From the NCBI GenBank assembly GCA_030684935.1, contig JAUXXH010000016.1:29190-93189 (forward strand): a DNA stretch of 64,000 nucleotides, read 5' to 3'. The notes under the pieces were generated by a model, which saw only the letters and a list, made by a program, of their open reading frames with translations, was not told where the DNA came from and did not search any database. Below, in pieces: positions 1-64,000 of this stretch. Within the stretch, counting starts at the first letter, position 1. Every line of letters begins with the position of its first letter. The DNA comes from Pseudolabrys sp. Lineage in GTDB: Bacteria; Pseudomonadota; Alphaproteobacteria; Rhizobiales; Xanthobacteraceae. The position numbers and the translations under genes were made by a program.

Positions 1-1530
1 GAGGCGATCGAGCGCGGCGCCATCAAGGCGCTGTGGGTGATGGCGACCAATCCCGCGGTGTCGTTGCCGCGCGCCGGCGCCATGCAAGACGCCATGCGCA
101 AGCTCGATCTGTTCGTGGTGTCGGAGAACATGCTGTCCAACGACACCGTCAATGCCGGCGCGCAGATTCTGTTGCCAGCGGCGGCCTGGGGCGAGAAGGA
201 CGGCACCGTCACCAATTCGGAGCGCCGCATCTCGCGGCAGCGGCCGTTTCTGCCACTGCCGGGCGAAGCCAGAGCCGACTGGTGGATCGTGGGAGAAGTG
301 GCGCGGCGCATGGGCTTCGGCGCGGCGTTCGATTATCGCTCGGCCGCCGACATCTTCCGTGAACACGCGGCGCTGTCGGCGTTCGAGAATGACGGCACGC
401 GCGATTTCGATATCGGTGCCTTGGCTTCGCTCGGCGACGAGGATTACAACGCCCTCGACCCGGTGCAGTGGCCGGCTTCTTCACCCTCCCCTGAAAGGGG
501 AGGTAAAGAGAAGCGGTTCTTCGCCGACGGCCGGTTCTACACGCCGGACGGCAAGGCGCGGCTGATCGCGCCGGAGCATCCGCTGCCGCGCGTGGCGCTG
601 ACGCCGGAGTTTCCTTTGCGGCTCAACACCGGCCGGGTGCGCGACCAATGGCACACCATGACGCGCACGGGCCTGAGCCCGCGACTCGGCGCGCATCTGC
701 CGGAGCCGTTTGTCGAAGTGCACGCGGCTGACGCGGCGGCCATGGGACTCGTCGATGGTGGTTTTGCTCGCCTTGCCTCGCCCTACGGCGCGTGCGTGCT
801 GAAGGTGAAGATCAGCGAGGGCCAGCAGCGCGGCGCGCTGTTTGCGCCGATCCACTGGAGCCATGAGACGGCCTCATCGGCGCGCATCGGCGACCTGGTC
901 GGGCCGGCCAACGATCCATATTCCGGACAGCCCGAGTCCAAGGCGACGCCGGTCGTAATTGTGCCGGTTGATTTCGCCTGCCGTGGCTTCGCGCTGTCGC
1001 GCGCGCCATTGGCTTTGCCTGAGGGTACCTGGTGGGCGCGGGTCGCGGTGGCGCAGGGCGAGGGGTTGCTGCTCGCCAGCAACGACACGCCGGATGTTTG
1101 GCACGCCCGCGCGCAGACGATGTTCGGCACCGGCGCCGAACTGGCCGAATATGTCGACGCGCCGCGCCGTAGCTACCGCGTCGCCGCCTTTGTCGATGGC
1201 CGCCTGGTAGGCTGCCTGTTCATCGGCGCGGCCGGCGCCGTGCCGTCATGGGACGCGGTGAAGGCGCTGTTCGAGGCGGAGAATCTGGGCGAAGCGCAGC
1301 GGCGGTCTGTGCTGTCCGGCAAATCGGCCGACGGCCTCGCCGATCCGGGCCCGGTGATCTGCGCCTGCTTCGGCGTCGGATTGAACACCATACGCGCCGC
1401 GCTTGCGAGCGGCGCGGCGGCCAGCGTCGCCGACATCGGCGCCGCGTTGCGCGCCGGCACCAATTGCGGCTCCTGCCTGCCCGAACTCAAGAGGATCGTC
1501 AGCCATGACCGCATCCCGCAAACCGCTTGA
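1..1530 (+). CDS. nasA: Assimilatory nitrate reductase catalytic subunit, C-terminal part (5' end outside window)
   Basis: The open frame runs in from base 1, so only the last 509 residues are present. They match the C-terminal half of molybdopterin (bis-MGD) nitrate reductases of the NasA type, which reduce nitrate to nitrite in the cytoplasm. Visible are the end of the catalytic domain, the dinucleotide-binding C-terminal domain (around the RLNTGRVRDQWHTMTR segment) and a BFD-like [2Fe-2S] domain at the very end with CxC and CxxC cysteines (CACFGVG and NCGSC). The overlapping downstream gene makes siroheme, the cofactor of nitrite reductase, which supports assimilation rather than respiration. 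An 8-bp palindrome at 485-503 encodes a short Ser/Pro/Glu/Gly/Lys-rich insert in frame. The family call is firm; NasA versus another assimilatory type is inferred from the BFD tail and the neighbour. Confidence 0.9.
   Translation, partial: EAIERGAIKALWVMATNPAVSLPRAGAMQDAMRKLDLFVVSENMLSNDTVNAGAQILLPAAAWGEKDGTVTNSERRISRQRPFLPLPGEARADWWIVGEVARRMGFGAAFDYRSAADIFREHAALSAFENDGTRDFDIGALASLGDEDYNALDPVQWPASSPSPERGGKEKRFFADGRFYTPDGKARLIAPEHPLPRVALTPEFPLRLNTGRVRDQWHTMTRTGLSPRLGAHLPEPFVEVHAADAAAMGLVDGGFARLASPYGACVLKVKISEGQQRGALFAPIHWSHETASSARIGDLVGPANDPYSGQPESKATPVVIVPVDFACRGFALSRAPLALPEGTWWARVAVAQGEGLLLASNDTPDVWHARAQTMFGTGAELAEYVDAPRRSYRVAAFVDGRLVGCLFIGAAGAVPSWDAVKALFEAENLGEAQRRSVLSGKSADGLADPGPVICACFGVGLNTIRAALASGAAASVADIGAALRAGTNCGSCLPELKRIVSHDRIPQTA
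485..503. repeat. Short palindromic element inside the nitrate reductase coding sequence
   Basis: Eight-base perfect inverted repeat (CCTCCCCT and AGGGGAGG) with a three-base loop. It resembles the C/G-rich hairpins of the intergenic repeat at 56054-56200. It is translated in frame as part of a low-complexity Ser-Pro-Ser-Pro-Glu-Arg-Gly-Gly stretch between two otherwise normal domain segments. Confidence 0.55.
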
Positions 1531-2917
1531 AGCACCTCCGCCGCGCATGGCGCCGCTGGCGCGGCTGCCGGTGTTTCTGGCGCTCGCCGGAAAGCGTGTG
1601 GTGCTGGTCGGCGACGGTCAGGCGGTGGACTGGAAGCGGGAATTGCTGGAAGCGGTTGGCGCCAATGTGCAGCGCTATGCCGTCAACGAATGGATGCCGG
1701 GCGATCTGCGCGGCGCCGCGATCGCCGTCGGCGGCTTTGACGACGATGCCGCGGCTCATGAATTTTGCGCGGCGGCGCGCGCCGCCGGCGTGCCGGTCAA
1801 TGTGATCGACAAGCCCGCTTACTGCGACTTCGCCTTCGGCGCCATCGTCAATCGCTCGCCGCTGGTGATCGGCATTTCCACCGACGGCGCGGCACCGGTG
1901 TTCGCACAAGCGATCCGCGCCAAACTGGAGGCGCTGCTGCCGAACGGCTTTGCCGGCTGGGCCGCCGCGGCGGCGCGCTGGCGCGACGCGGTCAGGGAAT
2001 CGGGGCTGTCTTTCGCCGGGCGCCGGAACTTCTGGCAGAAATTCACCGCGCATGCGGTCGCCCATCCGGATGCTACGCCGCGTGACGGCGACTTCGATCG
2101 CTTCATTGCCGACGTCAAAGGGCTCGGCAGCGCGGTCGAACACGGTTCGGTGACGCTGGTCGGCGCCGGGCCGGGCGATCCCGAACTGCTGACGCTGCGC
2201 GCGGTGCGCGCGCTGCAAGCGGCCGACGTCATCCTGTTCGACGATCTGGTGTCGTGCGACGTGCTCGACTTCGCCCGCCGCGAGGCGAAGAAGATGCTGG
2301 TCGGCAAGACCGGCTTCGGCCCGTCCTGCAAGCAGGACGACATCAATGCGCTGATGGTGAGCCTCGCCAGACAGGGCAAGCGCGTGGTGCGGCTCAAGGG
2401 CGGCGATCCGCTGATCTTCGGCCGCGCCACCGAAGAGATCGAGGCCTGCGAGGCCGCCGGTCTTGCGGTCGAGATCGTGCCCGGCATCACCGCGGCGCAG
2501 GGCGCGGCGGCCAGGCTCGGCATCCCGCTGACCGGGCGGGCGCAATCGCGCCGCCTGCAATATGTCACCGGCCATGCGCGTGACGGCCAGTTGCCGGGCG
2601 ACATCGACTGGCGGGCGCTGGCTGATCCGTCGACCACCACAGCGATCTACATGCCGGCCAAAACGCTGGAAGCGCTGGTGGCGCGCGCTATCGCCGAAGG
2701 GCTCGACCCGCAGACGCCGGCGCTGGCTATTTCACGGGCCACCCGGCCGGATCAAGCGCAAGTGGCGGCGTCCATTGCCGACCTGCCGGCGCGGCTGGCG
2801 GAAGCCAGGCTACCCGGTCCAATGCTGGTCATGATGGGGCGCGTCATGGCGGTCAGAACGCAGCCGAACGCGGCCGGAGCCGATGCTCCGGCCGCTCAGC
2901 AAATGGTAATGGCGTAG
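1505..2917 (+). CDS. cysG: Siroheme synthase (precorrin-2 dehydrogenase/ferrochelatase plus uroporphyrinogen-III methyltransferase)
   Basis: A 470-residue fusion close in length to E. coli CysG. The N-terminal half (about residues 20-215) is the dehydrogenase/ferrochelatase module with the NVID and STDGAAPV segments. The C-terminal half (about 215-455) is the SAM-dependent methyltransferase with VGAGPGDPELLT, RLKGGDPLIFGR and VPGITAA motifs. It makes siroheme for assimilatory nitrite and sulfite reductases. I chose ATG 1505, which gives a 26-base overlap with the nitrate reductase and a normal N-terminus; the open frame reaches further upstream only inside that gene. The nucleotide-binding loop reads VGDGQAVDWK where E. 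coli CysG has VGGGDVAERK, so the glycine loop is only partly conserved. The two genes are probably co-transcribed. Confidence 0.92.
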   Translation: MTASRKPLEAPPPRMAPLARLPVFLALAGKRVVLVGDGQAVDWKRELLEAVGANVQRYAVNEWMPGDLRGAAIAVGGFDDDAAAHEFCAAARAAGVPVNVIDKPAYCDFAFGAIVNRSPLVIGISTDGAAPVFAQAIRAKLEALLPNGFAGWAAAAARWRDAVRESGLSFAGRRNFWQKFTAHAVAHPDATPRDGDFDRFIADVKGLGSAVEHGSVTLVGAGPGDPELLTLRAVRALQAADVILFDDLVSCDVLDFARREAKKMLVGKTGFGPSCKQDDINALMVSLARQGKRVVRLKGGDPLIFGRATEEIEACEAAGLAVEIVPGITAAQGAAARLGIPLTGRAQSRRLQYVTGHARDGQLPGDIDWRALADPSTTTAIYMPAKTLEALVARAIAEGLDPQTPALAISRATRPDQAQVAASIADLPARLAEARLPGPMLVMMGRVMAVRTQPNAAGADAPAAQQMVMA

Positions 2918-2935
2918 CGTGGACGTGCTGGACGT

Positions 2936-3019
2936 CTAGTACCAGCGTCCGCGGCCGTACCAGCCGCCGCCAGCCAGCAGCAGAACCAGAATAATGACAA
3001 TCAGGAGGGTGCTGTCCAT
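2936..3019 (-). CDS. Very small single-pass membrane protein (27 aa)
   Basis: A 27-codon frame with ATG at 3017-3019 and a GGAG box about eight bases upstream. The peptide is MDST, then about twelve hydrophobic residues (Leu/Ile/Val), then a Gly-Trp-Tyr-Arg tail ending GRWY. A short acidic start, one transmembrane helix and a glycine/aromatic tail recall the tiny membrane peptides common in rhizobia, but I cannot assign a function. It lies convergent to siroheme synthase, whose stop is 18 bases away. It is supported by the ribosome binding site and the coherent hydrophobic pattern, not by a recognised family. Confidence 0.6.
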   Translation of the reverse strand: MDSTLLIVIILVLLLAGGGWYGRGRWY

Positions 3020-3086
3020 CGCCGTCACTCCGAGGTTGCATCTCTTCGATACAAGCGGCGGCGGCGGAGATTGTTCCAGCGAAAGG

Positions 3087-3131
3087 AGCCCCGTGACCGG
3101 CTCGGGGGGGCGAGGGGGAGGTCACGGGGCT
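3087..3131. terminator. Strong stem-loop, terminator-like
   Basis: A perfect 12-bp inverted repeat (AGCCCCGTGACC at 3087-3098, GGTCACGGGGCT at 3120-3131) encloses a G-rich 21-base loop and is followed by TTT. It lies in the gap between a small minus-strand gene and a small plus-strand gene. It could end plus-strand transcripts from the nasA-cysG side, but the T run is short. Confidence 0.45.
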
Positions 3132-3295
3132 TTACGCGGTTTCCATCACGCATGATGAAGAACCCGAATCGCAACGTCTCGGCAGGCGATCCGTTCCCTG
3201 GAACGGCTTGCCATGAAGCGGCCACGACACGGCCCCGAATCAGGAACCTTCTGATCGGCCACAGATTCTCTGTCGAGACCCACGGGAAACGGATC

Positions 3296-3487
3296 ATGGC
3301 CGCGCGCGCGAAAAAGAAGATGCAGACATTCCACGCCACGATGATTGTGACGCGGGCCGAAGAGTGGTGCGTCGATGCCACTAGCGCCGAGGAGGCGAAG
3401 GCGCTGCTGGCGGCCGGCGAAGGCCACCGGTGCCGGCCGGGCGACGCCCTGCATGTCGAACTGGAGCAACTGTTCGACAACCACTAG
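3296..3487 (+). CDS. Small conserved-type hypothetical protein (63 aa)
   Basis: The frame is open from 3071, but the protein-like part starts at ATG 3296 (MAARAKKK) or ATG 3320 (MQTFHATM). The product is soluble, mixed alpha/beta-looking and acidic at the C-terminus, with the segments EEWCVDATSAEEAKALLAAGEGHRCRPGD broken into an Ala/Glu helix and a Cys/His-containing turn. I recognise the general look of a small rhizobial protein of unknown function but no named domain. It stands alone, convergent with pfkB 22 bases downstream. Confidence 0.55.
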   Translation: MAARAKKKMQTFHATMIVTRAEEWCVDATSAEEAKALLAAGEGHRCRPGDALHVELEQLFDNH

Positions 3488-3509
3488 CCTAGCGGCAATA
3501 TGTGCGCCG

Positions 3510-4457
3510 CTATCGCGTTGGGATCTCGTCGATCTTCACGTCCGGCATCAGCCGCTTCACGTCGGCCTCGCTGCACAGTTCCGTGCCGGCGGTCATGACC
3601 GCTGCCGTCCCTGCCGCCATCGCCACCCGGAACGCCTCTGGCCATTCCTTGCCGGCCGCCAGCGCCGAGACCATGCCGCCCAGGAAACTGTCGCCGGCGC
3701 CGACTGCGCTGACCGCCTCGATCTCCATCGGCTGCGCCCGCCAGACCTGATCCTTGGTCACCAGCATGGCGCCGTCGTGGCCGAGCGTCAAAGCGACCGC
3801 CTCGGTCCATCCGCGTCCGATCAGGTCGCGGCAGGCGCTGGCGCGGTCCGCGTCGGTCTCGAGCTTTCGGCCGCTGAATTCATTCAACTCGTTCTGGTTA
3901 GGCTTGATCAATGTCACGCCTTCCTCCAGCGCCGCGCCCAGCGACGCGCCCGAGGTGTCGACGATGATCTTGGCGCCAAGTTTCTTGGCGCACTTCGCGG
4001 TCCGGGCAAAGAAGTCCTCCGGCACGCCGGGCGGCACGCTGCCGCTGGCGACGACGAAGCGCGGTCTGTCCGGCAGCGTGGCGAGTTTCTCGAGCACCGC
4101 TTCCCATTCGGCGCGGTGCAGCGCCGAACCCGGCAAAACGAAGCGATACAATTCGCCTGTCTCGGTTTCGTAAGCGGTGAAGTTTTCACGCGTCTCGACA
4201 TGCGATGGTGTCACCATGCTGTCGATGCCTTCGCGTTCGACCAGGCGGTGCAGCAACTTGCCGATGGCGCCGCCGGTCGGGTAGATCGCGGCGACGTTGC
4301 CGCCGAGCCGGTGCGCCACCCGCGCGACGTTGATACCGCCGCCGCCGGCGTCGCGCCGCGGCGCCGAGCAGCGCAGCTTTCGCTCCGGCACGATGCGGCC
4401 GACATTCACAAACAGGTCGATGGCGGGATTGATGGTGATGGTAACAATATCGGGCAC
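3510..4457 (-). CDS. pfkB: 6-phosphofructokinase, PfkB/ribokinase family
   Basis: About 315 residues, full length for E. coli-type PfkB. It phosphorylates fructose 6-phosphate with ATP in the cytoplasm; a tagatose-phosphate or 1-phosphofructokinase role cannot be excluded. The N-terminal substrate region KLRC.AP....GGGGINVAR closely follows E. coli PfkB, and the C-terminal VGAGDS motif carries the catalytic aspartate. I chose GTG 4457 because the protein then begins directly at the first beta strand (PDIVTITINPAID). The frame extends to 4535, but the extra residues look unrelated. It is divergent from the DUF3108 gene across 240 bases. Confidence 0.87.
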   Translation of the reverse strand: MPDIVTITINPAIDLFVNVGRIVPERKLRCSAPRRDAGGGGINVARVAHRLGGNVAAIYPTGGAIGKLLHRLVEREGIDSMVTPSHVETRENFTAYETETGELYRFVLPGSALHRAEWEAVLEKLATLPDRPRFVVASGSVPPGVPEDFFARTAKCAKKLGAKIIVDTSGASLGAALEEGVTLIKPNQNELNEFSGRKLETDADRASACRDLIGRGWTEAVALTLGHDGAMLVTKDQVWRAQPMEIEAVSAVGAGDSFLGGMVSALAAGKEWPEAFRVAMAAGTAAVMTAGTELCSEADVKRLMPDVKIDEIPTR

Positions 4458-4697
4458 GTTCTGGATTCCATTCCGTCGGTCGCTGAAATTGCTCAGGCTA
4501 ATCAAGGGAGATTGGTATATTTGTCGCGATGACAACCCTAAGTCGGGTAAATCGGCCGGTAACGGGGATAACTCAACGTTTGCTGGTGCCGAGCGTTCCG
4601 CCGTCCCTGTCGCGGGCTGCCGGTGTAGCTGCCATTCGGTTCGGTGCTATATTGCAGGGCGATTCCGCAACGATTCCTTTCGGTGACTGACGCTGCC

Positions 4698-5513
4698 ATG
4701 ATTCTCCCCGCACGAGCGCGTCTTGCGGCTGTAGCCGTACTGGGGGCGTCGCTGCTGTCGGCGGCGGGTCCTTCGGCCTGGGCGGAGGGGCGACTCGCGT
4801 CGCATTACACGATTTCGATGGCCGGCGTGCCGATCGGCCGGATCGTCTGGATCGTCGACATCGCGGAGACGCGTTACACCGCCACCGCCAGCGGAAAGGC
4901 CGGCGGCGTGCTGAGCGTGCTGGTGAGCGGCGAGGGTACGGTGACGGCGCAGGGCGCGATCGCCGATCGTCAGCTCAAGCCCGCCACATTCGTGTCCGCC
5001 ATCACCGATGAAGATGGCGATGGCGAGTTGCGCATGCGTTTTGAGAACGGTGCCGTCAGGGATCTGGTTGCGCCGGTACTGCCGCAGAAGCGCGTGCCGG
5101 TCACCGAGGCCCATCGCAGCGGTGTGAGCGATCCCCTCAGCGCGGTGCTGATTCCGGAGACCGACGGCGATCCGCTGGCGTCGGCGAACTGCAACCGGGT
5201 GCTGGCGGTCTTCGACGGCCGCCGGCGCTATGATCTCGCGATGACGTTCAAGCGGGTCGACAAGGTCAAGCTCAAGCAGGGCTACACCGGCCTGGTGCTG
5301 GTGTGCGGCGTCGTCCTGCATCCGATTGCCGGCCATCGCGCCGACAGTGTTGTGGTGAAATATGTGGCGGGACGCCGCGACATGGAGGCCTGGTTTGCGC
5401 CGATTGCCGGCGCCGGCGTTATCGCACCGGTCCGGGTCATGATTCCAACCTTGCTTGGCACGCTGGAGGTGGCGGCCGACCAGTTCGAGGCCGAACGGGC
5501 GCCGCCGCGATGA
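4698..5513 (+). CDS. DUF3108 domain-containing exported protein
   Basis: 271 residues. Residues 1-28 form a signal peptide (arginine start, hydrophobic core, Ala-rich cleavage site near SAWAEG). The rest is a beta-rich DUF3108 domain, a periplasmic family of unknown function. Typical features are the HYTISMAGVPIG opening, an early VLSGEG-like strand pair and the two-cysteine segment SANCNRVLAVFDGRRRYDL followed by GLVLVCGVVLHPIAGH, which could form a disulfide. ATG 4698 begins the signal peptide; the frame is open from 4644 without a better start. A 151-base gap separates it from the L,D-transpeptidase, so a shared transcript is possible but not shown. Confidence 0.8.
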   Translation: MILPARARLAAVAVLGASLLSAAGPSAWAEGRLASHYTISMAGVPIGRIVWIVDIAETRYTATASGKAGGVLSVLVSGEGTVTAQGAIADRQLKPATFVSAITDEDGDGELRMRFENGAVRDLVAPVLPQKRVPVTEAHRSGVSDPLSAVLIPETDGDPLASANCNRVLAVFDGRRRYDLAMTFKRVDKVKLKQGYTGLVLVCGVVLHPIAGHRADSVVVKYVAGRRDMEAWFAPIAGAGVIAPVRVMIPTLLGTLEVAADQFEAERAPPR

Positions 5514-5664
5514 GCGCGGGGGCAGAGCCGTGCCACATTTCGTGGCGACGAGATGTCATACCCGGAATGTGGTTTCCCCGGATGACCGGTCCGCCCGATT
5601 GGGGTATGAGACGACGGCTCCCGCCGCGCGCTGCGCCCATTCCCTCCCCGGTAGACCGCTTATC

Positions 5665-6324
5665 ATGACCGACAGTCCCGCCTCCAAGTCCCGCCTCAGC
5701 CGCCGTTCGATGATGCTGGGCCTCCCTTTGTTCGTGGCCGGGTGCGGCTTGGGCCCCGACGGGTTCGACGGCTGGCCAGGTTTCGGCGGCGGCTACGGCA
5801 CTATCAGTGATGGCGGTTTCATCATCCCGGCGCTCGACACGACCTCCATCGATTCCAGTCTGCTGCGCCGGAGCGTCGCCTGGCGCGGCACGCAACGGCC
5901 GGGCAGCATCGTCGTCAATATTCCGGAGCGGAAACTCTATCTGATCGCCGAGAACGGGCGGGCCTTGCGCTATTCCGTCGGCGTCGGCCGCGCCGAAGGC
6001 CTGAATTTCCGCGGCACTGGCGTCATCGGCCGCAAGGAGAAGTGGCCGCGCTGGACGCCGACCGCCAACATGATGGTGGCGATGCCGCAATACAGGGCCT
6101 ACGCCGGTGGCATGCCCGGCGGCCTCGACAATCCGCTCGGTGCGCGGGCGCTGTATCTGTTCCGCGGCGGCGCCGACACCTATTTCCGGCTGCACGGCAC
6201 CACCGAGCCGGAGAGCATCGGCCGCGCCGTCTCCAGCGGCTGCATCCGCCTTTTCAACCACGACATCATCGATCTCTACGAGCGCGTGCCGACCGGTACA
6301 ACCGTCACCGTGGTCCAGCGCTAA
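5665..6324 (+). CDS. L,D-transpeptidase (ErfK/YbiS/YkuD family) lipoprotein
   Basis: 219 residues. The N-terminus has an RRS basic patch, a hydrophobic stretch and a lipobox (VAGC), so it is probably a lipoprotein. The YkuD domain follows the family pattern HGTxxxxxIGRxxSxGCIR, with the catalytic cysteine in SSGCIRLFN near residue 192 and the motif histidine just before it. These enzymes make 3-3 peptidoglycan cross-links or attach proteins to peptidoglycan in the periplasm. The frame is open from 5455, but that part lies in the previous gene and spacer; ATG 5665 gives the clean signal sequence. Confidence 0.88.
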   Translation: MTDSPASKSRLSRRSMMLGLPLFVAGCGLGPDGFDGWPGFGGGYGTISDGGFIIPALDTTSIDSSLLRRSVAWRGTQRPGSIVVNIPERKLYLIAENGRALRYSVGVGRAEGLNFRGTGVIGRKEKWPRWTPTANMMVAMPQYRAYAGGMPGGLDNPLGARALYLFRGGADTYFRLHGTTEPESIGRAVSSGCIRLFNHDIIDLYERVPTGTTVTVVQR

Positions 6325-6457
6325 GTCTCAACGCCGCAACTAGCGGCGTTCACTGGCACATTTCAGGATGAATTGCCGCGCGGTTTATGCCAGCCTCGCG
6401 GGCCGCCGCGTTTTTCTGCCGGGAGCGCGGCCAACAAGTCCCTGAGGAAACAAGTTC

Positions 6458-8143
6458 ATGAACGTGCATGCCGCCCCAGCCACCACCGAATCCATTCTGA
6501 TCGAGAAAGACGTCGACGTGCCGATGCGCGATGGCGCGCGGCTCAAGGCCGACGTTTTTCGTCCCAAAGACGGCGCGCGCGTGCCGGCGCTGCTGAACCT
6601 CGGTCCTTATCAAAAGGACAAGCTCTGGCTGACACCCGATACCCTGGAGGAAAAGCAGAACCCGTACATGAACTGGGAGACGGCCAATCCGCTGTGGTGG
6701 GTGCCGAATGGCTACGCCACCGTGCGCGTCGACGGCCGCGGTAGCGGCAAGTCGTCCGGTCACTTCGAGCCGTGGTCGTTGTCCGAGGCTATCGACTTTT
6801 ACGACGCCATCGAGTGGGCGGCGAAACAGCCCTGGTGCAACGGCAATGTCGGGCTGACCGGGATTTCCTACTACGCGATGAACCAGTGGTTCGTCGCCAA
6901 TCTCAATCCGCCATCACTGAAGGCGATCATGCCGTGGGAAGGCGCCGCCGACCTGTACCGCGACGCGCTGTTTCACGGCGGCATCCTCAACGTGTTCATG
7001 ACCAACTGGGTCACCGCGCATACCCTGCACCACTTGCTGGGCCGCGCTTCGCGCGAGGAACCCGATCGCTGGCGCACCAACGCGCTGTACCGCTGGGTCC
7101 GGGCCAGCCTCGACAGCGGTGAACTGCGCGACTCGCAGGCGCAGTGGGACCAGATCAAGGTGCCGATGTACACGGTCGGCAACTGGTCCGGCTTCGGCCT
7201 GCATTTGCGCGGCAACACCGAGGCCTACAACCGCGCCGCATCGAAGCACAAGAAGATGCGTATCCACGCCGGCAGTCACGTGCACGCCTTCTATACCGAG
7301 GAGGGGCGCACCGATCAGTTGCGCTTCTTCGATCACTGGCTCAAGGGCGTCGACAACGGCATCATGAAAGAGCCGCCGGTGAAGCTGGCGATCCGCAAGG
7401 GCAACGACGTGCTGGAGTGGCGGCACGAAAACGAATGGCCGCTGGCGCGCACGCAGTGGACCAAGATGTATTTCGATCTGTCCAAGGCGCCGCCGGAAGG
7501 CCAGCCGCAGACCGGGCAACTGGTGACCGAAAATCCGAAGACCACGAGTTCCAGCACCTATTCCACCTTCGGTCTCGGCACCATGGGATCGACCTCGGCC
7601 GCTTCGTCGCAGGTGATGGGCGGCGGCGGCATCAAGCCGGGCATGGGCGTGGCGCTGGAAACACCGCCGCTGCTGAACGATGTCGAGGTCACCGGGCCGC
7701 TGATGGCGAGCTTCTGGGTGTCGAGCGAATCCGAGGACATGGATCTGTTTCTGACGCTGCGGCATTTCGACGGCGATGGAAATGAAATTCTCGAGACCGG
7801 GCAGCAGGGCGCGCCGGTTCCGGTGGCGAAGGGGTGGCTGCGTGTGTCGCACCGCGAGCTCGATCCCGAATTGACGCTGCCCTATCGCCCCTATCACAAG
7901 CATCAGCGCCGGCAGTATCTGGAACCCGGCGAAATCGTGAAGGTCGAGGTCGAGATCTGGCCGACCTCGATGGTGTTCTCAAAAGGCCATCGCATCCGGC
8001 TCGATGTGCAGCCACGCGACGGCGCCGGCAGCGCGGGCTATCTGCACTACCACGCCGATTACAACACCGGGCGTAACACCATCTATGCCGGTGGCGAGCG
8101 GGAGTCCTATCTGCTGCTGCCGGTCATCCCGGCGAAAGCCTGA
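6458..8143 (+). CDS. CocE/NonD (S15-type) alpha/beta hydrolase
   Basis: 561 residues. The N-terminal alpha/beta hydrolase domain carries the nucleophile elbow GISYYA (Ser about 137), where CocE/X-prolyl dipeptidyl peptidase relatives have GxSYxG. The preceding VDGRGSGKSSG segment is also typical. The C-terminal third (from about residue 385) is the jelly-roll X-Pro-peptidase C-terminal domain. Members cleave esters, amides or peptides and the substrate cannot be read from sequence. No signal peptide is seen, so it is probably cytoplasmic. It appears to be a single gene; the region to the next start holds a hairpin-like GC-rich spacer only. Confidence 0.87.
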   Translation: MNVHAAPATTESILIEKDVDVPMRDGARLKADVFRPKDGARVPALLNLGPYQKDKLWLTPDTLEEKQNPYMNWETANPLWWVPNGYATVRVDGRGSGKSSGHFEPWSLSEAIDFYDAIEWAAKQPWCNGNVGLTGISYYAMNQWFVANLNPPSLKAIMPWEGAADLYRDALFHGGILNVFMTNWVTAHTLHHLLGRASREEPDRWRTNALYRWVRASLDSGELRDSQAQWDQIKVPMYTVGNWSGFGLHLRGNTEAYNRAASKHKKMRIHAGSHVHAFYTEEGRTDQLRFFDHWLKGVDNGIMKEPPVKLAIRKGNDVLEWRHENEWPLARTQWTKMYFDLSKAPPEGQPQTGQLVTENPKTTSSSTYSTFGLGTMGSTSAASSQVMGGGGIKPGMGVALETPPLLNDVEVTGPLMASFWVSSESEDMDLFLTLRHFDGDGNEILETGQQGAPVPVAKGWLRVSHRELDPELTLPYRPYHKHQRRQYLEPGEIVKVEVEIWPTSMVFSKGHRIRLDVQPRDGAGSAGYLHYHADYNTGRNTIYAGGERESYLLLPVIPAKA

Positions 8144-8296
8144 CCGCGGGGGCGTCCGGCCAGAAAGCCCGGATTGATGGGTTTTTGGGCGCAGACATGG
8201 TAAATGCGGCCCGCGTCGGCGGGCCGCATTCGGGGCGCGTTGCGATCTTGGCCGATCGGCCTTATCTGCAAGGGGAACGAGGTCCGAGGAAGCCCG

Positions 8297-8485
8297 ATGC
8301 CAGCGACCAAGGCGAACGACGAACCGACCGGCGACACGGCCGTTAGTGCCGTCTTGTCGCGACCGCTGCTGGTGTTCGCCGTGTTCGGCGCGCTGATGGT
8401 GGCGGCAACCATGACGCTGTGGGGCTACTACGGCACCGCAGTCTTCTTCGAAATGGTCCGCGCCGGCTTCATCGCCTGTTTCTAG
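8297..8485 (+). CDS. Small one-helix membrane protein upstream of SCO
   Basis: 62 residues starting at ATG 8297, with GAGGAA about five bases upstream. A hydrophilic N-terminal 20 residues leads into one transmembrane helix (VFAVFGALMVAATMTLW) and a short aromatic tail ending IACF. No named family recognised. It ends 22 bases before the SCO gene and is read with it, so it may belong to copper or cytochrome oxidase assembly; that is inference from position. Confidence 0.6.
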   Translation: MPATKANDEPTGDTAVSAVLSRPLLVFAVFGALMVAATMTLWGYYGTAVFFEMVRAGFIACF

Positions 8486-8507
8486 ACAATCAAGGCAGTA
8501 ACCGTTC

Positions 8508-9107
8508 ATGACCGCGCGCGCGTCGCATTTTCTGCTCGTTCTGGCAGCCTTCCTCACCGGCCTGGCGATCTTTCTCGGCGTCTTCATCTATGCGACCGGT
8601 CAGATGGGCCGCGGCGGCGCGCCGGGCAGTTCAGCGATCGGCGGGCCGTTCAGCCTAATCGATCAGGACGGCAAGCCGATCACCGACCAGGACATGAAGG
8701 GCAAGCCGTTTTTGGTGTTCTTCGGCTTTACCCATTGCCCCGATGTCTGCCCGACCGCGCTGTTCGAGGTGTCGGAAGTGCTGCGCGCCCTGGGCACAGA
8801 CGCCGATCGTACCGGCGCCTTGTTCATCACCGTCGATCCGGAGCGCGACACGCCCGAGGTTCTGAAGAGCTATCTGTCGAGCTTCGATCCGCGGCTGCGC
8901 GCGGCGACCGGTGATGCCGCGGCGGTGACGGCGGCGGAGAAAGCCTACCGTGTCTATTCCAAGAAAGTGCCGACGACCGGGGGCGACTACACCATGGATC
9001 ACACCGCGCTGGTCTACCTGATGGATAAGCAGGGCCGCTTCGTCGCGCCGTTCAATCTCAAGCGGAAGCCCGAGGAAGCCGCCGACGAGTTGCGGAAATA
9101 TCTCTGA
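8508..9107 (+). CDS. SCO1/SenC family copper chaperone-like thioredoxin-fold protein
   Basis: 199 residues with an N-terminal membrane anchor (about 8-29) and a periplasmic thioredoxin-fold domain. The copper-binding CPDVC motif is at Cys77/Cys81 and the third ligand histidine is in MDHTA (about 165). SCO proteins deliver copper to, or reduce, the CuA site of cytochrome c oxidase; a cox operon lies at 37607-43002. The last 35 bases around the stop codon are repeated at 9797-9831 on the far side of a toxin-antitoxin pair, so the C-terminus ADELRKYL is encoded twice in the chromosome. Confidence 0.9.
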   Translation: MTARASHFLLVLAAFLTGLAIFLGVFIYATGQMGRGGAPGSSAIGGPFSLIDQDGKPITDQDMKGKPFLVFFGFTHCPDVCPTALFEVSEVLRALGTDADRTGALFITVDPERDTPEVLKSYLSSFDPRLRAATGDAAAVTAAEKAYRVYSKKVPTTGGDYTMDHTALVYLMDKQGRFVAPFNLKRKPEEAADELRKYL

Positions 9108-9112
9108 CGCCG
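9078..9112 (+). repeat. 35-bp direct repeat, copy 1 (3' end of SCO gene)
   Basis: This segment covers the last codons, the stop and five bases beyond it of the SCO gene. It matches 9797-9831 at 34 of 35 positions in the same orientation, 719 bases apart. The single difference is synonymous (AAA versus AAG lysine) when both copies are read in the SCO frame. The pair exactly brackets the toxin-antitoxin region, so it looks like an insertion or duplication footprint. Confidence 0.85.
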
Positions 9113-9116
9113 GCCG

Positions 9117-9413
9117 TCATTCCGCCAGCGCCCGCGTGACTGCGGCCGGGTCGGATTGAACGATCTTTAGCAGAATGCGCGCGCTGCGCTCCGGATGCCG
9201 GCGGCCTTGCTCCCAGTCCCTCACCGCCGATAGCGCAAAGCCGTAGGTCGCGGCGAACGCCTGCTGCGACAGGCCGAGTTCCTTGCGGATTTTCTTGACG
9301 TCGATACTGTCGGGCACGTGCACGCGATAGCGCCGCTTGTCCGCGGTGCCATCCAGAAAAGCCCGCGCATCGTCGAGCCCCGCCTTGATCTTGTTGAATG
9401 CGCGCTTGCTCAT
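9117..9413 (-). CDS. Antitoxin, Xre/HigA-type helix-turn-helix protein
   Basis: 98 residues. The C-terminal half is a helix-turn-helix of the Xre class (IRKELGLSQQAFAATYGF then AVRDWEQGRR). It probably binds the toxin, represses the operon and matches the HigA/MqsA-like class of short antitoxins. It starts with a 4-base overlap with the toxin gene, so the order is toxin first, as in higBA. It lies between the 35-bp direct repeats and is convergent with the SCO gene, ten bases away. Confidence 0.85.
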   Translation of the reverse strand: MSKRAFNKIKAGLDDARAFLDGTADKRRYRVHVPDSIDVKKIRKELGLSQQAFAATYGFALSAVRDWEQGRRHPERSARILLKIVQSDPAAVTRALAE

Positions 9414-9748
9414 GAGTGTCTCCGGTAGTCATCCAGCATCTTTGCGATCTGTTTGGCTAAATCAGCGCGCTCCGCTGCCGTCAGGTCCGATTTTTCATTT
9501 TTGGCGAAAACTGCCAGCAGAAAAACCGGCACGTCATCGCCGCCGAAAAGGTAGACCACACGTGCGCCGCCTCGCTTTCCGCGTCCGCCAAAACCGATTC
9601 GAAGCTTTCGAATGCCCCCTGATCCCGGAACGACCACGCCGCATCGCGGTTCTGACGCAACGCGGTCAACGATTGCTGACCTCTCTGCTTCGGTAAACAA
9701 TCGCTCTGCATCGGCTAGGTAAGGCGGTGTTTCGACCACGGCCTGCAC
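9410..9748 (-). CDS. Toxin, RelE/HigB family
   Basis: About 112 residues. Typical features of this mRNA-cleaving toxin family are the strand pair GIRKLRIGFGGRGKRGGARVVY split around a glycine/basic turn, and the hydrophobic FLLAVFAKNEKSDLT strand near the C-terminus. I prefer GTG 9748 because GGAG lies six bases upstream and the protein then begins QAVVETPPYL, as in relatives. ATGs at 9760 and 9769 lie inside the promoter/operator region. It is the first gene of a two-gene operon with the antitoxin. Confidence 0.8.
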   Translation of the reverse strand: MQAVVETPPYLADAERLFTEAERSAIVDRVASEPRCGVVVPGSGGIRKLRIGFGGRGKRGGARVVYLFGGDDVPVFLLAVFAKNEKSDLTAAERADLAKQIAKMLDDYRRHS

Positions 9749-9757
9749 GGAAATCTC

Positions 9758-9786
9758 CATATACGGCATTGCCGTAGTTGCTTCAA
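9758..9786 (-). promoter_or_regulatory. Promoter with palindromic operator for the toxin-antitoxin operon
   Basis: On the minus strand a TTGAAG box and a TATATG box are 17 bases apart. Between and across them lies the perfect palindrome TACGGCA-T-TGCCGTA (9762-9776), well placed for autorepression by the helix-turn-helix antitoxin. The boxes are my reading, not proven, and would give a very short leader. Confidence 0.5.
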
Positions 9787-10643
9787 GGGCGGGCCCGCCG
9801 CCGACGAGTTGCGGAAGTATCTCTGACGCCGTTCGAAGCTGGCGGCAGTTCGCCGCTCTCGTTCATCGCCTGGAGTTCGCGCTCCAGCGCCAGCAGCGCG
9901 CGCATGCGGCTGGCGGCGCGTCGCGACGTCCTGGCCAAACCGTGCTCGGTCTTTTCCCAGGCGTGGGGCGCGGTGATGAGTTGAAACAGCGCCCGCCATG
10001 CCGCCAGCGACAGCAGCAGCCAGTGAACCGGCGTCAGGACCAGCACCCAGGCGGTTGAGGTCAGGCCGCGCCGTGACAGGCCGATCCAGCCGAGCAGGGC
10101 CGATGTCAGATATCCGATGACGATATTGGCGCCGTAGATCAGCGCCAGCGCCTTGGCCGTCGTGTTCTGGCTGTCCCACATTCCCGCCTCGCTCACCATC
10201 GCGTGGACAAGACCGGCCATGAACAGCGGATGCACCAGCGCCGCCAGCACGTTGCCGCCAACGACAAGTTGAAAGGTGACAAAGCCCGCCGGGCCCAGAT
10301 CGCGCAGCAGCCGTCGCGGCTGCCGCATGTGCACGCGCCAAGTCTGCATCCAGCCTTTGAACCAGCGGGTGCGCTGGCGAAGCCAGGGGCCGAATTGCGC
10401 CGGCGCTTCTTCATAGGTCGTCGAGGTGATCATGTCCGAGCGATAGCCGAACCGCGCCAGCCGCATACCGAGGTCGGCGTCTTCTGTGACATTCCAGGAG
10501 TCCCAGCCACCGGCCGCGCGCAAGGTCGCGGTGCGAAAGTGGTTGGACGAACCGCCGAGCGGGAGCGGCAGCCGCAGCGTGGCGAGGCCGGGCAGGAACA
10601 CGTCGAACTGGCCGGCATAGTCGGCGGTGAACAAACGTGCGAG
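9783..10643 (-). pseudogene. GT2 glycosyltransferase, 3' fragment (interrupted by transposon)
   Basis: C-terminal half of a membrane GT2 glycosyltransferase. It holds the TEDADLGMRL segment, the QRTRWFKGW motif (QxxRW, typical of processive or XagB-like enzymes) and several transmembrane helices after it. Its 5' half lies at 14373-15544. Removing the transposon plus one 8-bp target copy (3,737 bases) restores one frame, reading SWLAR-LFTADYAG across the joint. The C-terminus was probably also altered by the toxin-antitoxin insertion, because the last codons run through the 35-bp repeat. No start signal precedes this half, so it is presumably not expressed as a working enzyme. Confidence 0.88.
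9797..9831 (+). repeat. 35-bp direct repeat, copy 2
   Basis: Second copy of the SCO 3' end (34/35 identical to 9078-9112), including an in-frame stop. It lies just upstream of the toxin operon promoter and inside the antisense 3' end of the interrupted glycosyltransferase, whose last codons read through it. This suggests that SCO and the glycosyltransferase were once directly convergent here. Confidence 0.85.
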
Positions 10644-10669
10644 CGGCCTTAGGTAGCAAATGCACCAAC
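10636..10669. repeat. Left transposon end: 8-bp target duplication and 26-bp terminal inverted repeat
   Basis: CGTGCGAG at 10636-10643 is the target duplication (second copy 14373-14380). The terminal inverted repeat at 10644-10669 begins CGGCCTTAGGTAGC and is a perfect reverse complement of 14347-14372. An 8-bp duplication is the size known for the IS1595 family. Confidence 0.95.
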
Positions 10670-10779
10670 TATTCTGCCGATATCCCCGGTCTGTTCGGCT
10701 ACCGTTCCCGCTTATAACGAGCGGTGATTGCAATGAAACCCTTCAAAGCGGCTAGGCTTCGCGGCGGCACGGGCCGCGC

Positions 10780-11217
10780 ATGAACGCCAAGGGCAACCAA
10801 TACGCCATTCACGCCTTGAAGGACCGCCGCGCCACGATGGCCGGGGAGATAGCCGCCTTCAAAGAGGCCATCCGGCACCGCGAAGAACAACTGACGCATC
10901 TGGACGCCACGCTGCGGGTTCTGGACCCCTCTTACAGGGTGGACACCATCCCGCCCAAGCGCCTCCGCAGGGTGAAGTTATTCGGGAGCGGGGAGTTGAA
11001 CCGGCTGGTGCTGGACGCGCTGCGGCGCGCGGGCGGCAGGCCCATGACCAACGTGGAAATTGCCGACGCCATCATTACCGCCAAGGGCTACGGGCACGAG
11101 GCGCGGCACGCGCTTATTCGGCGGGTGCGGGCGAACCTGTCCTATCTGCTGCGGGAGCGGAACGCCGTGGTGAAGCAGGGCGACCGGTTGACGGCGCGTT
11201 GGGCGCTGCCGCGCTAG
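10780..11217 (+). CDS. Transposon cargo: coiled-coil plus winged-helix-like hypothetical protein (145 aa)
   Basis: The N-terminal half (about 1-50) is a charged heptad-like helix (MAGEIAAFKEAIRHREEQL) that probably forms a coiled coil. The C-terminal half (about 70-145) looks like a winged-helix DNA-binding fold: ELNRLVLDALRRAGGRPMT, then NVEIADAII as a putative turn, then a basic RRVRANLSYLLRERNAV helix and a short wing. It is the first gene inside the left transposon end. No named family recognised; a DNA-binding or regulatory role is inference. Confidence 0.65.
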   Translation: MNAKGNQYAIHALKDRRATMAGEIAAFKEAIRHREEQLTHLDATLRVLDPSYRVDTIPPKRLRRVKLFGSGELNRLVLDALRRAGGRPMTNVEIADAIITAKGYGHEARHALIRRVRANLSYLLRERNAVVKQGDRLTARWALPR

Positions 11218-11218
11218 C

Positions 11219-11470
11219 CTGTGTCTGCCGCTCTGATTCGCGGGCTGATTCGCCAAATCGCGAGTTATTTGTCGTCTTATGGCGGCAGTTAGTCGTGAAA
11301 AATGGCCGAAGCCACAGGTTTTTCAAGCCGCTAGATGTTGTGGTGCTTTAAGGGACTCGGTCTTGACCGCTTTACTACATCTTGTGCTTTAAGCGTTTAA
11401 ACGGCTCTGTGAATAGCAAGGTTTTGTGTGGTCGGCCGTTGAATTATCCAAAGGAACCGTACATAAAGAA
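11219..11470. other. Non-coding AT-rich spacer upstream of the tRNA-like gene
   Basis: Between the 145-aa gene and the hairpin at 11471 I see no convincing gene. It contains two copies of GTGCTTTAAG about 40 bases apart and a TTGACC box near 11372 that might belong to a promoter for the tRNA-like gene. Confidence 0.4.
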
Positions 11471-11496
11471 ACGCCTCGCCCGTGAGGGCGAGGCGT
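11471..11496. terminator. Perfect 11-bp hairpin, possible bidirectional terminator
   Basis: ACGCCTCGCCC (11471-11481) pairs with GGGCGAGGCGT (11486-11496) around a GTGA tetraloop. It is flanked by AAAGAA on the left and CTTT on the right, so it could end transcription in both directions. It lies 31 bases before the tRNA-like gene and may insulate it from the upstream cargo gene. Confidence 0.6.
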
Positions 11497-11527
11497 CTTT
11501 GACGGCTAGAAGTCTTCAAAGATAGTC

Positions 11528-11618
11528 GGTCCGGTAGCTGAACTGGAAGACTGGCAAGTCGCACAGCACCCGATTTGTAATCGGGAGAATGTTGGTTCGA
11601 GTCCAACCCGGATCGCCA
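11528..11618 (+). tRNA. tRNA-Thr(UGU)-like gene with an enlarged D-loop
   Basis: A full cloverleaf can be drawn: acceptor GGTCCGG (11528-11534) with CCGGATC (11608-11614), discriminator G and encoded CCA to 11618; anticodon arm CCCGA/TCGGG around loop TTTGTAA, anticodon TGT at 11576-11578; five-base variable loop; T arm GTTGG/CCAAC with loop TTCGAGT. The D stem GCTG/CAGC (11537-11540, 11564-11567) encloses 23 bases instead of the usual 7-11. The extra ~15 bases follow the GG pair and can form a mini-hairpin (GACT-GGCA-AGTC). Total length is 91 bases. It may be a functional odd tRNA, a pseudo-tRNA or a tRNA mimic. A GNRA-looped terminator follows immediately. Confidence 0.75.
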
Positions 11619-11624
11619 CTTCTA

Positions 11625-11652
11625 GGGCTCCCTCGTAAGAGGGGGCCCTTTT
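11625..11652 (+). terminator. Rho-independent terminator after the tRNA-like gene
   Basis: A ten-pair stem (GGGCTCCCTC with GAGGGGGCCC, one G-T pair) closed by a GTAA tetraloop and followed by TTTTCTTT. It starts six bases after the encoded CCA, so the tRNA-like RNA appears to be its own transcript. Confidence 0.85.
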
Positions 11653-11764
11653 CTTTAGCGAACAAACGTACCGAATGTCGATTCGCTTTCCGTTAAAGAG
11701 TGTAAGACAATGCCCCTACATTGCAAATACAATGTGAACACATTGCGTGTGCGGGGTGTGGACA

Positions 11765-11962
11765 ATGGCGGAGCCGAAGCCGTTTACAATCAATCTGCCT
11801 CGTCAAGCCCATGAAATGATTGAGGAATTAATTGAGACTGGGTTGTATGGAGCCAATAGAGCCGAGGTTGCCCGCTCCCTTATTCTCGGTCGTCTAGAGC
11901 AACTGGTCGCCGGGCAAACGCTGGTAAGGGCGCGGACAAAGGACAGAGCATCCGCTTCTTAA
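11765..11962 (+). CDS. Transposon cargo: ribbon-helix-helix-like small protein (65 aa)
   Basis: MAEPKPFTINLPRQAHEMIEELIETG gives, in two parts, a basic beta strand (PFTINLP) followed by two helices, the CopG/ribbon-helix-helix layout; the second helix NRAEVARSLILGRLEQLV completes it. Such proteins are DNA-binding repressors or antitoxins. ATG 11765 is preferred to 11747 because it starts directly before the strand. It converges with the transposase gene 12 bases away. No toxin partner is adjacent. Confidence 0.65.
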   Translation: MAEPKPFTINLPRQAHEMIEELIETGLYGANRAEVARSLILGRLEQLVAGQTLVRARTKDRASAS

Positions 11963-11973
11963 ATTGATGGCTA

Positions 11974-12939
11974 TCAAATACGCCGCTGCCAATATCCCTT
12001 CCAGTTCCGGCTGACCTTGTGATTGAGCGCCAGACCAAGTGCGCTATAGGTCAGCGCGCCGTTGTCGAGGCGGCTGTTATTCTCCAGCCAAGCGGCGTGC
12101 GCGGCGTACTGGTGAAGGTACTGCGGCGACACCGCGTGGTGCTGGCCATCCACCATGCGGCGAAGGCGTGAGAAAAACGACTCGGCTTGGTTCGTGCAGC
12201 TTTCACCGTTGCTGTAAGCGAGCGAGTGATTGACGCGGCCAACTTGCCAGCCAGCGTGCAGGGCATCCCAGTGCGAGGCTTCGTCAGCGTGCATCACCGC
12301 CATGCGGTCAACAACGCGCTTGGCGATTTCAACGCCTTCGGCTTCGTGGCGAACCACTGACGTAAGCGTGCGACCCTTGCGCTGGCGCAGCGCGATCACC
12401 ACGCGGCGCTTGCCGGTTTGATGCTGCGCCAAGCGGCGGTCAACGCGGTTTTCAGCCTTATTCGACGGACGGATATGACCTCCGAAATACGCGCCGTCGA
12501 TTTCAACTTCGCCCGTCAGCGAAGCGCCGTTGGTTTCCGACGCGAGGGCTTCACGCAGTTTGTGCGCCAGCACGAAAGCGGTCTTGTGCTGGCAATCCAG
12601 ATCGCGCGCCAACTGCAAGGCGCTGATGCCCTTCGCAGCGTTGGCGATGATGCAGAGCGCGGCCAGCAGATCGACAAACGACATCTTGCGGCTGGCGAGG
12701 ATGGTGCCGGACGTGACCGAGAATTGCTTGCCGCAGGCAGCACACTTGAAGCGGCGGCGCGTGGTGATCTCGTAGGCATCAACACCGCCGCAGTGCGGGC
12801 AGACCGCTTCGCCATCTGTGTTCGGCCAGCGCAGCTTGCGGAAGGTCGTGTAAGCCTTCTCCTCGCCACCGGCATAGATCGCCTTGAGGCTAAGGGTGCG
12901 GGCGGCGGCAGAAAGGAGAAAATGTTGGGCCATTGTCAT
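11974..12939 (-). CDS. IS1595-family transposase (ISXO2-like DDE domain)
   Basis: 321 residues. An N-terminal zinc ribbon has CPHC (47/50) and CAAC (66/69). The ISXO2-like catalytic domain shows EIDGAYFGG (Asp148), HADEASHW (Asp219) and TNQAESFFSRLRR (Asn250/Glu253), giving the DDN/E pattern of the family. It cuts and joins the element ends. It is apparently intact. A second Met at residue 3 is an equally good start. The start region overlaps a palindromic operator (12936-12953), so its expression is probably repressed by a regulator that also controls the divergent DUF6471 gene. Confidence 0.93.
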   Translation of the reverse strand: MTMAQHFLLSAAARTLSLKAIYAGGEEKAYTTFRKLRWPNTDGEAVCPHCGGVDAYEITTRRRFKCAACGKQFSVTSGTILASRKMSFVDLLAALCIIANAAKGISALQLARDLDCQHKTAFVLAHKLREALASETNGASLTGEVEIDGAYFGGHIRPSNKAENRVDRRLAQHQTGKRRVVIALRQRKGRTLTSVVRHEAEGVEIAKRVVDRMAVMHADEASHWDALHAGWQVGRVNHSLAYSNGESCTNQAESFFSRLRRMVDGQHHAVSPQYLHQYAAHAAWLENNSRLDNGALTYSALGLALNHKVSRNWKGYWQRRI

Positions 12940-13021
12940 CGCATCCGGTGATATTGTTCACCAGATATCGCGATGGACTTCCCCACATGCAAGTATTATT
13001 ATCATCGCATCTGATGATAAT
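12936..13021. promoter_or_regulatory. Divergent promoter region with two copies of an 18-bp palindromic operator
   Basis: TCATCGCATCCGGTGATA (12936-12953) and TCATCGCATCTGATGATA (13002-13019) match at 16 of 18 positions and are exactly 66 bases apart. The second copy sits within a perfect inverted repeat (ATTATCATC, six bases, GATGATAAT; 12998-13021) just before the DUF6471 start. The first covers the transposase start codon and overlaps GGTGA-N6-TCACC. One copy per gene suggests joint repression of transposase and regulator, probably by the DUF6471 protein. Confidence 0.65.
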
Positions 13022-13034
13022 TTAGGAGCTCGCC

Positions 13035-13292
13035 GTGGCCAAAAACTCCTTTAAAGACAATCCCTTAACGCAGGAATACGAGGAAAAGGCCAAAAACCTA
13101 CTCAAATCGGAGCTAAAGCGTCGTGGCATCGGCTACCGGGAGCTTTCGGAAAAGTTGGCGGCTCTCGGCTTACAGGAGACGGAACGCAACCTCGCCAACA
13201 AGATCAGCCGTGGCGGCTTTTCGGCGGCTTTCTTTCTCCAATGTCTTGGAGCAATCGGGTGCACCACACTCAGGACGGCCGATGCCGACTAA
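13035..13292 (+). CDS. DUF6471 domain protein, probable small DNA-binding regulator
   Basis: 85 residues beginning at GTG 13035 with AGGAG seven bases upstream. The LKSELKRRGIGYRELSEKLA segment, then ETERNLANKISRGG and FSAAFFLQCLGAIG, are the conserved DUF6471 pattern, which resembles a helix-turn-helix fold. It is divergent from the transposase across a region with duplicated palindromes, so it is a good candidate for the repressor of transposition. That role is inference. Nearly every residue belongs to the domain, so the gene looks complete. Confidence 0.82.
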   Translation: MAKNSFKDNPLTQEYEEKAKNLLKSELKRRGIGYRELSEKLAALGLQETERNLANKISRGGFSAAFFLQCLGAIGCTTLRTADAD

Positions 13293-13295
13293 GTC

Positions 13296-14258
13296 TTATT
13301 CGTCAAACAGGCTCGATTGCTTTGCTATTGGCCCAGCAGGGACAAACCGAATTACCTCCAGAACCTTATAGGACGGTTCGCCCTTCTTTCCCGCGCTATC
13401 AATTTCGGTCGTGATTTCTAGCTTCACTTGGTAGGCGTCCTCGACCATCGCGCCGCCGCGCTCCAAGGCTTCGTGAGCAATGTTCGTCTCAGATATGTCG
13501 GCGTAGATAACATCCTTGCCGAGTCTGAAACGCCAGCTAGGCGCGCGCTCATCATAAACGGGCGAGTAAACGCTGAGCCATGCAGGGGTGACTTCGACTT
13601 CCGGCTCCGTTTCCTTCGTCTCTTCGATACCGACGTTGCATGAAGCAACGATGTGCTCAACGTCGTCGTCCTTTATTTCGTCAACTACAACGTCGCCTTC
13701 CTTAAGTTGAACCGTGTCAAACCCCTCCTGACCAAGAGGCAGAAGGGCGTCCCTGGTGGCCCTTAATGCCTTCGGATTTTCCGCTAGGTTGTAAATATGC
13801 TGGTGCACATGAACTGTGGCGTCGTCGCCCTGTATTCGGACCTCGACGGTCCCGGTTCTGTCAGAGTCAATTAGCGGAGTGACAGACTCAATTTTCCGAC
13901 CGCGCCGCCATTTTAAATACGCCAAGTAAGTCCCGGCGACCGTCGCGGGAGGCCCGCCTAATATACCAACCCACTCAAGGACGTTCTTGGCTGACTGGGC
14001 CTGCTCGGTCGAAAGCAGCTGCCGAACCTGCTCGTACAGGCCAACAACCAGCTCAAAATTAATATTGAAGCATTTATGCTCAAAGTCAGAGACAACCAAC
14101 ACCTTGGCGGTCGACTTCTTGCCGTTAAATTCCGAGTTTGCCTCGCGAAGAAGACGGCCAAAAGCCAGCAGCGCAGGCGCTAGCGTTTGCACGTCGATCG
14201 AATGATCGTCACCGCGATCCTTGCCCAAATAGGCAACGGAAAACTCATGCCTGCTCAT
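13296..14258 (-). CDS. Transposon cargo: 320-aa hypothetical protein with one membrane segment
   Basis: Starts best at ATG 14258 (MSRHEFSVAYLGKDRG). About 130 N-terminal residues look like a mixed alpha/beta domain. A hydrophobic segment near residue 100-125 (WVGILGGPPATVAGTYLAYLKW, given here in part) is followed by a basic RRGRK stop. The rest is a soluble acidic C-terminal domain. No family recognised. The base composition is clearly poorer in GC than the flanks. It ends three bases from the DUF6471 stop, convergent, and begins about 90 bases inside the right transposon end. As cargo it may benefit the host, for example in defence, but nothing in the sequence proves that. Confidence 0.7.
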   Translation of the reverse strand: MSRHEFSVAYLGKDRGDDHSIDVQTLAPALLAFGRLLREANSEFNGKKSTAKVLVVSDFEHKCFNINFELVVGLYEQVRQLLSTEQAQSAKNVLEWVGILGGPPATVAGTYLAYLKWRRGRKIESVTPLIDSDRTGTVEVRIQGDDATVHVHQHIYNLAENPKALRATRDALLPLGQEGFDTVQLKEGDVVVDEIKDDDVEHIVASCNVGIEETKETEPEVEVTPAWLSVYSPVYDERAPSWRFRLGKDVIYADISETNIAHEALERGGAMVEDAYQVKLEITTEIDSAGKKGEPSYKVLEVIRFVPAGPIAKQSSLFDE

Positions 14259-14346
14259 GGCAGGCCCCTTATCATCTTCGGCCAAGAACCACCCTCCCCC
14301 CAGAGTACTGGGGGGATAGTCGCACAACCTAGGGGCGATGGGAACT

Positions 14347-14380
14347 GTTGGTGCATTTGCTACCTAAGGCCGCGTGCGAG
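14347..14380. repeat. Right transposon end: 26-bp terminal inverted repeat and 8-bp target duplication
   Basis: 14347-14372 is the exact reverse complement of the left end. CGTGCGAG at 14373-14380 is the second target copy. On the coding strand the target reads CTCGCACG within the Leu-Ala-Arg codons of the glycosyltransferase. Confidence 0.95.
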
Positions 14381-15544
14381 CCAGCTGTCGCCGGTGTTGT
14401 CGATGCAGAGCCGCGCCTGCACGCACGCCAAATTGTCGTCACCGGCTGCGAACGCCTGCAAGGCGCGGCGCAGTTGGTTGGGTTCCGGCCTGTCCTCCGC
14501 GTCATAGACCGTCGCGAACGTGCCATGCGCAAACGGCAGCGCAACGTTGAGGGCCTTCGGCTTGGTGCGCGGGCCGCCGCTCGGCACCGGAATTACCGTC
14601 ACCGGCAGGCGATGAATGCGCGCGGCCAGCGCGGCGCGCGTTTCGCGGTCGTCGGCTTCCACCGCAATAATCAGATCGATTTTCTCGCGCGGATAATCGA
14701 GCCGCTCGAGCGCCGACAGCAAGCCGTCGACCGAGGCTGCTTCGCGGTACAGCGCGGCGATCACGGTGTAGACCGGCAGCGTGTCGTCGCCGCCGCCGGC
14801 CATCGGCGGCGGTCCGGGCTGCTCGAGCGTGGCGCAAAACAGGCGCAGGCCGAGCCAGGCCAGAAATACCGCGGCCAGCATCAGTTCGCAGGCGAGCAGA
14901 GTGATGCCGGGTGCGGCCGCGGCGGCCGCCAGCGTCAGCAGCCCGGCGGCCAGGACCGGCCATCGCGTGCCGCGCTTGGCCGATGGCGCGGCCGACAGCA
15001 TCGGCCACACTTGCGCCAGCCGCTCCGCGGCGCGTGCGGCGATCGCCTGGCTTGCATGGCGCAGCACGAAACCGTTGAGCCGCGCCGCGCTGGTGAAGCA
15101 GAACCGGCGCGCCTGGGCGGGGTCGTCGTCGACAAGGCGCAGCAGTCTCCGCGTTGCCTGGCCGCGCGGGGCCACCACCAGGCGCAAACCGTCGCCCTCA
15201 ATCAGCGGCAGCAGCCCGGCGGCGGCGGCGTCGATCAGCCGCTCGTCGCTCAGCGGGCACCGATCGCGCGAGACGCGGTCGAGCGGCTCAAACGCCACGC
15301 GGGTAGCGGCACCAAGCGCGCGCAGGTAGTCGTCCTCACCGACGGCGCCGGCGGCGATCAGAGCCCGGTCGGCGCCAAAGCCGGTCTTGTCCGCTCGGTC
15401 CTCCGCGGCGGCGATGATGCCGGGAGCCAGCATCGGCCGCATGCAGTCGACCTCGGGAAAGCGGCTCGCGGGTGGACGACCGGCCGCGCCGCCATGAGGC
15501 CACAGGTCGGCGCGGGCCGCTCCGGTGCCAACTCCCGCCTGCAT
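14373..15544 (-). pseudogene. GT2 glycosyltransferase, 5' fragment (interrupted by transposon)
   Basis: N-terminal half of the same glycosyltransferase as 9783-10643. About residues 45-140 resemble the GspE/MshE N-terminal domain found in XagB-like glycosyltransferases. Two transmembrane helices follow (about 195-235), then the GT2 catalytic core begins with TVIAALYREAASVDGLL, EADDRETR and the VYDAEDRPEP metal-binding region. Translation now runs only ten bases into the transposon before a stop (GLR-stop). The uninterrupted gene would encode about 674 residues if the current ends are used. A start at ATG 15544 or a downstream Met is uncertain. The enzyme probably worked on an exopolysaccharide. 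Confidence 0.88.
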
Positions 15545-15688
15545 GCCCCCACCTGCCCATGCCGCCGCCCTGCGCGCGACTATACAGATGATACAACCCT
15601 AACGCGAGTCCGGAGTGTAGGGCTGCCATGCGGTGGACGACCCCGGCCCCGATAGCCCCGGCCTGCCGCCGGTGCTAGAAGCCGTTTC

Positions 15689-15883
15689 ATGTCAGGTTTC
15701 ATGACCACTTTTCTGGTGCCGCTGGCGATCATTGCGGTGGCTGTCGTGCTGGTGCTCGGCCTCGTCAACATGATGCGCGGCGGCTCGCCCAACCGCTCGC
15801 AGTCGCTGATGCGATGGCGGGTGCTGCTGCAATTCGTCGCCATCATTGTCATCATGGTGTCGATCTGGATGATGGGCCGCTAG
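15689..15883 (+). CDS. Twin transmembrane HIG1-domain-type protein
   Basis: 64 residues with two transmembrane helices (about 5-27 and 44-62) joined by a short loop NMMRGGSPNRSQSLMRWR. That loop and the second helix match small bacterial twin-TM proteins related to the HIG1 (hypoxia-induced) domain, some of which assist respiratory supercomplexes. It ends 16 bases before the cobalamin adenosyltransferase gene and is probably co-transcribed with it, a pairing common in rhizobia. Confidence 0.75.
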   Translation: MSGFMTTFLVPLAIIAVAVVLVLGLVNMMRGGSPNRSQSLMRWRVLLQFVAIIVIMVSIWMMGR

Positions 15884-15899
15884 AACCAGGGTCACCGCG

Positions 15900-16472
15900 A
15901 TGGTCGTGCTCAACCGCATTTACACCCGCACCGGCGACGACGGCACCACCGCGCTCGGCAGTGGCGCGCGGCGCAAGAAATACGACCTGCGGGTCGAGGC
16001 CTACGGCACCCTCGACGAGGTCAATGCCACGCTGGGCCTGGTCCGCCTGCACACCACCGGGGATGCCGCCTTCGATGCCGCGCTTGGCCGCATCCAGAAC
16101 GACCTGTTCGACGTCGAGGCCGATCTGTGCCTCGCCGAAAAAGGTCCGGGCGGCGCGCGGCTCACGGTCACCGACGTGCAAGTGGCCTGGCTGGAGGGTG
16201 AAATCGATCGCCTCAACGCCGACCTGGAGCCGCTGCGCTCCTTTATTCTCCCCGGCGGCAGTCCGGCCTCGGCCTATCTGCACCTCGCCCGCACGGTCTG
16301 CCGCCGCGGCGAGCGCATCATGGTGGCGCTGATGGACCAGGCCGGCGAGGAGGTCTCGGCGCCGTCGCTGAAATACGTCAACCGGCTGTCGGACTACCTG
16401 TTCGTCGCCGGCCGCTATGCCAACGACAAGGGCGCCAAAGACGTGCTGTGGTCGCCGGGACAGAATCGATAG
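15900..16472 (+). CDS. Cob(I)yrinic acid a,c-diamide/cobalamin adenosyltransferase, PduO type
   Basis: 190 residues, full length for PduO-type ATP:cob(I)alamin adenosyltransferases. The N-terminal TRTGDDGTTALGSG loop binds ATP. The helical core has YGTLDEVNATLG, LPGGS and the basic LARTVCRRGER motif. It adenosylates corrinoid to make coenzyme B12 in the cytoplasm. It starts 16 bases after the HIG1-like gene and 104 bases before etfB. Confidence 0.93.
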   Translation: MVVLNRIYTRTGDDGTTALGSGARRKKYDLRVEAYGTLDEVNATLGLVRLHTTGDAAFDAALGRIQNDLFDVEADLCLAEKGPGGARLTVTDVQVAWLEGEIDRLNADLEPLRSFILPGGSPASAYLHLARTVCRRGERIMVALMDQAGEEVSAPSLKYVNRLSDYLFVAGRYANDKGAKDVLWSPGQNR

Positions 16473-16576
16473 GCGCACCGGCCGCAGCGTGCGTCGCAGC
16501 ATAAGCGTTGACATGCCAACGGTGCGGCCTTTAGCTACCGCCGCCTGCCTGAAAGCCCATCTGGGAAAAGGGAAAT

Positions 16577-17326
16577 ATGAAAATTCTCGTGCCCGTGAAA
16601 CGGGTGGTCGACTACAACGTCAAGATCCGCGTCAAACCGGACGGCTCCGGCGTTGAACTCGCCAATATCAAGATGTCGATGAATCCGTTCGACGAGATCG
16701 CCGTCGAAGAGGCGATCCGTCTCAAGGAAGCCGGCAAGGCGACCGAGATCGTGGCGGTATCGATCGGACCGGCGCAGGCGTCCGAGACCATCCGCACTGC
16801 TTTGGCCATGGGCGCCGACCGCGGCATCCTGGTGAAGAGCGAAGGCACCGTCGAGCCGCTGGCCGTCGCCAAGATCCTCAAGGCCATTGTCGAGGCCGAA
16901 CAGCCGGGGCTGGTTATTCTCGGCAAGCAGGCGATCGACGATGACAGCAACCAGACCGGCCAGATGCTGGCCGCGCTGCTGGGCTGGTCGCAGGGCACCT
17001 TCGCCTCCAAGATCGTGATCGACGGCGACAGCGTGGCGGTGACGCGCGAAGTCGATGGCGGCCTGCAGACCGTGAAGCTGAAGGCGCCGGCGATCGTCAC
17101 CACCGATCTGCGGCTGAACGAGCCGCGCTACGCCTCGCTGCCGAACATCATGAAGGCCAAGAAGAAGCCGATCGACGAGAAGTCGCCGGCCGATTACGGC
17201 GTCGACACCGCGCCGCGGTTGCAGGTGCTGAAGACCACCGAGCCGCCGGGCCGCAAGTCGGGCGTGAAGGTGGCCTCGGTCGCCGAACTGGTCGACAAGC
17301 TCAAGAACGAAGCGGGGATTCTATAG
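16577..17326 (+). CDS. etfB: Electron transfer flavoprotein beta subunit
   Basis: 249 residues, normal length. Opens with [17 protein letters not shown] and carries [19 protein letters not shown] and the AMP-binding [23 protein letters not shown] segment of the beta subunit. With EtfA it accepts electrons from acyl-CoA dehydrogenases and passes them to ETF:quinone oxidoreductase. The acyl-CoA dehydrogenase at 49816 is a possible donor. The stop codon is followed directly by an abortive copy of the etfA start (17327). Confidence 0.96.
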
Positions 17327-17476
17327 ATGGCAACGCTTCTGCTCGCCGAGTTTTTCCCCTTGTCATGGCCGGGCTTGTCCCGGCCATCCCGATCGGGCAG
17401 GCGCAGTGCCCGCCTGAGCGGGATCACCGGGACAAGCCCGGTGATGACACTTCAGTTTGCGGGGACGTCTCAATGA
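17327..17476 (+). other. 49-codon leader frame: displaced old start of etfA
   Basis: An ATG directly after the etfB stop begins ATGGCAACGCTTCTGCTCGC, which matches the real etfA start at 17473 at 20 of 24 bases. The frame then runs through a palindromic repeat and stops at TGA 17474-17476, overlapping the etfA ATG (ATGA). Ribosomes finishing this leader could re-initiate on etfA, so translational coupling to etfB may be preserved. It looks like the relic of the original start, not a functional peptide. Confidence 0.55.
17361..17449. repeat. Palindromic intergenic repeat (two inverted hairpins)
   Basis: Runs from TGTCAT to ATGACA. The left hairpin is GGCCGGG-CTTGT-CCCGGCC and the right is CACCGGG-ACAAG-CCCGGTG, and the two are inverted relative to each other. 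A related element is at 63591-63743. It separates etfB from etfA and is bordered by two similar copies of the etfA 5' end. Confidence 0.8.
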
Positions 17477-18417
17477 CAATTCTTCTGCTCGCCGAACACG
17501 ACAACAAGATCCTCAAGGACGCCACCCACAAGGCGCTCACCGCCGCCAAGGCGATCGGTGGCGACATCCATGTGCTGGTCGCCGGCAAGGATTGCCAGGC
17601 GGTCGCCGACAGCGCCGCCAAGCTCGACGGCGTCGCCAAGGTGCTGCTGGCTGACGCTGCGGCTTACGAACACAATCTGGCCGAGGGGCTGGCCGCCCTG
17701 ATCGTGTCGCTGGCCGGGCCCTATGACACGCTGATCGCGCCGGCTACCACCAACGGCAAGAACGTGATGCCGCGCGTCGCCGCGCTGCTCGACGTCATGC
17801 AGGTGTCGGATATCACCAAGGTGATCGCGCCGGACACCTTTGAGCGTCCGGTCTATGCCGGCAACGCGATCCAGACGGTCAAATCGACCGACGCCAAGAA
17901 GGTCATCACCGTGCGCACCTCGACCTTCCAGGCCGCGGGCGAGGGCGGTTCGGCTAACGTCGAGGCCGCCACGGCCGCCGCCGATCCGGCGCTGTCGACC
18001 TTCGTCGGCGAGGAACTGTCGAAGTCGGACCGGCCCGAACTGACCTCGGCCAAGATCATCATCTCCGGTGGCCGCGCCATGCAGAACCGCGAGAACTTCG
18101 CCAAGTACATCGAGCCGGTGGCCGACAAGCTCGGCGCCGCGGTCGGCGCCTCGCGCGCGGCGGTCGATGCCGGCTACGCGCCCAACGACTGGCAGGTCGG
18201 CCAGACCGGCAAGGTGGTGGCGCCGGAGCTCTACATTGCGGTGGGTATTTCCGGTGCGATCCAGCATCTCGCCGGCATGAAGGACTCCAAGGTGATCGTC
18301 GCCATCAACAAGGACGAGGAAGCGCCGATCTTCCAGGTTGCCGACTACGGTCTGGTCGCCGATTTGTACCAGGCGCTGCCGGAACTGGATGCGGAACTGG
18401 CCAAACTTGGCCGCTGA
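17473..18417 (+). CDS. etfA: Electron transfer flavoprotein alpha subunit
   Basis: 314 residues. N-terminal [10 protein letters not shown] start, [21 protein letters not shown], and the C-terminal FAD-binding region with [32 protein letters not shown] and [15 protein letters not shown]. It pairs with EtfB. I use ATG 17473, which overlaps the leader stop; the frame is open from 17365, but that part is repeat DNA. The gene is followed by a 3-hydroxybutyryl-CoA dehydrogenase, consistent with fatty or aromatic acid oxidation. Confidence 0.96.
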
Positions 18418-18538
18418 CCGGGTTGCAGGTTTAATGCGGCACCGGTGGCGTTACCGCGCGGTTCGTCGTAAAAGTGCATAGAAACTAAACCGAAACCGAA
18501 GCCAAGAGCCGGGTCTTCGCATCGATCGGACAAAAGTT

Positions 18539-19420
18539 ATGGCGGTGAATATTCAAACTGTCGGCGTCATCGGCGCAGGCCAGATGGGCAACGGCATCGC
18601 CCATGTCTGCGCGCTGGCCGGCTTTTCGGTGATGCTCAACGATGTTGCCCCCGACCGCATCAAGGCGGCGATGGCGACCATCAATGGCAACATGGCGCGT
18701 CAGGTCGGCAAGAAGCTGATTACCGAAGAGGACCGCAAGGCGGCGCTGGCGCGCATCAAGCCGGCGGAGAAATACGACGATCTGGTCGGCTGCGATCTGG
18801 TGATCGAGACCGCGACCGAGAAGGAAGAGGTCAAGCGCCGGATCTTCACCGACCTGTGCGCGTCGCTCAAACCCGACGCGATGATCGCCACCAACACGTC
18901 GTCGCTGTCGATCACCCGGCTGGCCTCGTCGACCGACCGCCCCGAGCGCTTTATCGGCATTCATTTCATGAATCCGGTGCCGCTGATGGAACTGGTCGAA
19001 ATCATCCGCGGCATCGCCACCGATGACGCGACCTTCGAGAGCAGCAAGGAATTCGTCGCCAAGCTCGGCCGCACCATCGCGGTGTCGGAAGATTTCCCGG
19101 CCTTCATCGTCAACCGCATTCTGCTGCCGATGATCAACGAGGCGATCTACACGCTCTACGAGGGCGTCGGCAATGTCGAGGCGATCGACACCGCCATGCG
19201 GCTCGGTGCGCATCATCCGATGGGGCCGCTCGAACTGGCCGACTTCATCGGCCTCGACACCTGCCTGTCGGTGATGCAGGTGCTGCACGAAGGGCTGGCG
19301 GACACCAAGTACCGGCCATGCCCGCTGCTGGTGAAATATGTCGAGGCCGGCTGGCTTGGCCGCAAGACCCAGCGCGGCTTCTACGACTACCGCGGCGACA
19401 AGCCGGTGCCGACGCGGTAA
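18539..19420 (+). CDS. 3-hydroxybutyryl-CoA dehydrogenase
   Basis: 293 residues, standard length for Hbd enzymes. Rossmann motif VIGAGQMGNGIAH at the N-terminus, catalytic region HFMNPVPLMELVE (His followed by the expected Asn-Pro and the Glu partner) and C-terminal NRILLPMINEA with GPLELADFIGLD. It oxidises 3-hydroxyacyl-CoA with NAD(P) or works in reverse in polyhydroxybutyrate or butyrate metabolism. It is 121 bases after etfA and probably forms a unit with etfBA. Two other members of this family lie at 50979 and 54601. Confidence 0.94.
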   Translation: MAVNIQTVGVIGAGQMGNGIAHVCALAGFSVMLNDVAPDRIKAAMATINGNMARQVGKKLITEEDRKAALARIKPAEKYDDLVGCDLVIETATEKEEVKRRIFTDLCASLKPDAMIATNTSSLSITRLASSTDRPERFIGIHFMNPVPLMELVEIIRGIATDDATFESSKEFVAKLGRTIAVSEDFPAFIVNRILLPMINEAIYTLYEGVGNVEAIDTAMRLGAHHPMGPLELADFIGLDTCLSVMQVLHEGLADTKYRPCPLLVKYVEAGWLGRKTQRGFYDYRGDKPVPTR

Positions 19421-19429
19421 CTTTTTCTT

Positions 19430-19555
19430 GTCCCGGGCGCGGCGCAATGCGAAGCAGTGCGCCGCTGAACCGGGACCGTCCAAATTCTGAATTCGTAACG
19501 ATCCCGGGTCTGCGGCGCGCCGTTCACTGCGTTCACGCTGCGCCGCGCCCGGGAC
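19430..19555. repeat. Intergenic palindromic repeat with 15-bp perfect ends
   Basis: GTCCCGGGCGCGGCG (19430-19444) is the exact reverse complement of 19541-19555. The interior is also partly self-complementary. It lies between the convergent hydroxybutyryl-CoA dehydrogenase and glutathione transferase genes, where it may act as a terminator. Confidence 0.8.
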
Positions 19556-19564
19556 GCGTATCTG

Positions 19565-20209
19565 CTACGCTGCCATGTCCTCAAAATCGCCCATCTGCGC
19601 ATCGAGCGCCCGCTTGAACGCGGGGCGTGCTTCGCACCGCAGGCGATAGGCCTCCAGCACCGGGATGCTGGCGACCAGGTCGCACTGCCGCGGAATGCGC
19701 AGCACCGTCGTCATCAGCAGATCGGCAGCGGTGAAGCGATCTTCCAGATAGTCGCGATCGTTCAGCCATGCGGCAAGCGATTGAAGTCTCATCTGCGCCA
19801 TTGCGAGCGCCTGCGGCCGGCGTTGTTTGGCCCAGTCCTCGTTCGGATCGAACAGGTCGATCGTCGTCAGGTTCTGGATCGGCGGCTCGATCGTGTTCAT
19901 CGCCGCGAACATCCAGGCGATCATGCGGCTGCGGCCGGCGGCGTCCGATGGCGCCAGCACGTCGGACTGTTCGGCGATGCGCATGACAATGGCGGCGGAT
20001 TCAAACATCGTGAAGCCGTCGTCGTCGATGGCCGGCACCTGTCCGAACGGCTGCATCGCGCGATAGGCCGGCGTATCCTTGTCGTCCTGTCCGATCCGCA
20101 GCGTCTGGTAGGGCTGCCCGGTCTCCTCGAGCGCCCAGCGGACCCTCAGGTCGCGCACCAGCCCCTTGGCGAACGGCGGCACCGAACGAAATGCACTCAA
20201 CGTGATCAT
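19565..20209 (-). CDS. Glutathione S-transferase family protein
   Basis: 214 residues. The N-terminal thioredoxin-like half has KGLVRDLRVRWALEETGQPY, then the cis-proline and SNAIL-like region FGQVPAIDDDGFTMFESAAIV. The helical C-terminal half contains DRFTAADLLMTTVLR, the usual N-capping box. These enzymes conjugate glutathione to electrophiles. I chose ATG 20209 as it starts at the first strand; the frame is open to 20473. It is the last gene of a minus-strand group that begins with the ArsR regulator at 22132. Confidence 0.9.
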   Translation of the reverse strand: MITLSAFRSVPPFAKGLVRDLRVRWALEETGQPYQTLRIGQDDKDTPAYRAMQPFGQVPAIDDDGFTMFESAAIVMRIAEQSDVLAPSDAAGRSRMIAWMFAAMNTIEPPIQNLTTIDLFDPNEDWAKQRRPQALAMAQMRLQSLAAWLNDRDYLEDRFTAADLLMTTVLRIPRQCDLVASIPVLEAYRLRCEARPAFKRALDAQMGDFEDMAA

Positions 20210-20240
20210 GGTCCTGAACTTTCTGTTTGGATGAAGCGCT

Positions 20241-20972
20241 TCAGCCGCAGCACGCCGCTTTGGCGATCGGCGCCTGTTCGTATTCGTCGTGGCGCTTGAC
20301 CCACGACATGGTGAAGGGCAGCGCATCCTCGTCGCGGCCTTTGGGCACGAGGTCGAGCAGGTTGTAGGCGCCGACGATGATGTCGAGACCGCGGGCATAA
20401 GTGGAGTAGGTGCGGAATACCTCGCCGGCTGTGTTCCGGACGAAGACGCTGATGCCCGGCATTTCGTCGCCATAGACCTCGGTCGAGCCGAAATTGTAGA
20501 TGCCTTCCTTGCCGACCTCGTCTTTGGGGAACGAGACCTTGAAGTCGTAGTTGAAGTCGTTGCCGTTCGACGACACCCACTTGAATTTCCAGCCCATGCG
20601 CTTCTTGTAGGCCTCGATCTCGGCCAGCGGCGCCCGCGAGATGGCCAGCATCGTCACATCGCGCTGGCCGAGGTGCGGTATTGCGCCGTCGAAATGATCG
20701 GCCACATACGAGCAGCTCTTGCAGCCTTCGCCCCAGCCGGGCGCCAGCATGAAGTGGTAGACGATCAACTGGCTCTTGCCGGCGAACAGGTCGGCCAGCG
20801 TCTCGCGGCCGTGCGGACCGTCGAACACGTAGGGCTTGTCGACCTTGACCCAGGGCAGCGCGCGCCGCTCCGCACTCAGGGCGTCGCGCGCCTTGGTGAA
20901 TTCCTTCTCCCGGGCGAGCAGCGCCTTGCGCGCCGCCATCCAGTCTTCCTGCGATACCGTCGTATGTTGCAT
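20241..20972 (-). CDS. DUF899 family thioredoxin-like protein
   Basis: 243 residues. Typical DUF899 features are WKVDKPYVF-like, LIVYHFMLAPGWGEGCKSCSYVADHFDG (partly quoted), with a CxxC pair, and YSTYARGLDI near the C-terminus. The fold is thioredoxin-like, function unknown. It ends in AACCG. It lies 12 bases after the VOC gene and 31 before the GST gene on the same strand. DUF899, VOC and SRPBCC genes often travel with an ArsR-type regulator, as here. Confidence 0.9.
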   Translation of the reverse strand: MQHTTVSQEDWMAARKALLAREKEFTKARDALSAERRALPWVKVDKPYVFDGPHGRETLADLFAGKSQLIVYHFMLAPGWGEGCKSCSYVADHFDGAIPHLGQRDVTMLAISRAPLAEIEAYKKRMGWKFKWVSSNGNDFNYDFKVSFPKDEVGKEGIYNFGSTEVYGDEMPGISVFVRNTAGEVFRTYSTYARGLDIIVGAYNLLDLVPKGRDEDALPFTMSWVKRHDEYEQAPIAKAACCG

Positions 20973-20984
20973 GGCGTTCTCCTT

Positions 20985-21359
20985 TCACATCTTGACGGGT
21001 GTCATCCAGCAGATGCCGGCGCCACCGGGTTCGGTGAGGACGGCGATACGGCCGACCTCCGGGACATCGAAGATCGGCCGCATCAGCCGGGCGCCGAGGG
21101 CCTGCGCCTGCTTCACCCGGGCATCCACGTCGTCGACGGCGATGTAGGGCAGCCAGCCTTCCGGCACGTTCGCGCATTCGGGGCCCTCAAGCGGAAACAG
21201 GCCGCCGATGCGCTGGTCGCCCATCTTGGCGATCCAGTAGGTGCCGTTGGGACTGGGCATCGATTCAAAGGTCCAGCCCAGCGCCTTGGCGTAGAAGGCC
21301 TTCGCCTTGTCGATGTCGTGGGTCACCAGTTCGTTCCAGATGAAGCTGCCGTGGGCCAT
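20985..21359 (-). CDS. VOC (glyoxalase/bleomycin resistance) family protein
   Basis: 124 residues with one complete vicinal-oxygen-chelate domain: FIWNELVTHDIDKAKAFY, then GWTFESM, YIAVDDVDARVKQAQALGA and the GRIAVLTEPGGAGICW strand. Such proteins act as dimers on varied substrates, so no reaction can be assigned. It starts three bases after the SRPBCC stop, so translation is probably coupled. Confidence 0.9.
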   Translation of the reverse strand: MAHGSFIWNELVTHDIDKAKAFYAKALGWTFESMPSPNGTYWIAKMGDQRIGGLFPLEGPECANVPEGWLPYIAVDDVDARVKQAQALGARLMRPIFDVPEVGRIAVLTEPGGAGICWMTPVKM

Positions 21360-21362
21360 CGT

Positions 21363-21803
21363 TCACGCCTCCAGATACGCGGTGAGTTTGCCGACGATCT
21401 CGGTCCAGCCGCGGTTGTGGCCGTCGCGCGCCGCCTCGTCGAAGAACTGCTCGTGCAGCAGCGTCATCAGGGAGCCGTCGCCGTCCGGCTTGATGGTGAC
21501 CGTGACCAGCGACTCCCGCTCCGGCGTCGACTTCCAGGCCCAGGTGAAGACCAGCTTTTCGTTCGGCACGACTTCACGATAGATGCCGCTGACGTCGTGC
21601 ACGTCGTCGGCCATGATCATCTGGATGCGATAGCGTCCGCCGACCCGTGTGTCGCTCTCGGCGACCACCTTCTGGACGTCTGTCGGTCCCAGCCAGCGCG
21701 CCATCAGGTCCGGCGTGGTCCACGCCGCGAAGACTTTCGCCGGCGGGGCGTTGAGGCGGCGCTTGATGGTGAGGCTGGGTTTGACGGCGGTATCGGTGGA
21801 CAT
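21363..21803 (-). CDS. SRPBCC (AHSA1-type) domain protein
   Basis: 146 residues. LTIKRRLNAPPAKVFAAWT then MARWLGP is the AHSA1/SRPBCC start, and the C-terminal helix GWTEIVGKLTAYLEA closes the cavity. It is probably a hydrophobic-ligand binding protein. ATG 21803 starts a normal N-terminus, although the frame extends to 21914. It begins inside the ArsR gene: about 100 bases are shared in different frames. Confidence 0.88.
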   Translation of the reverse strand: MSTDTAVKPSLTIKRRLNAPPAKVFAAWTTPDLMARWLGPTDVQKVVAESDTRVGGRYRIQMIMADDVHDVSGIYREVVPNEKLVFTWAWKSTPERESLVTVTIKPDGDGSLMTLLHEQFFDEAARDGHNRGWTEIVGKLTAYLEA

Positions 21804-22132
21804 GGGTCTTCCTCCAGGAATGCGGCGAGTTGATCGAGACGGTCGGTCCAAAAGCGCTGGTAGCGGTTGAGCCAGTCGTTGGCGTCCCGCATCGGCTCGG
21901 CGCGCAGGCGGCACGACACCGTGCGGCCTTCCTTGTTGCGGGTGAGGAGGCCGGCCTCGGTGAGCACATCGAGATGTTTCATCACCGCCGGCAGCGACAT
22001 CGCGAAGGGCCGGGCGAGATCGCTGACCGACAGCGCGTCGGTTTCGCTCAGCCGCGCCAGCAGCGCGCGCCGGGTGGGGTCGGCGAGGGCGGCGAAGGTG
22101 CGGTCGAGGGTCGGGGCTGAATAGTAAACCAT
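21704..22132 (-). CDS. ArsR-family transcriptional regulator
   Basis: 142 residues. Winged helix-turn-helix of the ArsR type: TFAALADPTRRALLARL, SVSDLARPFAMSLPAVMKHLDVL and the wing GLLTRNKEGR. No obvious metal-binding cysteines, so it probably senses something other than metal. The last ~35 residues (Pro/Ser/Arg-rich) are encoded by the overlap with the SRPBCC gene and may be dispensable. It heads the minus-strand group to 19565 and likely regulates it. Confidence 0.9.
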   Translation of the reverse strand: MVYYSAPTLDRTFAALADPTRRALLARLSETDALSVSDLARPFAMSLPAVMKHLDVLTEAGLLTRNKEGRTVSCRLRAEPMRDANDWLNRYQRFWTDRLDQLAAFLEEDPCPPIPPSNPASPSSAASTPRRRKSSRRGPRRT

Positions 22133-22228
22133 GTGGTTAAGTATAGGCGCGCGGCCGCCGCTGTCAAGCCATTCCGCCGCAGTCGCAGGTTCAGGTTTGA
22201 TTCACTTTATCGCCCTAGCGTGGCCGGC

Positions 22229-22429
22229 ATGGCCCCGACATCCTTCGCCCATGCCATGGTGGCCGGCCAGATGAGCCAGTTGCAAAGCGCCATGGCGGCG
22301 AAAATGCTGCGCATGAATGCGGACGCCGCCGGCGACATCGTCAAGGTGATCGAGGCCGCGCAGCAGAACATGCAGAGCCTCGCCAACGTGGCGGCCGGCG
22401 TCGGTCAGAACCTCAATATCAGCGTTTGA
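22229..22429 (+). CDS. YjfB-type putative motility protein (66 aa)
   Basis: Starts at ATG 22229 (MAPTSFAHAMVAGQM). An almost wholly helical Ala/Gln/Met-rich protein with MSQLQSAMAAKMLRMNAD and a C-terminal NLNISV, the pattern of small YjfB-like proteins annotated as putative motility proteins. Function not established. It stands alone, divergent from the ArsR gene across about 100 bases. Confidence 0.65.
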   Translation: MAPTSFAHAMVAGQMSQLQSAMAAKMLRMNADAAGDIVKVIEAAQQNMQSLANVAAGVGQNLNISV

Positions 22430-22592
22430 GGACGAGCACGGTCTCCGCCCCGATTGTTTCAGCCGACCAACGGCGCTTTGCTCGTTGAGCGCTTCTATTG
22501 CGCCCTGTTGTCGTCTTCACGGCCGCAGCCATATGGTCCTATTGTGCGGTTACACACGTCAAGGTAGCGTTCCCAATAAAGGGGGGCGGCCG

Positions 22593-22901
22593 GTGATAAA
22601 AATTACATTTGCTGCAGTTGCGCTCTTGCTAACCATTCCTTCTGCTGAGGCTCAGGTTGCACGGAACGTCGCCGAGTTTTGCCGTATCTTTAATTCGGTA
22701 TGTATCAGAACCTGTCCGACCGTGTCGGGGAATTGCGCGTCCGAGTGCGCGTCACGTCGCGCAGCATGCGTGAAGTCGGGATGTTTCCATTTCAATAGTC
22801 CGGGGCCGCGTTGCTTTAGCAATGCGAGCGACCGGGCGTTGACTGACGTGAGTCGCGCTCCCAACCCGGAGGCTGAACGGAAACGGCGTGGGATCAAATA
22901 A
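22593..22901 (+). CDS. Small secreted cysteine-rich protein
   Basis: 102 residues from GTG 22593, with a GGGGGG purine run just upstream. Residues 1-20 are a signal peptide (KITFAAVALLLTIPSAEAQ). The mature part holds eight cysteines within about 50 residues (FC, VC, TC, NC, EC, AC, GC, RC spacing), so up to four disulfides are possible. The C-terminal tail is basic. No family recognised. It is clearly less GC-rich than neighbours, which hints at transfer. The frame is open from 22485 but the upstream part looks non-coding. Confidence 0.6.
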   Translation: MIKITFAAVALLLTIPSAEAQVARNVAEFCRIFNSVCIRTCPTVSGNCASECASRRAACVKSGCFHFNSPGPRCFSNASDRALTDVSRAPNPEAERKRRGIK

Positions 22902-22981
22902 TGGTCTTAGTGCAGGAGTAATACGACACTGATTGCCGATGATTGGCATTGTCCAATCTGCCTGGAGCATCTTGCGGCACG

Positions 22982-23641
22982 TCACCGCAACGGGGCGGCG
23001 AGCGTGCTGTATCCGGTCCACAGGATCTGGATGCCGATGCACAGCAGGATGAAGGCCGACAGCCGCACCACGACATTGGTGCCGCTCTTGCCCAGCAGCG
23101 CGATGGTGCGTTCGGCGAAGCGGTAGCAGATGTAGACCGTCAGCGCGACGGCCAGGATGCCGCCGATTGCCGATCCGGCCAGCAGCGCGAGATGCGGAAG
23201 GTCGACCGGCCCGGTCGGCCGCTGGCTGCCGAGCGCGATGGCGACCGAGATCGAGCCCGGGCCGACCGTCAGCGGCATGGTCAGCGGATAGAACGAATCG
23301 ACCGCCGCCGGATGGCGCACCGCGCCGGCCGCGCGCTGATCCTCGGAATCGGTGCCGCTGTGCAGCAGCTTCCAGGCAAAGGCGATCAGCACCAGCCCGC
23401 CGGCGATGCGCACCACCGGCAGTGTGATGCCGAAGAACACCAGAAGATGGGAGCCGATGAACATCGAGCCGGTCAGCAGCAGCAGGCTGTTGATGGCGAC
23501 GCGACGTGCCAGCATGTTGCGCTCGTCTTCCGAACAGGAAGCTGTCAGGCCGAGAAAGATCGGTGCGCCGCCGATCGGATTGACGATCGGAAACAGGCCG
23601 GCATAGACCAGCAGAAAGGCGTTGGAAAAATCGGCTGTCAT
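22982..23641 (-). CDS. MarC family integral membrane protein
   Basis: 219 residues with six predicted transmembrane helices. Typical segments are FPIVNPIGGAPIFL near the N-terminus, ARRVAINSLLLL, and FYPLTMPLTVGPGSIS in the middle. MarC proteins sit in the inner membrane and their function is not settled, with amino-acid export proposed for some. It lies 62 bases downstream of tlpA on the same strand. Confidence 0.92.
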   Translation of the reverse strand: MTADFSNAFLLVYAGLFPIVNPIGGAPIFLGLTASCSEDERNMLARRVAINSLLLLTGSMFIGSHLLVFFGITLPVVRIAGGLVLIAFAWKLLHSGTDSEDQRAAGAVRHPAAVDSFYPLTMPLTVGPGSISVAIALGSQRPTGPVDLPHLALLAGSAIGGILAVALTVYICYRFAERTIALLGKSGTNVVVRLSAFILLCIGIQILWTGYSTLAAPLR

Positions 23642-23703
23642 GAGGCCCCCGCGCGTGCGCGCAGCCTAGTGGGGATTCGCTGCGGCGGGAACGGGCCTCT
23701 TTG

Positions 23704-24399
23704 CTACTTCGGCAGCGCCGCCTGGATCAGCCTGACGGCGTCGTCGCTGGCCCAGTCGGCCGGTCCGGCGATGGTGGCGATCTCGCAGCCGGACGGGTCG
23801 ATCAGCAGCGTGGTCGGCATGCCGAAGGCGCGGCCGACCGCCTTGAGGTCCTGAAACGTCCTGGCGTTCGGATCGGCGTAATAGCCAAGTTTGTCGATGC
23901 CGACCTCCTTGAGCCACGCCTTCGGCTTGTTGGGATCGCGGGTGTCGATGTTGACCGCCACAACCTCGAAGCCGGGTCCGCCCAATTTCACCTGCAACGC
24001 CTCCAGCGCCGGCATTTCCTCGCGGCAGGGCACGCACCATGTCGCCCACAGGTTGAGCAGCACGGTGCGGCCGCGCCAGTGGGCCAGCGTCAGCGGTTTG
24101 CCGTCGGCGTCCTGGAAGGCGAGTTCGGGCACTTGCAACGGGCTCTTGGCGGCGCTGACGGCCGCCACCTCGCCGCGGGCGAAGGGGGCCACTTTCCGCG
24201 CCAATTCCACCGCCGGCCGGCAGGCGGCGGCCGCGGCCGTGTCGCTGCCCGCATTGCGAGTCAGGGTCGCAATCCCGTATACCCCGGCCAGACCGACGGC
24301 CACGCCGGCGACACCGCCCAGCAGAACCAGCAGCAGCCGTTTCCGGGCCTGTTTCTGGGCGGGCGTTTTGGTGGGGCTTTCGGGGGCGGGTTCGGTCAT
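23704..24399 (-). CDS. tlpA: Thiol:disulfide interchange protein TlpA
   Basis: 231 residues. N-terminal membrane anchor (about 21-45), then a periplasmic thioredoxin fold with the active site WCVPC (Cys122/Cys125) and cis-proline region GMPTTLLID. An extra cysteine pair candidate lies at Cys60 and in SGCE. TlpA reduces the copper chaperone ScoI and CoxB in Bradyrhizobium cytochrome oxidase maturation, matching the SCO gene at 8508 and the cox operon. I use ATG 24399, since the rest of the open frame to 24612 overlaps argH. It is divergent from argH across 27 bases, a gene order typical of rhizobia. Confidence 0.9.
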
Positions 24400-24426
24400 G
24401 AGCAGCGATATTCCGGTGATAAAGTC

Positions 24427-25818
24427 ATGAGCAACAAAATGTGGGGCGGCCGGTTTGCATCCGGTCCCGGCGCGATCATGGAGGCGATCAACGTCTCCAT
24501 CGACTTCGACCGGCATCTTTACCGGCAGGACATCGCCGCGTCCAAGGCCCATGCCGGCATGCTGGCCAAGCAAGGCATCATTACGGCCGACGATGCGAAA
24601 AAGATCGCTCACGGTCTAGACACGATCCTGTCAGAGATCGAGTCCGGCAAATTCAAGTTCAAGCGTGCGCTGGAAGACATCCACATGAACGTGGAGGCCC
24701 GGCTGACCGAGATGATCGGCGCCCCGGCCGGCCGGCTGCACACCGCACGCTCGCGCAATGACCAGGTCGCGACCGATTTCCGGCTGTGGATGCGCGACGC
24801 CATCGACGCGGCCGATATCGCGCTGGCCGACTTCCAGCGGGCGCTGGCGCAGAAGGCGCTCGAGCACGCCGACACGGTGATGCCGGGCCTGACCCATCTG
24901 CAGACCGCGCAGCCGGTGACCTTCGGCCATCACATGCTGGCCTATGTCGAGATGGCGGCGCGCGACCGCGGCCGCTTTGCCGACGCCCGCAAGCGGCTCA
25001 ATGAATCGCCGCTCGGCTCCGGCGCGCTGGCCGGCACCTCGTTCGATCTCGATCGCGAGATGACGGCGAAGGCGCTCGGGTTCGACCGGCCGTCGGCCAA
25101 TTCGCTCGACGCCGTGTCCGACCGCGACTTCGCCATGGAGACGCTGTCGGCAGCCTCGATCACGGCGGTGCACCTGTCGCGGCTGGCGGAGGAGATCGTG
25201 ATCTGGACCTCGCCGCTGACCGGCCTCGCCAAGCTGTCGGACAAATACACCACCGGCTCGTCGATGATGCCGCAGAAGCGCAATCCCGACGCCGCCGAAC
25301 TGGTGCGCGCCAAGGCCGGCCGCATCATCGGCGCGCTGAGCGCGCTGCTGATCGTGATGAAGGGCCTGCCGCTCGCCTATGCCAAGGACATGCAGGAGGA
25401 CAAGGAGGGCGTGATGGACGCGCTCTCGGCGCTGTCGCTGTCGATCGCGGCCATGGCCGGCATGGTTGCCGATCTCGAGCCCGACACCAGGCGCATGCAT
25501 CAGGCCGCCGGTGAGGGCTATGCCACCGCCACCGATCTGGCCGACTGGCTGGTGCAGGCGCTGAAGATTCCGTTCCGCGAGGCGCATCACATCACCGGCC
25601 GCATTGTCGGCAAGGCGGCCGACGAAGGCGTCGCGCTCGACGCGCTGCCGCTTGCGGCGATGCAGGCGATCGAGCCGCGCATCACCAAGGATGTGTTCAG
25701 CGTGCTGTCGGTCGAGCGCTCGGTGAAGAGCCGTGCCTGCTACGGCGGCACCGCGCCGAAGAACGTGCGCTCCCAGGCGCAGAAATGGCTCAAGAAGCTC
25801 GGCAAGGCCGGCGCCTAA
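24427..25818 (+). CDS. argH: Argininosuccinate lyase
   Basis: 463 residues, normal length. Starts [10 protein letters not shown], and carries [22 protein letters not shown] and the fumarase/lyase superfamily signature [12 protein letters not shown] with the catalytic serine. It splits argininosuccinate to arginine and fumarate. ATG 24427 is fixed by the conserved N-terminus; the frame is open far upstream through tlpA antisense. It ends four bases before the permease gene. Confidence 0.97.
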
Positions 25819-25822
25819 GCCA

Positions 25823-27268
25823 ATGCCGAACCCCGTGCAGAGCCGGGCCCGGCTGGGCGGTTTTCTCATCGGCCTCGCCGCCTTCGCGGCAAGCCTGCTG
25901 CTGCCGGCGCCCGAGGGACTGACGCCGGAAGCGATGCGGGTGGCCGGGGTCGCCGCCTTGATGGCGTCATGGTGGATCGTCGAGGTCATCCCGGTGTCGG
26001 CCACGGCGCTGCTGCCGGTGGTGCTGTTTCCGCTGGTCGGCATCGCGCCGCTGGGCGCCGCCACCGCGCCCTATGCCGATCCGATCGTTTTCCTGTTTCT
26101 CGGCGGCTTCATTCTCGGCATCGCCACCCAGCGCTGGGAACTGCACCGGCGGATCGGCCTCGGCATCATCGCAGCGGTCGGTACCTCGCCGGCGCGCATG
26201 GCGGCCGGCCTCATGTTGGCCACCGGCTTTCTCAGCATGTGGGTCAGCAACACCGCGACGGCGCTGATGATGCTGCCGATCGCCACCTCGGTGCTGGCGC
26301 TGTTCGAGCGCAATCTCGACGACACGCGCTCCAAGGAAAATCTCGGTATTCTGTTGATGTTGTCGGTCGCCTATGGCGCCAGCATCGGCGGCCTCGCCAC
26401 CCTGATCGGGACGCCGCCAAACGCCTTGCTGGCCGGACTGATGGCGCGCGAATACGGCATCCAGATCGGCTTCGCGCAGTGGATGATGCTGGGTGTGCCG
26501 GTATCGGCGGTGATGCTGGCGGCGGCGTGGCTGGTTCTGACGCGGATGCATCCGGTGGCGCTGACCAATGCCGTCGACATGGACGACGTGATCGGCCGCG
26601 GCCGGCGCGAACTCGGCGCGCTGACGCCGGCGGAAATCCGCGTCATCGGCGTACTGGTCGCCGCCGCGTTTGGCTGGATGTTCCGGCCGCTGTTGGCGCC
26701 GCTGCTGCCCGCGCTCAATGATACAACCGTCGCGGTCGCGGCGGCGCTGGCGTTGTTTCTGTTGCCGTCCGGCATGCCGAAGGGCGGCCGCCTGCTCACT
26801 TGGGACGATCTGCAAGCCTTGCCGTGGGGCGTGTTGCTGCTGTTCGGCGGCGGCTTGACGTTGGCGGCCGCGATCGATTCCTCGGGCCTGGCCGCCTGGC
26901 TGGCTTCGGCAATGTCGGGGCTCGGCGCCTGGCCGGTGATCCTGATCGTCGCCGCCGTGACCGTCGGCATGATCTTTCTCACCGAACTCACCAGCAACAC
27001 CGCGAGCGCGGCGACCTTTCTGCCGTTCGCCGCGGCCGTTGCCATCAGCCTTGGCCTGGCGCCGCTGGTACTGGCGGTGCCGCTGGCGCTGGCCGCCAGC
27101 TGCGCCTTCATGCTGCCGGTGGCGACACCGCCCAACGCCATCATCTTCGCCAGCGGCCGCATCACCATCGCCCAGATGGCGCGCGCCGGCCTCTGGCTCA
27201 ATGTCGTTGCAGCCGCTGTCATTATCGCGGCCGGTTATCCCCTCATCGGCTTTCTGTTCGCAAAATAG
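25823..27268 (+). CDS. SLC13/DASS family anion permease
   Basis: 481 residues, about twelve transmembrane or re-entrant helices. Two inverted repeats each carry an SNT and a TPPNA motif: SNTATALMMLP with GTPPNALLAG, and TSNTASAATFLP with ATPPNAIIFASG, the sodium/anion site of DASS transporters. Likely substrates are dicarboxylates or sulfate. It begins four bases after argH, which suggests co-transcription, yet it interrupts the usual argH-lptM-lysA order of rhizobia. Confidence 0.9.
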   Translation: MPNPVQSRARLGGFLIGLAAFAASLLLPAPEGLTPEAMRVAGVAALMASWWIVEVIPVSATALLPVVLFPLVGIAPLGAATAPYADPIVFLFLGGFILGIATQRWELHRRIGLGIIAAVGTSPARMAAGLMLATGFLSMWVSNTATALMMLPIATSVLALFERNLDDTRSKENLGILLMLSVAYGASIGGLATLIGTPPNALLAGLMAREYGIQIGFAQWMMLGVPVSAVMLAAAWLVLTRMHPVALTNAVDMDDVIGRGRRELGALTPAEIRVIGVLVAAAFGWMFRPLLAPLLPALNDTTVAVAAALALFLLPSGMPKGGRLLTWDDLQALPWGVLLLFGGGLTLAAAIDSSGLAAWLASAMSGLGAWPVILIVAAVTVGMIFLTELTSNTASAATFLPFAAAVAISLGLAPLVLAVPLALAASCAFMLPVATPPNAIIFASGRITIAQMARAGLWLNVVAAAVIIAAGYPLIGFLFAK

Positions 27269-27310
27269 CCTTCCGGTCTGCTAAGCTGCGCCCCGAACGT
27301 GGAGTTGCCT

Positions 27311-27607
27311 GTGACCCGACCGAATCGCGATTTTTCCCGTCTTGCCCTGGTTGTGGCGCTGGCCGCCTCGCTCGGGCTGACGGCGTGCGGCCGCAAGGGC
27401 CCGCTCGATCCGCCGCCCGGCGCCCAGCAGCAAGGCCAGTCGCAACAAGCCGAGCCGCAGCCGACCGCTGCCGGGCTGCTCAATCCGATGGCGGCGCCGA
27501 TCGGCGGCCAGACCACCAGTGCCGGTGCCGGCGTCGATGCCGACGGCCGGCCCATGGCGCCGGTTGGGCCGAAGCGATCGTTTCCCCTCGATGTTCTGCT
27601 GAACTAG
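27311..27607 (+). CDS. lptM: LPS translocon maturation chaperone-like small lipoprotein
   Basis: 98 residues from GTG 27311, with GGAG upstream. The signal peptide ends in the lipobox LTAC followed by GRKGPL, the hallmark of LptM/YifL proteins, which help LptD mature in the outer membrane. The rest is Pro/Gln/Gly-rich and disordered, ending PKRSFPLDVLLN. It precedes lysA by 28 bases, the usual place for this gene. Confidence 0.88.
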   Translation: MTRPNRDFSRLALVVALAASLGLTACGRKGPLDPPPGAQQQGQSQQAEPQPTAAGLLNPMAAPIGGQTTSAGAGVDADGRPMAPVGPKRSFPLDVLLN

Positions 27608-27635
27608 AAATCGCGCGCCACCGGGCTCACATCGG

Positions 27636-28901
27636 ATGCACCATTTTGCGTACCGCGACGGCGTCCTGCACGCCGAGCAGGTCAGGCTCGACACGCTGGC
27701 CGATGCGGTCGGCACGCCGTTCTATTGCTATTCGACCGCGACGCTGACCCGCCACTACAAGGTGTTCGCCGGCGCCTTCGCCGATGTCGACGCGCTGGTG
27801 TGCTACGCCATGAAGGCGAATTCCAATCAGGCGGTGCTCAAGACGCTGGCCAATCTCGGCGCCGGCGCCGACGTGGTGTCGGAAGGCGAACTGAAGCGCG
27901 CCCGCGCCGCCGGCATTCCGGCGAACAAGATCATGTTCTCCGGGCTCGGCAAGACCGCGCGCGAACTGGCGCTGGCGGTCGATGAAGGCATTCTCTGCAT
28001 CAACGTCGAGTCGGAGCCCGAGCTTGCCCTGCTGTCGTCGATCGCGGCGGCGAAGGGGCGCACGGCGCACATCTCGGTGCGCGTCAATCCCGACGTCGAC
28101 GCCAGGACCCATCACAAGATTTCGACCGGCAAGGCCGAGGACAAGTTCGGCATTCCCATCAGCCGCGCCCGCGCGGTTTACGCGCACGCGGCGACGCTGC
28201 CGGGCCTCAAAGTGGCCGGCGTCGATATGCACATCGGCAGCCAGATCACCGACCTCGATCCGTTCGGCGACGCTTTCGCGCTGCTGGCCGATTTCGTGCG
28301 CACGCTGCGCGGCGACGGCCACACCATCAGCCATGTCGATCTCGGCGGCGGGCTCGGCATTCCCTATCGTGACGACAACGAACCGCCGCCGCATCCCGAG
28401 CAATATGCCGACGTGGTCAAGCGCGCCACGCGCGATCTCGGCTGCAAGCTGATCTTCGAGCCGGGCCGGCTGATTGTCGGCAATGCCGGCATCCTGGTCA
28501 CGCGCGTGCTGTTCGTGAAGCACGGCGACGCCAGGCACTTCGTTGTCGTCGACGGCGCCATGAACGACCTGATCCGGCCGACGCTGTACGACGCGCATCA
28601 CGAAATCTGGCCGGTCACCGAGCCGCAGCCGTCCGCGCCGCGCCTGCGCGCCGACGTGGTCGGCCCGGTCTGCGAGAGCGGCGATTTTCTCGCGAAGGAC
28701 CGCGATCTGGTGGAGCCGGTATCCGGCGCGCTGCTGGCGGTGATGACGGCGGGCGCCTATGGCGCAGTGCAGGCTGGCACCTACAACACCCGCCCGCTGG
28801 TGCCGGAGGTGCTGGTGAACGGCACCGAATGGGCCATCGTCCGTCCGCGTTTGGATGCCGAGGCCCTGATCGCCCTCGACCGCCTGCCGGACTGGCTGTA
28901 G
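27636..28901 (+). CDS. lysA: Diaminopimelate decarboxylase
   Basis: 421 residues. PLP-binding lysine in CYAMKANSNQ, HIGSQITD, DLGGGLGI and the C-terminal GPVCESGDF substrate/cofactor motif are all present. It makes lysine from meso-diaminopimelate. It follows lptM closely and probably shares its transcript. A 223-base gap then precedes the TIGR02302 gene, in which I see nothing definite. Confidence 0.97.
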   Translation: MHHFAYRDGVLHAEQVRLDTLADAVGTPFYCYSTATLTRHYKVFAGAFADVDALVCYAMKANSNQAVLKTLANLGAGADVVSEGELKRARAAGIPANKIMFSGLGKTARELALAVDEGILCINVESEPELALLSSIAAAKGRTAHISVRVNPDVDARTHHKISTGKAEDKFGIPISRARAVYAHAATLPGLKVAGVDMHIGSQITDLDPFGDAFALLADFVRTLRGDGHTISHVDLGGGLGIPYRDDNEPPPHPEQYADVVKRATRDLGCKLIFEPGRLIVGNAGILVTRVLFVKHGDARHFVVVDGAMNDLIRPTLYDAHHEIWPVTEPQPSAPRLRADVVGPVCESGDFLAKDRDLVEPVSGALLAVMTAGAYGAVQAGTYNTRPLVPEVLVNGTEWAIVRPRLDAEALIALDRLPDWL

Positions 28902-29124
28902 CGGCGGCTTCAAGCCGCCTGCGCATTTTACCGCTCGAAGGCCGGTAACATCACGGTGATCGCGCTTGACGGTGATCCGTCGCCTTGATCCCGGCGCATT
29001 GATTTTGCTCGATCGACCGCAATTGTCGGGGCCGTCATGCAACTCTGCGACTGGCCTGGGAATTGCCTCAGTTATAGGCTGACGTGCCAGTCTGGCGTGA
29101 TAGCCTGTCGGAGACAGATTCTCC

Positions 29125-31752
29125 GTGCGCCCCGGCGTGGAGCCGCTTTTGGACGGTTTGGAAGACCAGCAAGACGGCCGGCCGCAATCGACGCGGCTTC
29201 TGCTGGCGCAGGCGCTGAAGCGCGCCCGCGGCAGCCTGCTGTGGGAACGGCTGTGGCCGGCGCTCGCCACACTCGCCACCGCGATCGGCCTGTTTCTGGC
29301 GCTGTCCTGGGCCGGGCTGTGGCTGGCGCTGCCGCCGCTGGCCCGCGCCATCGGCCTTGTCATATTCGGCCTGCTGACGCTGGCGGCCGCGTTCCCGCTG
29401 CTGGCGCTGCGCTGGCCGAGCGAGAACGAGGCGCTGCGCCGGCTTGACCGCAGCAGCGGCGAAACCCACCGGCCCGCCACCGCGATCACCGACGAACTCG
29501 CCGCCAACGGCCACGACCCGGTGTCGCAGGCGCTCTGGCAAGCGCATATCGAACGCGCGCTCTTGTCTGCCAAGAAACTCAAGGCCGGCTGGCCGTCGCC
29601 GAAACTGTCGCTGCGCGATCCGATGGCGCTGCGCGCGCTGACTCTCTTTCTCGTCGTGGCCACCTTCTTCGCCGCCGGCGGCGAACGCATATCGCGGGTC
29701 ACCGCCGCGTTCGACTGGCAGGGCGTCGTGGCGCCACCGAATTTCCGCATCGACGCCTGGGTCAATCCGCCGGTCTATACCGGCCGTCCGCCGGTGATGC
29801 TGCAGGGCCTGCGGCCCGGCGAGACCGTGCAGAATGCCGGGCTGGTGGCGCCGCAGGGCACGGTGGCGGTGCCGGTCGGCAGTCACGTCGTGATCCGCTC
29901 GACCGGCGACGTGCAGTTCGACATCGTGCGCAGCGGCGGTCTGGAAGAGGCGCCGGCGGACGTCCGATCTCCGACGCAGGGCGCTGCCGGCGCCGTCGAA
30001 CGCCGGCTGCTGGTCAAGGGCGATGGATCGGCCTCGGTGCGCGGCATCGCCGGCAGCAATTTGAGCTGGAGCTTCACCGCGATACCGGATCGCGCGCCGA
30101 CCATCGAGATGACCAAGGATCCCGAGCGGCAGGCGCGTGGCGCGTTGCGGCTCGAATACAAGATGGATGACGATTACGGCGTGATCGAATCCAAGGCGAC
30201 CTTGGCGCTGAAGGAAACGGCGCAACCTGGCCAGCCGGCGAACAAGGCAGCCGCCAAGACCGCGCGTCCGCTGTTTCCGGCGCCCGAGTTTCCACTGACG
30301 CTGCCGCAGGCGCGGACCCGCTCCGGTGCGGCGCAGACGACGCACGATGCCACCGAGCATCCCTTCGCCGGCGCCGACGTGACCCTGACGCTGACGGCGC
30401 GCGACGAGGCCGGCAATGAGGGCCGCAGCGAGCCGCATGATTTGCAACTGCCGCAGCGCATCTTCGTCAAGCCGCTGGCGCGCGCCTTGATCGAGCAGCG
30501 GCGCGTGCTCGCGCTCGACGCCGAACAGCGGCCGCTGGTGATGACCGCGCTGGAGATGCTCACGCTGGCGCCGGAGCGTTTTACGCCGGAAGCCGGTATC
30601 TACCTCGGCCTGCGCTCGATCTATCACAACCTCAAGGGCGCCAAGAACGACGACGGGCTGCGTGAGGTGGTGGCGCGGCTGTGGGACATGGCGCTGCAGA
30701 TCGAGGATGGCAACGTCAACCAGGCCGAGCAGGCACTGCGTCAGGCGCAGGAAGCGTTGCGCCAGGCGCTGGAGCGCGGCGCCAGCGACGAAGAACTCAA
30801 GAAGCTGATGGAGCAGTTGCGCGCCGCGATGGACAAGTTCCTGCAGGCGCTGGCCGAGGAAATGCGCAAGAACCCCGAGCAGCTTGCGCGTCCGCTCGAT
30901 CGCAATAGCCAGACGCTCAGCCAATTGGACCTCAAGAGCATGTTGGACCGGCTCGAGCAGCTGGCCCGCTCCGGCAACAAGGATGCGGCGCGTCAGTTGC
31001 TCGACCAGTTGCAGCAGATGATGGAAAATCTGCAGATGGCGCGGCCCGGCGCCCAGGGCGAGCAGGGCGACGACGACATGATGTCGGCGCTCGATGAACT
31101 GGGCGACATGATCCGCAAGCAGCAGCAGTTGCGCGACCGCACCTTCAAGGAAGGCCAGGACCGCCGGCGCGGGCAGCGCGGCCAGCAGGGCCAAAAGGGT
31201 CAACAAGGCCAGCAGGGCGAACAGCAGATGGGCGACCTGCGCCAGGATCAGCAGGCGCTGAAGGACCGGCTCAACAAATTGCTTGAACAGTTGAAGCAGC
31301 GCGGCATGGGCCAGCCCGGTCAGCAGGGCGAGGGCCAAGACCCCGGCGAACAGCTCGGCAGCGCCGGCGACGCCATGGGGCAGGCCGAAGGCGAGTTGGG
31401 CGAGGGCGACGCCGATGGCGCGGTCGGCAGCCAGGGCCGCGCGCTGGAGGCCATGCGCAAAGGCGCGCAGGGCATGGCGCAGCAGATGCAGCAGGGCCAG
31501 GGTCCCGGCGAAGGTCCGGGCCCCGGTCAGCCCGGCCGCAATGGCCGTCAGCGCGCCGACCAGAACACCGATCCGCTCGGCCGGCCGCTGCGTGGCCGTG
31601 ACTATGGCGACGATACCACGGTCAAGGTGCCGGGCGAGATCGACGTGCAGCGCGCGCGCCGCATTCTCGAGGAACTGCGCAAGCGGTTCGGCGAAAGCTT
31701 CCGCCCGCAGCTTGAACTCGATTACATCGAGCGGCTGCTGAAGGACTTCTGA
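29125..31752 (+). CDS. TIGR02302 family (DUF4175) protein
   Basis: 875 residues, starting at GTG 29125. Two transmembrane helices near the N-terminus (about 50-95) and one at about 175 precede a large beta-rich region. A helical region (about 480-640) follows. Residues about 640-830 are a striking Gln/Gly/Pro/Met-rich low-complexity stretch with many QQGQ and GPG repeats. It closes with a conserved tail (ILEELRKRFGE, ELDYIERLLKDF). This family is nearly restricted to rhizobia and relatives and has no known function. Its place after lysA is conserved. Confidence 0.92.
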   Translation: MRPGVEPLLDGLEDQQDGRPQSTRLLLAQALKRARGSLLWERLWPALATLATAIGLFLALSWAGLWLALPPLARAIGLVIFGLLTLAAAFPLLALRWPSENEALRRLDRSSGETHRPATAITDELAANGHDPVSQALWQAHIERALLSAKKLKAGWPSPKLSLRDPMALRALTLFLVVATFFAAGGERISRVTAAFDWQGVVAPPNFRIDAWVNPPVYTGRPPVMLQGLRPGETVQNAGLVAPQGTVAVPVGSHVVIRSTGDVQFDIVRSGGLEEAPADVRSPTQGAAGAVERRLLVKGDGSASVRGIAGSNLSWSFTAIPDRAPTIEMTKDPERQARGALRLEYKMDDDYGVIESKATLALKETAQPGQPANKAAAKTARPLFPAPEFPLTLPQARTRSGAAQTTHDATEHPFAGADVTLTLTARDEAGNEGRSEPHDLQLPQRIFVKPLARALIEQRRVLALDAEQRPLVMTALEMLTLAPERFTPEAGIYLGLRSIYHNLKGAKNDDGLREVVARLWDMALQIEDGNVNQAEQALRQAQEALRQALERGASDEELKKLMEQLRAAMDKFLQALAEEMRKNPEQLARPLDRNSQTLSQLDLKSMLDRLEQLARSGNKDAARQLLDQLQQMMENLQMARPGAQGEQGDDDMMSALDELGDMIRKQQQLRDRTFKEGQDRRRGQRGQQGQKGQQGQQGEQQMGDLRQDQQALKDRLNKLLEQLKQRGMGQPGQQGEGQDPGEQLGSAGDAMGQAEGELGEGDADGAVGSQGRALEAMRKGAQGMAQQMQQGQGPGEGPGPGQPGRNGRQRADQNTDPLGRPLRGRDYGDDTTVKVPGEIDVQRARRILEELRKRFGESFRPQLELDYIERLLKDF

Positions 31753-31804
31753 TTGGCCCGAATCTGCCGGTCGCCTGGACCGGCCGTCGCGTCAAAACAG
31801 CATT

Positions 31805-33118
31805 TTAAGTGGTTGGCGAGCGGGGATCGGCCCAGATCACTTGCGCCGCGAGAGCTGCGACCATCAGGGCATAGAAAGATGCGAGATACTTCAGGTTGAA
31901 GTTCTCGGTGCTCAGGCCGAAACAGAACACGGCAGCAATATAGGCCAGCCCGATCACACCCGCGGTGCGGGCGCCGGGCACCCGGGATCGCGCGGCCGAC
32001 CAAAACACAACGAGCGGCACCACGAACATCAGCACCGTTGAAATCAAGCCGAAGATTCCCGAGCGGACCATATTCTGCATCAGCTCATTGTGAGCGCCGT
32101 TATTAATGATCGCGTATTCCAGCGCCGGACTGTAATAGGAGGCGATGGCTGGAACCGACTGCAACGGCGGGATGCCGCTATCGCCAAAGCCGTGCAGGGG
32201 CTGCGTCAAAAACAAATGCCAGGACGCCTGCACCAATGAGAGCCTCACACCAACCGAGGTATCCCGGTTGCTGCCGTCGAAATAGCTGGCGATGTCGCTG
32301 ATAGCGGCATCCACACGCAGCTGCACAGAATCGATGAGGAGATAGGCAAGGAGACAGCCGACGGCCAGCGCGACGAAGCTGGCGAGCAGAAGCTTGACAT
32401 CGCGGATGCGCACGATTGCAACGAGCCAGATTGCAAATAAGACGGGCAAGGCGATCCAGGCCGATCGCGACCCCGATCCGATCGACATGCCCAACCCGAC
32501 GAGAAAGGCGGACAATTTCAGGGCGATCGCCGCCGGCCCGTCCTTTTCGACCGCGTTGATCATGAACAGCGAAAGAAAGCCGAGCAGAAGGCTGTACTGT
32601 CCAAAGGTCAGCGGATCGACGAAGTAGGTTGCCCATCGGTTTACCCAGAAAGCGGTGGGCGCGGGGTTGAACCATAGCGCAAATGCGCAGATCAGGACGG
32701 ACAGAGGACAAGTCCATTGAAAGATCCGGATGAAGTCAACTTTGCGGACCACGAGAAGCAGCATGATGAAAATGCCCGCCAGCGGCCGGAGAGGACCATC
32801 ATAGGCAGGGGGACGAATATCAAACCGCAGTATTTGGGCGGCGAGGATGGCGACGAAAGCCGAGCCCAGTGCTATGCTCAGCCACACAATGCGCCTGTCC
32901 CTCAACAAAGCGCGATAGGCGTTTGGAGTTTGAACCGCGTCGTAGATTGCGACCACAAACAGGACCAGCACGGCGGCGTTGATCCAGCTTTTCACTGTTA
33001 GGAAAAACAGCGGTGCAATGCCGATAACGATCGAAGCAATGATAGTGGTTCGGTCCGTTCCCGCGTATATTAGATTTCTAACCTGACGAGACGCGAACAA
33101 GCGCGATTTGAAACTCAT
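31805..33118 (-). CDS. O-antigen ligase (Wzy_C/WaaL-like) family membrane protein
   Basis: 437 residues with about eleven transmembrane helices. The large periplasmic loop before the last helices carries NGAHNELMQNMVRSGIFG, with the His-Asn found in the Wzy_C domain of O-antigen ligases and polymerases. It would join O-antigen or similar glycans to a lipid acceptor at the periplasmic face. The base composition is lower in GC than the neighbours. Its ATG overlaps the ATG of the divergent gene at 33117, so one of the two starts may be wrong. Confidence 0.85.
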   Translation of the reverse strand: MSFKSRLFASRQVRNLIYAGTDRTTIIASIVIGIAPLFFLTVKSWINAAVLVLFVVAIYDAVQTPNAYRALLRDRRIVWLSIALGSAFVAILAAQILRFDIRPPAYDGPLRPLAGIFIMLLLVVRKVDFIRIFQWTCPLSVLICAFALWFNPAPTAFWVNRWATYFVDPLTFGQYSLLLGFLSLFMINAVEKDGPAAIALKLSAFLVGLGMSIGSGSRSAWIALPVLFAIWLVAIVRIRDVKLLLASFVALAVGCLLAYLLIDSVQLRVDAAISDIASYFDGSNRDTSVGVRLSLVQASWHLFLTQPLHGFGDSGIPPLQSVPAIASYYSPALEYAIINNGAHNELMQNMVRSGIFGLISTVLMFVVPLVVFWSAARSRVPGARTAGVIGLAYIAAVFCFGLSTENFNLKYLASFYALMVAALAAQVIWADPRSPTT

Positions 33119-34133
33119 GGTCTACAGTTCCGTTCTCGTCATTTGTCCTGGCAATGCTGTTACCGCGGGGCCGGAGGCGCTGCATCAATTGGTTGCAGAA
33201 CTCAATGGTTTCGGCAAGCCAGCCGCCATCGTTTATCACCCGTTTGACCGGCAGTTTGCCGTGCCCGAGCCATACCGGAAATACGACACTCCCGTCGGCC
33301 GCTATGCTGACGAGGCTGGTACGCTGATCATATTTCCGGAGATATTTCCCACGCTGGCTCTGCGGGTCCGGCATGCGCGCGCCGCGATCTGGTGGATGTC
33401 GGTGAACAATTATACATGCGTGCGATACGAGAGCGTCCTGCGCGACAAGATACGCTACACCCGAAATCTTCTTCTGGGGCGCCGACCGTGGCGCGGCATG
33501 TCGGCGCTGCGCAGCCTCAAGCACTTCGCGCAAAGCCATTATGCCGAATCATTTCTGGCGGGGTACGGCATCAAGGCTGCTCCGCTGTCGGACCCGATCC
33601 CTGTCTATCTCGAGCCGGAATATCTTGAGGCGCTTGCGCAACGTTCGCCGACTCCGCGTAAGGATATTATCCTCTACAATCCTACCAAAGGAGCCAAGGT
33701 AACGGCGCGCTTGCGGGAGGCTTTTCCGCAATGGCAATTTCGGCCCTTGCGCGGGCTCAATCGCGTGGAATTGGCGGAGGCCTTCCTGGGCGCCAAGGTA
33801 TATATCGATTTCGGGCATCATCCGGGGAAAGACCGATTGCCACGCGAGGCGGCCATTCATGGTTGCTGCGTGATGACGGGCCGCAATGGATCGGCCGCCG
33901 ATTCGATCGATGTGCCTATTCCCGAACGGTACAAGTTCGATCCCCGCGCCGGCGATTTCGTCAGCCGGTTTGAAGCACTGGTCAGCGAGATTTTCCGGGA
34001 CTTCGAATCTTGCAGCCAGGAATTCAGCGGCTATCGAGACATCATTCGACGGGAACCTGAGACATACCGCAATCAGGTCAAAGCGCTCATCGATGAGGTT
34101 TCGCCCCAGCCCGCCGGTCGTTCAGGCGGATAG
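33117..34133 (+). CDS. Hypothetical glycosyltransferase-like protein, surface polysaccharide region
   Basis: 338 residues from ATG 33117; an in-frame TTG lies at 33108. The layout (VLVICPGNAVTAGPEALHQLVAEL at the start, a middle linker, then IILYNPTKGAKVTARL, FIDFG-like VYIDFGHHPGKDRLPREAA and GCCVMTGRNG) resembles a GT-B fold with a sugar-nucleotide half at the C-terminus. Similar proteins occur in capsule and O-antigen clusters. The divergent O-antigen ligase supports a role in surface polysaccharide. No catalytic residues can be named with confidence. Confidence 0.65.
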   Translation: MVYSSVLVICPGNAVTAGPEALHQLVAELNGFGKPAAIVYHPFDRQFAVPEPYRKYDTPVGRYADEAGTLIIFPEIFPTLALRVRHARAAIWWMSVNNYTCVRYESVLRDKIRYTRNLLLGRRPWRGMSALRSLKHFAQSHYAESFLAGYGIKAAPLSDPIPVYLEPEYLEALAQRSPTPRKDIILYNPTKGAKVTARLREAFPQWQFRPLRGLNRVELAEAFLGAKVYIDFGHHPGKDRLPREAAIHGCCVMTGRNGSAADSIDVPIPERYKFDPRAGDFVSRFEALVSEIFRDFESCSQEFSGYRDIIRREPETYRNQVKALIDEVSPQPAGRSGG

Positions 34134-34164
34134 GCGCGGGACTTCTTCGCTTGTCGTGGCGTGG

Positions 34165-35424
34165 CTAGCGGGGTGTGCGCCGCATCATGTCCATCAGGGC
34201 ATCGACGCAGGCGTCGGCGAAGGCCGCGTCGTTGATGTGGTGGGGCAGGTCGACAATCTTGTCATCTGACAGGTAACGCCGCAGCGCGTTGCGCCAGGCG
34301 CGGTCGGTGTCCGGTTGCGTCCAGGGACCGGTGGCGCGGCCGGCGAGATCGTGCGCTGTACGGCCGGCCAACTGGCTCCAGCCACCCGTCGGCACCAGCA
34401 CGCGCACCGGGCCCTTGGCCGCGGCCAGCCGCTCGCCCATCAATTGGCCGAGCGCGGCGCATTCCGCGGCGTTGGTGCGCATCAGCAGGATCTCGACGTT
34501 GTATTGAAAGAATTCGCGGTCGCGATACTTCTCCGGCACGCCGCCGACCCACCAGTTGGTGAAGTCGAGGCAGCCCGGCACCACGACCTGCGGAATTCCT
34601 GCCGCGCTGGCCGCGGTCAGGCGCGTGTCGCCGGCGCTGTAGACGCCGCCGGTCAGGCTGTCGGTCAGTTCCGACGTCGTCAGGTCGATGACGCCGGCCA
34701 GTTCGCCGCGCGCCGCCAGCGACTCCAGCGCCCGGCCGCCGGGTCCGGAGGCGTGGAAATGGATCACCTCGAAGCCGTCCTGCTCCAGCCGTGCGGTGAT
34801 GCGATCGACCGCCGGCTGGGTATTGCCGAACGAGGAAACGCCGATCAGCGGCGGCGGCGATGCCGCGTCCGGGCGGTGCCGCTGCGCGCGATAGGCCGCC
34901 GCCATGCCGGCCATGGCGGAAGCGGCGTTCGTAATGGCGGCGCGGGTGACGCGGTTGAGCGAGATGTCGCCGATGGTCGGAAACATGGCGATGTCGCTTT
35001 CGGCCACATACCACTGCACCGCGGCGGTCGCCGCTACCGGCGTCACCATCGCCTTGGGCAGGCCGACGGCCAGTTGCCGCATCACCGCGCAGAAGATGGT
35101 CGAGCCGTTGGCGCCGCCGAGGCCAATGATGCCGTCGAGCTTGCTGGCCTTCGCCTCGGCGCCGACCAGCGCCATGCCGCCTTTGATCATGGTCTGCGCC
35201 GCGTCGGCGCGGGATAGTTTGGCCAGCGCGTCCCAGGCGATGCCGGAGGCCTGCGCCACAGTTTCGGCCCCCACGTCCGCAAAGTCATGGCCGTGCGGCC
35301 GCAGCGACAGATCGACCAGCCACGGCACGGCGCCGGCCTCGCGCAGCGCGTCGCACAGAAAGCGTACCGACTCATGCTTGCTGTCGAGCGTGGCGAGGAC
35401 CGCGACGGTCGGCGCGTCCGCCAT
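34165..35424 (-). CDS. Tm-1-like ATP-binding domain protein (UPF0261)
   Basis: 419 residues. VAVLATLDSKHESVRFL at the N-terminus, GGANGSTIFCAVM, then SFGNTQPAVDRI, HFHASGPGGRALE and the C-terminal LVPTGGWSQL follow the UPF0261 family. The family shares the N-terminal domain of tomato Tm-1, an inhibitor of tomato mosaic virus replication; the bacterial role is unknown. It starts directly after the TIM-barrel gene stop (35425), so the two are co-translated. Confidence 0.9.
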   Translation of the reverse strand: MADAPTVAVLATLDSKHESVRFLCDALREAGAVPWLVDLSLRPHGHDFADVGAETVAQASGIAWDALAKLSRADAAQTMIKGGMALVGAEAKASKLDGIIGLGGANGSTIFCAVMRQLAVGLPKAMVTPVAATAAVQWYVAESDIAMFPTIGDISLNRVTRAAITNAASAMAGMAAAYRAQRHRPDAASPPPLIGVSSFGNTQPAVDRITARLEQDGFEVIHFHASGPGGRALESLAARGELAGVIDLTTSELTDSLTGGVYSAGDTRLTAASAAGIPQVVVPGCLDFTNWWVGGVPEKYRDREFFQYNVEILLMRTNAAECAALGQLMGERLAAAKGPVRVLVPTGGWSQLAGRTAHDLAGRATGPWTQPDTDRAWRNALRRYLSDDKIVDLPHHINDAAFADACVDALMDMMRRTPR

Positions 35425-36273
35425 TTAGCGTGCCTCCGGCAACCTGACCGCCTTGAAGGCGCGGGTCGCCGCGGTTACGGAAGTCTCGATCGGGAAGCGC
35501 TCGGCCGACGAGCCGCCGACATAGCCGTCGAGCCGCGGCTCGGCGGTGAGGAAGCCGGCGAAATCCTCCGGCGTCTCGATGGCGCCGCCGTGGCAGGTGA
35601 CGATGCGGTCGGCATATTTGTCCGCCAGCGCGTCGATGACCGCGCGCACCCGCGCCACCGAGGCGTCGCGGTCCAGCACTGTCTGCGAGCCGATGGTGCC
35701 GCCCGAACTGTTGCCGAAATGGACGATGATGTTGTCGACACCGGCTTCCGCCATGGCCAGCGCCTCCGCCGGCGAGGTGCAGAACGCCTTGGTGAACAGG
35801 CCCATGCGCGACGCCTCGCCGAGCACGGCGACCTCGCGGCCAAAGCCCATGCCGGTCTCTTCGAGATCGCTGCGGAATTTTCCGTCGATCAGCGCCACGG
35901 TCGGGCAGTTCATGACGCCGTCATAGCCGGCGTCGGCGATCTGGCGCAGGAAGCGCGTCATGTCGCGGCTCGGATCGACGCAGAGCAGCCCGGCGATCAG
36001 CGGGGTATCGCGCACCACATTGATCAGCGCGCGCTCGCCCAGTTCCAGCGTCAGCGCATTGGCGTCGCAGATCGGCAGGTAGCCGGCCATCGAGCTCAGG
36101 CCCTGCATGCGGAAATAGGCCAGGCAATGGGTGGTGATCAGGTCGGCGCCGCCGCGCGCCGCCATCTTCGCGGTGATGCCGGAGCCGCACAACGCGTCAT
36201 AGACCGCGACCTTCGCGTCGCGCTGCGCCGTCAGCCGCGCCCTGATGGCCGCGCGATCGAACTTCCCCGCCAC
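35425..36273 (-). CDS. Phosphoenolpyruvate hydrolase/TIM-barrel family protein
   Basis: About 282 residues from GTG 36273 with a GGGGGAG box eight bases upstream. It is the TIM-barrel family annotated as PEP hydrolase-like: VYDALCGSGITAKMAARGGADLI, NCPTVALIDGKFR, and VHFGNSSGGTIGS then CHGGAIETPEDF. It corresponds to the C-terminal barrel of plant Tm-1, so this operon holds as two genes what the plant has as one. The frame is open to 36330. The substrate is unknown. Confidence 0.88.
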   Translation of the reverse strand: MAGKFDRAAIRARLTAQRDAKVAVYDALCGSGITAKMAARGGADLITTHCLAYFRMQGLSSMAGYLPICDANALTLELGERALINVVRDTPLIAGLLCVDPSRDMTRFLRQIADAGYDGVMNCPTVALIDGKFRSDLEETGMGFGREVAVLGEASRMGLFTKAFCTSPAEALAMAEAGVDNIIVHFGNSSGGTIGSQTVLDRDASVARVRAVIDALADKYADRIVTCHGGAIETPEDFAGFLTAEPRLDGYVGGSSAERFPIETSVTAATRAFKAVRLPEAR

Positions 36274-36380
36274 GCTGTTCTCCCCCGTCGATGCCCGATG
36301 GTGCCCCGGGCTACCGCTCGTGACTAGCATTCCGCGGCCGGATTGGCCAAGGTCGGTGAAATTTCGCGACGGGGGGACGG

Positions 36381-36821
36381 GTGCGCGTCTTTATCGAGAA
36401 CGAGGCCGGCTCTCGCGCCAAGAACATCTATGACGACCGCAGCCTGGTCTTTCAGCGCACGGTCGAGGTCTCGCGCGCCTATCCTTTCCCCTACGGTTTC
36501 GTCATCGGCACCCGCAGCGGCGACGGCGATTGCGTTGACTGCTTCGTGCTGACCGGCAAAGGACTGCCGTCCGGTTCGACCGTGGAGTGTGATGTTGTCG
36601 GCCTGCTCGAGCAGGTCGAGGACGGCGAGGTCGATCACAAGGTGCTGGCGGTGCTTGCCGGCGAGACCGCCACGCTCGATGACGCATTGGCGGCCAAGCT
36701 GAGAGATTTCGTCCGCGGCGTGTTCGCCCATGTGCCCGGCAAGCGCATGGAGATCGGCCGGCTGCTCGGGCGTGCCGAGGCCGAAGCCTACATTCGAGCC
36801 TGTCCCGATAACACGCCGTAA
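36381..36821 (+). CDS. Divergent inorganic pyrophosphatase
   Basis: 146 residues from GTG 36381, shorter than E. coli Ppa (about 176). The metal-binding DGDxxD motif is kept (DGDCVDCF), as is the tyrosine pair in AYPFPYGFV. Other family positions have changed: the usual KYE becomes IYD, and the Tyr-Lys near the C-terminus is not obvious. It may hydrolyse pyrophosphate weakly or act on another phosphoanhydride. Ends three bases before the convergent exoD stop. Confidence 0.75.
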   Translation: MRVFIENEAGSRAKNIYDDRSLVFQRTVEVSRAYPFPYGFVIGTRSGDGDCVDCFVLTGKGLPSGSTVECDVVGLLEQVEDGEVDHKVLAVLAGETATLDDALAAKLRDFVRGVFAHVPGKRMEIGRLLGRAEAEAYIRACPDNTP

Positions 36822-36824
36822 CGA

Positions 36825-37373
36825 TCAGAAAATAAGCACCAGCGCCAGCACGACAGCGCCGACCGTCAGCACCAGTGAGATAAGCCCCAGCAGCCCGTCC
36901 TGGGCCGTGAGCGCCAAAGCCAGCAGGAAAATGCCGCTGGCCAGAATGGTGCTGGTCATGGGCACGATTTCGAGTGGCGGCATCGCCAAAGCCAGGACAA
37001 TGCAGGGGATGACCAGCAGCAGGCTGAACGGCCGGTGCGTCAGAAACACCATGCGGCGGCTGGTGATGCGGTCGACGAAGCGGGCGGCCGGCTTCAGCTT
37101 TTTGGCCACCGCGTTCAACCGGGACCGCCGCAGCGTCCGCTGGCGAACGAATTCGGGCAGCCAGACCTTGCTGTTGCCGAACACCATTTGCGCCGCCACC
37201 AGCACAATGATGATGGCACCTGTCGTCGGCGCGCCCGGGATGCCGCTCAGCGGCGTGATCAGGATCAGGCTCGGCACCAGCAGCAGCGGGCCGAACGAGC
37301 GGGAGCCGAGAGCGTCGGTCAGGTCGCCGACCGACACGGTGGCGCTCTTTCCCGCGCCCTGTATCGTGCGCAA
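36825..37373 (-). CDS. exoD: ExoD family exopolysaccharide synthesis protein
   Basis: About 182 residues. SVGDLTDALGSRSFGPLLLVPSLI then LSGIPGAPTTGAII, FVDRITSRRMVFLTHRP, and four to five hydrophobic helices follow ExoD, needed for exopolysaccharide production in Sinorhizobium. No ATG or GTG is available; TTG 37373 is the best start, although the frame is open about 110 bases further and the true start may lie there. Confidence 0.82.
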   Translation of the reverse strand: MRTIQGAGKSATVSVGDLTDALGSRSFGPLLLVPSLILITPLSGIPGAPTTGAIIIVLVAAQMVFGNSKVWLPEFVRQRTLRRSRLNAVAKKLKPAARFVDRITSRRMVFLTHRPFSLLLVIPCIVLALAMPPLEIVPMTSTILASGIFLLALALTAQDGLLGLISLVLTVGAVVLALVLIF

Positions 37374-37606
37374 GATGGCCGTGAGCGTCCTGGGCGGGCT
37401 GCGATTTGGCAGGGCTTTTCTCTTGCAGTGGGATGGGTGTGACTTCGATAAGATCGCCAGGCGGCCGCGGTTCCATCTACCCGCTCAAGTCACGGCGCTG
37501 TGACTATTTGACACCCGGGTGGCCTTGACCGATTTTGCGGGGCCACGCGTTGTGTCCCTCATATCCGGCATTCCGGCGCCGGATCTGCGTGCAGACGGGG
37601 GAATTC

Positions 37607-38374
37607 ATGTTTGGGCCGGGCCTTGACCCGTACTGCGGACCGGCGCCCCTCCCGGGCGAGGTCCTCTGGCAGTGGAATATGGACCCCGTGCTGCTGTCCG
37701 CGATGGCCGTGACGGCCGGCGCCCATGCCATCTTGCTGCGCAATGCCGGCGAATGGCGCGGCAAGCGGACCCTCTATGCCGCCTTGTGGCTCCTGCTGGC
37801 GGCCTTGTTCATCTCGCCGTTGTGCGCACTGTCGTCGGCATTGTTCTCAGTCAGGGTCGCGCATCACGTGGTGCTGATCGCGGTCGCCGCGCCGATCCTC
37901 GTGCTGTCGCTGCCCGACCGCTGGCGCGCCTGGCCGCAATCGCGCGGTATGCTGGGCCTCATATTCACGCTCCATGTCGCAGTCGTCTGGCTGTGGCATG
38001 CGCCGGCGCCCTATGCGGCGGCGATGGCGAACGACCTCGTGTTCTGGGCCATGCAGCTCAGCCTGATCATCTCGGCGGTGGCGCTGTGGCTGGCGGTGCT
38101 GTCACCGGCGGCGCCGTTCGGCTACGCGCTGACGCTGCTTTTAGGTTCGGTCATCCAGATGGGCCTGCTTGGCGCCGTGATCACCTTCGCGCGCGTGCCG
38201 CTCTATCTGCCGCACTTCGGCACCACCGATCCGTTCGGGCTGAGCGCGCTGTCCGACCAGCAACTGGCCGGACTGATCATGTGGGTGCCGGCAACCCTGC
38301 CGTATCTCGGCGCCGCCTTGCTGCTGATCGGCCGTGGCATCGCGAATACACCGGCCGCCGGCCGCGCATCATGA
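37607..38374 (+). CDS. ctaG: Cytochrome c oxidase assembly protein, CtaG (caa3) type
   Basis: 255 residues, seven transmembrane helices. MFGPGLDPYCGPAP then WQWNMDPV is typical, with histidines in RVAHHVVLIAVAAP and VVWLWHAPAPY thought to handle copper. It helps insert copper into oxidase subunit I. ATG 37607 matches the N-terminus of relatives. It opens the cox operon and overlaps the CopD-like gene by four bases (ATGA). Confidence 0.9.
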   Translation: MFGPGLDPYCGPAPLPGEVLWQWNMDPVLLSAMAVTAGAHAILLRNAGEWRGKRTLYAALWLLLAALFISPLCALSSALFSVRVAHHVVLIAVAAPILVLSLPDRWRAWPQSRGMLGLIFTLHVAVVWLWHAPAPYAAAMANDLVFWAMQLSLIISAVALWLAVLSPAAPFGYALTLLLGSVIQMGLLGAVITFARVPLYLPHFGTTDPFGLSALSDQQLAGLIMWVPATLPYLGAALLLIGRGIANTPAAGRAS

Positions 38375-38865
38375 TCGCCTGGACCAAGGCGATCCACATC
38401 GCGGCGCTGATGGTGTGGTGCGCCGGGCTGCTGGTGCTGCCGAGTATCTATGCGCAGCGGAAAGCGCTGCGCGGCCCATCGCTGCACGAACTGCATCGCT
38501 TCGCCCGCGCCGTCTTCATCAACGTCACGTCGCCGGCGGCATTTCTCACGGTAATCGCCGGCACGGCGCTGATATTCCTGCGCGACGTTTTCACCGTCTG
38601 GATGGCGTTCAAGCTGGTGGCAGTCGGCGCGCTGGCCGTGCTGCACATGCGGCAGGGCTACGTCCTGCTCGCGGTCTTCGAACCGGGCCGCAGCTATGCG
38701 ATCTGGCGCCAGATCCTCGCGACGACCGTCACCCTGGGCGTGATCGGCGTCATTCTCTGGCTGGTGCTGGCCAAGCCGCCCATCGCAACCGCGCAGCTGC
38801 CGGACTGGCTGCTGACTCCGGGCGGGCTTCAGTCCTTGCTCGAAACCATGATGCCGATGCCATGA
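38371..38865 (+). CDS. CopD-like membrane protein of the cytochrome oxidase operon
   Basis: 164 residues, four transmembrane helices. WTKAIHIAALMVWCAGLLVLP and LHRFARAVFINVTSPAAFLTVIAG resemble the CopD/DUF2269-type fold, with histidines in the first helix that could bind copper or heme. It overlaps ctaG by four bases and its 3' end overlaps the convergent DUF2231 gene by 37 bases. Its role in oxidase assembly is inferred from position. Confidence 0.75.
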   Translation: MIAWTKAIHIAALMVWCAGLLVLPSIYAQRKALRGPSLHELHRFARAVFINVTSPAAFLTVIAGTALIFLRDVFTVWMAFKLVAVGALAVLHMRQGYVLLAVFEPGRSYAIWRQILATTVTLGVIGVILWLVLAKPPIATAQLPDWLLTPGGLQSLLETMMPMP

Positions 38866-39341
38866 TCGAACACCAGCTTGCCGCCGTGCCAGCCGGCGAT
38901 GCCCACGAACAGGCTGGCCAGCGCCGACAGGCCGAGGCCGAGCGGCAATACCACGGCCTCGGCATCGCCGGCGAAGCGCACGCCCCAGTTCAGGCCGGCG
39001 ATGGACAGCATCGTGATCGCGGCGACGGCATGATTCCAGCTCGCCGCGCGCACGCGTATGCCGGGCACCAGCAGCAATTCGGCGGTGCCGGCGATGCTGG
39101 CGCCGATGCCGAGGAAGAACGCGAAACCGCTCGCCCACAGCGCGGCGCGGGTCCAGAACGGATCGGCCGTGTACCAGTAGAAAATGTCGGCGCCGAGGGT
39201 GGAGATCACCAGCGCGATCGGGAAGGTCACCATCATCGCGTGGATCGGATGGCCAGCGACGGCAATGGTCGAGCCGAGGTCGTGCTTGTTGACCTCCTCC
39301 ATGACGGGGCTGACGGCGGGTTTGGCATCCGGGTTCGCCAT
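38829..39341 (-). CDS. DUF2231 domain membrane protein
   Basis: 170 residues, four transmembrane helices. AVAGHPIHAMMVTFPIALVIS holds the conserved HPIH of DUF2231, and the C-terminal GWHGGKLVFDHGIG is also typical. Function unknown; DUF2231 proteins often accompany oxidases and may bind heme. It lies in antisense orientation between the CopD-like gene and coxB, splitting the cox operon. Confidence 0.88.
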   Translation of the reverse strand: MANPDAKPAVSPVMEEVNKHDLGSTIAVAGHPIHAMMVTFPIALVISTLGADIFYWYTADPFWTRAALWASGFAFFLGIGASIAGTAELLLVPGIRVRAASWNHAVAAITMLSIAGLNWGVRFAGDAEAVVLPLGLGLSALASLFVGIAGWHGGKLVFDHGIGIMVSSKD

Positions 39342-39413
39342 GAATGCGGTCGCTTTCTCGGTTCGGGCGTTGCGCTGCGATTGGAGGCAACGCGCCCGCG
39401 CGGCAATTGGTTC

Positions 39414-40127
39414 GTGCGGCCGACTATCGCATGCGGGCTGGCGGCTCTGCTATCGGGCTGTTCGGGTCCGTTGTCGACCCTCGACACCGCCGGGCCTGCC
39501 GCCGCCTCGATCGCCACACTGTGGTGGGTGATGCTGATCGGCGCGACGCTGATCTTTCTGTTCGTCATGGCCCTGCTGGCGCTGGTCTTCATCCGGCCGG
39601 GCATCGGGCGCGGCACACCGGCGTCGTGGTGGCTGGTCGGCGGCGGACTGGCGTTTCCGGCCGTGGTCCTGACGCCGCTGCTCATCTATGCGCTGTGGGC
39701 CGGCGAGCGGCTGTTTCCGACCGGCGACCCCGCCGTCGCGCAAGTCGACGTCGTGGCGCGGCAGTGGGAGTGGAATTTCACCTACCGTAATGCCGCGGGC
39801 GCGCCGGTGCAGTCCTCCAATACCCTGCATATCCAGGCCGGCCAGCCGGTGCAGCTCAACATCACCAGCGCCGATGTCATTCACAGCTTCTGGGTGCCGC
39901 GCCTGGCCGGCAAGATCGATGCGATCCCCGGCCACGTCACGGTGCTGCAGCTCAAGGCCGACGCGCCGGGCCTCTACCGCGGCATCTGCGCCGAGTTCTG
40001 CGGCACCGCGCACCTTGAGATGCAGTTCGCATTGCAGGCCCATGCGGCGGAAGATTTCAATGCCGTGCTCGGCGGCCTGCCGCCGGCCGCCGCGCCGGAC
40101 GTCAATGCACCAAGGGGACGTCCGTGA
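39414..40127 (+). CDS. coxB: Cytochrome c oxidase subunit II, lipoprotein form
   Basis: About 237 residues. The N-terminus ends in a lipobox (LLSGC), then two transmembrane helices and a periplasmic cupredoxin domain. The CuA motif CxExCGxxHxxM is complete (CAEFCGTAHLEM), as is the DVIHSFWVP histidine and the aromatic patch QWEWNFTY. It accepts electrons from cytochrome c. Start is uncertain: GTG 39414 or TTG 39381; neither has a strong ribosome binding site. It overlaps subunit I by four bases. Confidence 0.92.
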   Translation: MRPTIACGLAALLSGCSGPLSTLDTAGPAAASIATLWWVMLIGATLIFLFVMALLALVFIRPGIGRGTPASWWLVGGGLAFPAVVLTPLLIYALWAGERLFPTGDPAVAQVDVVARQWEWNFTYRNAAGAPVQSSNTLHIQAGQPVQLNITSADVIHSFWVPRLAGKIDAIPGHVTVLQLKADAPGLYRGICAEFCGTAHLEMQFALQAHAAEDFNAVLGGLPPAAAPDVNAPRGRP

Positions 40128-42637
40128 CCGACACGACCGCTGCCACCGATCCGATCCGGCTGCACAAGCAGCTCCACCGCATCTGGCGCACGCCGCCGGG
40201 GTTCGGCCGGCTGTCGGCGGTCAATCACACTATCGTCGGCCGCCGCTTCATCATCACCGCTTTTGTGTTCTTCGGCATCGGCGGCATCCTGGCGATGCTA
40301 ATCCGGGCGCAACTGGCGACGCCGCGCAGCGCGTTCCTCGGCCCGGAGATCTACAACCAGGTCTTCACCATGCACGGCACGGTGATGATGTTCCTGTTCG
40401 CCATTCCGCTGTTCGAGGGTTTGGCGATGTATCTGCTGCCGAAAATGCTCGGCGCCCGCGACATGGCATTCCCGCGGCTGAGCGCCTACGGCTACTGGTG
40501 CTATCTGTTCGGCGGCTCGATCCTGATCATCGGGCTGGTGCTGGGACTGGCGCCCGACGGCGGCTGGTTCATGTACACGCCGCTGTCGTCGCGCACCTAT
40601 ACGCCCGGCATCAATGCCGACATCTGGCTGATCGGCATTACCTTCGTTGAAATCTCGGCGTTGGCGGCGGCGATCGAGATCATCGCCACCATCTTCAAAA
40701 CCCGCGCGCCGGGCATGTCGCTCGACAAGATGCCGCTGTTCGCCTGGTACATGCTGGTGACGGCCTTCATGATGCTGTTCGGCTTTCCGCCGCTGATCGT
40801 CGGTTCGATCCTGCTCGAGATCGAGCGCGCCTTCGACCTGCCGTTCTTCGATCCGGCGCGCGGCGGCGACCCGCTGCTGTGGCAGCATCTGTTCTGGCTG
40901 TTCGGCCACCCGGAGGTCTACATCATCTTCCTGCCGGCGGCCGGCGTGATGTCGACCTTGCTGCCGGTGTTCGCGCGGCGGGAGATCATCGGCTACATCT
41001 GGATCGTCGTGAGCATCGTCGCGATGGCATTCCTCAGCTTCGGCCTGTGGGTGCACCACATGTTCACGGTGGGCATCCCGCATCTGGCGCTGGCGTTCTT
41101 CTCGGCCGCCAGCACGGCGGTGGCGTTTCCGACCGCGGTGCAGTTCTTTGCCTGGATCGGCACGCTGGCCACCGGCCGGCCGCAACTGAAACTGCCGATG
41201 CTGTTCCTGCTCGGCTTCTTCTTCGTGTTTGCCATGGGCGGTCTGACCGGCGTGATGTTGGCGATCGTGCCGTTCAACTGGCAGGTCCACGACACCCATT
41301 TCGTCGTCGCCCATCTGCATTACGTGCTGGTCGGCGGCTTCATCTTCCCGATGCTGGCGGCGGCCTATTACTGGCTGCCGCACTTCACCGGCCGCGCGCC
41401 ACGGCTCAGCCTCGGCATCACTGCGTTCTGGCTGATATTCATCGGCTTCAATCTGACATTCCTGATCATGCACCTCACCGGGCTGCTCGGCATGCCGCGG
41501 CGCATCTACACCTATGATGATGCGGCCGGCTGGGAATGGCTGAACCTGGTGTCGTCGATCGGTTCGTTCGTGATGGCGATCGGCTTCGCGCTGTTCACCG
41601 TCGACATCGTGTTGCAGGTCACCATGGGCAAGCGCGCCCGGCGCAATCCGTGGGGCGCCAAGACGCTGGAATGGGCGACGGCGATGCCGCCGCCGGCCTA
41701 CAACTTCGCCTCGCTGCCCAGCGTGACGTCGCGCACGCCGCTGACCGACGCGCGCGGGATCGCGGTCGATCTGGCGCGCGGGCAGGGCTATCTCGGCTTC
41801 GTGCGCGAAGGCCGGCTGGAGACACTGGGCGTCGAAATCACCAGCGGCCGGCTGGAGCAGGTGATCCGGCTGCCGAACTCCACGCACATCCCGCTGTACA
41901 CCGCGCTGGTGACCGCCGTGTTCTTTGTCGGCGTGCTGCTGAAATTCTATCTCGTCGCCGTTATTGGTTTCGTCGCCACCATCGCCATGCTGCTGATGTG
42001 GACGCGCGGCTGGGGCGACCGCGCCGACCGCGGTCTGATGCCGGTGGGGCAGGGCGAAGAAGCGCCGCCGCATACTGAGGTCACCGGCGCGCCGTCGAAC
42101 TGGGCGATGACGCTGGCGCTGTTCGCCAATGGCACCGCCTATGCCTCGCTGGCCTTCGGCATGCTGTTCCTCTGGGTGGTGGCGCCGAACTGGCCGCCGC
42201 CGGTGCTGCTGGATCCGGGCCTGCTGGCCTCGGCGCTGGCCGTCGCGGGTCTCGCGGCAGCCGCCTTCGCCGCCATGCGCAGCGTGGCGCCGGCGGTGCT
42301 GGCGAAAGCGCCGCAGCGCGAGCTGTGGCTGGCGGTCGCCGCCGCCGGGAATGGCGCGGCCTTGGCCGGCTTCATCATGCTGATGATGGCGGTGCCCGAT
42401 CCGACCCGGCATGCCTATCTGGCGGCGACCTTCGTGCTGCTGGCCTATGTCGCGCTGCATGCCGCGCTCGGCGTCGTGTTCGCCGGTTACGGCATTGTGC
42501 GCAGCCGCGCCGGCTATGTCTCAGCGATGCGCTCGCTGGATCTGCGTATCGGGGCGCAGTGGCATCGCTACACCGCCGGGATCGGCCTGATCGCGCTGCT
42601 GCTGATCCACGGCCTGCCGAGGGTGATGGGATCATGA
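40124..42637 (+). CDS. ctaD: Cytochrome c oxidase subunit I/III fusion
   Basis: 837 residues. Residues about 20-540 are subunit I: low-spin heme ligand His84 in MHGTVMM, FGHPEVY (Glu264, cross-link Tyr266), HH at 311-312 and the heme pair in AHLHYV (397, 399). The C-terminal ~240 residues, with further helices, resemble subunit III. The enzyme reduces oxygen and pumps protons. The K-channel lysine is replaced: the family has PTGIK where this protein has PTAVQ (Gln340). The entry aspartate of the D channel is kept (ARDMAFPR, Asp113), but the asparagines that follow it are changed to Ser and Ala. It overlaps both neighbours by four bases. Confidence 0.93.
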   Translation: MTDTTAATDPIRLHKQLHRIWRTPPGFGRLSAVNHTIVGRRFIITAFVFFGIGGILAMLIRAQLATPRSAFLGPEIYNQVFTMHGTVMMFLFAIPLFEGLAMYLLPKMLGARDMAFPRLSAYGYWCYLFGGSILIIGLVLGLAPDGGWFMYTPLSSRTYTPGINADIWLIGITFVEISALAAAIEIIATIFKTRAPGMSLDKMPLFAWYMLVTAFMMLFGFPPLIVGSILLEIERAFDLPFFDPARGGDPLLWQHLFWLFGHPEVYIIFLPAAGVMSTLLPVFARREIIGYIWIVVSIVAMAFLSFGLWVHHMFTVGIPHLALAFFSAASTAVAFPTAVQFFAWIGTLATGRPQLKLPMLFLLGFFFVFAMGGLTGVMLAIVPFNWQVHDTHFVVAHLHYVLVGGFIFPMLAAAYYWLPHFTGRAPRLSLGITAFWLIFIGFNLTFLIMHLTGLLGMPRRIYTYDDAAGWEWLNLVSSIGSFVMAIGFALFTVDIVLQVTMGKRARRNPWGAKTLEWATAMPPPAYNFASLPSVTSRTPLTDARGIAVDLARGQGYLGFVREGRLETLGVEITSGRLEQVIRLPNSTHIPLYTALVTAVFFVGVLLKFYLVAVIGFVATIAMLLMWTRGWGDRADRGLMPVGQGEEAPPHTEVTGAPSNWAMTLALFANGTAYASLAFGMLFLWVVAPNWPPPVLLDPGLLASALAVAGLAAAAFAAMRSVAPAVLAKAPQRELWLAVAAAGNGAALAGFIMLMMAVPDPTRHAYLAATFVLLAYVALHAALGVVFAGYGIVRSRAGYVSAMRSLDLRIGAQWHRYTAGIGLIALLLIHGLPRVMGS

Positions 42638-43002
42638 ACGGCATCATGACTGGCTCGCGCAACCAGGCCTTCCTGTTCATGGCGCTGGGCTTCACGGTGT
42701 GGGCGCTGGCCTTCTCGGTCCTCTACGGCGTGCAGGGCACCGGTTGCGAACTGGGCTGGCACCGCCAGCCGATCGGTCCCTTGAGCCTGCTGCGCTGGCT
42801 GTTGATCCTGATCTGGGCGGCGCACATGGCGGTGCTCGGTTGGGTGTACTGGCGCTGCCGGTCCGCGCTGGCCGTCACGGCTGCCAAGGCGATGCCGGAG
42901 GCATTCTTGTGGCGGGCTTCGATGGCGCTGAGCATCACCGCGGCGGCGGCGACCGTATGGATCGGTCTCGCCTTGCTGGTGCCGTCAATCTGCGTCGTGT
43001 GA
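42634..43002 (+). CDS. Small membrane protein at the end of the cox operon
   Basis: 122 residues, three transmembrane helices (about 11-33, 50-70, 90-115). It overlaps ctaD by four bases (ATGA), so it is translated with the oxidase. It has two cysteines in loops (GTGCELGW and WRCR). No family recognised. A subunit IV-like or assembly role is plausible from position only. Confidence 0.7.
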   Translation: MNGIMTGSRNQAFLFMALGFTVWALAFSVLYGVQGTGCELGWHRQPIGPLSLLRWLLILIWAAHMAVLGWVYWRCRSALAVTAAKAMPEAFLWRASMALSITAAAATVWIGLALLVPSICVV

Positions 43003-43090
43003 CGCAGCGGCGGAACCTCCGTCCGCGTCGTCGCGTTGTCATCGACAGCATTTACGCTCGTCCGTTCGCCGCGAACTCAGGGACTTCATC

Positions 43091-43264
43091 ATGAAAAATA
43101 CCCCCAAGGACGGACGGAAGTCGCATCCGAAGCCTAATAACGAGGGCGGTGGTGGCCTCGCGGAGCGCCAGGAACGTGAGAAGAATCAAGGCAGTCTGGT
43201 CGACAAGACCGACGACCGCAAAGGCCCGGTCACGCCATTGCCAATTCCGCCGCCGCCCGACTGA
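43091..43264 (+). CDS. Small hydrophilic hypothetical protein (57 aa)
   Basis: 57 codons from ATG 43091, with AGGG about ten bases upstream. The product is wholly hydrophilic and probably disordered: MKNTPKDGRKSHPKPNN, then GGGGLAERQEREKNQ, and a proline-rich end (TPLPIPPPPD). Codon use is in keeping with the genome. No domain recognised. It lies 38 bases before the next small gene and may share its transcript. Confidence 0.5.
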   Translation: MKNTPKDGRKSHPKPNNEGGGGLAERQEREKNQGSLVDKTDDRKGPVTPLPIPPPPD

Positions 43265-43302
43265 GCGAGGCCAGTCGCAGGCCTCACCGCAAGGAAAAGG
43301 CC

Positions 43303-43566
43303 ATGCCCGGCAAGCGCATTCAGTTCGATGACGAGACCTTCGCCGCGCTCGACATGCTCGGCAAGGACCAGATGAAGACTTTCCAGGAACTGGCCGACGA
43401 GGCCTTCCGCGACCTGCTGCGCAAGCATGGCCGCCCGGCCAGCCTGAAGGAGGCGCTGCGCCGCAGCGCCGGCGTCTCGGCCGAGGTTGTGCCTCTGCCG
43501 TTGAAGCGCAAGGAGGCCGCGCCGCCGCAATCCGTTCCAACTGCCAAACGCAAGAAGCGGCGTTGA
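43303..43566 (+). CDS. Small basic hypothetical protein, ribbon-helix-helix-like start (87 aa)
   Basis: 87 residues. KRIQFDDETFAALDMLGKDQMKTFQELADEAFRDLL (partly quoted) shows one strand and two helices, like a ribbon-helix-helix protein. The C-terminal half is a lysine/proline-rich basic tail ending KRKKRR, suited to DNA binding. It converges with ku, four bases away. A link to Ku-dependent repair is only positional. Confidence 0.6.
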   Translation: MPGKRIQFDDETFAALDMLGKDQMKTFQELADEAFRDLLRKHGRPASLKEALRRSAGVSAEVVPLPLKRKEAAPPQSVPTAKRKKRR

Positions 43567-43570
43567 GCCT

Positions 43571-44452
43571 TTAGCTGGCCTTGCGCTGCCGTGCGGTCGA
43601 GCGCGTGGTCTTCTTCGACCGCGTTGCAGTGCGGCGCGCCGGCGAGCGTTCCGCCGGTCGCGCCTTGCCGCCCTTGCCTTCGCTCTGGGCGCTGCGCCGC
43701 AGCGCGTCCATGAGATTGATGACCTTGGACGGCTCCTTGGTCTTGGTGGCGGTGATCTTCTCGCCGTGCTGCTTTTTCTTCAGCAGCTCTTTCAGCGCGT
43801 TTTCATAGTGATCCTCGAACTTTTCGGGATCGAAATGACCGGCCTTGGTTTCGACGATGTGGCGCGCCAGGTCGAGCATGTCCTTGGTGACCTTCTCGTC
43901 GGGGATGTCGTCGAAGTAATCCTCCTCGTTGCGCACCTCATACGGATAGCGCAGCGTCACGCCCATCAGTCCCTTGCCACGCGGCTTCAGGCCGATGATG
44001 TGCTCGCGTGATGTGAAGACAACGCGCCCGAGCGCGACCATGCCTTCCTGCTTGATGGCTTCGCGGATCACGGCGAAGGCCTGCACGCCGACGTCGCCGT
44101 CGGGGACGATGTAATAGGGATCGCCGATATAGAGTTCGTCGATTTCCTTGGCCGGCACGAACTGGTCGATGTCGATCATCCGCGTGCTTTCGATCGAGGC
44201 CGCTTCCATCTCTTCGGCGGTCAGCTCGATGTACTGGCCCTTTTCGACCTCGTAGCCCTTGATGATCGAATCCTGCGCGACCTCGTCGCCGGTCTCTTCA
44301 TCGACTTTGCGGTAGCGGACGCGATGGCCGGTGTCCTTGTTCAGCTGGTGAAAGCGGATTTTCTCGCGCGACGATGTCGCCGGAAACAGCGCGATCGGGC
44401 ACGACACCAGCGACAGCCGCAGATAACCCTTCCAGTACGCGCGCGGGGCCAT
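43571..44452 (-). CDS. ku: Non-homologous end-joining protein Ku
   Basis: 293 residues, normal for bacterial Ku. MAPRAYWKGYLRLSLVSCP at the start (quoted in part), FHQLNKDTGHRVRYRKV, and the beta-barrel core with GRVVFTSREHIIGLKPRGKGL are characteristic. The C-terminus is a Lys/Arg/Ala-rich tail that aids DNA binding. The homodimer holds broken ends and recruits LigD, which is not in this window. Confidence 0.96.
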   Translation of the reverse strand: MAPRAYWKGYLRLSLVSCPIALFPATSSREKIRFHQLNKDTGHRVRYRKVDEETGDEVAQDSIIKGYEVEKGQYIELTAEEMEAASIESTRMIDIDQFVPAKEIDELYIGDPYYIVPDGDVGVQAFAVIREAIKQEGMVALGRVVFTSREHIIGLKPRGKGLMGVTLRYPYEVRNEEDYFDDIPDEKVTKDMLDLARHIVETKAGHFDPEKFEDHYENALKELLKKKQHGEKITATKTKEPSKVINLMDALRRSAQSEGKGGKARPAERSPARRTATRSKKTTRSTARQRKAS

Positions 44453-44673
44453 GACCTACTCCAATACACAGGGCGCCAAAGACCCGACTCAACGCCGGTT
44501 CCGCGGCGGTGTTCCGGATAACGTGCCAACTAGTTCTGTTCATTGAATGTTCCCGGGACGCGTGGCCCGATTCCGCTCTCGACCTGACCGCATCTGACAG
44601 GCATTCTCCCGCCGCTCATCTTGTTGACAGCGCATCAGGTTCTCGCGTTTTCCACGACAAGCCCGGAAGTTGC

Positions 44674-45936
44674 ATGGCGTCCAGCGAGCCCCCCTCAGCC
44701 CCACCCGGCGCCGGTCCGGTGGCCTTGCCCGTTGTCCGGCCCGGTCCGGGCTTTCAGCTTCTGGCCGGCATCCGCGTCCTCGACCTGACCACGTCGGTGG
44801 CCGGGCCCTACGCCGCCATGCTGCTGGGCGATATGGGCGCCGACGTCGTCAAGATCGAACGGCCCGGCAGCGGCGACGATGCACGTGCCTGGGGACCGCC
44901 GTTTCTCGACGGTGAATCGCTCTGGTATGTCGCCGTCAACCGCAACAAGCGCAGCGTCACGCTCGACTACGCCAGCCCGCAGGGCCGCGACGTGCTCGCC
45001 ACCCTGATCAAGGCCAGCGATGTGGTGGTGGTGAACCAGCCGGCGCGGGTGCAGACCAAGCTCGGCGTTGACGCCGCCACCTGTCAGGCGTTGCGGCCTG
45101 ATGTCATTCACGTTTCGATCACCGGTTTCGGCGTCAGCGGCCAGCGCAGCGACTGGACCTGTTACGATCTGATCGCCGAAGGTTATTCCGGCGTGATGGA
45201 CCTGACCGGCGAGCCCGACGGTCCGCCGCAGAAGGTCGGCGCGCCGGCGGCCGACATGCTGGCCGGCTCGGACGCGGCCTTCGCAGCCGTCTCGGCGCTG
45301 TTCGATCGCAGCCGATCGGGCCAGGGCCACGCCATCGATATTTCACTGGTCGAAAGCATGACGCGCCTCCTGGCCTGCCGCATCGTGCCCTATCTGGCGA
45401 CGCAGGAACTGCCGCGGCGCTCCGGCGGCAAGGACAGCGTGATCGCTATCTACCAGGTGTTCGACACCGCCGATCTGCCGGTCACACTCGGGCTCGGCAG
45501 TGACGCCATCTGGGAGCGGTTCTGGGGAGCGCTCGGACAGCCGGAGGTGGCCCGCAACGAGCGCTATGGCTCCAACGTCAAGCGGCGCGCGCATCGCGGC
45601 GAGATTGTCGCGCTCATTCAGGGCATCCTCGACACCAAACCACGCGACCACTGGCTGGCGTTGTTCAGCAAGGCGCGCATTCCGGCCGGGCCGATCTACC
45701 GGATCGACGAACTGGCCGCCGACGCGGCATTGCAACAGCGCGGATTGTTCTACACGCTGGCGGCCGACGGGCGGCAGATCCCGCAGGTCGGCACCGGTTT
45801 CCAGGTCGACGGCGCGGCCAATGTGCCGCGGATGGCGCCGCCGAAGCTCGGCGCCTCGACCGGCGAGATCTTGCGCGAGGTCGCAAAGCTGACCGACGAC
45901 CAAATTGCTGCGCTCAAGCGCGGCGGCGTCATCTAG
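44674..45936 (+). CDS. CaiB/BaiF (class III) CoA-transferase
   Basis: 420 residues. IRVLDLTTSVAGPYAAMLLGDMGADVVKIE is the family start (quoted in part), and the catalytic aspartate lies in KVGAPAADMLAG. These enzymes move CoA between acids through an aspartyl anhydride. About 25 Pro-rich residues precede the domain; ATG 44674 is the only sensible start. It is the first gene of an eleven-gene catabolic operon, 11 bases before the BadI-like gene. The upstream 221 bases are shared with divergent ku and no regulator gene is adjacent. Confidence 0.9.
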   Translation: MASSEPPSAPPGAGPVALPVVRPGPGFQLLAGIRVLDLTTSVAGPYAAMLLGDMGADVVKIERPGSGDDARAWGPPFLDGESLWYVAVNRNKRSVTLDYASPQGRDVLATLIKASDVVVVNQPARVQTKLGVDAATCQALRPDVIHVSITGFGVSGQRSDWTCYDLIAEGYSGVMDLTGEPDGPPQKVGAPAADMLAGSDAAFAAVSALFDRSRSGQGHAIDISLVESMTRLLACRIVPYLATQELPRRSGGKDSVIAIYQVFDTADLPVTLGLGSDAIWERFWGALGQPEVARNERYGSNVKRRAHRGEIVALIQGILDTKPRDHWLALFSKARIPAGPIYRIDELAADAALQQRGLFYTLAADGRQIPQVGTGFQVDGAANVPRMAPPKLGASTGEILREVAKLTDDQIAALKRGGVI

Positions 45937-45947
45937 GGAGACGTTAC

Positions 45948-46727
45948 GTGGCTTATAAGACGATCCTGTACGAAGAAGACGGCCCGATCGGCACCATCAC
46001 GCTGAACCGTCCCGACGACGGCAACATGTTCAACGTCACGATGTGCCACGAAGTCCGCGACTGCATCGAGGCGATCCGCCGCGAAACGCGCACCCGCGTG
46101 GTGGTGCTGACCGGCGCCGGCGACAAGTTTTTCTGCATCGGCGGTCGCAAGGACGGCATGGAGGACACCATCCTCTACGCCGGCACGCTGCCGACGCTGG
46201 AAATGTACGAGGCCATCGACCGGCTGCAGAAGCCGGTGATCGCCTCGGTCAACGGCTTCGCGGTCGGCGGCGGCAATGTGCTGCAGATGGTCTGCGACAT
46301 GACCATCGCCAAGGAAAGCGCGGTGTTCCGCCAGGTCGGCCCGATGATGGGCTCGTTCGATGCCGGCTACGGCACCTGGTATCTCGAGGACATGGTCGGC
46401 AAGAAGAAGGCCAAGGAAATCTGGTTCAACAACCCGAAGATTCCGGCGCACGAAGCGCTGGCGCTCGGCCTGATCAACCGCGTGGTGCCGGACGACGAGC
46501 TCAAGGAGGCAACGCGCGCCTTCGCCATGGAAACCGCCGATCGCGGACCTTTCGCGCTGGCGGCGGTGAAGGCGGCGTTCAATGCGCGTCACGGCGGCGT
46601 CTCGGGGCTGGCGCGCATGGCGCACGATCTCTTGCTGCGCTCCTATCTGGAGAGCGACGAGAGTCACGAAATGTCGGCCTCGTTCGCGCAGAAGCGCAAG
46701 CCGGACCCGTCGAAGTTCGGGCGCTGA
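45948..46727 (+). CDS. Crotonase-family ring-cleavage hydrolase or synthase, MenB/BadI-like
   Basis: 259 residues, starting at GTG 45948. Oxyanion-hole segments FFCIGG (61-66) and GGGNVLQMVCD (107-117) are present. GSFDAGYGT (135-143) is the signature shared by MenB (dihydroxynaphthoyl-CoA synthase) and BadI (2-ketocyclohexanecarboxyl-CoA hydrolase), with Asp138 in the catalytic place. The crotonase hydratase glutamates are absent. No menaquinone genes are nearby, whereas a CoA ligase, acyl-CoA dehydrogenase, hydratase and SDR follow, so BadI-type hydrolytic ring opening is favoured. That assignment is inference. Confidence 0.82.
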   Translation: MAYKTILYEEDGPIGTITLNRPDDGNMFNVTMCHEVRDCIEAIRRETRTRVVVLTGAGDKFFCIGGRKDGMEDTILYAGTLPTLEMYEAIDRLQKPVIASVNGFAVGGGNVLQMVCDMTIAKESAVFRQVGPMMGSFDAGYGTWYLEDMVGKKKAKEIWFNNPKIPAHEALALGLINRVVPDDELKEATRAFAMETADRGPFALAAVKAAFNARHGGVSGLARMAHDLLLRSYLESDESHEMSASFAQKRKPDPSKFGR

Positions 46728-46729
46728 CC

Positions 46730-48349
46730 ATGCGTCCGTCGCTGACCTTGCATCATCCGGCGCTGGCCAAGCGCTATTACGCCGACGGCGTCTGGCAGGA
46801 CGACACGTTCTACGGCCTGCTGCGCGACCACGCCGAGCGCCGGCCCGATGGCATCGCGGTGCGCGATGGACGGCAGCAGCTCACCTGGCGGCAATTGCAG
46901 CACTGGGTCGACGGCGTCTCGGCCGATCTGCACCGGCGCGGCATCACCGCCGGCGACCGCGTCTCGATGTGGCTCGGCAACCGCGCCGAGGCGCTGGTGA
47001 TGTTTCTCGCCTGCGCCCGCAACGGCATTGCCTGCAACCCGTCGCTGCACCGGACCTACAATGCCGGTGAGATCGTGGCGCTGCTGGACCGGCTCGACGC
47101 CAGGGCGCTGCTGACCGAACCGGGCTGGGGCGCCGATGGCACGCCGGGCGCGGTGGCCGGCGCGCTGCAGCAGGCGGCGTCGCTGAAGCGCGTCTATGTG
47201 CCGGCCGATTTGCCCGCGCCGGGCAAGGCCGTCACCGACGCCGTCGAAGACCCCGACAAGGTGCTCTATCTCGCCTTCACCTCCGGCACCACCGGCGTGC
47301 CGAAATGCGTCATGCATTCCGACAATACGCTGCTGGCCAATGCCCGCGACATGGTGCGCGACTGGCAGCACGGACCGGAGACCAGGCTGCTGTCGCTGAG
47401 CCCGCTGTCGCATCACATCGCCTGGGTGGCGGTGGCGCAATGGCTGGTCGCCGGCTGCACGCTGATCACCGACGACCCGCCCGCTGGCACGACGCGGCTC
47501 GGCTGGATCGTCGAGACGCAGGCGACCTATGTGATGGGCGTGCCGACCCATGCCATGGACGTGCTCGCCGAGCAGCAGCGGCTCGGCCTGCCGCGGCTCG
47601 GCGCCGTCGACATCTTCTACATGGCGGGTGCGCCGATCCCGCCGTCGGTGTGCGAGGCCTTCGTGCGCCAGGGCATCAAGCCGCAGAACATCTACGGCAT
47701 GACCGAGAACTCGTCGCACCAGTACACCCATCCCGGCGACGACGAGGCCACCATCATCTCGACCTGCGGCCGCGGCGGCAAAGCCTATGAAGTGCGCATC
47801 TTCGATCCGGCCGACGAGAATATCGATCTGCCGGCGGGCAGCGTCGGTCAGATCGGCGGCCGCGGCGGTGCGCTGATGCTGGGCTATTTCGCCAACCAGG
47901 CGGCGACCGAAGCGAGCTTCAACCGCGACGGCTGGTTCCTGTCCGGCGATCTCGGCGTGCTCGACGACAAGGGCAACCTGAAGATCGAGGGCCGGCTGAA
48001 GGACCTCATCATCCGCGGCGGCCACAACATCTATCCGGCGCATATCGAGGCGCTTGCGCTGCGCCACCCGCAGGTTCAGCGTGTCGCGTGCTATCCGGTG
48101 GCCGATGAGCGGCTCGGCGAGCGCGTCTGCATCGCCGTCATCGGCGACATCGGCGCCGACGCGCTGCTGGCGCATCTCGCCGACCAGGGCCTGTCGAAAT
48201 ACGACATGCCGGAATACTTTCTGAACGTGGGTTCTTTTCCGCTCACCGCGAGCGGCAAGATCCTCAAGCGCGAACTGGTCGAGATGACCAAAAAGGGCGC
48301 GCTGGCGCCGGCGGCGATCCGCTGGACCGCGCAGGCGAGGGCCGGCTGA
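46730..48349 (+). CDS. Acyl-CoA synthetase (AMP-forming), AliA-like
   Basis: 539 residues. P-loop-like FTSGTTGVPKCVMH, YGMTEN, DGWFLSGDLG, and the C-terminal SGKILKRELVE catalytic lysine are all present. The TENSSHQYTHPGDD region is as I remember from cyclohexanecarboxylate-CoA ligases, but that is memory, not a search. It would activate the pathway's acid with ATP and CoA. It starts two bases after the BadI-like stop and shares one base (TGATG) with the next gene. Confidence 0.88.
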   Translation: MRPSLTLHHPALAKRYYADGVWQDDTFYGLLRDHAERRPDGIAVRDGRQQLTWRQLQHWVDGVSADLHRRGITAGDRVSMWLGNRAEALVMFLACARNGIACNPSLHRTYNAGEIVALLDRLDARALLTEPGWGADGTPGAVAGALQQAASLKRVYVPADLPAPGKAVTDAVEDPDKVLYLAFTSGTTGVPKCVMHSDNTLLANARDMVRDWQHGPETRLLSLSPLSHHIAWVAVAQWLVAGCTLITDDPPAGTTRLGWIVETQATYVMGVPTHAMDVLAEQQRLGLPRLGAVDIFYMAGAPIPPSVCEAFVRQGIKPQNIYGMTENSSHQYTHPGDDEATIISTCGRGGKAYEVRIFDPADENIDLPAGSVGQIGGRGGALMLGYFANQAATEASFNRDGWFLSGDLGVLDDKGNLKIEGRLKDLIIRGGHNIYPAHIEALALRHPQVQRVACYPVADERLGERVCIAVIGDIGADALLAHLADQGLSKYDMPEYFLNVGSFPLTASGKILKRELVEMTKKGALAPAAIRWTAQARAG

Positions 48350-49116
48350 TGTCCGTGAAGCTCGAACAACGCGACGACGTCGCCATCCTCACGCTGGACC
48401 GGCAGGAGGCGCTGAACGCGCTGTCCTTCGCCATCATCGATCAAATCGAACAGGCGATCGACAAGGTCGCCGGCATGCCGGTGCGGGCGCTCATTGTCAC
48501 CGGCGCCGGACCGAAGGCGTTCTGCGCCGGCGCCGACATCAAGGAATTGCGGCACCGGACGCTGGCGGCGCAGCGCGCCGGCATCGAGCGCGGCCAGGCG
48601 GTGTTCGCCAGGCTCGACACGCTGAAGGTCGCCTCGATCGCCGTCATCAACGGCTACGCCTTCGGCGGCGGGCTCGAACTCGCATTGGCCTGCACCTTCC
48701 GGCTCGCCACCCGCAACGCCAAAATGGGCCTGCCTGAAATCAAGCTCGGCCTGACGCCCGGCTACGGCGGCACGCAGCGGCTGCCGCGCGCCGTCGGCGA
48801 GGCGCGGGCGCTGGAGATGATCCTGACCGGCAAGACCGTCGATGCCGAGGAGGCGCTGCGCATCGGCCTGGTCAACCGGCTGGTCGATGGCGACGCGGTC
48901 GAAGCGGGGCTCGCATTCGCGCGCGAGTTCACGGTCTACAGCCTGCCGGCGCTGAACTTCGCCCGCCAGGCGGTGCAGCGCGCGCTCGATGTGCCGGTGC
49001 ATGAAGGCCTGAAGATCGAGGCCGATCTCGGTTCGCTGGCGTTCCGCACCGCCGATGCCGAGGAAGGTATGGCGGCGTTCAGCGACAAGCGCAAAGCGGC
49101 GTTCCGCGATGAGTGA
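48349..49116 (+). CDS. Enoyl-CoA hydratase
   Basis: 255 residues. Both catalytic glutamates of crotonase are present, in GGLELALAC and GLPEIKLGLTPGYGGTQRLPR. Oxyanion segment FCAGADIKEL. It would hydrate the ring or chain enoyl-CoA made by the acyl-CoA dehydrogenase (BadK-like step). Its start overlaps the synthetase stop by one base and its end overlaps the SDR by eight bases. Confidence 0.92.
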   Translation: MSVKLEQRDDVAILTLDRQEALNALSFAIIDQIEQAIDKVAGMPVRALIVTGAGPKAFCAGADIKELRHRTLAAQRAGIERGQAVFARLDTLKVASIAVINGYAFGGGLELALACTFRLATRNAKMGLPEIKLGLTPGYGGTQRLPRAVGEARALEMILTGKTVDAEEALRIGLVNRLVDGDAVEAGLAFAREFTVYSLPALNFARQAVQRALDVPVHEGLKIEADLGSLAFRTADAEEGMAAFSDKRKAAFRDE

Positions 49117-49816
49117 GGGCACCATCATTGTCACCGGCGGCAGCCGCGGCATCGGCGCCGAGATCGCGAAGAATCTGGTGCATCGCGGCTTCAACGTTGC
49201 GGCGTTGTCGCGCAGCGGCGAGGCTGCCGCCGGCCGCGGCTACCGCTGCGACGTGGCAAATGAGGAATCGCTCAAGAGCACCATTGCCGCCGTCGCCGAG
49301 GACGGGCCGGTGATCGGCCTCGTTAACAACGCCGGTGCGCACCATGCCACGCCCAGCCATCTGCTGTCGGTGAAAGAACTCGACGACACCATGGCGCTGA
49401 ACCTGACAGCGGTCATGGTCGCCTGCCGCGAGGTCTACCCGCATCTGCAGGCGTCCGGCGGCGGCACCATCGTCAATATCGGCTCGTTCTTCGACAAGCT
49501 CGGCGTCGCCGAGAACATCGCCTACTGCACCTCCAAGGCTGCGGTCGGTGCGCTGACGCGCTGCCTCGCGGTCGAGTGGGCCAAGGACGGCATCGCCGTG
49601 GTCGACGTCGCGCCGGGCTATGTCGAGACCGACCTCAACCGCGACTTCCTCGCGCGCGACAAGGTCAAGAGCTGGCTGCAACGCCGCGTCCCGGTCGGCC
49701 GCGCCGGCATGGTCGACGAAGTCGCCCGGCTGGTCGGCGCCATCTTCTCCGAAAACATCAAATACCTGACCGGCGAGACCATCTATCTCGACGGCGGCCA
49801 TGGCATGAACCACTGA
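49109..49816 (+). CDS. Short-chain dehydrogenase/reductase
   Basis: 235 residues. Cofactor motif VTGGSRGIG, NNAG, catalytic serine region NIGSFFDK and YCTSK (Tyr and Lys), and the PGYVETD segment are complete. The end YLDGGHGMNH is typical for FabG-like SDRs. In this operon it could oxidise the hydroxyacyl-CoA to the ketoacyl-CoA, as BadH does. It overlaps the hydratase by eight bases and the next start by one. Confidence 0.92.
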   Translation: MSEGTIIVTGGSRGIGAEIAKNLVHRGFNVAALSRSGEAAAGRGYRCDVANEESLKSTIAAVAEDGPVIGLVNNAGAHHATPSHLLSVKELDDTMALNLTAVMVACREVYPHLQASGGGTIVNIGSFFDKLGVAENIAYCTSKAAVGALTRCLAVEWAKDGIAVVDVAPGYVETDLNRDFLARDKVKSWLQRRVPVGRAGMVDEVARLVGAIFSENIKYLTGETIYLDGGHGMNH

Positions 49817-50982
49817 TGAAGATATTCGACACTCAGCGGCAGCATCGGCACTGGTCGGAGGACGAGCGGCTGGTGCTCGATCAGGTGCAACGCCTGGCCG
49901 ATGAACTGATCGCGCCCAACGCCGCGCGCCACGACGAGAGTGGCGAGTTCCCGTGGGACAATATCCGCGCGCTCAACGAACTCGGCTGCAACACCATGTT
50001 CGTGCCGGAAGCTTATGGCGGCGCGCCGATGGCCTACCGGCTCTATCTCGAGGTGGTGAAGATCGTCTCCGCCGCCTGCGCCTCGACCGGCATCATCTAC
50101 GCCACCACGTTTCACGGCATGAAGCCGCTTATCGACACCGGCACCGAGGAGCAGAAGGCGCGCCTGCTGCCGCGCATCGCCGAAGGCGGGCTCGGCGCCT
50201 TGGCGATCACCGAGCCGAACGCCGGCTCGGACGCCACCGGCATGACCACCAGCTTCACGCCGGACGGCGACGACATCATCGTGCAGGGCGGCAAGACCTT
50301 CATCAGCAACGGCGACGTCGCCGACCTGATCCTGCTGTTCGGCAAGTGGTCGGAGATTTCGGACTCGCGGAAGTCGATTTCGGTGCTGGTGTTCGAGAAG
50401 GACACGCCCGGCTTCGAGGTGCTGCGGCTGGAAGACAAGATGGGCCACCGCGCCGCCTCGACCGCAGCGCTGGCCTTCAACGCCTGCCGGGTGCCGCGCG
50501 CAAACCTCCTCGGCGCGCCGGGCGGCGGGCTGAAGCTGCTGCTGGCGTCGCTGAACAAGTCGCGGCCGAGCGTCGCCGCGCATGCGCTCGGCATTGCGCA
50601 GGCCGCGTTCAGCGACATGATCGCCTACATGAACGATCGGGTGCAGTCCGGCAAACGCATTGTCGACTTCCAGGGCAACCAGTTCATGGTGGCCGACCTC
50701 GCCACCGATCTGGCGATGGCGGAATGCTGGCTCGACTACGTCGCCTCGCTGGTCGAAAGCGGCGGCCAGGATTTCGGCCTGGAGGCGTCGATGGCCAAGA
50801 TGCGCGCCTCTGATCTGGCCATGCGCATCTCCACCGAAGCCGTGCAGATGCATGGCGGCTACGGCTACTGCAAGGACTACCGCGTCGAGCGGCTGATGCG
50901 TGACGCCAAGATCACGCAGATTTGGGAAGGCACCAACCAGGTGCATCGTCAGTTGATCGGCCGGAGCTTCGCCCGAAAATGA
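49816..50982 (+). CDS. Acyl-CoA dehydrogenase
   Basis: 388 residues, full length. LAITEPNAGSDATGM is signature 1, FISNGDVADLILLFGK the FAD/substrate strand, and QMHGGYGYCKDYRVERLMRDAKI with IWEGTNQVHR the C-terminal signature with the FAD-contacting region. The oxidised flavin is regenerated by electron transfer flavoprotein, encoded at 16577-18417. Likely AliB-like in context. It starts within the SDR stop (TGATG) and overlaps the following gene by four bases. Confidence 0.93.
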   Translation: MKIFDTQRQHRHWSEDERLVLDQVQRLADELIAPNAARHDESGEFPWDNIRALNELGCNTMFVPEAYGGAPMAYRLYLEVVKIVSAACASTGIIYATTFHGMKPLIDTGTEEQKARLLPRIAEGGLGALAITEPNAGSDATGMTTSFTPDGDDIIVQGGKTFISNGDVADLILLFGKWSEISDSRKSISVLVFEKDTPGFEVLRLEDKMGHRAASTAALAFNACRVPRANLLGAPGGGLKLLLASLNKSRPSVAAHALGIAQAAFSDMIAYMNDRVQSGKRIVDFQGNQFMVADLATDLAMAECWLDYVASLVESGGQDFGLEASMAKMRASDLAMRISTEAVQMHGGYGYCKDYRVERLMRDAKITQIWEGTNQVHRQLIGRSFARK

Positions 50983-51860
50983 GCACAGCGATCAAGACCG
51001 TCGGCGTCTGCGGCGCGGCCGGCACCATGGGCGCCGGCATCGCCATCGTCGCCGCGCGCTCCGGCTTCAACGTCGTGTGTTACGACACCGCGGAAGCGCC
51101 GCTCGCCAAGACGGTCAAGCAGACCGAAGGCTTCTTCCAGAAGTCGGTCGAGCGCGGCAAGATGACCGAAGCCGACCGCGACGCCGTGCTGGCGCGTTTC
51201 GAGCGCACCACCGACATCGTGCGGCTCGCCGCCTGCGACCTGGTGATCGAGGCGGTGTTTGAGAATCTGGAGGTGAAGCGCAACCTGCTCGCCCAGTTGG
51301 CGGCGGTGTGCCGCCCCGACACCATCTTCGGCTCCAACACCTCGACGCTGTCGATCACCGAGATCGCCTCCGGCTGTCCGCATCCGGAGCGGGTGGTCGG
51401 CATGCATTTCTGCCTGCCGGCGCAACTGATGAAGCTGGTGGAAATGTCGCCCGGCATTCTCACGTCGGACGCCGTGTTCAAGGCGGCCTGGGACTGGACG
51501 CTGGCCTGCGGCCAGATCCCGGTGCAGACGCAGGACAAGCCGGGCTTCATCCTCAATGCGCTGCTGGTGCCGTTCAACAATGATGCGATCCGCGCCATCG
51601 AGGCGGGCGTTGCCGACGCCAAAGGCATCGACACCGCGATCAAGGTGGGGCTCGGCTACAAGATGGGTCCGCTGGAGCTGATCGACCTGATCGGGCTGGA
51701 TACCCAGGTGCGGCTGTGCGAGGCGTTCTACCCGATCACGCTCGATCCGCGCGCTGCCTGTCCGCCGCTGCTGCGGCGCATGGTGGCGGCCGGGCTGCTC
51801 GGCCGCAAATCCGGCCGCGGCTTCTACACTTATGACGGCAACGCCATGTTCGGAGCCTGA
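50979..51860 (+). CDS. 3-hydroxyacyl-CoA dehydrogenase, variant
   Basis: 293 residues with both 3HCDH domains. Two features differ from family norms. The nucleotide loop reads VCGAAGTMGAG with one residue more between the first two glycines than the usual GAGTMGAG. The active-site segment is MHFCLPAQLMKLVE, where the usual FFNP asparagine is Leu; the catalytic His and Glu remain. The enzyme may have altered substrate or cofactor use. It overlaps the acyl-CoA dehydrogenase by four bases and lies four bases before a separate 3HCDH C-domain-like gene. Confidence 0.85.
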   Translation: MSTAIKTVGVCGAAGTMGAGIAIVAARSGFNVVCYDTAEAPLAKTVKQTEGFFQKSVERGKMTEADRDAVLARFERTTDIVRLAACDLVIEAVFENLEVKRNLLAQLAAVCRPDTIFGSNTSTLSITEIASGCPHPERVVGMHFCLPAQLMKLVEMSPGILTSDAVFKAAWDWTLACGQIPVQTQDKPGFILNALLVPFNNDAIRAIEAGVADAKGIDTAIKVGLGYKMGPLELIDLIGLDTQVRLCEAFYPITLDPRAACPPLLRRMVAAGLLGRKSGRGFYTYDGNAMFGA

Positions 51861-51864
51861 CGCC

Positions 51865-52494
51865 ATGCGCTATGCGATTCAGAAAAAAGGCGACAGCCGA
51901 TCGTTTCCGCCCGGCGATATTTTCCTGGCGGGGACGGTGGCGGCGGACGACGCCGATGTCGCGCTGTATCTCGGCCTGCCGCCGGTCGCCGACCTGCGCA
52001 AGAAGGCGGTGCTGGTCGAGCTGACCACCGAATGCCTCGCCGAACATGTCGATGAGGCAGACGCGGCGAGCACAAATGTGCTGGGCTTCGCGCGCTACCG
52101 CAACGGCGAGGACGCGCCGTCGAAGCTGGTCGAACTGGTACGCCTGCCGGTCACCGAGGCCGCCGCCGTCGACGCCGCCAAGGCGGTGTTCGAGGCGGCC
52201 GGCTTCACTGTCGTCGTCTGCGCCGATCAGCCCGGCCGCATTCTCGACCGGCTGTTGCGGCCGAAATACAACGCGGCCTTGCGTTTCCTCGACGAGGGGC
52301 TGGCCACCGCGCAGGACATGGATACGACCTGCAAGCTCGGCCTCGGATATCCGGACGGGCCGATCGAGCGCGTCACGCGCGGCGGGCTGAGGCATCACCA
52401 CGACGTCACCCGTGCACTGTTCGAGACCTATGGCACGGCGGCCTATGCGCCGCCGCGGCTGGCGGTGGCTGCCGCCAAGCGCGGAGCGCGCTGA
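51865..52494 (+). CDS. Stand-alone 3-hydroxyacyl-CoA dehydrogenase C-terminal-domain-like protein
   Basis: 209 residues without a glycine-rich Rossmann motif. The second half (FTVVVCADQPGRILDRLLRPKYNAALRFLDEGLA, quoted in part; TCKLGLGYPDGPIERV) parallels the C-terminal domain of double-domain 3-hydroxyacyl-CoA dehydrogenases such as the one at 54601. The first half (AGTVAADDADVALYLGLPP, VLVELTTECLAE) may be a remnant of the linker domain. It probably partners the variant enzyme encoded just upstream. A one-base TGATG overlap joins it to the next gene. Confidence 0.78.
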   Translation: MRYAIQKKGDSRSFPPGDIFLAGTVAADDADVALYLGLPPVADLRKKAVLVELTTECLAEHVDEADAASTNVLGFARYRNGEDAPSKLVELVRLPVTEAAAVDAAKAVFEAAGFTVVVCADQPGRILDRLLRPKYNAALRFLDEGLATAQDMDTTCKLGLGYPDGPIERVTRGGLRHHHDVTRALFETYGTAAYAPPRLAVAAAKRGAR

Positions 52495-53612
52495 TGCGCC
52501 CGCTCGACGGCATCACCGTGCTCGACTTCTCGACGCTGCTGCCGGGGCCGATGGCGACGCTGCTGCTGGCGGAAGCCGGCGCCGAGGTGATCAAGATCGA
52601 GCGGCCGGGACGCGGCGAGGAGATGCGCAGCTACCGCCCGGCCTGGGGCGCCGACAGCGTCAACTTCGCGCTGCTCAACCGCGGCAAGAAGAGTCTGGCG
52701 CTCGACCTCAAGGACCCAGCCGACCGCGCCAGGCTGGAGCCCTTGATTGCCCGCGCCGATGTGGTGATCGAGCAGTTCCGCCCCGGCGTGATGGCGCGGC
52801 TCGGTCTTGACTACGAAACGCTGTCGAAGAGGAACCCGCGCATCGTCTATTGCGCCATCACCGGCTACGGCCAGTCCGGGCCGAAGCGCGATGTTGCCGG
52901 CCACGACCTCAATTACATCGGCGACAGCGGCCTCCTGGCGCTGTCGATGGGCCCGGCGTCGCATCCGGTGGTGCCGCCGGCGCTGATTGCCGACATTGCC
53001 GGCGGCGCCTATCCGGCGGTGATGAACATCCTGCTGGCCTTGCGCGCGCGTGACGCCACCGGCCGCGGCTGCCAGCTCGACATCGCCATGACCGACAATC
53101 TGTTTCCATTCATGTACTGGGCGATTGGCGACGGCCTCGCGGCCAGTGAATGGCCCGGCAACGGCACCGCGCTGGTCTGCGGCGGCACGCCGCGCTACCG
53201 GCTCTATGCCACCAGCGACGGGGAGGTGGTGGCGGCGGCGCCGATCGAGCAGAAGTTCTGGGACGAATTCTGCGCGCTGATCGGGCTCGACGCGCCGTTG
53301 CGCGACGACAGCCGCGACATGACGGCGACCACCCAGCGCATCATCGCCATCATCGGATCGCAACCGGCCGCGCACTGGCGCGAGAAGTTCACCGGCCGCG
53401 ACTGCTGCTGCAGCATCGTCGCCGACGTGCGCCAGGCGCTGGACGATCCGCATTTCCGCGCCCGCGGCGTGTTCGATCACGTGCTGATCAACGAAGCCGG
53501 CGCGCGTATGCCGGCACTGCCGGTGCCGGTCGATGCGCAATTCCGTTCGCCCGCGTCCGAGCCTGCTGCCGCGCCGCCGCTCGGCGCCAACAATGCCGAG
53601 TTCAACGCATGA
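52494..53612 (+). CDS. CaiB/BaiF CoA-transferase or AMACR-like racemase
   Basis: 372 residues. Starts LDGITVLDFSTLLPGPMATLLLAEAGAEVIKIERP (quoted in part) and has HDLNYIGDSGLL and VPPALIADIAGG, the last carrying the family aspartate. This arrangement is closer to alpha-methylacyl-CoA racemase-like members than the transferase at 44674 is. It could epimerise a branched CoA ester or transfer CoA. It is joined to the neighbours by one-base and four-base overlaps. Confidence 0.88.
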   Translation: MRPLDGITVLDFSTLLPGPMATLLLAEAGAEVIKIERPGRGEEMRSYRPAWGADSVNFALLNRGKKSLALDLKDPADRARLEPLIARADVVIEQFRPGVMARLGLDYETLSKRNPRIVYCAITGYGQSGPKRDVAGHDLNYIGDSGLLALSMGPASHPVVPPALIADIAGGAYPAVMNILLALRARDATGRGCQLDIAMTDNLFPFMYWAIGDGLAASEWPGNGTALVCGGTPRYRLYATSDGEVVAAAPIEQKFWDEFCALIGLDAPLRDDSRDMTATTQRIIAIIGSQPAAHWREKFTGRDCCCSIVADVRQALDDPHFRARGVFDHVLINEAGARMPALPVPVDAQFRSPASEPAAAPPLGANNAEFNA

Positions 53613-54601
53613 AAGCTGTCGTGGTCCGCGAATACGCGCCGTTCGATCAGATCGATGTCGGTGACTTGCCCGATCCCGCGCCCGGCAAGGGCGAGGTGGT
53701 GATCGACGTCAGGGCGGCGGAGGTGAACTATCCGGATATCCTGGTGATCGGCGGCCAGTACCAGATCAAGCCGCCGCTGCCGTTCGCGCCGGGCAAGGCC
53801 GCGGCCGGCGTGGTGTCCGCGGTCGGCGAGGGCGTCACGCTGCTTGCGGCCGGCGACCGCGTCAGCGCCCAGGTCGAATACGGCGCCTATGCGCAAAAGC
53901 TGCGGGCGCCGGCGATCAATGTCTATCCGATGCCGGACGGCATCGACTTCGCGCAGGGCGCGGCGCTGGGGCTCGTGTACCAGACCGCGCACTTCGCGTT
54001 GATCGAACGCGCCCGCATGCAGCCCGGCGAGCGCGTGCTGGTGCTCGGCGCTTCCGGCGGCATCGGCGTCGCCAGCGTGCAACTCGCCAGGGCGCTCGGC
54101 GCCGGCACCGTCATCGCGGGCGTGCTGGGCACCGGCAATGTCGAGATCGCGCGGCAATGCGGCGCCGACACCGTGATCGACCTCGGCGCCATCGATCTGC
54201 GCGACGGCCTGCGTGAGGCGGTGCGCGAGGCGACCGGCGGCCACGGCGCCGACGTGGTGATCGATCCGGTTGGCGGCGCGGTCAATGCCGCGGCGCTGCG
54301 CGCCATGGCGTGGCGCGGCCGCATGGTGATCATCGGCTTTGCCGCCGGCGAGATCCCGACCATCAAGGCAAATTATCTGCTGGTAAAGAACATCGAGGTC
54401 TCTGGCCTGCAGTGGTCCGACTACCGCGACCGCACGCCCGACTGGGTGCGCCGCGTGCAGAGCGAGATTTTCGATCTGGCGGTTGCCGGCAAGCTCCAGC
54501 CGGTGATCAGCCGCCGCTTTCCGCTCGACGGTTTCAAGGAGGCGCTGGCGCTGCTGCGCGACGGCAAGGCGCAGGGCAAACTGATTCTTGAGGTGGCGTG
54601 A
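53609..54601 (+). CDS. NADPH:quinone oxidoreductase family (MDR) protein
   Basis: 330 residues. GroES-like N-terminal half, then the cofactor domain with VLVLGASGGIGVASVQLARALGA (quoted in part). The catalytic zinc ligands of alcohol dehydrogenases are absent, as in quinone oxidoreductase/zeta-crystallin and enoyl-reductase members. It may reduce an enoyl-CoA or quinone intermediate. It overlaps the upstream gene by four bases and the downstream one by one. Confidence 0.9.
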   Translation: MKAVVVREYAPFDQIDVGDLPDPAPGKGEVVIDVRAAEVNYPDILVIGGQYQIKPPLPFAPGKAAAGVVSAVGEGVTLLAAGDRVSAQVEYGAYAQKLRAPAINVYPMPDGIDFAQGAALGLVYQTAHFALIERARMQPGERVLVLGASGGIGVASVQLARALGAGTVIAGVLGTGNVEIARQCGADTVIDLGAIDLRDGLREAVREATGGHGADVVIDPVGGAVNAAALRAMAWRGRMVIIGFAAGEIPTIKANYLLVKNIEVSGLQWSDYRDRTPDWVRRVQSEIFDLAVAGKLQPVISRRFPLDGFKEALALLRDGKAQGKLILEVA

Positions 54602-56028
54602 TGGCGGCCTTGTCCCAAGACAGCATCGTCGCCGTGATCGGCGCCGGCACCATGGGCGCCGGCATCGCCCAGGTGGCGGCCACGGCCGGGCACAAAGTGT
54701 TTCTGTACGACGTGGTCGAGGGTGCGGCGGCGAAAGCCGTGGCGCGCACGGCGGCTGCGCTGGAAAAACGGGTCGCCGACGGCAAGCTCGACAAGGATGA
54801 CTGCGCCGGCATCGTCAGCCGCATGGTGGCGGCGAAATCGATGGACGACCTCGCGCCGGCCGCTCTGTTCATCGAGGCGATCGCCGAGGACATGGAGATC
54901 AAGCGCGGGCTGTTCGCCAAGCTCGAGGCACTGGCGCGGCCCGACGCGATCCTTGCCACCAACACCTCGACGCTGTCGGTGACGGCGATGGCGGCGGGAC
55001 TGGCGCGGCCCGAGCGCGTCGCCGGCATGCATTTCTTCAATCCGGCGCAGGTGATGAAGCTGGTCGAGGTGATCCGCGGCATGGCCAGCGATCCGGCCGT
55101 GCTCGACACCATCGAGGACACCGCCAGGGCCTGGGGCAAGGTGACGGCGCGCAGCCGATCGACGCCGGGTTTCATCGTCAACCGCTGCGCGCGGCCGTAT
55201 TACGGCGAGGCGCTGCGGCTCTTGGAGGAGGGTGTCGCCGATCCGGCCACGCTCGACGCCATCATGACCGAGGCCGGCGGATTCCGCATGGGCCCCTTCG
55301 CGCTGATGGACCTGATCGGCAACGACATCAATTACCGCTCGACGCGCTCGGTGTTCGAGGCCTATGGCGCCGATCCGCGCTACCGGCCGTCGCTGATCCA
55401 GCAGGAAATGGTCGAGGCCGGCTGGCTCGGCCGCAAGACCGGCCGCGGCTTCTACCGCTACGACAGCAGAGACGCCGCGCCGGTGCCTTCGTCCGAACCC
55501 AGGGCCGATGGCAAGGCGATCGCGCTGCCGGACGGCTGGGAAACCGCGCCGGTCGCACTCGGGCCGGTGACGCTGATGCCGACCGACGGCCGGCGTGCCA
55601 CTGACGTTGCCCGTGACTTGAAGCGTCCGGTGGCCGTGCATGATCTGCGTTTTGACGCCGCCAGCAAGCGGTTGGTGGTGGCGCTGTCGGCCATGTCCGA
55701 TGCGCAACGCCGCGATGTCATCGCCAACCTGCAGGTCGCCGGCTTCACCGTGACCGTCGTGGCCGACTGGCCGGGGCTCATCGTCATGCGCACGGTGGCG
55801 ATGCTGGCCAACGAGGCCTTCGAGGCCATCTTGCAGGGCGTCGCCGACGGCGACGCCATCGACCGCGCCATGAAATTCGGCGTCAACTATCCGCGCGGCC
55901 CGGTCGAGTGGGGCCGCCTGATCGGCCTCGGCCGCATCGTCACGGTGCTCGACGCCATCCACGCCTTAACCGGCGACCCGCGCTACCGCGTCGCCATGAA
56001 TTTGCGTCTGGCGGCGAGGGATGGGTGA
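54601..56028 (+). CDS. 3-hydroxyacyl-CoA dehydrogenase with duplicated C-terminal domain (PaaH-like)
   Basis: 475 residues. Canonical VIGAGTMGAGIAQ loop, MHFFNPAQVMKLVEV catalytic segment and NRCARPYYGEALRLLEEG in the first C-domain. A second, divergent 3HCDH C-domain occupies about residues 300-470 (MLANEAFEAILQGVADG, NYPRGPVEWG). This is the PaaH/PaaC layout used in phenylacetate and adipate-like degradation. It is the last gene of the operon; a repeat element follows. Confidence 0.93.
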   Translation: MAALSQDSIVAVIGAGTMGAGIAQVAATAGHKVFLYDVVEGAAAKAVARTAAALEKRVADGKLDKDDCAGIVSRMVAAKSMDDLAPAALFIEAIAEDMEIKRGLFAKLEALARPDAILATNTSTLSVTAMAAGLARPERVAGMHFFNPAQVMKLVEVIRGMASDPAVLDTIEDTARAWGKVTARSRSTPGFIVNRCARPYYGEALRLLEEGVADPATLDAIMTEAGGFRMGPFALMDLIGNDINYRSTRSVFEAYGADPRYRPSLIQQEMVEAGWLGRKTGRGFYRYDSRDAAPVPSSEPRADGKAIALPDGWETAPVALGPVTLMPTDGRRATDVARDLKRPVAVHDLRFDAASKRLVVALSAMSDAQRRDVIANLQVAGFTVTVVADWPGLIVMRTVAMLANEAFEAILQGVADGDAIDRAMKFGVNYPRGPVEWGRLIGLGRIVTVLDAIHALTGDPRYRVAMNLRLAARDG

Positions 56029-56053
56029 AGTTTCAGTGCGGCAAATTCTGAAT

Positions 56054-56200
56054 GCTCCCCTCCCCCTTGTGGGGAGGGGTTGGGGGTGGGGGTGCATGGC
56101 ACGACCTCTCCATCACCCCCCACCCTAACCCTCCCCCACAAGAGCCTGCCACCGGGCGGGCCGCGCCAGCGGCGCGACCCGGTGGGGGGGAGGGAACAGG
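56054..56200. repeat. Intergenic G/C-run repeat with large inverted arms
   Basis: Contains CCCCTCCCC-CTTGT-GGGGAGGGG, a run of GGGGGTGGGGG, then the complementary CCCCCCACCC and CTCCCCCACAAG further right, and a GC-rich hairpin (CCGCGCCAGCGGCGCG). Sits between the operon end and the convergent molybdenum enzyme gene, where it may terminate both. Confidence 0.7.
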
Positions 56201-56222
56201 CTGAGATCGCCGTGCCGCGGCG

Positions 56223-58934
56223 TCAATGTCGCTCGGCAATCTTCGCAAACATCCGGTCCGGCTTCAACGGCAGCTCATAGAACCGCACGCCGGTGGCGTC
56301 GCGGATGGCGTTGGCGAGCGCCGGCGCCACCGGATTGTACGGGCTCTCGCTCATCGACTTGGCGCCATAGGGCCCGAGGCTGTCGTGGGTCTTGGCGAAC
56401 AGCACTTCGGTGCGCGGCACGTCGGCGAGCGCGGGAATGTGATAGGTGCGGAAGCTCGGCGTGGTGACGCGGCCACTGCCGTCGACGATCACCTCCTCGA
56501 ACAAAGCCGCGCCCAGCGCCTGTGCCACGCCGCCCTCGATCTGGGCGCGGCACTGCATCGGGTTGATCACGGTGCCGGCGTCGGCGGCCTGGACGCTCTT
56601 GAGAATGCGGACCTCGCCGGTGACCGGGTGCACCGCCACCCGGAAGCCATGGACGTTGAAGGCGACCGAGCGCGGAATGCCGGTGGCGGTGCCGGTCGCG
56701 GTAAACGCGATGCCGGCGGAGGTGGCCTGCCGGTGCAATGCCGTCAGCGCGATCGGGGTGCCGGCGCAGACCACGGCATCGGCGGTCAGTGTGCAGGCGT
56801 CACGCGCGGCCCCGGACACGCGGGCGGCAAAATCGAGCAGGACGTCGCGCAGCGCCGTGGCGGCGATCTCGGTGGCGCGGCCGCCGATCACGGTGCCGGT
56901 CGAGCCATAGGCGCCGGTGTCGTGGCCGCCATGGTCGCTGTCGGATTGCTGCAGCCGCAGCCGCGCTGGCGTCGTCATCAGCGCCGTCGCCGCCACCTGC
57001 AGGTGCACGGTGGTGGTGCCGTTGCCGAATTCGGCGGTGCCGACGGTCATGTCGTAGCCGCCATCGGCGTTCAGCGCGATCACCGTGTCGGAATAATGCC
57101 CGCCCGGCGGCACGGTGCAGATCATGGTCAGCGCGGTGCCCTGACCGATCCGCCAGTCCGGTGACGGCGGCTTGTCGCCGTCGTCCCGCTTCAGCGACGC
57201 CTCCACCAGATCGAAGCACTGGTCGAGACCGTAGCTGCCATAGATGACATCGTCGGACGGCGCGTGCGATCCGGCCATCGGGTCGCCCTCGCGCACGGCA
57301 TTGCGGCGGCGGAATTCGAGTCCGTCCATGCCGATGGCGCGGGCCACTTCGTCGATCGCCGACTCGACCGCGAAATTCGTCTGCGGCAAGCCGTAGCCGC
57401 GAAACGCGCCGGCCGGCACCGTATTGGTATAGACCGCGACGCCCTCGGCCTTCTTGTTGGCGCAGACGTAGACGCTGAGCGCTTCGGAACAGGCATGCTC
57501 CAGCACCGGCCCGCCGTGATTGCCATAGGCGCCGGTGTTCGACACCACATGGAGCTGCATCGCCGTCAGCTTGCCGTCGCGCGTGGCGCCGAGCTTGACG
57601 CGCATGCGCATCGGGTGCCGCGTGGTGGCGGCGATGAACTGCTCCTCGCGGGTGAATTCGAGCTGCACCGGCTTGCCGGTCTTGAGCGCGCACAGCGCGA
57701 CCACGTCCTCGACCAGCATTTCCTGCTTGGCGCCGAAGCCGCCGCCGACGCGCTCGCAGAATACCCGGACCTTGGCCTCGCCCATGCCGAAGACGCGGGC
57801 GACTTCCTGCCGCGTCAGAAACGGCACCTGCGTCGAGGAGCGGATGTTCAGCTTGCCGCCGCCATCGACCCAGCCGATGGCGGCCAGCGTTTCGAGATGC
57901 GCATGCTGCACGCGCGGCACGTAATAGGTGCCTTCGTGAATGACGTCGGCGGCGGCAAAGCCGGCTTCGACGTCACCGGCGCCGCCATCGACGCTCCAGA
58001 CAATGTTGCGGCGCGGATCTTTCAGCGCCGGGCCCGGATCGAGATCGTGGATCACCGGCGCGCCGTCGCGCAAAGCCTCGTCGGGATCGAACACCGCCGC
58101 GAGAATCTCGTAGTCGACATTGAGCGCCCGGCAGCCGGCCTCGGCCGCGGCCTCGGTGTCGGCGACGACGGCGGCAAAGCGCTGGCCGATGAACCGCATG
58201 ACGCGGTCCAGCACCAGCGTATCCGGCGGATCGATGCTGAGCACCTGATGCCGCGCCGTCGAGAACAGCGTCTGCGGCGAATCCTCATAGGTCAGCACGG
58301 CGGCCACGCCCGGCACCGCCAGCGCCGCGCTTTTGTCGATCGACCGGATGCGGGCATGGGCATGCGGCGAGCGCGCCAGCTTGATGTGCAGCAGGCCCTC
58401 CGGCGCGACGTCGAGCGTGAAGCGCGCCTGGCCGGTGACCACATCGGGCCCGGCCGGCGCAGGGACATTGTGGCCGCAGGCCTCGCCCGCTGCGGCATCC
58501 TCGGTCTCACGCCGGCCGGCGATGGCGTCGTCGATAGCGCGGTAGCCGGTGCAGCGGCACAGGTTGCCTTTCAGCGCCTGGCCGAGGTCGGCGCGCTGCG
58601 CCTGGTTGAGCGCTGCGGCGGTCATGATCATGCCGGCGGTGCAGAAGCCGCACTGGAAGCCCTGCGCATCGAGGAAGGCGCGCTGCATCGGGTGCAACTC
58701 GTTGCCCGTCGCCAGCCCCTCGATGGTGGTGACCTCGCAGCCCTCGGCGCGGAACGCCGGCACCAGACAGGAATGCACCGGCTCGCCGTCGAGATAGACG
58801 GTGCAGGCGCCGCAGTCGCCGGCGTCGCAGCCTTTCTTGACGCCGTACATACCGAGATCGCGCAGGAAGGTGCGCAGGCATTGTCCGGCCGACGGCTGCC
58901 CGGCGAAGTCCTGTCCGTTGATCCGAAAGCTCAT
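56223..58934 (-). CDS. Xanthine dehydrogenase-family enzyme: fused [2Fe-2S] and molybdopterin subunits
   Basis: 903 residues. Residues 1-155 are the iron-sulfur part: plant-type [15 protein letters not shown] cluster and the helical CGFCTAGM / CRCTGY cluster. The rest is the molybdopterin domain with [18 protein letters not shown], and the C-terminal region [15 protein letters not shown], where the catalytic glutamate is expected. In most relatives these are separate proteins, so the fusion is notable. With the adjoining FAD subunit it would hydroxylate a purine to urate; other aza-heterocycles are possible. It overlaps the FAD gene by four bases. Confidence 0.9.
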
Positions 58935-59755
58935 CGCGAAGGCTCCGCGCTCAGTTCGCTTCGGATCTCCTCGGCGAAATGCAGCGTCATGTGCCGCCGC
59001 CACGCCGGCAGCCCGTGCATGTCGTCGTGATAGGCCGTGATGTCGCGTTCGAGGCGGGCGCGCAATTCAGCGGCCGACGGCATGGTGGCAAAGGCGAGCC
59101 TGACCGGGTGCGGCGTCGATGCGGTGACGGTGAGCACAAAGCCGGCATCCTTCGGCGCGCGGGTGCCGATCAGCAGCGCCGCCGAGCGGCCGACCGGCGT
59201 AAGCGAGATCTGCCGAAACGCCGTGCGCCGCGTCAGCGCCGCCGTGGAAATATCGATCCGGCGCAAAATTTCGCCGGGCAGGAGCACATTGCGCTCAGCC
59301 GCGGTGACGAAGGAAGCCGCATCGATGCGGCGCTCGCCGCCGTCCGGAGTCCAGATTGTGCAGACGCCGTTGAGCGCGGCGGCGAGCGAAATCATCGGCC
59401 CGGCCGGCAGCGCCAGACACAGATTGCCGCCGACGGTGGCGGTGTTCCAGACCTTGAACGAGGCGAGGAAGGCGCGGCAGCACTGGCCGATCAGCGGCGC
59501 GGCGGTCCATTCCACCGGCGCGGCGAGCGAATCGAGTTCGGCGACGGTGCAGGTTGCGGCAATCTCCAGCCCCGCCGGGGTGCGGCGCAGCGGCTCCCAG
59601 CCGAGCGCCGCCAGGTCGATCAGGCGCGAGAGGCGCGGCTGCGGCTCGGAGAACAGCCAGGTGCCGCCGCCGAGAAAGGCGTCGCCCTCGCGCCAGCCGG
59701 GCAGCGCCTCGCGTGTTTGCGGCCGCGCCACCGCGGTGATGGTGTTCAGGTCCAT
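58931..59755 (-). CDS. FAD-binding subunit of xanthine dehydrogenase-family enzyme
   Basis: 274 residues. FLGGGTWLFSEPQ corresponds to the FAD-binding loop and FKVWNTATVGGNLCLALPAGPM to the second FAD segment (quoted in part), followed by the CO-dehydrogenase-flavoprotein C-domain. It passes electrons from the iron-sulfur clusters to NAD or another acceptor. ATG 59755 is the first good start. It is the first gene of this two-gene minus-strand operon. Confidence 0.9.
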   Translation of the reverse strand: MDLNTITAVARPQTREALPGWREGDAFLGGGTWLFSEPQPRLSRLIDLAALGWEPLRRTPAGLEIAATCTVAELDSLAAPVEWTAAPLIGQCCRAFLASFKVWNTATVGGNLCLALPAGPMISLAAALNGVCTIWTPDGGERRIDAASFVTAAERNVLLPGEILRRIDISTAALTRRTAFRQISLTPVGRSAALLIGTRAPKDAGFVLTVTASTPHPVRLAFATMPSAAELRARLERDITAYHDDMHGLPAWRRHMTLHFAEEIRSELSAEPSR

Positions 59756-59785
59756 GGGGCAAACTCGGTACCACGAACGCCGCTC

Positions 59786-59858
59786 ATTCCCGCGCAAGCG
59801 GGAATCCAGGGTCCCAAGCTCAGCGTGTGCGACTCCTGGCCCCCCGCTTTCGCGGGGG
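59786..59858. repeat. Two-hairpin intergenic repeat, copy A
   Basis: ATTCCCGC-GCAA-GCGGGAAT (59786-59805), then CCCCCGC-TTTC-GCGGGGG (59841-59858). The same two hairpins in the same order occur at 62204-62281. Located between divergent genes, upstream of the 8-oxoguanine deaminase. Confidence 0.8.
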
Positions 59859-59928
59859 TGAGCGGAGCAGAATGCTGGTCCTGAACTTGTATCGCACTAT
59901 AGTCACACCGGTCTGAACGAGGATGACG

Positions 59929-61287
59929 ATGACCGAATCGATCTGGATCAAGGACCCGCTGGCGATCCTGGCCGACGGAGCCGAGCGCGGCATCGTCGTG
60001 TCGGACGGCCAGATCGTCGAACTCGTCGCCAAAGGCCGCGAGCCCGCGACGCCCGGCGCGAAAGCCTTCGCCGCCAACGATCATGTCGTGCTCCCCGGCC
60101 TGATCAACACCCATCATCATTTCTACCAGACTTTGACCCGCGCCGTGCCGGCCGCGCTCGACCGCGAACTGTTTCCGTGGCTGAAGGCACTGTATCCGAT
60201 CTGGGCGCGCATGACTCCGGATGCGCTCGACGCCGCGGTGACGGTGGCGATGGCCGAACTGATGCTGTCCGGCTGCACCACCACCACCGACCACCATTAC
60301 GTGTTCCCGGCCGGTCTCGAGGATGGCATCGACATCGAGGTCGCCGCGGCCAAGCGCCTCGGCCTTCGCACGCTGCTGACGCGCGGTTCGATGAACCTGT
60401 CGGAGCGTGACGGCGGCCTGCCGCCGGACTCCGTCGTGCAGGACGAGGACACGATCCTGGCCGACAGCCAGCGGCTGGTCGAGCGCTATCACGAGCGCGG
60501 CGATGCGGCGATGACCCAGATCGCGCTGGCGCCGTGCTCGCCGATTTCGGTCACCACGTCGCTGATGAAGGCGACCGCTGCGCTGGCGGCGAAGCTCGAC
60601 GTGCGGCTGCACACCCATCTGGCCGAGACGCAGGACGAGAATGCGTTCTGCGAGGAATTGTACGGCTGCCGGCCGCTCGATTATCTGGAGGACTGCGGCT
60701 GGCTCAACAGCCGCGTCTGGCTGGCGCACGGCGTTCACTTCAGCGCCGAGGAGATGCCGCGCATGGCGAAGGCGGGCGTGAGCATCTGCCACTGCGCCTG
60801 CAGCAATCAGACGCTGGCCTCCGGCTGCTGTCCGGTCTGCGATCTCGAGGCGGCGGGTGTGAACATCGGGCTGGGCGTCGATGGCTCTGCCTCGAACGAC
60901 GAATCCAACCTGATGCAGGAGGTGCGCGCGGCGTTTCTGGTGCAGCGGGCGCGCTATGGCGTCAAGGCCGTCAGCCACAAGGATGCGCTGCGCTGGGCCA
61001 CCAAGGGCTCGGCATCTTGCGTCGGCCGGCCCGAACTGGGCGAGATCGCGGTTGGCAAGCGCGCCGATCTGGCGTTGTTCAAGCTCGACGAATTGCGCTT
61101 CTCCGGTTACGGCGATCCGCTGGCGGCGCTGGTGCTGTGCGGCGCGCACCGCGCCGACCAGGTGATGATCAACGGCCGCTGGACCGTCGAGAATGGTGTC
61201 ATCCCCGGGCTCGATCTCGGCGCTCTGATGCGCCGTCATCAGGACGCGGCCCGCAAGATGGTGGGGCAGGGCGCCGTCAGCGGTTAA
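59929..61287 (+). CDS. 8-oxoguanine deaminase-like amidohydrolase
   Basis: 452 residues. Metal ligands in NTHHHFYQTL, a substrate segment TTTTDHHYVFPAG, HTHLAET, LAHGVHF and the aspartate in GVDGSASND fit the COG0402 amidohydrolases annotated as 8-oxoguanine deaminases, which convert 8-oxoguanine to urate. The adjoining urate-degrading genes agree with that. An ATG at 59923 is only one base from GAGG, so ATG 59929 is the likelier start. Its stop codon overlaps the stop of the convergent UraD-UraH gene. Confidence 0.88.
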   Translation: MTESIWIKDPLAILADGAERGIVVSDGQIVELVAKGREPATPGAKAFAANDHVVLPGLINTHHHFYQTLTRAVPAALDRELFPWLKALYPIWARMTPDALDAAVTVAMAELMLSGCTTTTDHHYVFPAGLEDGIDIEVAAAKRLGLRTLLTRGSMNLSERDGGLPPDSVVQDEDTILADSQRLVERYHERGDAAMTQIALAPCSPISVTTSLMKATAALAAKLDVRLHTHLAETQDENAFCEELYGCRPLDYLEDCGWLNSRVWLAHGVHFSAEEMPRMAKAGVSICHCACSNQTLASGCCPVCDLEAAGVNIGLGVDGSASNDESNLMQEVRAAFLVQRARYGVKAVSHKDALRWATKGSASCVGRPELGEIAVGKRADLALFKLDELRFSGYGDPLAALVLCGAHRADQVMINGRWTVENGVIPGLDLGALMRRHQDAARKMVGQGAVSG

Positions 61288-62171
61288 CTGCCGCGGTACG
61301 TGGAATAGCTCCACGGCGTCATGGCCAGCGGCACGTGGTAGTGGCCTTCCGGCTCGGCGATCGAAAAGCGGATCGGCACCACGTCGAGGAATGGCGGGTC
61401 GGCCAGGGGCACGCCGCGGGCGCTGTAATAGGCGGCCACGGAAAACCGCAGCTCATAACGTCCGATCGGCAGCGGCCGGCCGCCGATCAGCGGCGCATCG
61501 GTGCGGCCGTCTGTGTTGGTGACGGCGCGCAGCAGCACGCGGTCGGCGGCGGCGGCCGACAGTTCGCGCAGTTCGATGGCGATGCCTTCGGCCGGCTTGC
61601 CGGCGTGGTTGTCGAGCACATGAGTCGACAGCCGTCCTGTAACCGGGAGCTTGTCCGGCGCGGTGACGCGGCCGTCGAGCCGCAGCGCGGCGATGCGGAA
61701 GATTTCGCCCAGCGCGGTGTCGAACTCGTCGGCCGCGCCATGGGCGATGCGCCGCTCGAACTGGCGCAGGATCGAATCCTTGCTGTGCCGGCGTACGCAG
61801 ACGATGAAGGGAATGCCGAACTTCGCCTGATAGGCGTCGTTGAGTTCATGGAAGCGGGCATATTCCGCGTCGGTCAGCCGGTCGAGCCCGACGCTGGCCT
61901 GCTCGTTCGTCGAATCGGCGGTCAGCGCGCCGGCCCGCGCCGCCTTGCCGGCGAGATCGGGATGCGCTTTCACCAGCGCCTGCTGCCGGTCTTTCGATGC
62001 GGCGCGCACCGCCTCTGTCATGGCGGCGTGCAAGTCGGCCAGCGTCGCGAACGGTCGCTTTGCGCTGACCGCCTGTGCCACCCAGGGCGAGTGCTCGTAG
62101 ATGTCGGCCAACGCCGCGGTGAAGTCGGCGTCGCTGAGGGCGTTGAGGGCGGCGAGGGTGTAAGATGTCAT
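61284..62171 (-). CDS. Bifunctional OHCU decarboxylase (UraD) - hydroxyisourate hydrolase (UraH) fusion
   Basis: 295 residues. The N-terminal part (about 1-165) is UraD, with AHPDLAG and the FIVCVRRHSKDSIL segment. The C-terminal part (about 180-295) is the transthyretin-like UraH, with GRLSTHVLDNHAGKPA and the terminal YSTYRGS that ends the active site. Order of domains is reversed relative to reaction order: UraH opens 5-hydroxyisourate and UraD then makes S-allantoin. ATG 62171 is taken as the start; the frame extends to 62198. Confidence 0.93.
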   Translation of the reverse strand: MTSYTLAALNALSDADFTAALADIYEHSPWVAQAVSAKRPFATLADLHAAMTEAVRAASKDRQQALVKAHPDLAGKAARAGALTADSTNEQASVGLDRLTDAEYARFHELNDAYQAKFGIPFIVCVRRHSKDSILRQFERRIAHGAADEFDTALGEIFRIAALRLDGRVTAPDKLPVTGRLSTHVLDNHAGKPAEGIAIELRELSAAAADRVLLRAVTNTDGRTDAPLIGGRPLPIGRYELRFSVAAYYSARGVPLADPPFLDVVPIRFSIAEPEGHYHVPLAMTPWSYSTYRGS

Positions 62172-62203
62172 TGTCGGCCCGGGCGTTGCGCCATTCACCG
62201 TTC

Positions 62204-62281
62204 ATTCCCGCGTAAGCGGGAATCCAGGGAGGCAGCATTCAGCGTAGCATTTTTCTGTTCTGGGTCCCCGCTTTCGCGGGG
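62204..62281. repeat. Two-hairpin intergenic repeat, copy B
   Basis: ATTCCCGC-GTAA-GCGGGAAT (62204-62223) and CCCCGC-TTTC-GCGGGG (62266-62281). Same orientation as copy A at 59786. It separates the UraD-UraH gene from puuD, so the two may not be tightly co-transcribed. Confidence 0.8.
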
Positions 62282-62295
62282 ACGAACGGAAACTT

Positions 62296-63492
62296 TCACT
62301 GCACCGGCGCCCCGGCGGCGAGCCAGGCGGCCAGAATGCGGCGGTCGTCGTCCGACAGTTCGGTGACATTGCCCGGCGGCATGGCGTTGGAGCGCACCGC
62401 GTTGATGTCGATCAGGCTGGCATGCAGCTTGATGCTTTCCGCATCGTCCAGCCGCACGCCCTTCGGCGCGGCGGTGATGCCGGTCCAGACCGGCTCGCTG
62501 GTGTGGCACATGCTACAGCGCGAGATGACGATCTCCTGCACCGAGGCGAAGCTCGGCGTCGCCGGCAGTGCCCCTGTGGTGACGCCGCGCGGTCCCGCCG
62601 CCGACAGTAGGCCGATGGCGATCATGCCGGCCGCCGCCACGCCCCAGGTCCACCACGGGCTGCCTTTGCCGGCGTGCCGCGAATTGTAGAAGTGCCGGAT
62701 CACCGGGCCGATCAACAGCACGATGGCGACGATCAACCAGTTGTACTGCGTGGCGAAGAACAACGGATAATGGTTGCTCAGCATCAGGAACACGACCGGC
62801 AGCGTCAGGTAATTGTTGTGCACCGAGCGCTGCTTGCCGATGGCGCCCCAGAACGGATCGGGCTCCTTGCCGGCGATCATCGCGGCGACGATCTTCTTCT
62901 GGTACGGGATGATGACGACAAACACGTTCGCCACCATGATGGTGCCGATCAGCGCGCCGATCTGGGTGAAGGCGCCGCGGCCGCTGAACACGTGGGTGAA
63001 GGCGTAGGTCAGTCCGACCAGGAACACGAAGCCGACCAGCGACAGCGCCAGCTCATGCTTGCCGAGCGGCGAGCGGCACATCACCTCGTAGGCGATCCAG
63101 GCGGCGGCCAGGCTGAAGAACGCGATCCCCGCCGCCGCCGGCGCGCTCATGTCGAGCACCGCCTTGTCGATCAGGAACAACTCGGCGCTCAGGTAGTAGA
63201 CGACCACCAGCAGCGCGAAGCCGGACAGCCACGTGGCGTAGGCCTCCCATTTGAACCAGGTCAGATGGTCCGGCATCTGCGACGGCGCCACCATGAACTT
63301 GATCATCTGGTAGAAGCCGCCGCCGTGCACCTGCCAGGCTTCGCCCTTCACGCCCGCGGGCAGGCCGGGGTGATGCCGCAGGCTGTGGTCGAGGTGCATG
63401 AAGTAGAACGAGCTGCCGATCCAGGCCATGCCGGCGATGACGTGCAACCAGCGGATAATGGCGCTCAGCCATTCAGTGAGAACAACATCCAA
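62296..63492 (-). CDS. puuD: Membrane urate hydroxylase PuuD with C-terminal cytochrome c domain
   Basis: About 398 residues. Eight or nine transmembrane helices from WLHVIAGMAWIGSSFYFMHLDHSL (quoted in part) through NNYLTLPVVFLMLSNHYP form the urate-oxidising membrane domain. A C-terminal cytochrome c domain has CSMCH and a distal Met in NAMPPGN. It oxidises urate to 5-hydroxyisourate with electrons going to the respiratory chain. Starts at TTG 63492 (AAGG nine bases upstream) or TTG 63501. Its products go to the adjacent UraD-UraH fusion. Confidence 0.92.
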   Translation of the reverse strand: MDVVLTEWLSAIIRWLHVIAGMAWIGSSFYFMHLDHSLRHHPGLPAGVKGEAWQVHGGGFYQMIKFMVAPSQMPDHLTWFKWEAYATWLSGFALLVVVYYLSAELFLIDKAVLDMSAPAAAGIAFFSLAAAWIAYEVMCRSPLGKHELALSLVGFVFLVGLTYAFTHVFSGRGAFTQIGALIGTIMVANVFVVIIPYQKKIVAAMIAGKEPDPFWGAIGKQRSVHNNYLTLPVVFLMLSNHYPLFFATQYNWLIVAIVLLIGPVIRHFYNSRHAGKGSPWWTWGVAAAGMIAIGLLSAAGPRGVTTGALPATPSFASVQEIVISRCSMCHTSEPVWTGITAAPKGVRLDDAESIKLHASLIDINAVRSNAMPPGNVTELSDDDRRILAAWLAAGAPVQ

Positions 63493-63590
63493 GACGAGCA
63501 ACCTTCAATTCAACGCCGGCCCTGTCACCATGGCAGATCGCCGCCGGTGTGTTCAAGTGTGGCGGCCAATCCGCTCGCCGCATATTCGGC

Positions 63591-63743
63591 GTCATGCCCG
63601 GGCTTGACCCGGGCATCCATGATGAGGAGCATTTCCGTGAAGCCATACGTTAAGGCTGTCTATGACGCATGGCATCATGGATGGCCGGGTCAAGTGTCAC
63701 GGCCGGGCCGGCCGAAGGCCGGACCCGGTTGCCCGGCCATGAC
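63591..63743. repeat. Palindromic intergenic repeat related to the etfB-etfA element
   Basis: Begins GTCATGCCCGGGCTTGACCCGGGCATCC (given in part) and ends CCCGGCCATGAC. Contains CCCGGG-CTTGA-CCCGGG and GGCCGGGTCAAG arms plus the GGCCGGCCGAAGGCCGG palindrome. It shares the CCGGGCTTG core with the repeat at 17361-17449. Confidence 0.7.
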
Positions 63744-63761
63744 GGCTGATGCAGGGCGTCT

Positions 63762-64000
63762 CTTGACTTAATACCTAGGTTTAAATACTCTGCTTCCGTC
63801 CGGTCCATCGAGGGGCGTCTCCGGAGACGCAACGAGAGACGGGACCGGATGCGGCGCCTGCGGGCGGGGCTCGTAACCCCGCACCCGGGAGGCCCTGGGA
63901 CGCCGTCCGGCCCCACTACGGGGGTCTGCCTTCAATGGCTGGACGTGAGGACGACCGGGCGAAAGCGCCCGTACGGATGGGCCTGAGGCACATCCCGTCG
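63762..64000 (+). ncRNA. Candidate structured non-coding RNA at the window edge
   Basis: No convincing coding frame. Successive perfect helices: GTCCGGTCC (63798-63806) with GGACCGGAT (63842-63850) enclosing GCGTCT-CCGG-AGACGC (63815-63830); GCGGGG-CTCGTAA-CCCCGC (63864-63882); GGAC-GCC-GTCC (63898-63908); CCCC-ACTAC-GGGG (63911-63923); TGCC-TTCAAT-GGCT (63927-63940); CGGGCG-AAAG-CGCCCG (63956-63971). An AT-rich stretch with a TTGACT box at 63763 precedes it and could be a promoter. Known GC-rich multi-helix RNAs of this size include the omega RNA/HEARO that lies upstream of IscB and group II intron parts. I cannot tell which, if any, applies. Strand is assumed. Confidence 0.45.

What the first reader, a model, noticed from the sequence alone, without database searches (positions are those of the whole stretch)
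11528..11618. tRNA-Thr(UGU)-like gene with a ~15-base insertion in the D-loop, inside a transposon
Every arm of a tRNA is present with perfect or near-perfect pairing, an encoded CCA and its own terminator. Yet the D-loop is 23 bases and holds a mini-hairpin. A mobile element spreading a tRNA or tRNA mimic could support translation of the element's genes, replace a tRNA cleaved by a toxin, or act as a decoy or regulatory RNA.
Basis: partly seen in the sequence, partly recalled or inferred. Interest (0 to 1): 0.8.

Follow-up and report, generated by a model that had tools for sequence, protein, structure and literature searches.

The report
Transposon-borne tRNA with D-loop hairpin
A transposon in this Rhizobiales-type genome carries a tRNA gene with a threonine anticodon and an extra stretch in its D-loop that is predicted to fold into a small hairpin; five other bacterial genomes, one of them in a second transposon of the same family, carry the same odd tRNA, and it likely serves as a spare threonine tRNA that would escape whatever damages the host's own.

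Summary
Confirmed. Window 11528-11618 is a full tRNA cloverleaf (Rfam tRNA, 57.6 bits; cut-off 29) with anticodon UGU, encoded CCA, its own terminator and a 23-base D-loop that can form a 4-bp hairpin. It lies in a 3.7-kb IS1595-family element (10644-14372) with inverted repeats and an 8-bp target duplication. It is not a lone oddity: I found five relatives, one in a second, diverged IS1595 element (Bradyrhizobium), four outside recognisable IS1595 elements. All six keep UGU and a 12-14-base D-loop insert. Acceptor and T stems change by compensating pairs; the D-hairpin does so more weakly (23 of 500 shuffles pair as well). A third, truncated IS1595 element holds an ordinary-length tRNA-Thr(CGU) in the same slot. 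Each of the six carrier genomes already has an ordinary tRNA-Thr(UGU), and sister transposases near which no tRNA was seen use ACA/ACG at least as much, so codon supply is unlikely. The body lacks C2:G71 and A73 of the host's Thr tRNAs and is nearer to Lys/Arg tRNAs. Best reading (0.4): a cargo tRNA that likely stands in for damaged host tRNA-Thr. Mistranslation and decoy stay open. Ten paper searches listed no such tRNA.

The parts
10636..10643 (.). left copy of the 8-bp target duplication CGTGCGAG
   Evidence: sequence, printed
10644..14372 (.). IS1595-family element (3,729 bp) that carries the tRNA
   Evidence: inverted arms, duplication, transposase domains
10780..11217 (+). passenger ORF, 145 aa, function unknown; also present in sister elements
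   Evidence: no Pfam or PHROGs match
11469..11498 (.). strong hairpin just 5' of the tRNA (scan calls it a terminator of the minus strand)
   Evidence: 0 of 200 shuffles of the 75 upstream bases fold as well
11528..11618 (+). tRNA gene, anticodon UGU, CCA encoded
11541..11563 (+). 23-base D-loop
   Evidence: sequence, alignment
11549..11560 (+). predicted D-loop mini-hairpin GACU-GGCA-AGUC
11576..11578 (+). anticodon TGT (UGU)
11624..11649 (+). intrinsic terminator of the tRNA
   Evidence: hairpin shared with L078 and G691
11765..11962 (+). small ORF, 65 aa, ribbon-helix-helix-like by eye only
   Evidence: (no Pfam match over cut-off); weak structure model
11974..12939 (-). IS1595 transposase, 321 aa
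   Evidence: PF12762 125.3 bits and PF12760 59.2 bits
13035..13292 (+). small ORF, 85 aa, unknown
13296..14327 (-). ORF of 343 aa, matches phrog_3243 (unknown function)
14373..14380 (.). right copy of the target duplication CGTGCGAG

Best explanation
This is a tRNA gene with a threonine (UGU) anticodon, carried as cargo by an IS1595-family transposon, and it likely works as a spare threonine tRNA whose predicted D-loop hairpin would keep it out of reach of something that damages or ties up the host's own tRNA-Thr. Shown: the gene, the cloverleaf pairing, the transposon, five relatives with the same anticodon and an insert at the same place, compensating changes in the stems, and an ordinary tRNA-Thr(UGU) in every carrier genome. 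Inferred: that it is transcribed, trimmed, charged with threonine and used by ribosomes. Inferred, and the weakest step: that the hairpin, placed just after the G18-G19 that normally lock the elbow to the T-loop, blocks an enzyme that reads the D-arm or elbow. No such enzyme was identified.
For: Six members keep UGU, the anticodon loop, the variable loop, the T-loop, the D-stem and an insert at one place. 11 of 25 pairs change on both sides; 0 of 500 shuffles reach that. CCA is encoded in 5 of 6. A second IS1595 element, with transposase 60% and 145-aa protein 33% identical to the window's, keeps the same gene order. A third holds a different, ordinary-length tRNA that also has a Thr anticodon, CGU, in that slot. 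Each carrier genome has an ordinary tRNA-Thr(UGU) (own; the five others: full-length matches at 92-97%), so the copy is redundant for decoding. Codon use of carriers is not raised over that of sister elements. By precedent, phages carry spare tRNAs against tRNA-cutting defences (PMC10264068, passages; PMC11555353, listing).
Against: No transcript, charging or target was or could be tested. The anticodon loop is the same as the host's, so an anticodon-loop nuclease might cut both. The body lacks the host Thr tRNAs' C2:G71 in 5 of 6 and A73 in 4 of 6 members, so charging by ThrRS is uncertain. The hairpin taken alone has only moderate support, and L079 and G691 form three pairs. G691 has an A-G mismatch in the acceptor stem and G1245 ends in CCT, scores 32.4 bits with RF00005 and has no clear terminator. 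The third element's CGU tRNA has a U-U in its anticodon stem and its minimum-energy fold is not a cloverleaf. A sister element with the same 25-nt ends has no tRNA, so the tRNA is dispensable. It is rare in the groups searched.
Confidence: 0.4

Rival explanations
1. It is a hybrid tRNA, with a body nearer to arginine or lysine tRNAs and a threonine anticodon, that is charged with the wrong amino acid and makes ribosomes misread ACA codons, as tRNA-ProX does with proline.
For: The window copy has G2-U71, G73 and A after G18-G19, like the host's Arg(UCU); the host's three Thr tRNAs have C2:G71, A73 and U there. Model R1 scores an Arg(UCU) tRNA of another genome at 74.8 bits and the host Thr(UGU) at 49.7. 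tRNA-ProX includes a Thr-anticodon form (PMC10365949, part 1 of 2 read).
Against: The position after G18-G19 and G35 as identity elements are recalled. C35, a main arginine element (recalled), is absent. Pairwise scores put Lys(UUU) first for four members and Arg(UCG) for two. None of the four element proteins scanned with Pfam matches a tRNA synthetase, whereas tRNA-ProX genes lie by a variant synthetase.
Confidence: 0.15
2. It is a tRNA mimic that is not used in decoding: a decoy or sponge for a tRNA-binding enzyme or toxin, or a regulatory RNA of the element, perhaps linked to the small downstream gene.
For: The anticodon arm is nearly unchanging while the acceptor stem is free to vary. The RNA sits between a strong 5' hairpin and a 3' hairpin. 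A small ORF follows the tRNA in the window, L078, L079 and G691, and in L147. Two relatives of the L147 small protein, L160 and L161, follow other structured-looking stretches without a tRNA match.
Against: CCA is encoded in 5 of 6 and the elements for a working tRNA core are kept; two different Thr anticodons (UGU, CGU) in one slot fit decoding better than binding of one anticodon. The small proteins are too diverged to show one partner.
Confidence: 0.22
3. It supplies a tRNA for the element's own codons.
For: ACA plus ACG make 28 of 51 Thr codons in five element ORFs against 61 of 194 in eleven window ORFs outside it (Fisher p 0.003).
Against: ACA alone is not clearly enriched (6 of 51 against 11 of 194, p 0.13). 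Five sister transposases near which no tRNA was seen have 44 of 78, the two carriers 17 of 38. The host has Thr tRNAs UGU, CGU and GGU.
Confidence: 0.08
4. It is a captured host or phage tRNA that hitchhikes without a function.
For: It is rare (3 of 391 genomes, 3 of 265) and a sister element lacks it.
Against: The stems keep pairing by compensating changes over diverged copies, 0 of 500 shuffles as good.
Confidence: 0.12

Closest known systems
Bacterial elongator tRNA (Rfam RF00005), tRNA-Thr(UGU)
   Same: cloverleaf, anticodon UGU, CCA, T-loop and D-loop contacts kept
   Different: 23-25-base D-loop with a predicted hairpin; no C2:G71 or A73 in the window copy, unlike the host's three Thr tRNAs
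IS1595-family insertion sequences
   Same: transposase with PF12760 and PF12762, inverted repeats, 8-bp duplication, passenger ORFs
   Different: one passenger is a tRNA gene; none of my paper searches listed such a case
tRNA-ProX family of Streptomyces (dual-identity tRNAs; PMC10365949, part 1 of 2 read)
   Same: tRNA whose body and anticodon point to different amino acids, here only suggested
   Different: other body, D-loop hairpin, on a transposon, no partner synthetase seen
Phage tRNAs that evade tRNA-targeting defences (PMC10264068, passages; PMC11555353, listing)
   Same: redundant tRNA on a mobile element; proposed role as replacement
   Different: those reported differ from the host in the anticodon loop; here that loop equals the host's and the change is in the D-loop and body

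Membership tests
tRNA (RF00005) | covariance-model score over the curated cut-off | tested here: met
   57.6 bits against 29
tRNA (RF00005) | ordinary D-loop length (8-11 bases named for tRNA-Ser in PMC7609411) | tested here: not met
   23 bases
tRNA-Thr | Thr anticodon | tested here: met
   UGU in 6 of 6
tRNA-Thr | C2:G71 and A73 as in the host's three Thr tRNAs | tested here: not met
   window G2-U71, G73; family 1 of 6 has C2:G71, 2 of 6 A73
tRNA-Thr | charged by ThrRS | not testable with these tools
   needs a charging assay
tRNA-Arg | A20 and G73 (identity role recalled) | tested here: met
   window A after G18-G19 and G73, as in the host's four Arg tRNAs shown
tRNA-Arg | C35 in the anticodon (identity role recalled) | tested here: not met
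   anticodon UGU
IS1595 family | IS1595 zinc ribbon and DDE domain | tested here: met
   PF12760 59.2 bits, PF12762 125.3 bits
IS1595 family | inverted repeats and 8-bp target duplication (length recalled as typical) | tested here: met
   also L079 and L158
tRNA-ProX-like mistranslating tRNA | body of one isotype with the anticodon of another | tested here: inconclusive
   nearest host tRNAs are Lys and Arg, not Thr(UGU), but scores are close
tRNA-ProX-like mistranslating tRNA | variant synthetase gene beside the tRNA | tested here: not met
   four window-element proteins without a synthetase match; the 85-aa ORF was not scanned
phage-type nuclease-evading tRNA | anticodon loop changed against the host isoacceptor | tested here: not met
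   UUUGUAA in both

The most novel reading that the evidence does not exclude
A family of transposon-borne, body-swapped threonine-anticodon tRNAs in which a hairpin grafted into the D-loop, not a change in the anticodon loop, makes the tRNA immune to (or a trap for) a tRNA-targeting toxin or defence nuclease, so that a simple insertion sequence carries its own insurance for translation.
Probability: 0.25. Interest if true: 0.85.

Novelty: new variant of a known kind. Interest (0 to 1): 0.62.

Why it matters
Insertion sequences are usually seen as a transposase plus, at most, protein passengers. A cargo tRNA that keeps an unusual shape across diverged elements points to selection on a tRNA carried by a small transposon. 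If it works as proposed, tRNA-based survival tricks known from phages extend to insertion sequences, and through the D-loop instead of the anticodon loop. It is also a natural tRNA with a structured insert at the elbow, useful for asking which enzymes read that part.

Tried and rejected
Tried without result: the tRNA region against plasmids and phages, no match; relatives of the 145-aa protein in viral contigs, none confirmed; the 145-aa protein against plasmids, 4 records all under 60% identity, not followed; the two small proteins against plasmids, no match; structure model of the window's small protein, mean pLDDT 57, too weak to search. A PADLOC scan failed and was not repeated, so defence-system membership of the element proteins is untested.

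Rejected or set aside: the codon counts used wrong frames for two ORFs and are replaced (my notebook still holds the old figures). 'Derived from tRNA-Arg(UCU)' was my first reading; it is now only a rival because one search puts Lys(UUU) as close. In one search ARAGORN's 'Arg(acg)' of G456 is the family member itself, misread. L152, a tRNA-Thr(UGU) near a weak relative of the 145-aa protein, was set aside: no transposase match, ordinary tRNA. Of 39 genome stretches that matched the pattern I kept three (L073, L078, L079) after reading all; by my reading the rest are assembly gaps, tandem or nested tRNAs, archaeal tRNAs with other inserts, tRNAs broken by an insert, or chance. Of 10 viral stretches none belongs to the family.

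Full report
What is there. At 11528-11618 (+) lies a complete tRNA: RF00005, 57.6 bits against a cut-off of 29, the only Rfam match over its cut-off in the window. It has a 7-bp acceptor stem, 4-bp D-stem, 5-bp anticodon stem with loop UUUGUAA (anticodon UGU), 5-bp T-stem, encoded CCA and a terminator at 11624-11649. The D-loop has 23 bases; 11549-11560 can pair as GACU/AGUC around GGCA. ARAGORN lists nothing there. The tRNA lies in an IS1595-family element: transposase with PF12762 and PF12760, 32-nt arms 94% complementary, duplication CGTGCGAG. The element occurs once in the genome held.

Relatives. A DNA search of 100 related genomes gave five with a match; besides the window's own only G037 holds the tRNA, the other three being tRNA-Arg(UCU). 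A degenerate pattern hit 1 of 397 genomes of the order, the window's own. A looser form of it hit 39 stretches of genome contigs, three of them family members, and 10 viral stretches, none of them a member. A covariance model R1 from four members then hit 3 of 391 genomes of the family-level group, 1 of 61 relatives of G456, that genome itself, 1 of 385 of the class, the window's own, and 3 of 265 of the genus of G691, all at E up to 1e-17. On a small test set the four members scored 109 bits or more and the best other tRNA 74.8, so that threshold may miss diverged members. The draws overlap. In all there are six members: window; L078 (same stretch as G037's L047; titled Rhizobiales bin VK_bin-0224); L073 (G456, titled Proteobacteria bin LL2.bin69), between two ORFs that look to me like ribonucleotide reductase genes; L079 (titled Bradyrhizobium sp. 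RD5-C2; the same stretch as G1312's L136); G691; and G1245, both in the genus of G1312.

Second transposon. L079 lies in another IS1595 element: perfect 23-nt inverted repeats, duplication AGCAATTC, transposase 60% identical to the window's, 145-aa protein 33% identical, and the same order of 145-aa gene, hairpin, tRNA, terminator, small gene and opposing transposase. For the other four members no match to the window's transposase was found in L135, L138, L139 or L073, and no copy of the end motif in L135, L078 or L073. So the tRNA also lives outside recognisable IS1595 elements.

Selection on the fold. Over six sequences 96.7% of 150 pair cells are standard pairs and 11 of 25 pairs have changes on both sides; 0 of 500 shuffles reach either value, and sliding the partners drops pairing to 29-51%. 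Acceptor and T stems carry most of this; the D-stem never varies. The D-hairpin alone pairs in 83.3% of 24 cells with three of four pairs changed on both sides; 23 and 37 of 500 shuffles reach these, 16 the covariation score and 168 the count of further pair types. Shuffles ignore relatedness, so this is moderate support. L078 makes GAUCA/UGAUC around CCCC where the window makes GACU/AGUC; L079 and G691 form three pairs, and the isolated G691 loop is barely stable, -1.6 kcal/mol. Flaws in single members: an A-G mismatch in the G691 acceptor stem; G1245 ends in CCT, has no clear terminator and scores 32.4 bits with RF00005.

Body against anticodon. The host's three Thr tRNAs all have C2:G71, A73 and U after G18-G19. 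The window copy has G2-U71, G73 and A there, as the host's Arg(UCU) does. In the family C2:G71 occurs in 1 of 6 and A73 in 2 of 6. Against the 42 distinct host tRNA sequences, Lys(UUU) scores first for four members and Arg(UCG) for two; Thr(UGU) is in no top six, Thr(CGU) in three. The body is thus not like the host's Thr(UGU); to call it Arg-derived would go too far.

Redundancy and codons. The host has tRNA-Thr UGU, CGU and GGU. The five other carriers have full-length matches to the host Thr(UGU) at 92-97% (anticodon stretch seen). G485, the carrier of the CGU tRNA, matched over 37 bases at 100% and more weakly elsewhere. In five element ORFs ACA makes 6 of 51 Thr codons against 11 of 194 in eleven window ORFs outside (p 0.13). 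ACA plus ACG is higher in the element (28 of 51 against 61 of 194, p 0.003), but five sister transposases near which no tRNA was seen have 44 of 78 and the two carriers 17 of 38. Codon supply is thus not the likely reason.

The slot. Of 193 family-level genomes 15 hold a relative of the 145-aa protein. In the 14 loci besides the window's own, R1 finds no family member; its two matches over 50 bits are ordinary-length tRNAs. One, L147 (G485), is a tRNA-Thr(CGU), 59.4 bits with RF00005, between a 5' hairpin and a terminator. It is followed by a small ORF 40 of 77 residues identical to the one beside the G691 tRNA. That element keeps only the C-terminal part of the transposase. Its tRNA has a U-U in the anticodon stem and does not fold as a cloverleaf by minimum energy. 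A hairpin stands just 5' of the tRNA in all six members and in L147, weakly for G691 (39 of 200 shuffles of its upstream stretch fold as well). L158, a sister element whose 25-nt ends equal the window's and whose duplication is GGGTTTTA, has no tRNA match even at E up to 5. The tRNA is optional cargo.

How it likely works. The kept core, the CCA, the anticodon and the compensated stems argue for a working tRNA. Redundancy, absence of codon need, and two different tRNAs with Thr anticodons in one slot argue for backup of host tRNA-Thr. The altered D-loop and body would then be what sets it apart from the tRNA that is lost. Transcription, charging and the threat it answers are inferred. Rivals are mistranslation, a non-decoding decoy, codon supply and plain hitchhiking.

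Literature. Ten searches listed no report of a tRNA passenger in IS1595 or of a hairpin in a bacterial D-loop, judged by titles and starts of abstracts. In the review PMC7609411 all ten places with 'D-loop' were seen as passages and none describes one. PMC10365949 was read in part 1 of 2, which holds its body text. PMC10264068 was seen in passages: all 10 mycobacteriophage tRNAs targeted by anticodon nucleases carried anticodon-loop mutations. PMC11555353 was seen in the listing only; a search of it for D-loop, D-arm, tRNA-Thr, decoy and mobile gave none. Most subscription papers are not held, so absence is weak evidence.

Noticed in passing
L079:4292-4365 (+): A second tRNA-like RNA in the same Bradyrhizobium IS1595 element: long acceptor stem, T-arm, much reduced D-arm, again between a 5' and a 3' hairpin (predicted fold); below the tRNA cut-off of Rfam.
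   Followed up: partly
L147:971-1046 (+): Ordinary-length tRNA-Thr(CGU) in a truncated IS1595 element of G485, in the same slot.
   Followed up: partly
L160 and L161: Relatives of the L147 small protein that follow other structured-looking stretches, without a tRNA match; L161 also has an IS1595-like layout by my reading.
   Followed up: partly
L093:1007-1106 (-), L098:8918-9006 (-): tRNAs in viral contigs, Arg(UCU)-like and Lys(UUU)-like by anticodon, whose D-loop inserts are predicted to form hairpins.
   Followed up: partly
L135:6806-7432 (+): A weak RiboL-PSP-HEPN match (26.5 bits, cut-off 28.4), a predicted RNase type, within 2 kb of the G691 tRNA and next to a ParA-like gene.
   Followed up: no
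window 11469-11498: The hairpin 5' of the tRNA has its T-run on the minus strand; by eye this holds for the relatives too, which would end antisense transcripts just past the tRNA.
   Followed up: partly
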